This document shows positions 1 through 23,755 of a stretch of 23,755 bases of DNA, one piece after another (positions within the stretch are counted from its first letter, which is position 1; each line of letters starts with the position of its first letter). This DNA comes from a virus: positions 1-23,755 of the IMG/VR virus record IMGVR_UViG_3300009001_000097. One strand, written 5' to 3'. Below the pieces are notes generated by a model. It did not search any database. It worked only from the letters and a program-made list of their open reading frames with translations, and had not been told where the DNA came from. The translations under genes and the position numbers were made by a program.

Positions 1-119
1 AATTTAGCGCCAGGAACTTCAAATGTAAAATACTCGGATAACTCCTTGACAATATGTGGTTCACACTCTGTCAGTTGAAGCATCGCATAGTCTTTCATTT
101 TTAGTTTGATTATTTGCAT
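1..119 (-). CDS. uvsW: UvsW-type recombination/repair helicase, N-terminal fragment (gene runs off window)
   Basis: Only the first 39 codons lie in the window; the gene continues past position 1. The ATG at 119-117 shares one base with the uvsY stop (TAATG), which points to translational coupling. The visible peptide starts MQIIKLKMKDYAML and ends with EYFTFEVPGAK, which resembles the N-terminus of T4 UvsW, where a similar DFFSFEADGYRF stretch occurs. From family knowledge, UvsW is an SF2 DNA/RNA helicase that processes branched recombination intermediates and R-loops and helps switch from origin-dependent to recombination-dependent replication. The helicase motifs are outside the window, so the call rests on this short match plus synteny with uvsY, which neighbours uvsW in T4. 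Confidence 0.75.
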   Translation of the reverse strand, partial: MQIIKLKMKDYAMLQLTECEPHIVKELSEYFTFEVPGAK

Positions 120-562
120 TAAAACCCTGCTTCGAATTGTTTCCACTGGATCATGTTCTTGATTGTTTGGTGACGCCATTTCAGATTATCTAGTATTTCT
201 TTAAGTGTCTCTAACACAGTCTGCAAGTAGACGATCTTGGCTTCACTTGCTTGTATCTCGGGATCACTCTCATAGTAATGGTCCATCTCACCTTTCAATA
301 TTTTCAAACCATCGAAGGGATCTGGATTCCATCCTTTCTTTTCTAATTCTTCTTGGGACATCTTTCCGTTGTAGTACAACCATTTGTCCTTGAGAAGAAT
401 CTTCTGTTTGAACTCTGCGTCTTTCAACTTCAACTTTGCGTTGGTGTAGAGTTCCAGATATTTAGCGTGTAACTTGGGTGTCTCCTGTGAAGAGACATCC
501 AGTTTATTAAATTCGATATGTGAGTCTTTTTTCCACTCATTCAATATATCATCAAGATTCAT
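119..562 (-). CDS. uvsY: UvsY-like recombination mediator
   Basis: The 147-residue product matches T4 UvsY (137 residues) end to end. It begins MNLDDILNEWKKDSHI (T4: MRLEDLQEELKKDVFI), has a central KDKWLYYNGK segment (T4: KARLDYYSGR), and ends QWKQFEAGF (T4: DMRAFEAGK). From family knowledge, UvsY is an oligomeric mediator that loads the UvsX recombinase onto gp32-coated single-stranded DNA. The middle and end are predicted mostly helical. The ATG is preceded by AAGGA with a 5-base spacer, which supports this start. The gene has its own sigma70-like promoter (595-623) and overlaps uvsW by one base, so the two probably form a recombination operon separate from the late structural genes. Confidence 0.9.
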   Translation of the reverse strand: MNLDDILNEWKKDSHIEFNKLDVSSQETPKLHAKYLELYTNAKLKLKDAEFKQKILLKDKWLYYNGKMSQEELEKKGWNPDPFDGLKILKGEMDHYYESDPEIQASEAKIVYLQTVLETLKEILDNLKWRHQTIKNMIQWKQFEAGF

Positions 563-573
563 AATATTCCTTA

Positions 574-597
574 AATATAGTTACAACAAACTATATT
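574..597. repeat. Perfect 9-bp inverted repeat in the uvsY leader
   Basis: The arms AATATAGTT (574-582) and AACTATATT (589-597) are exact reverse complements separated by six bases. The right arm overlaps the -10 box of the uvsY promoter and the left arm reaches the Shine-Dalgarno region. No T-run follows on the minus strand, so a terminator is unlikely. It could be a repressor or activator operator, or a leader hairpin if transcription starts upstream. Function is inference. Confidence 0.5.
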
Positions 598-623
598 ATA
601 TCATAAAAATTCAAAATAATCAA
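595..623 (-). promoter_or_regulatory. Sigma70-like promoter for uvsY-uvsW
   Basis: On the minus strand there is TTGATT (623-618), a 17-base spacer, and a perfect TATAAT (600-595). The -35 box lies inside the last codons of the upstream tail gene. This is a textbook host-sigma70 spacing and differs from the TATAAATA boxes used elsewhere in the window. It fits early or middle expression of recombination genes. No T4 MotA box was recognised. Confidence 0.6.
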
Positions 624-1095
624 AACGAAATGTAACCGGAAATGTGATGTATTCTCCTGCATCTGTTGCAGTGAAGTTGACCGCACCAATAGAAGTGGGG
701 TGTGAGTTCATATATTTGAATTGTTTGTTGGTGTTATTGTGACTTGACAATATTGACAATGTGATATCACAATAAGATGGTATTTCGGTTGGGTTTTTAT
801 TGTAACCCGTATGGTTTCGTTCTACGGATCTATGTACCCAATCGAACAATTCACGATATGAGTTCATGTCTTCGTCTAATAATACATCCATACTCAACAG
901 TCCAAATGTGAGTGACTCACCCAGAAAACCAACACGACCTACTCTAGGATAACTGATCTCGGTCGATTCTAGATTTAAATCGGGATGTTGTACACCCTGC
1001 GCGTAGAACTGTAAGTTAGGATAATTGTCACGGTTTATATTTACCTTAAACCCTGTGGGTGTAAGATAGTTAGTTCCACAATCAAAGGTTGACAT
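601..1095 (-). CDS. Tail-tube-family protein (gp19-like fold; possible gp3 tube terminator)
   Basis: The 164-residue product begins MSTFDCGTNYLTPTGFKVNI and contains a tube-family pattern: an N-terminal TPTGFKVNINR strand, a central LLDEDMNSYRELFDWVH segment, ITLSILSSHNNTNK, PTSIG, and a C-terminal FRFDYFEFL. This resembles T4-like tube or tube-terminator proteins (gp19 and gp3 type). It is distinct from the main tube protein gp19 encoded at 16019-16546, so the phage has two tube-fold proteins. The position directly after gp23 and before uvsY fits my recollection that gp3 sits here in cyanophage genomes, but I cannot confirm the assignment. It has its own perfect late promoter 29 bases upstream, immediately after the gp23 terminator. 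A weak AGGT lies 9 bases before the ATG. Confidence 0.65.
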   Translation of the reverse strand: MSTFDCGTNYLTPTGFKVNINRDNYPNLQFYAQGVQHPDLNLESTEISYPRVGRVGFLGESLTFGLLSMDVLLDEDMNSYRELFDWVHRSVERNHTGYNKNPTEIPSYCDITLSILSSHNNTNKQFKYMNSHPTSIGAVNFTATDAGEYITFPVTFRFDYFEFL

Positions 1096-1123
1096 GCTTA
1101 ATACCTGTAGTTACGATATGAAT

Positions 1124-1131
1124 TATTTATA
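1124..1131 (-). promoter_or_regulatory. T4-type late promoter TATAAATA
   Basis: A perfect TATAAATA on the minus strand, with its downstream edge 29 bases before the ATG of the tube-like gene. It starts just after the T-run of the gp23 terminator, so it restarts transcription directly after termination. The octamer is the known T4 late consensus, recognised by gp55 with the gp45 clamp. Confidence 0.8.
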
Positions 1132-1133
1132 TG

Positions 1134-1160
1134 AAAAAAAAGGGGGCATTTCTGCCCCCC
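1134..1160 (-). terminator. Rho-independent terminator after gp23
   Basis: On the minus strand, GGGGGCA, a GAAA tetraloop and TGCCCCC form a 7-bp GC-rich stem, followed at once by eight T residues. It begins 22 bases after the gp23 stop and is the strongest terminator in the window. It separates the very highly expressed capsid message from the genes downstream. Confidence 0.9.
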
Positions 1161-1181
1161 AAATCCTCATAATTTTTAGAA

Positions 1182-2579
1182 TTATGCGAGGATGTTGTCC
1201 ACACGGAAGATGCGGTAGTACTGGTTAGTACGGTTTGCAGCAAGACCGTCAGCAGGAGTTGCGCCCACGAATGGGTTAGACGCCATACCGTAACGAGTCT
1301 TGAACCCGATGCGAGGTTGGAAGTCATTCTCACCAACCGCACGTACCATCTGTAGAGGAACGTATGGGCAGTAGAAGATACCTGCGTCATAGGGGTTAGT
1401 ACCTTTGTAACCAACAGTTACGTAGTCAGCAACCGCATATGGGTCGATGTAAACACGAGTACGACCGTTCAATACACCTGCGAACGTGTTACCAGTGTCG
1501 TCAACCTGAAGGTTAGTAGACAACGCAGGTGCGTAATCCAACATGCCAGCAGCAACAAGTGCAGTAGCAACGTCAGAAGAACATACTACGATGTTACCTT
1601 TACCGCGACGAGTTTCTTTCGCAATAACGTTAGCTTCACGCTCTAACTGAACCAACAGACCCTTGAACTTCTCAACTGACCAACGACCATCTGCGTCAGT
1701 TGAAAGATCGAAGATACCAGCAGTCTGGAGACCAGCTTGACGGCAACCGATTTTCGCCTGTGCATTGATAGTACGGATGATTTCACGGTTGATCTCTGCC
1801 AAGATTTCAGTTGACAGAATGTTCGCAAGTTCAGTTTCTGCATCAAGACCGTGAATTGCTTTCAAGTCCTGTGCAAGTTCGAGAGTGTATTCTGCTTTCA
1901 ACGCACGGCTGCGAGCAGTTACAGTTGCTTTCTCGATTGTGAAACCCATTTCTGCGAAATCTGAACCGGCAGGAGTTCCCAACGCTTCTGCATCAGCAGT
2001 AGGCATACCAGCTGAAAGAGGTGATGCGCCAAGACCAGAAGGAACGTAAGATGCACCAGAGTCGACAAGAGACGAGTCATTGTCAGTGTCAGTTACACCA
2101 GCAAGACCTGAAGGACCTTTGTTACCAGCAACGTCACCAGAGTCCATAGAAAGACTTGAGTCACCAGAGTAAGGTGCTTGCGCTTCGTCGAAGAATGCTT
2201 CTGCACCAGCAGTTGCACCACCACGAGTAGTCTTGTAACGTGATTTCATTGCAAAGATAAGACCAGTAGGACCAGTCATAGGCTGAACGCCTGCAAGGTC
2301 GTATGCCATTAAGTTAGGCATTGCACGACGAACAAGTGCGATCAAAACGGGGTTCCAGTTTGCACCAGTAGTACCGTGAGCTGCACCAGTTACAGAAGCG
2401 TTTGAGTTAGCTGCAACTTCGTTCAATTGCATTTCTTTCTGCATTGCCATCTCTTGGTTTTCCAAGATAGCAGCAGTTACCGCTTTACGGTGATGGTCGG
2501 TAATTTTACCAGCTGATTCTTCTTCAAGAATCGGTGACCATTTTTCGATCAAACGATCGTATGATAATTCTGTACTCAT
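1182..2579 (-). CDS. 23: Major capsid protein gp23
   Basis: The 465-residue product aligns over its length with T4 gp23 (521 residues). Landmarks are WSPILEEE and ILENQE near the N-terminus, RRAMPNLMAYDLAGVQPM around residue 90, EMGFTIEK, AEYTLELAQDLKAIHGLDAE, STEILAEINREI, RVYIDPYA, TVGYKGTNPYDAGIFYCPYV and FQPRIGFKTRYG. The T4 protein is an HK97-fold subunit whose N-terminal propeptide is removed by gp21. Here the best aligned site is LNE at residues 52-54, before VAANSNASV. It is shorter than T4 gp23, mainly in the region before EMGF, where a Gly/Ser/Asp-rich stretch replaces longer T4 sequence. AAGGAG lies 7 bases before the ATG. It is the last gene of the head operon, 11 bases after gp22, and is followed by a strong terminator. 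Confidence 0.97.
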   Translation of the reverse strand: MSTELSYDRLIEKWSPILEEESAGKITDHHRKAVTAAILENQEMAMQKEMQLNEVAANSNASVTGAAHGTTGANWNPVLIALVRRAMPNLMAYDLAGVQPMTGPTGLIFAMKSRYKTTRGGATAGAEAFFDEAQAPYSGDSSLSMDSGDVAGNKGPSGLAGVTDTDNDSSLVDSGASYVPSGLGASPLSAGMPTADAEALGTPAGSDFAEMGFTIEKATVTARSRALKAEYTLELAQDLKAIHGLDAETELANILSTEILAEINREIIRTINAQAKIGCRQAGLQTAGIFDLSTDADGRWSVEKFKGLLVQLEREANVIAKETRRGKGNIVVCSSDVATALVAAGMLDYAPALSTNLQVDDTGNTFAGVLNGRTRVYIDPYAVADYVTVGYKGTNPYDAGIFYCPYVPLQMVRAVGENDFQPRIGFKTRYGMASNPFVGATPADGLAANRTNQYYRIFRVDNILA

Positions 2580-2590
2580 TAGAATACTCC

Positions 2591-3634
2591 TTATTTTTTA
2601 TTGGTTTTTCGAATTGTGTTAAGGTACTGACTCATAATAGAATTAACTTCTACTGATTGATCAGCTTCCCAATCCTCATTGATTTCTTCTTCTTGAGAAA
2701 CAACTTCTTTCTTGAAGTATGACTCTTTCACAGTTTTAACTTTCTGTGCAAAAGATTCTTCGTCTTCAAAGTCAAGTGATTCAACCAATGAGTTCAGTTT
2801 TTCTACTTGAGTTTCTGCAAGATCACGTGAAGCTTCACGGATAATTGCTTGACGCTTGTAGTTCTCAAGTGATTCTGACATTTCAAGAACGTTAGCAGTT
2901 TGCTTGTTGAGTTTCTCTTCGAGTTCTTCAACTTGTTCTGCTAGTTCATCAACTAGGTCAACCTTGGATTCGGGTACGTCGATGTAAGATTCAACGAACA
3001 GGTCTTTCAACTTGCCCATGAAGTCTTCAGCAATTTCAGTACGGAGACCAGTCTCGACAGCGAGTTTGTTCTCTTCCATCCAATTTTCAACTACATAGTT
3101 GAGGTAGGAATCAACCTTCTCAACGAGGTCTGCACGAGTTGCTTGCAGTTCTTCATCAAGACGTGATTGATATTCATTTTCCATTCGCTCTACTTCTTCA
3201 GCGAGTTTGGAACGAATTGCAGTTTCGAAAATTACAGCAGTTTTCGCTTTGAACTCATCTGACAAAGTTGCTTCGCTTTCCACGAGTGCGTCCAGTTCGT
3301 CTGTGTATGCGAATTCGGGTAATTCAACTGCATCACCGTCTTCGTCCACTTCGAAACCTTCCATCTTGCTGTACATTGCATGTAGATCTGCTTTCTTCAT
3401 TGCAGATAACTTACCGTACATAGCGTTCAACATACCTGCTTTAGTTTTCGGCATCGGATCTTGCTTACCAGTGTCACCATTGCGAGAAGGCGCCTTTTTA
3501 GTTGCGTCTGTCGCTTTGTCGGTAGCTGCGATCGACTGTGCTTCATCTCCTACAGGCATTTTTTGAGCACTCGCTTCCTCGATTTGGTTGTCCTCATCGA
3601 CAGGAAGCTCAACATTTTGATCCAGTTCAGACAT
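2591..3634 (-). CDS. 22: Prohead scaffold (assembly core) protein gp22
   Basis: The 347-residue product is highly acidic and almost entirely helical or coiled-coil in appearance, as expected of the internal scaffold around which gp23 assembles. It sits in the conserved 21-22-23 order. The N-terminal ~60 residues look disordered (Glu/Asp/Ala/Lys-rich). Residues about 63-93 include the Met/Lys-rich KTKAGMLNAMYGKLSAM segment, which resembles recurring scaffold sequence in T4-like phages. Long heptad-rich stretches follow, such as LVDELAEQVEELEEKLNKQ. Many (I/L)xE tripeptides are present, consistent with digestion by gp21 during maturation. The AAGGAG ribosome site is formed by the last codons (Lys-Glu-stop) of gp21, with an 8-base spacer. 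Confidence 0.9.
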   Translation of the reverse strand: MSELDQNVELPVDEDNQIEEASAQKMPVGDEAQSIAATDKATDATKKAPSRNGDTGKQDPMPKTKAGMLNAMYGKLSAMKKADLHAMYSKMEGFEVDEDGDAVELPEFAYTDELDALVESEATLSDEFKAKTAVIFETAIRSKLAEEVERMENEYQSRLDEELQATRADLVEKVDSYLNYVVENWMEENKLAVETGLRTEIAEDFMGKLKDLFVESYIDVPESKVDLVDELAEQVEELEEKLNKQTANVLEMSESLENYKRQAIIREASRDLAETQVEKLNSLVESLDFEDEESFAQKVKTVKESYFKKEVVSQEEEINEDWEADQSVEVNSIMSQYLNTIRKTNKK

Positions 3635-3639
3635 ATGTT

Positions 3640-4305
3640 TTACTCCTTAAAGTTTGATTTGAGCAACGAGAGGAAATTTTTGTACTCACGAACCTGCGTC
3701 TCATAGAGATGCTTTTTCGGAGCGGTTTTAATTTCAGTCTCCATTTCTTCAATTACTTGAGGTTGAATAATGCCATTATTCCATACCCATTCTACGCCTT
3801 CCATGATACCGTTAACAAATGCGCCAGGAGCACTAGGATCCTGTACAATATCAACTGTATTCAAAATGAAGTCGTCACGGACGTATGCAACACCATTCCT
3901 ATTCTCAAGACTACCCATACCACGAGTTGACACACCTAGTTGAACACCACCTTCAAGAAGACCCTTAACGATCTTACCCATCGGAGTATCCAATATTTGT
4001 GCCTTTCCCATCACATCATTGCCTTCCATTCGAAGGTCAGTGATAAGATGTGAAACTTTGTCCAAGTTAACAGTCGGTCCATCTGGGTGATTTAACTCAC
4101 CAACCGCACGTTTCTTGGAAACTTGTTCTGTAACGTATTTATTGACAGCCTTTTCCATGATCGATTTGGGGTAGATTCTACCGTTACGATTCTTTTGTTC
4201 GGACTGTGCAAATACTCCTTCTATGACGAACGACTTGTCACCGTTTTCTTTACGTTCAACGATGCACTGTACGTCATGTTCTGTATATTCGGAAATCAGT
4301 TTCAT
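3640..4305 (-). CDS. 21: Prohead maturation protease gp21
   Basis: A 221-residue serine protease of the T4 gp21 (U9/S78) type. The visible hallmarks are QKNRNGRIYPKSIM at 37-50, the catalytic His in VGELNHPDG (H73), the nucleophile Ser in LGVSTRGMG (S126), and an acidic residue in VDIVQDPSAPGAF (D152 or D156). From family knowledge, it cleaves scaffold, core and capsid precursors after (I/L)xE, then digests itself before DNA packaging. Its own sequence has such sites near the C-terminus, for example LYE at 200-202. The ATG follows the stop of the 67-residue gene directly (TAAATG), with AAAGGA just upstream, so the two are probably coupled. Confidence 0.95.
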   Translation of the reverse strand: MKLISEYTEHDVQCIVERKENGDKSFVIEGVFAQSEQKNRNGRIYPKSIMEKAVNKYVTEQVSKKRAVGELNHPDGPTVNLDKVSHLITDLRMEGNDVMGKAQILDTPMGKIVKGLLEGGVQLGVSTRGMGSLENRNGVAYVRDDFILNTVDIVQDPSAPGAFVNGIMEGVEWVWNNGIIQPQVIEEMETEIKTAPKKHLYETQVREYKNFLSLLKSNFKE

Positions 4306-4509
4306 TTACATTTCCTTTGCGAATTCAACACCCATTTTTTCAGCCTCTTTTTGAGACTTATAGGTGTCTAGTTTGTCACCGTCGATATAGACAGTGAACC
4401 CTTTATTATCTTTATGCACCATAACAGAGTGTTTGTTCACCTTTTTGGAAAAGACGTGATCGCCCGCAGGCATCTTTTTTGCTTCTCTTATCTGTTTAAA
4501 TGATTTCAT
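4306..4509 (-). CDS. Small prohead core or internal protein with capsid-targeting-like leader (gp68 position)
   Basis: A 67-residue, Lys-rich protein at the place T4 has gene 68, just upstream of gp21. It begins MKSFKQIREAKK. T4 internal head proteins begin MKTYQEFIAEA, a capsid-targeting sequence cut by gp21 after the (I/L)xE tripeptide. Here the equivalent tripeptide is I7-R8-E9, which would release a basic 58-residue mature protein. The remainder, with VMVHKDNKGFTVYIDGDKL and a C-terminal amphipathic helix, suggests a small beta hairpin plus helix. Its ATG overlaps the upstream stop as ATGA, and its own stop abuts the gp21 ATG. It could be the gp68 equivalent or a packaged internal protein; I recognise no other function. 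Confidence 0.7.
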   Translation of the reverse strand: MKSFKQIREAKKMPAGDHVFSKKVNKHSVMVHKDNKGFTVYIDGDKLDTYKSQKEAEKMGVEFAKEM

Positions 4510-5147
4510 CTAAATTGTTCCAAATCGGTTACTACCATTTGCCATGTTTCGCTTAATCTTATTCGTACCTCGGATACTTCGATCATTTGTTCGAATATAC
4601 CCTTACTCCAATTGTTATCACACTCTACAATAATTGCCTTGTATGCATATTTTGATAACTTGTGAAAGATCTCTCTGATCTTTTCAAAATCATTTGTATG
4701 ATATACCGGAAAAAATCTTTCCAAAATTATATAATCTCTTTTTTCACAACCCTCGATCTCGAAGTTTTCGTCATAAATGGTATTACATACGTAATCAACA
4801 TTTACACCGAACGCCTCTCTGACCTTCGTACAACATTCAAGTTGTTCGTCCCATTCTATAGTTTTTATATCTAATGGTTTCCCTTTCAGTCGGTTAACGA
4901 GTTCTAAATAACCCGCTGCTATACCCATGTCTAAAAAGGTAGAGTTCGGTGCAAGTTCCACGAGACTTGTATGAACAATCTCGTTAAACTTAACCGCACT
5001 CTTCATACCACCTAACCACATATATTGAGTAGTACTAAAGTTCATCGGTTTTAAAAAAAGACCTTTATTTGCCATAACCCAATATACATGATCATGTGCG
5101 GCCTTTTCAAACGTTCTAATTAAATTATCGTTAATTATCGTTGTCAT
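4506..5147 (-). CDS. Class I SAM-methyltransferase-like protein inserted in the prohead core operon
   Basis: A 213-residue protein with a plausible Rossmann methyltransferase core. A motif-I-like FLDMGIAAGY lies at 71-80, an acidic motif-II-like TIEWD at 96-100, and a hydrophobic RDYIILERFF strand at 138-146. Motif I is slightly degenerate (LDxGxxxG). No DNA-methyltransferase signature (DPPY, NPPY or PCQ) is present, so any activity is more likely on small molecule, protein or RNA. T4 has no gene here between 67 and 68. The ATG lacks a Shine-Dalgarno sequence and lies only five bases after a late promoter box, so expression may be leaderless or weak. The next in-frame ATG (residue 25) has no better site. 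Its base composition looks more AT-rich than gp21 or gp23. It could also be a pseudo-enzyme. Confidence 0.6.
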   Translation of the reverse strand: MTTIINDNLIRTFEKAAHDHVYWVMANKGLFLKPMNFSTTQYMWLGGMKSAVKFNEIVHTSLVELAPNSTFLDMGIAAGYLELVNRLKGKPLDIKTIEWDEQLECCTKVREAFGVNVDYVCNTIYDENFEIEGCEKRDYIILERFFPVYHTNDFEKIREIFHKLSKYAYKAIIVECDNNWSKGIFEQMIEVSEVRIRLSETWQMVVTDLEQFR

Positions 5148-5151
5148 GAAT

Positions 5152-5159
5152 TATTTATA
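5152..5159 (-). promoter_or_regulatory. T4-type late promoter TATAAATA
   Basis: A perfect TATAAATA in the 24-base gap after gp67. With the usual T4 spacing, transcription would begin at about 5146, within the start codon of the methyltransferase-like gene. It may therefore mainly serve the downstream core, protease, scaffold and capsid genes. Confidence 0.7.
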
Positions 5160-5171
5160 CAAATTTAATAT

Positions 5172-5462
5172 TTAAGATTTGTCGTCTTCATCGTCAAAAT
5201 CATATTCATCTTCTTCGAATTCATTGTTATTGTCATCGACTTCTTCTTCGGCATCTTGTTGCGCATTGTGCATTGTATCCGCAATACGGATTTTTGCTTG
5301 ATCCAAAGTGTCTTGTAGACGACTTCCTATAATGTCACTAAACGATTGTTCCGCATCCGTGTACTGTCCAGTTTCGATCGATTTTAATAAATCTTCGATT
5401 GGGTTGTTATTTTCAATCGGATCCGCTTCCACTTCTGCAACAATTACGTCTTCGTCAGCCAT
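5172..5462 (-). CDS. 67: Prohead core protein gp67-like
   Basis: A 96-residue, extremely acidic protein. It has a helical segment (IEDLLKSIETGQYTDAEQSF, then helices to about residue 70) followed by an Asp/Glu tail ending EYDFDDEDDKS. T4 gp67 (80 residues) has the same plan: a short helical N-terminus with an SNDLVAARKLF-type segment, then a poly-Asp/Glu tail. From T4, gp67 is a prohead core component that is processed into internal peptides. Its place before gp68, 21, 22 and 23 agrees. The SD (AGGAG) overlaps the TAG stop of the upstream gene, with a 7-base spacer. Confidence 0.8.
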   Translation of the reverse strand: MADEDVIVAEVEADPIENNNPIEDLLKSIETGQYTDAEQSFSDIIGSRLQDTLDQAKIRIADTMHNAQQDAEEEVDDNNNEFEEDEYDFDDEDDKS

Positions 5463-5472
5463 AATTTATCTC

Positions 5473-6126
5473 CTATTTTAATGCTAAAAATTCACCTTTC
5501 TTCAAGGTTTTATCTACCTGTGTTTTCACATCAGTCAAGTCACTATCTATATCTTTCACTAATGTACCATATGAATTCGTACCCGTGTTTAAAAGTTTCG
5601 TATATTGCCAAACTTTCTCTGCAATGTTTAAATAATCCTGTTCTGTCACTGCCGCAGTCGCAACCAATTGGTCAACCAAGTTAGAACGTGTCAAGTTCAC
5701 CGATACACCTTCTGCAAACAAAAATGGGTTTTGTCCTGTCTCTCGTGTGTAGATGTTACCGTTCACAGTAAGAATATACGGTGTCTTACTTGCAAATGGT
5801 TGTATTCTCCAGCCATTCTCAAGGAAGAACGTCGAACCAACATTCAAAGTATCGTTCAATGGTTCACCACCGATAGCGTCAATCGCTGGCGGCCAGTTTG
5901 ATCCATATGGATACTCTAAATTTCCAAGTACCCACTCTTTCCATGCCGAGTATACATCAACTTTGATGTCTAGTACTGTTACACCTTCCGCAACATATAT
6001 GATTTTGTTCGGACCATCAAACGTTACTTTCTGTGTGCCGTAATAACCACCCGCACCAAATCCTCCACCACTTCCGTCAGAATCTGCCCACAGAGTCCAA
6101 TGTCCGTACTGGAAAACAACATTCAT
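5473..6126 (-). CDS. Virion structural protein, marine T4-like family, unknown function
   Basis: A 217-residue protein with a Gly-rich N-terminus (SDGSGGGFGAGGYYG), then beta-rich sequence with KVTFDGPNKIIYVAEGVTVL and DVYSAWKEW. These motifs recur, to my knowledge, in uncharacterised virion proteins of marine phages. The region IGGEPL...FFLENGWRIQPF looks like a compact beta domain (about residues 80-140). The C-terminal about 60 residues (YLNIAEKVWQYTK, then a heptad-like DIDSDLTDVKTQVDKTLK) could trimerise. It overlaps the upstream 855-residue gene by one base (TAATG), so the two are probably translated together. Likely a fibre or decoration component; the exact site on the virion is unknown. 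Confidence 0.55.
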   Translation of the reverse strand: MNVVFQYGHWTLWADSDGSGGGFGAGGYYGTQKVTFDGPNKIIYVAEGVTVLDIKVDVYSAWKEWVLGNLEYPYGSNWPPAIDAIGGEPLNDTLNVGSTFFLENGWRIQPFASKTPYILTVNGNIYTRETGQNPFLFAEGVSVNLTRSNLVDQLVATAAVTEQDYLNIAEKVWQYTKLLNTGTNSYGTLVKDIDSDLTDVKTQVDKTLKKGEFLALK

Positions 6127-8693
6127 TACTGCTTGATCTCGTTCCAGAATATCGAGAAGTTGACTTCAATCTTACCTTTGCTGGGATCATAAAATGAACT
6201 GTCTGCTTTGCTAGTACCCTGTGGTTTCGCAAACACACAGAAATACACTTCAGGTCCATATCCAGACAAAATAAAACCACCAGTCGCAACACTACCAGTG
6301 TTTCCTGGCCATGTCAGACTGTCACCGTTTGGATTAGTTGCTCTGCTCAACGCTGAAGTGTCCCAAGGTGTTTGGAAATTCTTATCGAGATACAGTTCGG
6401 CTTTATCATTGTCAATCATACGCAGATAGAAAATTGCGCCGGCACCGTTTGTCTTTCCGTCGTTGATACCGTATGTCGCATCTTCACCGATAGCATATGG
6501 AATTTGTTCGAACTGAATCGCATTACCTTCACGATGCAAAGAATAACCAACGCCTGTAGGTGGTGTATTAATTTGAATAACAGTTGCTTGACCCGCACTC
6601 GGTGACTGAAACACTTTGAGAATCGGACAACGGTTGTTACCACCATCGTCTGCCGAATTCTTGAACGCTGATTGTAATGAAGTAAACGCACCACTCAAGT
6701 CTTCCTGACCACCGTATCCACCAGTGTATGTTACAAGTGAGTGAATACCACTATTACGGAACAGATTTACAGTATCAATTCCTGCTTTGCCGTATGCCAT
6801 CACGCTATTGCCGGGATCATTTGGTTCTATAGGAAGGAACACCGGATCAACCCCAAGAGCGGTGGCTTCTGTTGTGTCATATAAATTGACTACACGATTG
6901 ACACCCGAGATTACAGGATTCACATAAATCTGAATACTCATTTGAACTTCGCTACCGTCTTCACGATACGCATACGCACGAGCAGAACGAGGTAGATGAA
7001 GCGTTCGATTAGGATGATTCACACCTTTGATGCGTGCTTGAGGTGCAAGAATACCAATCAAATAATATTCATCATTGACAGGCATGTGGAAATTGACATT
7101 TTCATTACCGTCGAAGGCAACACTTGGTGCCTTATCTACGACAATAGTAGTTGAGTTGATGATATCAGATACACGAGTTTCTTTAGGAAGATAACCATCG
7201 CTATCACTAACGATCCAGCCTGGCTTGATACCAGTGAGATTCGGAACAGTCAATGTAGTGCCAGATGATGTAATACTCGTCTTTGTAGTAATACCACGAT
7301 CACCGAATGCGTCCTTCAACCCTTGAACATCGTTCATGTTAGCGGGATCAATCAACGCCTTGAAGTATTCGGTTCGTCCGCTTCCTAATGTTGATGTTTG
7401 AAGATCTGCTTCTGAATATACAGCGCAACACCATACGAACATACTGGAAGCGCCAGTTACTGCAATATCTTTCATTTGATGTTGACAGAATCGCAACGGT
7501 AAAGAACCTGTCTGTGAGTGAGGAACACCACCATTGCTATCGTGATAGTATTCGTGAATTACAACACGCTGACCTTCATGATATGTTCCGAAACGAACAC
7601 GACCCGCACCCAACCACTGAATATCTAACCAATAGATGTTATCGTCTGTTAAATTGAAAACTTTACCCGAGTTACCGGTTCCGTCTACAGGGTCACCGTT
7701 CCATCCATCCAATGTGGTTGATTGAACAACACCATCTGAAGTAATAATGGTTTCGTTCTTTCGCATGATTCGTTCAGTTATAGTACCCGTCGCAGACGAA
7801 CGAATAACAAATTCTAATCCATTTGTACCAGTACAACGGAAGAAGTAACCGTTACCACCAGTCAGTTCATAAGTTGCGCTCGGATTGGTGAGATCAGCAT
7901 CGTATTCACCGTCGAAGTATCCCCATTCACGCATCACACCAGTTTTACCCGTATCGCCCAATGCGACAGTCATAATCGCTTGTTGTGACAAGCCAGGAAA
8001 ATAGTGGTGATATGTGTTAGAGGTCATCTGCGCACGAATCGCATCAGGACCGAAGTTAGTTGTTGCGGTATTGGTCTGACCTTCAACACCCGTTGTCAAT
8101 ACAGCGGCATGAAGATTGTCGTTGTGAGATACTCTGGCGCCTTTTGTCAAGCCGTTTACTGTTTTCGAAAACTGGTCGGGAAGAAAGTTGTTAGCGAAAG
8201 TATAGTCACCAAGAATAGAAGCACCCGATGTACGAAGTTTACCAAACGCATCAAGTTGTGGCAGACCTTCTGCGAATCGCATGTTCATAGAACCAGTAGC
8301 GTCAACATCAACACCAAATTCTGGATTGTCATAACCCAAAATGTGATTCGAGTTTATATAAACATCACGAAAACTTTGAACTGTGGCAAGAACAGTTGAA
8401 CCATCTTCATCAAGGATGTTTGCTCCAACCTTCGGATCAAGGTTCTCATACTTTGCCGCTTTCGCATAGTGTACTTCAAGAATACCTGTCGTAGATGTGA
8501 TTTGATAAACACCGTGAACATGAATAGAATAAACAGCATCGTCACTGAATGTTGTGAAGTATCTTTCGCCAATGTCCCATGCGTATCCCGCAGGACTTAA
8601 ACCTGTATAGAATATTTCAGCGGTATGCGTCATTCGCACACGCTTACCTGCTCCATCTGGTGGGACTTGCAAGAATGTTCGTTCGCCTGCCAT
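6126..8693 (-). CDS. Large virion/fibre protein with a concanavalin-like domain
   Basis: An 855-residue beta-rich protein. DAFGKLRTS (148-156) followed by FANNF and QF is a recurring motif of marine phage structural proteins. A putative lectin-like jelly roll follows at about 225-450, including GYFFRC (282-287), LEFVIRSS, WNGD (331-334), DIQWLGAGRVRFG (357-369) and LPLRF (398-402). Further on are a short repeat-type module at about 470-540 (KPGWIVSDSDG) and C-terminal domains with FYLRMIDNDKAELYLDK and GYGPEVYFCVFAKPQG. No signal peptide or membrane segment is visible. It has its own late promoter 33 bases upstream and a GGAG site. It may carry receptor-binding or adhesive function, by analogy with lectin-like fibre domains. 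Confidence 0.6.
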   Translation of the reverse strand: MAGERTFLQVPPDGAGKRVRMTHTAEIFYTGLSPAGYAWDIGERYFTTFSDDAVYSIHVHGVYQITSTTGILEVHYAKAAKYENLDPKVGANILDEDGSTVLATVQSFRDVYINSNHILGYDNPEFGVDVDATGSMNMRFAEGLPQLDAFGKLRTSGASILGDYTFANNFLPDQFSKTVNGLTKGARVSHNDNLHAAVLTTGVEGQTNTATTNFGPDAIRAQMTSNTYHHYFPGLSQQAIMTVALGDTGKTGVMREWGYFDGEYDADLTNPSATYELTGGNGYFFRCTGTNGLEFVIRSSATGTITERIMRKNETIITSDGVVQSTTLDGWNGDPVDGTGNSGKVFNLTDDNIYWLDIQWLGAGRVRFGTYHEGQRVVIHEYYHDSNGGVPHSQTGSLPLRFCQHQMKDIAVTGASSMFVWCCAVYSEADLQTSTLGSGRTEYFKALIDPANMNDVQGLKDAFGDRGITTKTSITSSGTTLTVPNLTGIKPGWIVSDSDGYLPKETRVSDIINSTTIVVDKAPSVAFDGNENVNFHMPVNDEYYLIGILAPQARIKGVNHPNRTLHLPRSARAYAYREDGSEVQMSIQIYVNPVISGVNRVVNLYDTTEATALGVDPVFLPIEPNDPGNSVMAYGKAGIDTVNLFRNSGIHSLVTYTGGYGGQEDLSGAFTSLQSAFKNSADDGGNNRCPILKVFQSPSAGQATVIQINTPPTGVGYSLHREGNAIQFEQIPYAIGEDATYGINDGKTNGAGAIFYLRMIDNDKAELYLDKNFQTPWDTSALSRATNPNGDSLTWPGNTGSVATGGFILSGYGPEVYFCVFAKPQGTSKADSSFYDPSKGKIEVNFSIFWNEIKQ

Positions 8694-8726
8694 TTATATT
8701 ACTCCGAAAATAAACTTGTATTCATG

Positions 8727-8734
8727 TATTTATA
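8727..8734 (-). promoter_or_regulatory. T4-type late promoter TATAAATA
   Basis: A perfect TATAAATA two bases beyond the stop codon of the 574-residue gene. Its downstream edge lies 33 bases before the ATG at 8693. It gives the 855-residue and 217-residue gene pair its own late start. Confidence 0.8.
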
Positions 8735-8736
8735 CG

Positions 8737-10461
8737 TCATGGATTACTAAATACACGGTCTGTGACCTGCTGAATTGGAATGGTTGTGTTTGTGCTAGGA
8801 ACTGCAAACGCAAACAATGGTTCTGCAATCCAATTCAAATTGAAAATTCGAATGTCATAACTCGCACCAACAGTAGCGGTGAAAGAAAACGTGTTGTCAT
8901 CTGTACTACCCGAGGCGGCCGCATCCGGTCCTGTCAATCCAGTTCCAGTTCCACCAGACAATGTTTCAACACCTGCTACCGCAGTCGTCGTACCTGCTTC
9001 GAAAACTCGAACTTCTGTACCGTCTTTCAACTGACTGAATGCCAGTGTAATAGTAGAAATGATCGTTACAGTTCCAGTACTATTAGTTGTATCAACGGTT
9101 GGTGTGTCACCCCCACTTACGTTGATAGTGATGGGCGATCCTGAAGTGTTGACAATAACTTCATTACCTGTTCCACCGTTTGTTGCGGCATAACCATCAT
9201 AAGTAAAATTATTGAAGGTGAACGGTGAATTTGTGGCATCAGATATCTCGATCGCATGACCAGTTCCACCCGACACGAACATCAGATCAGATACGTTTGT
9301 GGTATTATTCAACAATACAGCGGCTTCAGCAGTTCCCGTAGATGTTGTGTTTCGAATCGTGTTGTTCTTGAATTCAGTTGTTCCTACCGTGATTTGAGAA
9401 CAGTTTCGAAATACACACGCAAAGATTTCATGATTAGGACCCGCAGTCCCATCAGTGGTGAATGTGAACCCCTGATCAAATCCATCAAAAGTAGTTGCGT
9501 ACAAACCCAATGAGTTGATGTTGGCGCTTGATGCTGTGAATGCCGCACCGACCGCTGGAGGCACAGTAAGTGTACATCCCGCAGAACCTTCACCCGCATT
9601 GGTACCACGTGTTCCTAAAATAAAAGTTGTCGTTCCTGTTGCGTTTCCTGTGACCGTAATAAAGTATTTATCCGTAGAAAATCCACGATCTTCGAATACG
9701 ATTGTTTGTGCCGTATCTTCGAAGTCAACAGATCCTGTTCCTGACGCATCACCAAAGGTAAAAGGACCCTGAAGTCCAAAAGTGTCGGACGCTAGTTCTC
9801 GAATGATTCCATATGCCGCACCAGTTGAACTCGCTACGTTCTGGCCAGGATGATCTGTTTCAGCACGGTCCCGTTGTGCGATTTCTAGAAACTTCCCTTC
9901 TGTACCTGTGCCACCGCCAGTGATAATCAGACCGCCATTACCGTATGCGATCAAATCCATGAAGCAGTTTTCTACACCACCCACTGACTTCTGAAGTGTT
10001 TTGAAAGCGTTACCGATACGAGTAATGTTGGTAAGGTTTATACTTCCTGCGTTGCCGTTGAAAGCGGTTGTTGTTGCGGGAAGAGAACCTGTGTCAATTA
10101 CGAAACACTGCCACAATACAGGACCGTCAGTGTGTCTAAATCCTGCACCGTTAGAACCACCAACATGATAACCAATGTTGTTTGTGTTATCACCGAGATA
10201 GATCTGTACACCACCGTTAGCAGTTGTGTCCATCACACCCTGTGGTAGTAACCAACAATAAACCAAGGTGTTCGTCAAGTTTGTGGTTGTGCTGAAGTAA
10301 GCAGTTTCGGTTGCGTTCGAAACCTGCTGACCCAAACTACCAGTCGCTTCAACAGGGTTGGGGTTAGAGGTAAAAACAGTAACACCATCCGAAGCAGTCC
10401 AACCAGTTGTGGCGTCTGCTTCTGTTGGTATTACTCTAGTGTCGGTGATGATGACTGCCAT
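8737..10461 (-). CDS. Beta-helix-like virion protein with SNP C-terminus
   Basis: A 574-residue Thr/Gly/Asn-rich protein. The central part (about residues 180-440) alternates short strands and turns, for example NCFMDLIAYGNGGLIITGGG and later FKNNTIRNTTSTGTAEAAVL and GHAIEISDATNSPFTFNNF. This is the pattern of right-handed parallel beta-helices in phage fibres and tailspikes. No polysaccharide-lyase catalytic motif was recognised. The last residues, QQVTDRVFSNP, resemble the VERNYSNP end of the 644-residue protein nearby. Its ATG overlaps the stop of the SPOUT-like gene (TAATG), preceded by GAAGAG. Probably a virion surface or fibre component. Confidence 0.55.
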   Translation of the reverse strand: MAVIITDTRVIPTEADATTGWTASDGVTVFTSNPNPVEATGSLGQQVSNATETAYFSTTTNLTNTLVYCWLLPQGVMDTTANGGVQIYLGDNTNNIGYHVGGSNGAGFRHTDGPVLWQCFVIDTGSLPATTTAFNGNAGSINLTNITRIGNAFKTLQKSVGGVENCFMDLIAYGNGGLIITGGGTGTEGKFLEIAQRDRAETDHPGQNVASSTGAAYGIIRELASDTFGLQGPFTFGDASGTGSVDFEDTAQTIVFEDRGFSTDKYFITVTGNATGTTTFILGTRGTNAGEGSAGCTLTVPPAVGAAFTASSANINSLGLYATTFDGFDQGFTFTTDGTAGPNHEIFACVFRNCSQITVGTTEFKNNTIRNTTSTGTAEAAVLLNNTTNVSDLMFVSGGTGHAIEISDATNSPFTFNNFTYDGYAATNGGTGNEVIVNTSGSPITINVSGGDTPTVDTTNSTGTVTIISTITLAFSQLKDGTEVRVFEAGTTTAVAGVETLSGGTGTGLTGPDAAASGSTDDNTFSFTATVGASYDIRIFNLNWIAEPLFAFAVPSTNTTIPIQQVTDRVFSNP

Positions 10462-10880
10462 TATCTACTCTTCAAATAACGATCATACAATATCATTGTG
10501 ACTGCTTGATGTCCCCAAAATCCACCATTGTTTGTGACAGAGGGAATTTTTACCGCAACGTCAATACCTTCACGGAAATGGGTTAGATACGGACTGTATC
10601 CTGTTCTGCCAACAATATACATTGCGTTTTCGGGATGGACAAAGTCAGGCAATTCTGTCGTTGCCGCTTCATCCACGTACACGTGTGTCATGGTCGAATT
10701 TTCTGATAGAATGGTATCAATTGACGTGTGTTCAATCACTGCCGCCTTTTCGAGTCCTGTGATTGGTGTCATATAAAATTCATTGACACCATATTCCATC
10801 AAGGGATGTTTCCACCAATTGAACTCTTGCCAAGGTGTATCCCATCCTCGTTCCCAATGTCCTACTACCTTGACTGTCAT
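10461..10880 (-). CDS. Small protein with SPOUT/TrmH-methyltransferase-like pattern (tentative)
   Basis: A 139-residue protein of unknown function. Its order of elements resembles SpoU/TrmH-type trefoil-knot RNA methyltransferases. The N-terminal VKVVGHWER and HPLMEYGVNEFYMTPI (25-40) fit the first strand and the 'gene-near FGV' helix-strand. HPENAMYIVGRTG (82-94) resembles motif 2, and VAVKIPSVTNNG followed by HQAVTMILYDR (108-134) resembles motif 3. The canonical motif-1 Asn/Arg and the motif-3 SLNVS residues are not preserved, so it may be inactive or a convergent look-alike. It starts one base after the stop of the wHTH gene, with GAGG upstream, and overlaps the beta-helix-like gene (TAATG), so all three are one translational unit. 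Confidence 0.5.
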   Translation of the reverse strand: MTVKVVGHWERGWDTPWQEFNWWKHPLMEYGVNEFYMTPITGLEKAAVIEHTSIDTILSENSTMTHVYVDEAATTELPDFVHPENAMYIVGRTGYSPYLTHFREGIDVAVKIPSVTNNGGFWGHQAVTMILYDRYLKSR

Positions 10881-10881
10881 G

Positions 10882-11142
10882 TTATCCCTCTAATATCTGT
10901 TTAAGTGTTCCGTCTAAATCTTTATCTAGTTCTTCTTTTAGTTTCAAAACATCAGTCAAATCAAATTCCCACACTACATTTTTCTCTGCTGTTTCCACAA
11001 ACGAAACCGTGCCGTCATCATTATATTTCATGTCGGCATCCATTTTAATCTTTGCGGGAAGACGTTTGTCCTGAACAATGTAAAGAACCTCATCCGAGGT
11101 TTTACCTAGAATTTTTGCTGTTTGATCTAAATCTAAATTCAT
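10882..11142 (-). CDS. Predicted excisionase-like winged-HTH protein
   Basis: An 86-residue protein beginning MNLDLDQTAKILGKTSDEVL. The segment LDQTAKILGKTSDEVLYIVQDKRLPAKI looks like the helix-turn-helix plus wing of excisionase/AlpA/MerR-like domains, where a typical pattern is (VE)xAxxLGVSxxTVYxxIxxGxLPA. VVWEFDLTDVLKLKEEL fits the wing strand and last helix of the same fold. ATG codons at 11154, 11145 and 11142 are in frame. GGAG (11152-11149) overlaps the first and lies 3 and 6 bases before the other two, so 11142 is the best start (11145 possible). It would bind DNA or act as a small adaptor, and is unusual inside a virion gene block. It follows a terminator hairpin directly. Confidence 0.55.
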   Translation of the reverse strand: MNLDLDQTAKILGKTSDEVLYIVQDKRLPAKIKMDADMKYNDDGTVSFVETAEKNVVWEFDLTDVLKLKEELDKDLDGTLKQILEG

Positions 11143-11155
11143 CATTATCTCCATG

Positions 11156-11180
11156 AAAAAATAGGGGGGACGAACCCCCC
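11156..11180 (-). terminator. Probable rho-independent terminator after the 644-residue gene
   Basis: On the minus strand, GGGGGG, a TTCGT loop and CCCCCC form a 6-bp GC stem followed by TATTTTTT. It starts 12 bases after the stop of the 644-residue gene. Its T-run ends one base before the first ATG of the next gene. No promoter is visible between it and the wHTH gene, so it may act as a partial (attenuating) terminator. Confidence 0.75.
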
Positions 11181-11192
11181 TTCAATCATTAC

Positions 11193-13127
11193 TTATGGGT
11201 TACTGTAGTTTCGTTCTACAGGTGATACTACCGAGATCGAGTTAGTGTTAACTCGTGTCAGAGTAGAAGTCTGTTGAACCCAAGTTCCACTTTCGAGACC
11301 AATTGCACGAACGTTAACCGCAACGTTATCAGCATTGTTCTCACCCACTTTGTTCAAACGATCTTTCTGTGAGTTGTTATCAAATGCGTAGGTGAATTCG
11401 AATATACCATCCGTCAAATTACCTGTAGCAAGTGTACTAACTGCCGCTTGTGTAATATTGTTTTCAGAAGTTGCAGCAGCTGAATCAAGTAACAACGAAG
11501 CAGGAGAGTTAATTGGATGAGTTCGAATCGCATCACCCGCAGTGTTTAACGTCTCGTTAACTGGTACAACAGTATCATCCAGTGTGATCGCAGCAAAGTT
11601 ATTCGAATCGAAAATAGAGGTTATTTTCCAAATAACGTTGTGGTTTCCACCTGTACCAGAAGATTTGTGGACTCGGAAATACGCATCCGCATCTAGTGCA
11701 GGGTTCAAACCATTTGCGTTTTGAACAGTCAATACTGGAGTGAATGTAGTTCCTGCCAATGTGAAGTTCGCACTGTCTTGAGAACCGTTTGGACCAACGT
11801 TCGAAATTGTGACCGAAGTTCCAATTTCATCACCGACAACATAACCACGAGTGTAGTCGTAGAATACGAACACTTTAGCGTTTGCACCGTCATTCAAGAT
11901 ATCCTGCGAGAATGAAATCTGAACAGCAGTCGAGAACGGGAATGAACGTAAAGTATCGTTGTCATCTCTCAACTGGGTGTTGTTGATGTCAGCAGCGTTA
12001 ATGCTGGTGATCGCAACACCAGTCAACGTACCACTTTGGTCTGCGTTTGTAGCCAGTTTGGTTGTTAAGGTAGAACCAACGAACGTCACCAGTTCGTCTT
12101 GCAGTTTACCGATTTTTGTAGTACCCGCCGCAAACTCAATGTCTGAATCTTGACGCAACTGATACTGAACCCAAGAATACAGTTCTGGATTGGTTAAGTT
12201 TGTACCAGTACCACCTGCCGCATTGATTTTAATACCGAAGTCATAAGGTCCGTCCAACAAGTCTTCTGCATAACCGAATGTATTAGATGCTTCTGAAGTT
12301 GCAAGGTATTCGATGGTAGGACCATCACCTTGCAATGAGTATTTCTGACCAGCAGCAGCTGCTGCTTGAATTGTCGCATCACTTACCGAAAGGTTAAGAT
12401 CCTGTTGTTCAACCAATGGGAATCGTTGAACATTGTATGGTAAAGTAGTACCAGCCGACAAACCGATGTCGGTAGTATCTGTTTGGTCAAATGTCCATGC
12501 CAATGTTGATTGAGGTGCTTGGAATGGAGTTGATCGAATAAACAAACGAAGAATATCACCACGACGATCAAATGAAGTCGAATCCAAGGTTTGTACCGCT
12601 TGGTTTGCCTCACCAGCATAGTCGTAGTCAAAAGGACCTGCTTTTGCAGTACCGTTTGCAGAATCAAAAAAAGCATAGTATACTGTATGCTGGTTAATTG
12701 TTGCAACGTTATCTTGGTTTGGTTCACCTTGAATGTTACCCAATGAAATCGTACCGATATATTCACGTTTCAATGTGGTGTTATCTACATCGAATTCTCT
12801 CCAACCACCAGTACGCAACAACGAACGAGACGAATCATCCGCAGGTGTCCAACCGAAACGGAATTCGAACTGTTCTGGTGTAATCGCAACCAATGGGAAA
12901 GGATATGCGATTAGATCTTTACTATTAGGATCGTCTTTCCATTCTTCTTTTAAGAACGAATATAATGCCTGAAGAGTAACACCATCATTCGACAAAACCG
13001 GAGTTTTAGGAGACGCACTATTGTTTCGTACTTTAATAGTTCGTAAGGATGTATCAATGTAGATACTTGCCCCAGCCGAGTCGACAGCGTTATCCTTAAG
13101 CAAATCGGGATCTGTTATTAATGCCAT
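11193..13127 (-). CDS. Large virion structural protein of marine T4-like type
   Basis: A 644-residue protein. The N-terminal about 120 residues contain LSNDGVTLQALYSFLKEEWK (46-65), YPFPLVAITPEQFEFRFGW (75-93) and LLRTGGWREFD. This set recurs, as I recall, in large virion structural proteins of cyanophages and pelagiphages. The rest is beta-rich, Asn/Thr/Ser-rich, with repeated small domains and no transmembrane segment. The C-terminus is VERNYSNP, matching the DRVFSNP end of the 574-residue protein. A perfect late promoter lies 41 bases upstream, GGAG sits 7 bases before the ATG, and a terminator follows. Probably a fibre, whisker or capsid-decoration protein. Confidence 0.6.
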   Translation of the reverse strand: MALITDPDLLKDNAVDSAGASIYIDTSLRTIKVRNNSASPKTPVLSNDGVTLQALYSFLKEEWKDDPNSKDLIAYPFPLVAITPEQFEFRFGWTPADDSSRSLLRTGGWREFDVDNTTLKREYIGTISLGNIQGEPNQDNVATINQHTVYYAFFDSANGTAKAGPFDYDYAGEANQAVQTLDSTSFDRRGDILRLFIRSTPFQAPQSTLAWTFDQTDTTDIGLSAGTTLPYNVQRFPLVEQQDLNLSVSDATIQAAAAAGQKYSLQGDGPTIEYLATSEASNTFGYAEDLLDGPYDFGIKINAAGGTGTNLTNPELYSWVQYQLRQDSDIEFAAGTTKIGKLQDELVTFVGSTLTTKLATNADQSGTLTGVAITSINAADINNTQLRDDNDTLRSFPFSTAVQISFSQDILNDGANAKVFVFYDYTRGYVVGDEIGTSVTISNVGPNGSQDSANFTLAGTTFTPVLTVQNANGLNPALDADAYFRVHKSSGTGGNHNVIWKITSIFDSNNFAAITLDDTVVPVNETLNTAGDAIRTHPINSPASLLLDSAAATSENNITQAAVSTLATGNLTDGIFEFTYAFDNNSQKDRLNKVGENNADNVAVNVRAIGLESGTWVQQTSTLTRVNTNSISVVSPVERNYSNP

Positions 13128-13167
13128 TTATTTTCTCCGAATTTGATTTGGATTGTTGTTACTACCA

Positions 13168-13175
13168 TATTTATA
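13168..13175 (-). promoter_or_regulatory. T4-type late promoter TATAAATA
   Basis: A perfect TATAAATA just past the stop codon of the collagen-like gene and 41 bases before the ATG of the 644-residue virion protein. Confidence 0.8.
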
Positions 13176-13176
13176 A

Positions 13177-14271
13177 TTAAGAATAACTAAATGTCGCACG
13201 ATCATCCCAAATTTTATCAAAATTAGCAGATCCTTCTGCCCATAGTATATTGAAGTCGTCACCCACCTCTTCAATTCTTTTAATTCGCCATTTCGCTTCT
13301 GACACGTCAGTGCCAGGAAGTGCCTCTCCAATATAATAGAAAGACCCCTCTTGATCAATTAATTTGTTGTATTGAACTTCCAATTCTGTTTTCAACCTAT
13401 CTAATATGTTTACGAAACTTTCTACAACAAACTTCTTTTTTGTTGGGTCGAATATTAATATACTGTCCCCAACAATACTTGACAGCTTGGTTTTATCCAC
13501 ATCCGCATTGTCAAGTATCTTGTAAGAACCACCACCACCTAATGTACTCAATGATGTTTGGAGATTCTTCAGTTGTCTTTCAACATTAGTGTTTATTTGA
13601 CTTTGTTGTTTAGAAACCTTTGAGTTAAAGTCTTTTAATAGTTCTTCGAATCTGGGTTCATAGTCAGGAGCGGGATCACCCTTATCACCTTTATCGCCTT
13701 TTGGACCAGTTGGCCCTTGCGGACCTATCTCACCTCTTTCGCCCCTTTCGCCCTGTGCCCCTTGTTCGCCACGTGGACCCGTCTCTCCGACATCTCCTTT
13801 CTTTCCTTCTGGACCTTGTGGGCCGATATCGCCTCGATCGCCTTTATCTCCCTTTGACCCAGTCTGTCCTGCATCACCTTTTTCGCCTTTATCACCTTTA
13901 GAACCTACTTCTCCTTTTTCTCCTCGTTCTCCACGAGGTCCTTGAATTCCTCGTTCCCCTTGTGGTCCTCTTTGTCCATCAGAACCACGATCGCCCTTTG
14001 GTCCAACAAGGCCCGCATCGCCTTTCTCACCCTGTTCGCCTTTTTCTCCAGTATCTCCTCGATCTCCCTTGTCCCCTTTGACACCTTTGTCTCCTTTGGG
14101 TCCCTGTAATCCGCGCTCACCTCGTGCACCTTGAGGTCCTCTTGGTCCAACCGGACCTTCACGCATGACAAGTTCATCGAGTCGTTGTTCGATTACTCGT
14201 TTCTGCTTCTCTAATTCTTCTCTTGCATATACAAGAGTAAAAGCAGTTGCAATCTTATCAATTTTGCTCAT
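13177..14271 (-). CDS. Collagen-like trimeric fibre protein
   Basis: A 364-residue protein in four parts. Residues 1-38 form a helical, coiled-coil-like start ([20 protein letters not shown]). Residues 39-200 are 54 uninterrupted Gly-X-Y triplets rich in GDKGD, GERGE and GPQGP. Residues about 203-240 form a second coiled coil ([16 protein letters not shown]). The C-terminal domain (about 245-364) includes [22 protein letters not shown] and [14 protein letters not shown], a module I associate with marine phage fibre proteins. Pro/Lys/Asp/Glu-rich triplets can form stable triple helices without hydroxyproline. The ATG lies 14 bases inside the portal gene end and lacks a strong SD, so it probably relies on translational coupling with gp20. 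Likely a thin head or tail fibre. Confidence 0.85.
13672..14157 (-). repeat. Collagen triplet repeat tract (54 Gly-X-Y units)
   Basis: A 9-base-periodic coding tract of 162 codons with Gly at every third position and no interruption, from residue 39 to 200 of the collagen-like protein. GDKGD and GPQGP motifs recur. Such tracts can change length by slippage or recombination. Confidence 0.9.
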
Positions 14272-15958
14272 TTAGACGTGCCATATACCTAGTCAATTCT
14301 TCAGTCAATTCATCTTCATGTGTGGGTATATATCGTTCCTGTTTAGGTTTTTCCGCCTCTTTTTCTTTCTGTCTTTCTATTTCACTTTTTGGAGGAACCA
14401 CTTCTACAGGGACGGGTTTTGCCTCCGCAGGTTGTTTTTCTGTTTCTCGTTCTTCTTGATCTGGTATCTCACCGGACTTTTCTTCTCCGTCTATTTCTTT
14501 CTTCATCTGTTTGATGTCTTCATCAGACAATCGTAAGACATTTTTTAATATCCATTCTTTAGACAGATAGTCACCCACGAACGGAGTCATCTCATTCAAG
14601 AGACTTGCACGTTCACGATAAATTTCCATCTCTTTGAGTTCTGTGAAGTGATTGTCTTTCACATAGTCAACGTAGATGTCGTCTTTCCACTCTTCCCAAT
14701 CTTGTTCTGTGATGATCTGTTTGAGCATCAATTGTTTTTTGAGAATACCCAAGAACACCCACGAGAAACGACGACGAAGTCTATCAATAAACTTCTGGAA
14801 TTTTACTTCATCCCGTGAGATTTCTGTAGAACGACCAAGAGAGAATTGTGCTTCCTGTTCTAAACGATTCACTGGGACGTTCAGAGAACGATACAATCGT
14901 TTCTGAAAATAGATGATGTCATCTATCTGTCCCAGATTATCGCCGCCTGGCAGTGTTGAGATTTCTGTACCACGACCGTTTTCTCTACGAGGCAACCAAA
15001 AGTCTTCCAACATAGACATGTGTTTACGATCGTCTTTTAATTGTCCTGTGTTTGCATCATAGACAAGTTTGTTACGATACTTTGCCATGATGTCTTTCAT
15101 GTACTGATCTGCTTTACCACGTGGCAAGTTACCCACGTCAATATAAAATATTCGACGTTCGGGTGCACGTGCAAGACGATAGATGACCAGTGAGTCTTCC
15201 ATCATACGCAATTGGTTGATGGGTTTTAATGCTTTGTGTAGGTGCGATAGAATTTTTTTCTTACTTTCATCCAGTACACCAGAAGTAACATACGAAATCG
15301 CATCTGTAGAAATACGAACCGCAGTACTAGACTGACCCGGCTTTTCTTCGAAGACATAGTATTCATCAATTCTGTCGACTATCTTGACTCCGGTTTTTTG
15401 ATCTTTTTTGTATTTTACTTCTTTTATTTTACGAATACGTGCAGAATCTACATGACGTATTTCTTGAATACCTGCTTTGAGATTGGATTCGTTTGCCAAT
15501 AAGTGGTGAACAATTCTTCCATCAACATACCAAGAACGGAACAACTCGTGTCCAATCTCATTGAACTTTAACATCTGAACGATGTTATTAAATTCTTCTG
15601 TAATCTGATCTTTTATTTTATCGGATGCTTCGATATCATCCAAAGATATTTCGACAGATGATTCTAATTCAGACGCTGTAATAGATTCGTTGACAATTTC
15701 ATCAATTGCCATATCAACCTCGGGGTGCATCGAGACACCACGATATTGCATGACTAATTGATGATTGTCCTTTGCCTGATCACCTTCTAGGTTTACATAT
15801 TGACCATAGTAACCTGCCGCAGTAGTTACATATCCTGCGCCATCGGCATCAGTGGGTGGAACCGGAGACGGCAGTTTCTCTCTATCCGAAGACGAAGAAT
15901 TTTTCGATCTGCGAATCTCGAATCCAAATAATTTCAAAATGTTATTTTCTTCTGCCAT
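14258..15958 (-). CDS. 20: Portal vertex protein gp20
   Basis: A 566-residue homologue of T4 gp20 (524 residues). Conserved landmarks are [21 protein letters not shown] near 67-87, [38 protein letters not shown], the [19 protein letters not shown] and STLPGG core, [22 protein letters not shown], and FLGILKKQL. From T4, the dodecamer starts head assembly, is the packaging channel and docks the neck. The last about 80 residues form a Pro/Glu/Lys-rich charged linker (about 490-545) and a short terminal helix, longer than in T4. AGGA lies upstream of the ATG. A terminator hairpin precedes the gene and a weak late-promoter-like box overlaps that hairpin. Confidence 0.97.
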
Positions 15959-15973
15959 TCTCTTTCCTAAACT

Positions 15974-16009
15974 AAAAAAATACTAGGGAACATGCGCTCC
16001 CTAGTATTT
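15974..16009 (-). terminator. Rho-independent terminator between gp19 and gp20
   Basis: Arms at 16009-15998 and 15989-15978 are exact complements (12 bp, core TACTAGGGA) with an 8-base loop. A T-run at 15980-15974 follows on the minus strand. It starts 10 bases after the gp19 stop and would limit read-through from the sheath and tube genes into the portal gene. Confidence 0.85.
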
Positions 16010-16012
16010 AGT
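16005..16012 (-). promoter_or_regulatory. Weak late-promoter-like box ACTAAATA for gp20
   Basis: ACTAAATA matches six of eight positions of the TATAAATA late consensus and overlaps the first arm of the terminator. With T4 spacing, transcripts would start near 15999 and lose most of that arm. No better promoter is visible between gp19 and gp20. Low confidence because the first two bases differ. Confidence 0.3.
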
Positions 16013-16018
16013 ACCATT

Positions 16019-16546
16019 TTAACTGGTTGTGTTACTCTCCCAGTATTGATATGTAAACGTTACGTCAAACACTTCCACTTCACCAACCGTATCGTAACTT
16101 AATTCGATAGGTCCACAAGTGGTAGGGAATGCACCACGGAAGTCATATCGTTTGATAATCGAACCATCACGGTCCAATTGTTCAACGATCAAGTCTGCCT
16201 GATAATCAATCGGATTAGTCAAACCCGTGTTTGCGGCATGACCATTGATTCCGTTCATCCAACGTTCAATTGCATCACGTACAGCAAAGTCAGTGTCATT
16301 AAGAACCTGAACTGTCCAGTCGTCAAAGGTTCTTTCACCCGCCAATTTAACTTCACGACCACGGAAGTTGATTGGAAGTGGCGTAACAGTAGACTGGGGT
16401 AACTGTGCCGTTTTGCAAAGGAATGAAGTAAGTTCCACATCACCACCCGCATAAATCGGGAAGTTCAGAGTAACTTTAAAGAGGTTGGGACGTGCGCCCC
16501 CACCTCTTAACTTCGACTTAAAGTCATCTACTCCTAAAACTGCCAT
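16019..16546 (-). CDS. 19: Tail tube protein gp19
   Basis: A 175-residue homologue of T4 gp19 (163 residues). Shared landmarks are ARPNLFKVTLNFP (19-31), FLCKTAQLPQSTV, the near-identical INFRGREVKLAGERTFDDWT stretch (T4: MNRKINVAGDRTFDDWTVTV), IERWMNGING, the IDYQADLIVEQLDRDG region, FRGAFPTTCGPIELSYDT and the final FDVTFTYQYWES. It forms the stacked hexameric rings of the inner tube through which DNA passes. It starts 11 bases after gp18, with AAGGAG overlapping the gp18 stop and a 7-base spacer, and is followed by a terminator. Confidence 0.97.
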   Translation of the reverse strand: MAVLGVDDFKSKLRGGGARPNLFKVTLNFPIYAGGDVELTSFLCKTAQLPQSTVTPLPINFRGREVKLAGERTFDDWTVQVLNDTDFAVRDAIERWMNGINGHAANTGLTNPIDYQADLIVEQLDRDGSIIKRYDFRGAFPTTCGPIELSYDTVGEVEVFDVTFTYQYWESNTTS

Positions 16547-16557
16547 GTCTTATCTCC

Positions 16558-18279
16558 TTAAACGATACCAACGACTTCTTCGAAGTCTACACCAGTTCTT
16601 ACTGCTACGAAATTCAGAGTTACGTAGTTGATAGAACGTGCAGGTTTCACGAAGACTGACGCTACAAATGAATTGTTATCAATAACGTCCGATGTATTGT
16701 TTGTTTCATCACAAACTACACGGAAGTCAGTGATACCTCGTCGACCCTTGATTTCACGCAAGAACGGTTCGATAATGTTAACGAATTCCGCCCGAGTAAA
16801 CTCATCGTTGAATTCGAACAGTACGTTCTGCGCAGCTGCTTTAATTGCTCTCTCCATGACAAGGAACAGTCTTCGAACGTTGATGCGATTAAACGCAGAA
16901 GGTTTGTTCAAGAATGTCTTGTCACCGTAAAGAAGAATACCCTGTCCTGGCAAGTTAACGATTGGGTTAACTCCCGCCTTGTACAAAGTGTCTCTCTGTG
17001 TCTTGGTTGCGTTATATGCAATCGAGGTAATACCGAAGTATTGTCCACGACGACTACCCGCAGGTGAGAACCAAGGTGCAGCAACATCATCAGTCGTTGC
17101 CATCGTACCCGCAGTTGCAGGTGACGCAGGTATAAACACATATTTATCCGAGTACTTGTTGTACACTTTCAGATAGTTATTATCCAAAATCAGATAAGAA
17201 GATGCGTTGATACCAGATTGTGCAAATGATATAATGCTAGTATTAATAGTAGTTGGGTCATTAACTCCAACAATCGAAGCACGATTAGGCGAAGCAACAG
17301 CTACACAGTCTTTTCGTGCAGCTGCAATGGATACAAGATTGTTCACAACAGTTCGTTGATCTGTTTCTGAAACCATGCCGGGAGCTATTAGGAAATCGAC
17401 CTGAATGGTATTTTCATCTTCGAATTGCGTAAACCCTGTCGCATAGCCACCCGCAGTTAACGCACCACTGTTAACACCACCAGCCAAACTATTTTCTACT
17501 GCGGCGACTTGAGAGTTCGCCCCGTTCGCTGACGCAGTGAATGTTGCTGAAGTGGCAGGAACATAAGTTGGAACGTCCGCACCCCAGACAAAGGAAGAAC
17601 GTGTGTTCAAAACCTCCAAGATGTTATTAGTCGAACCGTCTTCTGTTTTTGCGTCTGTTGCTAAAGAAACATTAGGGAACGTTTCCAGTACAGTTCCACG
17701 AGTTCCTGTTAAGAGACCATCTTCGTCGATGACCGCCACGTGAACTTCGTCAAACGCAACTGCACTATCAACAGAACGAGATGCAACGTAATCTGAAGTC
17801 GATGGTTTTGCATCAAATGAACTGGCATATGCCCAGTTATCCCACGCACTGTCTCTTGAACCACAAATAGAAACTTCTAATGAGTTGCCAACCGAACCAG
17901 CATACTTTGCAAAAAAGTTTCCTGTTAATCCTGTTTTCTTTGTCTCCCAGTCATCTAGGTTTTTAATCAATGCAGCGGTACCATCTGTTGCGTTTTTCGC
18001 TGCATCTGTTACTGAACGACAAACGTAAAGATTGTCACTGTAACGTAAATACGTAGTTGCTGAAAGAAAGTCGATAGCAGAGCTATCCTTTGAAAATACG
18101 GGAGAACCAAAGTTCGAAACAAGTTCTGCTTCGTTACCTACCAGAATAGGTTTTTCGACTGGTCCCCACGCAAAATCTCCCACATATGCACCAGTAGAAG
18201 AAGTGACACCCGGCACAACGCCCGAGACATCAATTTCTTTAATCTGTACATTTGGGGATTCTGACGTTATTATTGCCAT
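16558..18279 (-). CDS. 18: Contractile tail sheath protein gp18
   Basis: A 573-residue homologue of T4 gp18 (659 residues). The N-terminus has the sheath pattern PNVQIKEIDVSGVVPGV, TGAYVGDFAWGPVEKPILV, ELVSNFGSP and LRYSDNLYVCRSV. The C-terminal core has QGILLYGDKTFLNKPSAFNRI (a LYGDKT sheath hallmark), VRRLFLVMERAIKAAAQNVLF, FNDEFTRAEFVNIIEPFLREI and GITDFRVVCDETNNT. This core forms the contractile lattice around gp19. The shorter length suggests a reduced outer protrusion compared with T4. AGGA precedes the ATG, and a late promoter 63 bases upstream heads the gp18-gp19 unit. Confidence 0.97.
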   Translation of the reverse strand: MAIITSESPNVQIKEIDVSGVVPGVTSSTGAYVGDFAWGPVEKPILVGNEAELVSNFGSPVFSKDSSAIDFLSATTYLRYSDNLYVCRSVTDAAKNATDGTAALIKNLDDWETKKTGLTGNFFAKYAGSVGNSLEVSICGSRDSAWDNWAYASSFDAKPSTSDYVASRSVDSAVAFDEVHVAVIDEDGLLTGTRGTVLETFPNVSLATDAKTEDGSTNNILEVLNTRSSFVWGADVPTYVPATSATFTASANGANSQVAAVENSLAGGVNSGALTAGGYATGFTQFEDENTIQVDFLIAPGMVSETDQRTVVNNLVSIAAARKDCVAVASPNRASIVGVNDPTTINTSIISFAQSGINASSYLILDNNYLKVYNKYSDKYVFIPASPATAGTMATTDDVAAPWFSPAGSRRGQYFGITSIAYNATKTQRDTLYKAGVNPIVNLPGQGILLYGDKTFLNKPSAFNRINVRRLFLVMERAIKAAAQNVLFEFNDEFTRAEFVNIIEPFLREIKGRRGITDFRVVCDETNNTSDVIDNNSFVASVFVKPARSINYVTLNFVAVRTGVDFEEVVGIV

Positions 18280-18341
18280 AATCGTGTCCTTTCGTTGAGT
18301 TAATTATAAGAATTCATAATACGGACTATTCAATTCAGTTT

Positions 18342-18349
18342 TATTTATA
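18342..18349 (-). promoter_or_regulatory. T4-type late promoter TATAAATA
   Basis: A perfect TATAAATA two bases beyond the terminase stop codon and 63 bases upstream of the gp18 ATG. The remaining 72-base gap holds no gene. Confidence 0.8.
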
Positions 18350-18351
18350 AC

Positions 18352-19977
18352 TTAACGATATTCTAGATCCCACGGTATATGCCAATCGTAGTTCTTCATA
18401 ATTTCTCGTTCTTCGATCTCTTGAATTGCATCAGAACCGTCATCCACAAAACCAAACGGAACTAGGTCATCTTCGATCTGACGCATTTTATCGTCGAACA
18501 TCATTTTCTTCAGGTCTATGTCTGTCATGTCTGCAAACATTTGAGTTGTGACGAAGTAACCCAACATTACCAGATTCATCATTAAATCGTCATGGTTACC
18601 GTCACTTGCCTCGTATGACACACCCTTTGCAACGAAGGTCGATATTTCCATAATCGTTTCTTCATCACATACGTCCAGTTTTCTTTCTTCAAGTAAATCT
18701 TTAATACCCGAACAACCCAGACGTTTGACCTTTCGGTTCATTTCGATACCGACCGAGTTTGCCTTGATTGCGGACTGTACGTGCACGTTCTCATATTCTA
18801 AATCATAATATAATCCATTACAAGTAACCGCCCCCTGATCATTTGATTCAATTACGACATATGCTTCATTGTAGACTTTCGCATACTTATAGATAATATC
18901 AGGGAAGAGTATTGGAGAGATAGTATTGTTCCGATACACGGCGACTTGTTTAAATGGTCGCACCGTAATATCGACTAAAGTAAAGGTCGAATAGTCCTGT
19001 CCTCTTCCTTTCGCTACATCGACTGTCATGATATAACTGTGATTTTGAATAGGTTCTTCGTATATTTTTACATCACCACCTTCAAGATATCGAATGGGTG
19101 GTTTTGCACGAAAACCCATTAAAGTCTCTGCATTGATAAGGGTATCACCTGTACCAAAAAAGGTGTTGCCAAATTCTTGGTCAAATTGTAATTGTGATGT
19201 GTTCGCAACGGTTTGTTTTTTCCATGCTTCATCACGTCCTGGCACGTCCCACCAGTTTACCGTAAACGGTTTATATTCGTTCGTTCCTTGTACCGCACCT
19301 TCCCATATCTTATGGTAGGTATTACCTATTCCGTTTGCTGTAGATGTGATAATAACCTTTGTGTCTTTTCCCGCAGAAATAACCGGATATGTTGAAGTGT
19401 AGAATTCGCTTGCTCGTTCAACAAAAGCGAACTCATCAAGAAACAGTAGGTTAACAGACATACCCCGAATACTACTCCCAGAAGTAGCAGCAGCAATGAT
19501 ACGACTGTTGTTGCTAAATTCGATAGAACCTTTGTTAAGTGCCCGACAGCCGGGTTGTAAGAAGAACGGTAAGTTTTCGAGTGCGAGTGTGACACGTTGT
19601 AACATCTCCCTTGCAGTTGCGCCTTTGTTTGCTAGAACAGCAATGGTTTTTTCAGGATGGAATATTGCATACCATAACAAGTATACCACAGAAGAGATTG
19701 ATTTACCAGACTGTCGACATGCGAGTACGACACTAAAACGATTGTCGTTAAAGTGTTTGAACATTTTTTCCTGATATGCATACAAATTAAAGTTGACAAG
19801 ACCCTTGTCGAGTGATATAATCTTAACGTAGGTTTTTGCAAAGTATGCCGGATCATTCATGCACTTTGCATATTCTTTAACGTCATGTTCAGTCCACTGT
19901 TGTTGGACTCCATCACGTTTTACATTAGGATTACCGAGATAATGATTGTGATCAGTCATCCGATACGCTAGTTGCAT
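18352..19977 (-). CDS. 17: Terminase large subunit gp17 (packaging ATPase and nuclease)
   Basis: A 541-residue DNA-packaging motor. Walker A is CRQSGKS (87-93), Walker B is LLFLDEF (D181, E182), and the coupling motif is ITSTANG (210-216). The RNase H-like nuclease has D319 in TVDVAKGRGQDYS, E377 in VVIESND and D463/D464 in NHDDLMM. These parallel the T4 gp17 catalytic residues (610 residues in T4). No intein is visible. The reading frame is open from a TTG at 19980, but the ATG at 19977 follows AAGG at 6 bases and is preferred. An ATG at 19959 is possible but has no clear SD. It overlaps gp16 by 26 bases, so small and large terminase are coupled. Confidence 0.97.
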   Translation of the reverse strand: MQLAYRMTDHNHYLGNPNVKRDGVQQQWTEHDVKEYAKCMNDPAYFAKTYVKIISLDKGLVNFNLYAYQEKMFKHFNDNRFSVVLACRQSGKSISSVVYLLWYAIFHPEKTIAVLANKGATAREMLQRVTLALENLPFFLQPGCRALNKGSIEFSNNSRIIAAATSGSSIRGMSVNLLFLDEFAFVERASEFYTSTYPVISAGKDTKVIITSTANGIGNTYHKIWEGAVQGTNEYKPFTVNWWDVPGRDEAWKKQTVANTSQLQFDQEFGNTFFGTGDTLINAETLMGFRAKPPIRYLEGGDVKIYEEPIQNHSYIMTVDVAKGRGQDYSTFTLVDITVRPFKQVAVYRNNTISPILFPDIIYKYAKVYNEAYVVIESNDQGAVTCNGLYYDLEYENVHVQSAIKANSVGIEMNRKVKRLGCSGIKDLLEERKLDVCDEETIMEISTFVAKGVSYEASDGNHDDLMMNLVMLGYFVTTQMFADMTDIDLKKMMFDDKMRQIEDDLVPFGFVDDGSDAIQEIEEREIMKNYDWHIPWDLEYR

Positions 19978-20311
19978 CAATCACCTTTTCTTCTTCTTCA
20001 CTTTTTATCAGTAACCTTTGCAGGTCAGTTGTACTGCCTATAAAAACATTATTATTGGTGATCGTTTTTTGTTCTTCTTTGGTTTGAGATATTTCTTTAT
20101 TCTTCTTATTCAAATCCATTAATTTATCATTAACATCACTAATGTTTTTAATCATATTAGAAAGTACTTCGAATGCACGAGGATGTTCAGACTCTCTCGC
20201 AACCTCAATCATCAAGTCGAGTGACTCCCTTCCCTTCTCTATTAAATCATAATAGGTTTCACGGGAATAATGGTAATCACTCCTGATGTTTGGATTACTG
20301 TCATCACTCAT
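19952..20311 (-). CDS. 16: Terminase small subunit gp16
   Basis: A 119-residue protein, shorter than T4 gp16 (164 residues) but with the same order. [20 protein letters not shown] (12-31) parallels the DDYGVVRRNMHFQQ region. [20 protein letters not shown] parallels T4 [36 protein letters not shown] parallels T4 NATVFMGSPTELMDEI. The central part is the oligomerising coiled coil that forms the ring regulating gp17. AGGTGG upstream is encoded by the last Pro-Gly-Gly codons of the preceding gene, with a 7-base spacer. Position directly before gp17 agrees with T4 order. Confidence 0.93.
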   Translation of the reverse strand: [119 protein letters not shown]

Positions 20312-20314
20312 ATA

Positions 20315-23300
20315 TTATCCACCTGGCTCAAGGATGTCTTCAGGTAATCTAGTTGCGGTGCCATCACTATAAATCTCTTCTGCTCGGATTGTTACAGTCC
20401 AGCTGTCACTGTTAGATGGAACTACAGGAACGCCAGGGGCTGAAACTTCTCTAATACTTATAGTTACGTTAAATTGATACTGTGCTTGTGGGTCTTCTAC
20501 TTGAGCAGTCCAACCGTTTTCGGTATTCATTGACAACCACGTACCAAAACTACCAATCGCAGTACCCGTACCCAAAGTGAAATTTGATACTGCTCTTACT
20601 TCATAGTTCGCACGATTTGCAGGAAGACCACTCACGTCAGATAACCATGTTCCGACAATATTATCGTATGTCTGTGTAGTTGCAGTAGTTGCAACTATTT
20701 GTCCATCAGTTTTAAATATAACCCCTGCCTGTACAATTGGGAATGCGGCACGGGTTCTTATAAGGGATGGTTTGTCAGATATGACAACAGGTACTGTTGG
20801 AGTTGTATCATTAATAGTGATCGTTCTAGATTTTAACAGAGTTCCAATTGGCGTGTCATAAACACCAAACGTGTATGTGTCATTTGCAAAATCATCGTCA
20901 GTGTTGGTTGTTACACTGAATGTACCCTGTTCAGGAGAACCTGTCGACAAAGTAAATACTTTATAAGGTGAACCAGTAAAGTCACTCCACACCTCGGGTT
21001 GCGCAAAACTGATTATCTCACCAGCAGAAACCCCAGAAGATAATGCTTCACTCATATCAACACCCACACCACTTGATATGAAAGTAATACTACCCCCAAC
21101 AGAAAGTGATTGTGCGGCTGTCATACCAACTTCCAAATTGGTGGTGTCGCAATATATGAAAAACGATCCGGTCGGTGATGAAGAAGTTGTTTGTTTAGGA
21201 TAAACAACATCGGGCCACGCATAGTAAGTTTTAGGTGGCAAGTTATTACCATCAAAAGTAAAGTTAATAACGTCACCTTCGTCTGCGGTGTCGCTAACGA
21301 GATCTGTCACCAATGTCAGACCAGAAGGTGGTCGGTCAGTCATCTGGAAGGTATCAGAACCAACAATAGTACCACCATTCGATGCGTAATCGTCAATACT
21401 TACCGTTACAGTTCCAGTCTGGGGACCTTCATAATCATCACTTATAGAAGTGAAGAAACCCTGTGAATAACTAGAATACAGAGACGTAAAACCCTTTGAT
21501 ATCTGGGTCTCATTGAATCTACCAACAACACCAGATCCAGTAATCTCGAAATATAAATCTTCGACTTCCCTTATGTTGGGAGTTACAGTCACAGACAATA
21601 GAGAACCTTCCACAACGTCACTTGCAGATATAGTGTAAGTTTGTACACTACTGTCAGTTATAGTAATCGTACCGGAGTTAGAAATTGCCCCGCCAGTATT
21701 CGTCTTTGCAATTTTTACGACGAATGTCTCGGTACCTTCACGAATTTTATCTGCCTTCAGATTTAAAATAATATTCGCTTCTGCTTCCGTAGGAGAGTTA
21801 GCTTCAACTAAAATCTGTTGTCGTGAAGAGTTGGTAGCGTACCCACTGGTGAAATCGTCCGAAGTAATATTTGTACCTTCAACCCAATAATAATAATAAC
21901 CAGCGGTATCATTGGTGAGGAAGTTAACTGTTAGAACAGAAGATTCGGTAACCGTTGTAAGATCCGGTGTCAATGTATATGTGACAGTAGCACCAGCTGG
22001 TAATATTGATACTCTTTCTGTTGCAACGATATTACCACCCGTCGAAGCATCTGTCAAAACAAAATCAAACTCTTCGGTTGTGGCGTCAGTATTGGTCGCA
22101 ATAGTAAGTGTCGGATTTGGAGAACTTGCATTGTTCGTTATAGAAACAGCTGTCCGTGAACCAGAACTCGGTGGCGTTGTAGAGAAATCCGCATCATCTG
22201 TAGTTACATGACTCACATAAAAATGGTGGTCAATTGCATTGTCGATATTCGTACCTGTTATAGAAAAGGTAATCGTGTCACCTTCAGTCGCAGGTTCTGG
22301 GGAACTGGATATCAGATAAGTTACCGCTTTGTCAACCAGATTGAAAGTGTCACTTGTTGTGAAACCAGCCGCAGTTTCGGTCATTGAAATAGTTCCGGAC
22401 ACATTCCCTTGATACAAAGAACTGGAACTTGTTCCGGTAAGTATATATGAACCAGATGTACCTGTTATCACAAACGATCCAGAAGTTACCGCAACCCTTG
22501 AGTCAGCTGCCGCAGAACCCGTCATCGTCCAGTTTACAGTCTCACCCACGCTTGATAAATCTGCCGTAAGATTCGCAACTAAAGAATTGCCTTCGGTCAC
22601 GTTGGAGACCGACACACTAAATGCAGGTACAACATCATTAAGTGTGACCACAAAATTGTCCTTTACCACACCAGTTGAAGTTGCCAATACGACCGTAAAC
22701 GTTTCTCCGTCATCTACAACGGTATCGACCTTTGTCTGTATGCTGAATGATCCAACCCCATCTATGATCGACACTGGAGCTTGACTTAATATAGTCGGTG
22801 GATTAACCACATAGTCAGATAAACTGGTTGTTCCGGTGTTTATATAATAAAATAACGTGCTGTCCGGTATTGTCAAATCACCAGCAGTCACTGTGAAATT
22901 TATTGTCTCACCTTCATCTACTGTGATACTGTTTTCTTGGCCGTTAACAGTGAGTGTGTATCCGATTATCTTATCGTTAATCGTTAGTACAACATTCCCT
23001 ACCGATTGATTTTCATCATCCAACACAACCACTCGAAACGATTCGTTAGATTCTGTTTCGTCAGTATCGGATGCAATCGGAATGTAAAACGTTGCTCTCG
23101 CAGTGTTTGATGTCAACGGATTGAAATAAATCAATTCTGGTTCTGATGAATCTACAAAAGAGACAAAATCATTATTCGAACTTGTTATGTTTTCAAGATA
23201 AAAACTACCCTGACCAACGTTGTTACTCAAATTTGTTGCGTCTACGTTTATTTCGAAGGATGTCCCTTCTGTTCTACTGGACTGAAAAGGTGTGATGGTG

Positions 23301-23755
23301 TAAGAAGTAGTATTTCGTGGAGTTACTACTTCGTCTTCATCCATCAGTCGTATTGCTTCTTGTATCGCACTTGTGACGAAAACTTCCCCACCCAAGTACA
23401 TGCCCGCAGGATGAACGAAAAGTTTAAATATGTCATTCCACTTGGATATTGCAACACCAGACTTGACTAACAAAGCCCATGTCTGATATAATTTATCGTC
23501 GGTAAGATATTTTAATGATTCATATCCTACCGTAGATGATGGTTCACCTATTTTGAAAATGTTTTCTTTGGTGTAGATTACCTCTACATCTAATCCATAA
23601 AACGATCGGAAAAACCATTCTATTGCGAATTTGGTCCCCTTGGATCGAAACAGTGTGTTTGAGAAGTTTGCAGCTGCTCTTAATTCCGCATCGGTATCAC
23701 CAAACCCTTTGAAATACGCATCACCTAAAAGAAGTTCATCTTCAATGTAGGTCAA
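20315..23755 (-). CDS. Large tail/baseplate-associated protein with tandem Calx-beta/Ig-like repeats (5' end outside window)
   Basis: 1146 codons are open to the window edge. The first in-window codon is TTG, so the true start lies beyond 23755. Residues 1-135 (LLLGDAYFKGFGDTD, RSKGTKFAIEWFFRSFYGLDVEV, LKYLTDDKLYQTW, FKLFVHPAGMYLGGEVFV) form a mostly helical domain that I associate with a conserved large tail protein of marine T4-like phages. Residues about 150-985 hold seven Calx-beta/Ig-like repeats of about 105-115 residues, each with an EG-type signature (near 163, 281, 388, 491, 604, 716, 826; the fifth is TES). Repeat seven carries an insertion at about 850-930. Residues 985-1146 are a different beta domain. 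Probably a tail fibre or baseplate appendage. Confidence 0.65.
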   Translation of the reverse strand: MTYIEDELLLGDAYFKGFGDTDAELRAAANFSNTLFRSKGTKFAIEWFFRSFYGLDVEVIYTKENIFKIGEPSSTVGYESLKYLTDDKLYQTWALLVKSGVAISKWNDIFKLFVHPAGMYLGGEVFVTSAIQEAIRLMDEDEVVTPRNTTSYTITPFQSSRTEGTSFEINVDATNLSNNVGQGSFYLENITSSNNDFVSFVDSSEPELIYFNPLTSNTARATFYIPIASDTDETESNESFRVVVLDDENQSVGNVVLTINDKIIGYTLTVNGQENSITVDEGETINFTVTAGDLTIPDSTLFYYINTGTTSLSDYVVNPPTILSQAPVSIIDGVGSFSIQTKVDTVVDDGETFTVVLATSTGVVKDNFVVTLNDVVPAFSVSVSNVTEGNSLVANLTADLSSVGETVNWTMTGSAAADSRVAVTSGSFVITGTSGSYILTGTSSSSLYQGNVSGTISMTETAAGFTTSDTFNLVDKAVTYLISSSPEPATEGDTITFSITGTNIDNAIDHHFYVSHVTTDDADFSTTPPSSGSRTAVSITNNASSPNPTLTIATNTDATTEEFDFVLTDASTGGNIVATERVSILPAGATVTYTLTPDLTTVTESSVLTVNFLTNDTAGYYYYWVEGTNITSDDFTSGYATNSSRQQILVEANSPTEAEANIILNLKADKIREGTETFVVKIAKTNTGGAISNSGTITITDSSVQTYTISASDVVEGSLLSVTVTPNIREVEDLYFEITGSGVVGRFNETQISKGFTSLYSSYSQGFFTSISDDYEGPQTGTVTVSIDDYASNGGTIVGSDTFQMTDRPPSGLTLVTDLVSDTADEGDVINFTFDGNNLPPKTYYAWPDVVYPKQTTSSSPTGSFFIYCDTTNLEVGMTAAQSLSVGGSITFISSGVGVDMSEALSSGVSAGEIISFAQPEVWSDFTGSPYKVFTLSTGSPEQGTFSVTTNTDDDFANDTYTFGVYDTPIGTLLKSRTITINDTTPTVPVVISDKPSLIRTRAAFPIVQAGVIFKTDGQIVATTATTQTYDNIVGTWLSDVSGLPANRANYEVRAVSNFTLGTGTAIGSFGTWLSMNTENGWTAQVEDPQAQYQFNVTISIREVSAPGVPVVPSNSDSWTVTIRAEEIYSDGTATRLPEDILEPGG
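20801..23308 (-). repeat. Seven tandem Calx-beta/Ig-like domain repeats
   Basis: Seven diverged protein repeats spaced 103-117 residues apart, except for an insertion in the last. Each opens with (T/D/V)E(G/S) followed by a hydrophobic strand, and most close with a TINDK, LND, TITD or INDTTP-like turn. Identity between copies is low, so they are old domain duplications rather than recent DNA repeats. Boundaries are approximate. Confidence 0.6.

Follow-up and report, generated by a model that had tools for sequence, protein, structure and literature searches.

Capsid targeting and processing by a head protease have been worked out in phage T4 and in giant phages. Each of the T4 internal proteins IPI, IPII, and IPIII begins with a short leader of the form MK-x-aromatic that ends in (I/L)xE and holds the only site in the protein for the prohead protease gp21, while the body behind it is small, basic, and nearly free of such sites. 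The same leader is found on unrelated bodies, and these bodies, encoded by variable accessory genes, are highly diverse. The gp21 cleavage rule, L/I-X-E, is taken from PMC9026906, and the T4 rules applied throughout this work are drawn from PMC9026906, PMC9958956, and PMC7411985. In cyanophages, gp67 and gp68 are reported to be missing (PMC2984593), T4-GC190 is among the proteins detected in purified S-SM1 virions (PMC3037559), and cytidyltransferases are frequently detected in virions (PMC10665884). A literature search on capsid targeting sequences returned, by title, work on enterobacterial phages (T4, P1, P22, SPN3US) or T4-derived platforms, and no marine phage was found.

We analyzed a 23,755-base fragment from an IMG/VR virus record, called here the window, in which a gene for a 67-residue protein adjoins the gene for gp21. 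An earlier note, made from the letters of the window, had read the product as a packaged internal protein with a capsid-targeting leader. We consider it probable that the protein has a capsid-targeting leader removable by gp21, and that a mildly basic protein of about 58 residues would then stay in the head. The argument starts from what can be read in the sequences themselves: the leader, its site, their conservation, the presence of the leader on unrelated proteins, and a conserved target motif in gp23.

Genomic context of the 67-residue gene

The window encodes a T4-type head module on the minus strand, in the order portal gp20, gp67-like protein, variable ORF, 67-residue ORF, gp21, gp22, gp23 (Table 1). 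The 67-residue ORF runs from an ATG at 4509 to a stop at 4306-4308, and its product is MKSFKQIREAKKMPAGDHVFSKKVNKHSVMVHKDNKGFTVYIDGDKLDTYKSQKEAEKMGVEFAKEM. The stop directly precedes the gp21 ATG at 4305, leaving a gap of zero, and the position immediately upstream of the protease gene given in the earlier note is thereby confirmed.

Table 1. Features of the head module in the window, with the basis for each assignment.
Feature	Coordinates	Strand	Basis or remark
67-residue gene, proposed head cargo protein with capsid-targeting-type leader	4306..4509	-	ORF plus homologues in 124 loci, adjoining gp21
Leader, residues 1-9, MKSFKQIRE	4483..4509	-	Conserved in family, common to unrelated proteins; AlphaFold2 helix 4-12
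Predicted gp21 cleavage site I-R-E, cut before Ala10	4483..4491	-	Sole (I/L)xE in protein
Predicted mature body, residues 10-67, four strands and C-terminal helix	4309..4482	-	AlphaFold2; no further cleavage sites
gp21 prohead protease (Peptidase_S77)	3640..4305	-	PF03420 8.3e-41, phrog_207 1.1e-79; GELNH and GVSTRG motifs as in T4 gp21
gp22 scaffold, (I/L)xE-rich	2591..3634	-	PF25623 2.1e-66; 14 sites vs 6.2 expected
gp23 major capsid protein	1182..2579	-	PF07068 2.2e-147
Predicted gp23 maturation site L-N-E, residues 52-54	2418..2426	-	Last (I/L)xE ahead of capsid core
gp67-like prohead core protein	5172..5462	-	phrog_1064 6.5e-5; Pfam GP67 under cut-off
Variable insert gene between gp67-like and 67-residue genes	4506..5147	-	Stop overlaps start of 67-residue gene as ATGA

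Searches of Pfam and PHROG gave no significant match for the variable insert ORF. Between the gp67-like gene and the 67-residue gene, relatives carry in its place a glycosyltransferase (L092, PF04488), a sulfotransferase (L116, PF03567), or an ORF that is similar and likewise unidentified. About 8.8 kb of genes (window 5473-14257) separates the portal gene from the gp67-like gene, and within this interval lies a collagen-like GxY-repeat protein (13177-14271); in Phage C48C1, unlike the window, the gp67-like gene directly follows the portal gene. The gp67-like protein of the window contains no (I/L)xE site, against 1.9 expected and three in T4 gp67, and therefore may not be degraded in the T4 manner.

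Distribution of the protein family

A tblastn search of 50,697 phage records gave a single clear relative, from Phage C48C1 (E 6e-9), a phage for which a literature search found no paper. From IMG/VR we gathered 47 loci with the 67-residue protein as query and the 80 closest with gp21 as query. A homologue is present in 124 of the loci gathered, and in 77 of the 80 closest gp21 loci (absent in L099, L113, and L114); its distance from gp21 is -4 to +6 nt in every measured locus except one. This breadth and tight spacing establish that the ORF is a real gene. Profile searches of the whole genomes of ACG-2014d, ACG-2014e, S-TIM4, P-SSM2, and S-CRM01, and of Vibrio phage Va3, Stenotrophomonas phage Yut2, and T4, found no homologue.

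The protein itself has no significant match in Pfam (best Y01A, E 0.017) or PHROG (best 0.04), and a sequence search of the PDB gave nothing convincing, the best match (0.073) being a de novo design. Across the family, weak and scattered matches to Y01A (17 of 53 members, best 4.6e-4) and to Arm-DNA-bind_4 (9 of 53, best 0.015) were not used as evidence of identity.

The C48C1 homologue is annotated from an internal ATG, but its reading frame extends upstream to a GTG at 14434, giving VRTFKELREAKDKT...; a leader is therefore present in the sequence and is masked by the annotated start. Three C48C1 genes in all seem to have been annotated from internal starts, with loss of the leader (L002:14434, L140:38514, and L140:41970), corresponding to CDS0012, CDS0089, and CDS0095 of OQ984149.1.

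The leader and its predicted cleavage site

Residues 7-9 of the window protein, IRE, fit the (I/L)xE rule, and no other such tripeptide occurs in its 67 residues. We examined 80 distinct homologues that are complete at the N-terminus. In 79 of them a site lies within residues 1-18, compared with 11.8 expected from shuffling residues 2-18, although these are related sequences and the counts are not independent events. The P1 Glu falls at residue 9 in 62 sequences and at residue 10 in 12, so that the family holds both spacings; more broadly, displaced sites (LSE, LQE, LEE, ILE) place it at 8, 9, 10, 13, or 15. That sites are displaced yet retained indicates that the motif itself is kept, beyond mere sequence. 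The sole exception among the 80 is L042, which has LRK in place of the site; L043 and L044 have the same sequence. This group, in which the Glu has been lost, is a natural setting in which to study loss of cleavage.

These counts uphold the earlier note as to the I-R-E tripeptide, and homologues lacking a leader site, which it had named as grounds for refutation, amount to that one sequence and not to the family as a whole. The likeness that it saw to the T4 capsid-targeting sequence (MKTYQEFIAEA) stands as to form, but the register is off by one, I7-x-E9 here against I8-x-E10 in T4. It had also suggested checking whether the leader is conserved while the rest varies, and this is not so: mean pairwise identity is 0.57 in the leader and 0.54 in the body. 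The linker between them averages 0.44 and has indels, so that variability, both in sequence and in length, is concentrated there, with leader and body about equally conserved.

The body, and calibration against T4

The part of the protein behind the leader is poor in sites throughout the family, with 14 (I/L)xE tripeptides against 24.8 expected by shuffling and none in the body of the window protein. Of the 14, 13 lie at the extreme C-terminus (IKELT or IKELR), where cutting would remove only two or three residues. The same count applied to T4 finds one site each in IPI, IPII, and IPIII, in the leader, and 16 in gp22, 3 in gp67, and 5 in gp68; by site profile, as read from sequence, the window protein is IP-like. 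The earlier description of a basic 58-residue product fits in its predicted length and the sign of its charge but is too strong in degree, the net charge being +5 for the precursor and only +3 for the product.

AlphaFold2, run with 60 family sequences, gave a model with a mean pLDDT of 79.6, comprising a helix at 4-12, strands at 17-24, 27-33, 38-42, and 45-50, and a helix at 53-66. Fold searches with it found no confident relative; the best matches (E 0.2 in the PDB, E 0.013 in BFVD) were to small uncharacterised phage proteins.

The gp21 of the window retains the GELNH and GVS(T)RG motifs of T4 gp21. In 73 of 74 distinct gp23 N-termini, an (I/L)xE lies 20-46 residues before a conserved anchor in the capsid core, the T4 equivalent being LTE|A. 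Because of these gp23 sites, and because of the enrichment of sites in gp22, the L/I-X-E specificity of gp21 has probably been kept in these phages.

With the T4 internal proteins, the window protein has in common small size, basic charge, an L/I-X-E propeptide with an MK-x-aromatic start, a modular leader, a body free of sites, and a gp21 of inferred specificity. Diverse bodies behind a leader that alone is conserved, as in T4, are not seen within the family and appear only when different leader-bearing families are compared. Its body has no visible homology to those of IPI, IPII, or IPIII, its leader is usually one residue shorter, and its gene adjoins gp21 and is conserved across the clade, in contrast to the accessory genes of T4.

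The leader on unrelated proteins

A 158-residue protein at L049 begins MKSFKQIREA, identical to the window protein over ten residues, and continues into an unrelated body. In L206-L210 the same ten residues precede a different body with additional domains behind it. When gene starts were scanned for the leader pattern, two large, related genomes exceeded chance, C48C1 with seven matches against 1.3 expected and contig G001 with six against 1.2 expected; both counts include the 67-residue homologue itself, and one of the G001 matches is doubtful. As positive controls, T4 ipII and ipIII were recovered, and T4 lysozyme e and dda appeared as false positives. The UvsW helicase of C48C1 and G002 also has a leader-like start, which we discounted as probably a false positive.

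Comparison of the cargo bodies showed them to be mostly unrelated, and the body of the window protein was linked to none. The links found joined the two P-loop kinases to each other, a pair of cyanophage proteins, and, weakly, a pair of C48C1 proteins, with no others. Among the cargo that could be identified are Zeta_toxin/AAA_33 kinases and a DUF6267 protein. The zeta-toxin-like P-loop kinases at L049:3482-4417 and L143:7316-7999, with leaders MLSFKKHLVE and MKSFKTFLDE, are candidates for packaged enzymes.

The cyanophage cytidyltransferase T4-GC190 opens with a leader of the same type in its T4-spaced form (MKSFSQFLTE in P-SSM2), and the cytidyltransferase of S-TIM4 begins MKKFNAFLIE. T4-GC190 differs from the window protein in its spacing, in its unrelated, much larger, enzyme-like body, and in having several more (I/L)xE sites. 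In this way a leader of this type is tied to a known virion protein, with the start taken from P-SSM2 and the virion detection from S-SM1, a tie that falls short of proof for the window protein.

Proposed function and alternative explanations

On the analogy of T4, the first nine residues, MKSFKQIRE, would act as a capsid targeting sequence and dock the protein onto the prohead core. Once the shell had closed, neighbouring gp21 would cut after Glu9, and the freed, mildly basic body of about 58 residues, offering no further gp21 sites, would remain in the head with the DNA. The body might bind DNA or neutralise charge, or it might serve in taking over the host. Conservation of the site, the scarcity of sites in the body, unrelated cargo with the same leader, and a T4-spaced leader on a protein detected in cyanophage virions together support the claim for the leader, and as computational support this is good; the retention in the head and possible co-injection with DNA that the earlier note proposed are predictions. 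Counting against the internal-protein reading are a body as conserved as the leader, the loss of Glu in L042-L044, a register off by one in most members, some false positives among leader-like motifs, and the mutual relatedness of the homologues behind the figure of 79 in 80.

The earlier note had left room for a gp68 role, alone or alongside the internal-protein reading. As a gp68-like component, the protein would help to build the prohead core and would not outlast maturation, being either destroyed or expelled, and the slot between gp67 and gp21 is indeed that of T4 gp68. Conservation throughout the clade, at 77 of the 80 closest gp21 loci, would befit a morphogenesis gene, and gp68 of T4 and its counterpart in Vibrio phage Va3 likewise open with a short (I/L)xE segment (MLLIPE and MKFISE). 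We judge this reading unlikely, as the two proteins are unrelated in sequence (hhalign probability 0.1% against the gp68 family, from a reference alignment of four sequences) and the window protein, half the length of T4 gp68, has one site where T4 gp68 has five and gp22 sixteen, lacking both the site-rich N-terminal half and the conserved basic C-terminal tail. Isolated cyanophages without the 67-residue gene, moreover, still build heads. Only the genome slot agrees with homology to gp68; the gene may have replaced gp68 in position, while profile comparison gives no support for descent from it.

A role as partner to gp21, inhibiting, chaperoning, or activating it, with the leader as a pseudo-substrate and gene coupling providing for stoichiometric assembly with the protease, would account for the overlap or abutment of the two genes within a few nucleotides in nearly all loci. 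We hold it to be quite improbable, since the same leader occurs on unrelated proteins encoded far from gp21 and so is not specific to a protease partner, and since gp21 is present, and the 67-residue gene missing, in three pelagiphage-like contigs (L099, L113, and L114) and in the cyanophages examined. That the protein is small and cytoplasmic, its leader no more than an N-terminal helix that resembles a targeting sequence by coincidence, would agree with the AlphaFold2 helix at residues 4-12 and with the possibility of one chance (I/L)xE in 67 residues (11.8 of 80 expected within residues 1-18), but is highly improbable given unrelated bodies with a common leader, a linker free to vary, and a site kept through shifts.

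A possible broader system of protein loading

Returning to the capsid-targeting reading, we see about an even chance that protein loading is a general system in marine T4-like phages, in which a shared MK-x-F-x-x-(F)(I/L)xE leader would send many unrelated proteins into the head and some of the cargo would be mosaic polyproteins with ESVELDEA-type linkers cut by gp21. The proposed cargo comprises zeta-toxin-like kinases, cytidyltransferase, DUF6267 proteins, and small basic proteins, with the 67-residue gene as a conserved, protease-coupled member. If the leader reading is true, the leader can be read as a tag, and with nothing but the sequence one could predict which of the many unannotated genes in abundant marine myoviruses encode proteins that are packaged and may be delivered into the host. 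The reading would also correct gene starts that mask leaders, and would explain the conserved, unnamed gene beside gp21.

Leader-bearing mosaic proteins were observed at L206:1061, L207:1501, L208:1501, L209:1501, and L143:18363-19607. The multidomain proteins of L206-L210 resemble in their mosaic domains the polyvalent proteins of phages and plasmids (PMC5512222), whereas the window protein has a single domain. Linkers between domains recur as ESVELDEA, ESVELEEA, and ESTELNEA, and (I/L)xE counts exceed those of shuffles, as in L207 with six against 2.7 (4 of 300 shuffles reach six). Judged by these features, the mosaic proteins look like cargo polyproteins processed by a head protease. One domain, DYPIYHKTYSDAMQASYAFA..., follows three different leader segments (L212, L216, L228, L243, and L244; L205; L206-L210), which suggests shuffling of cargo domains.
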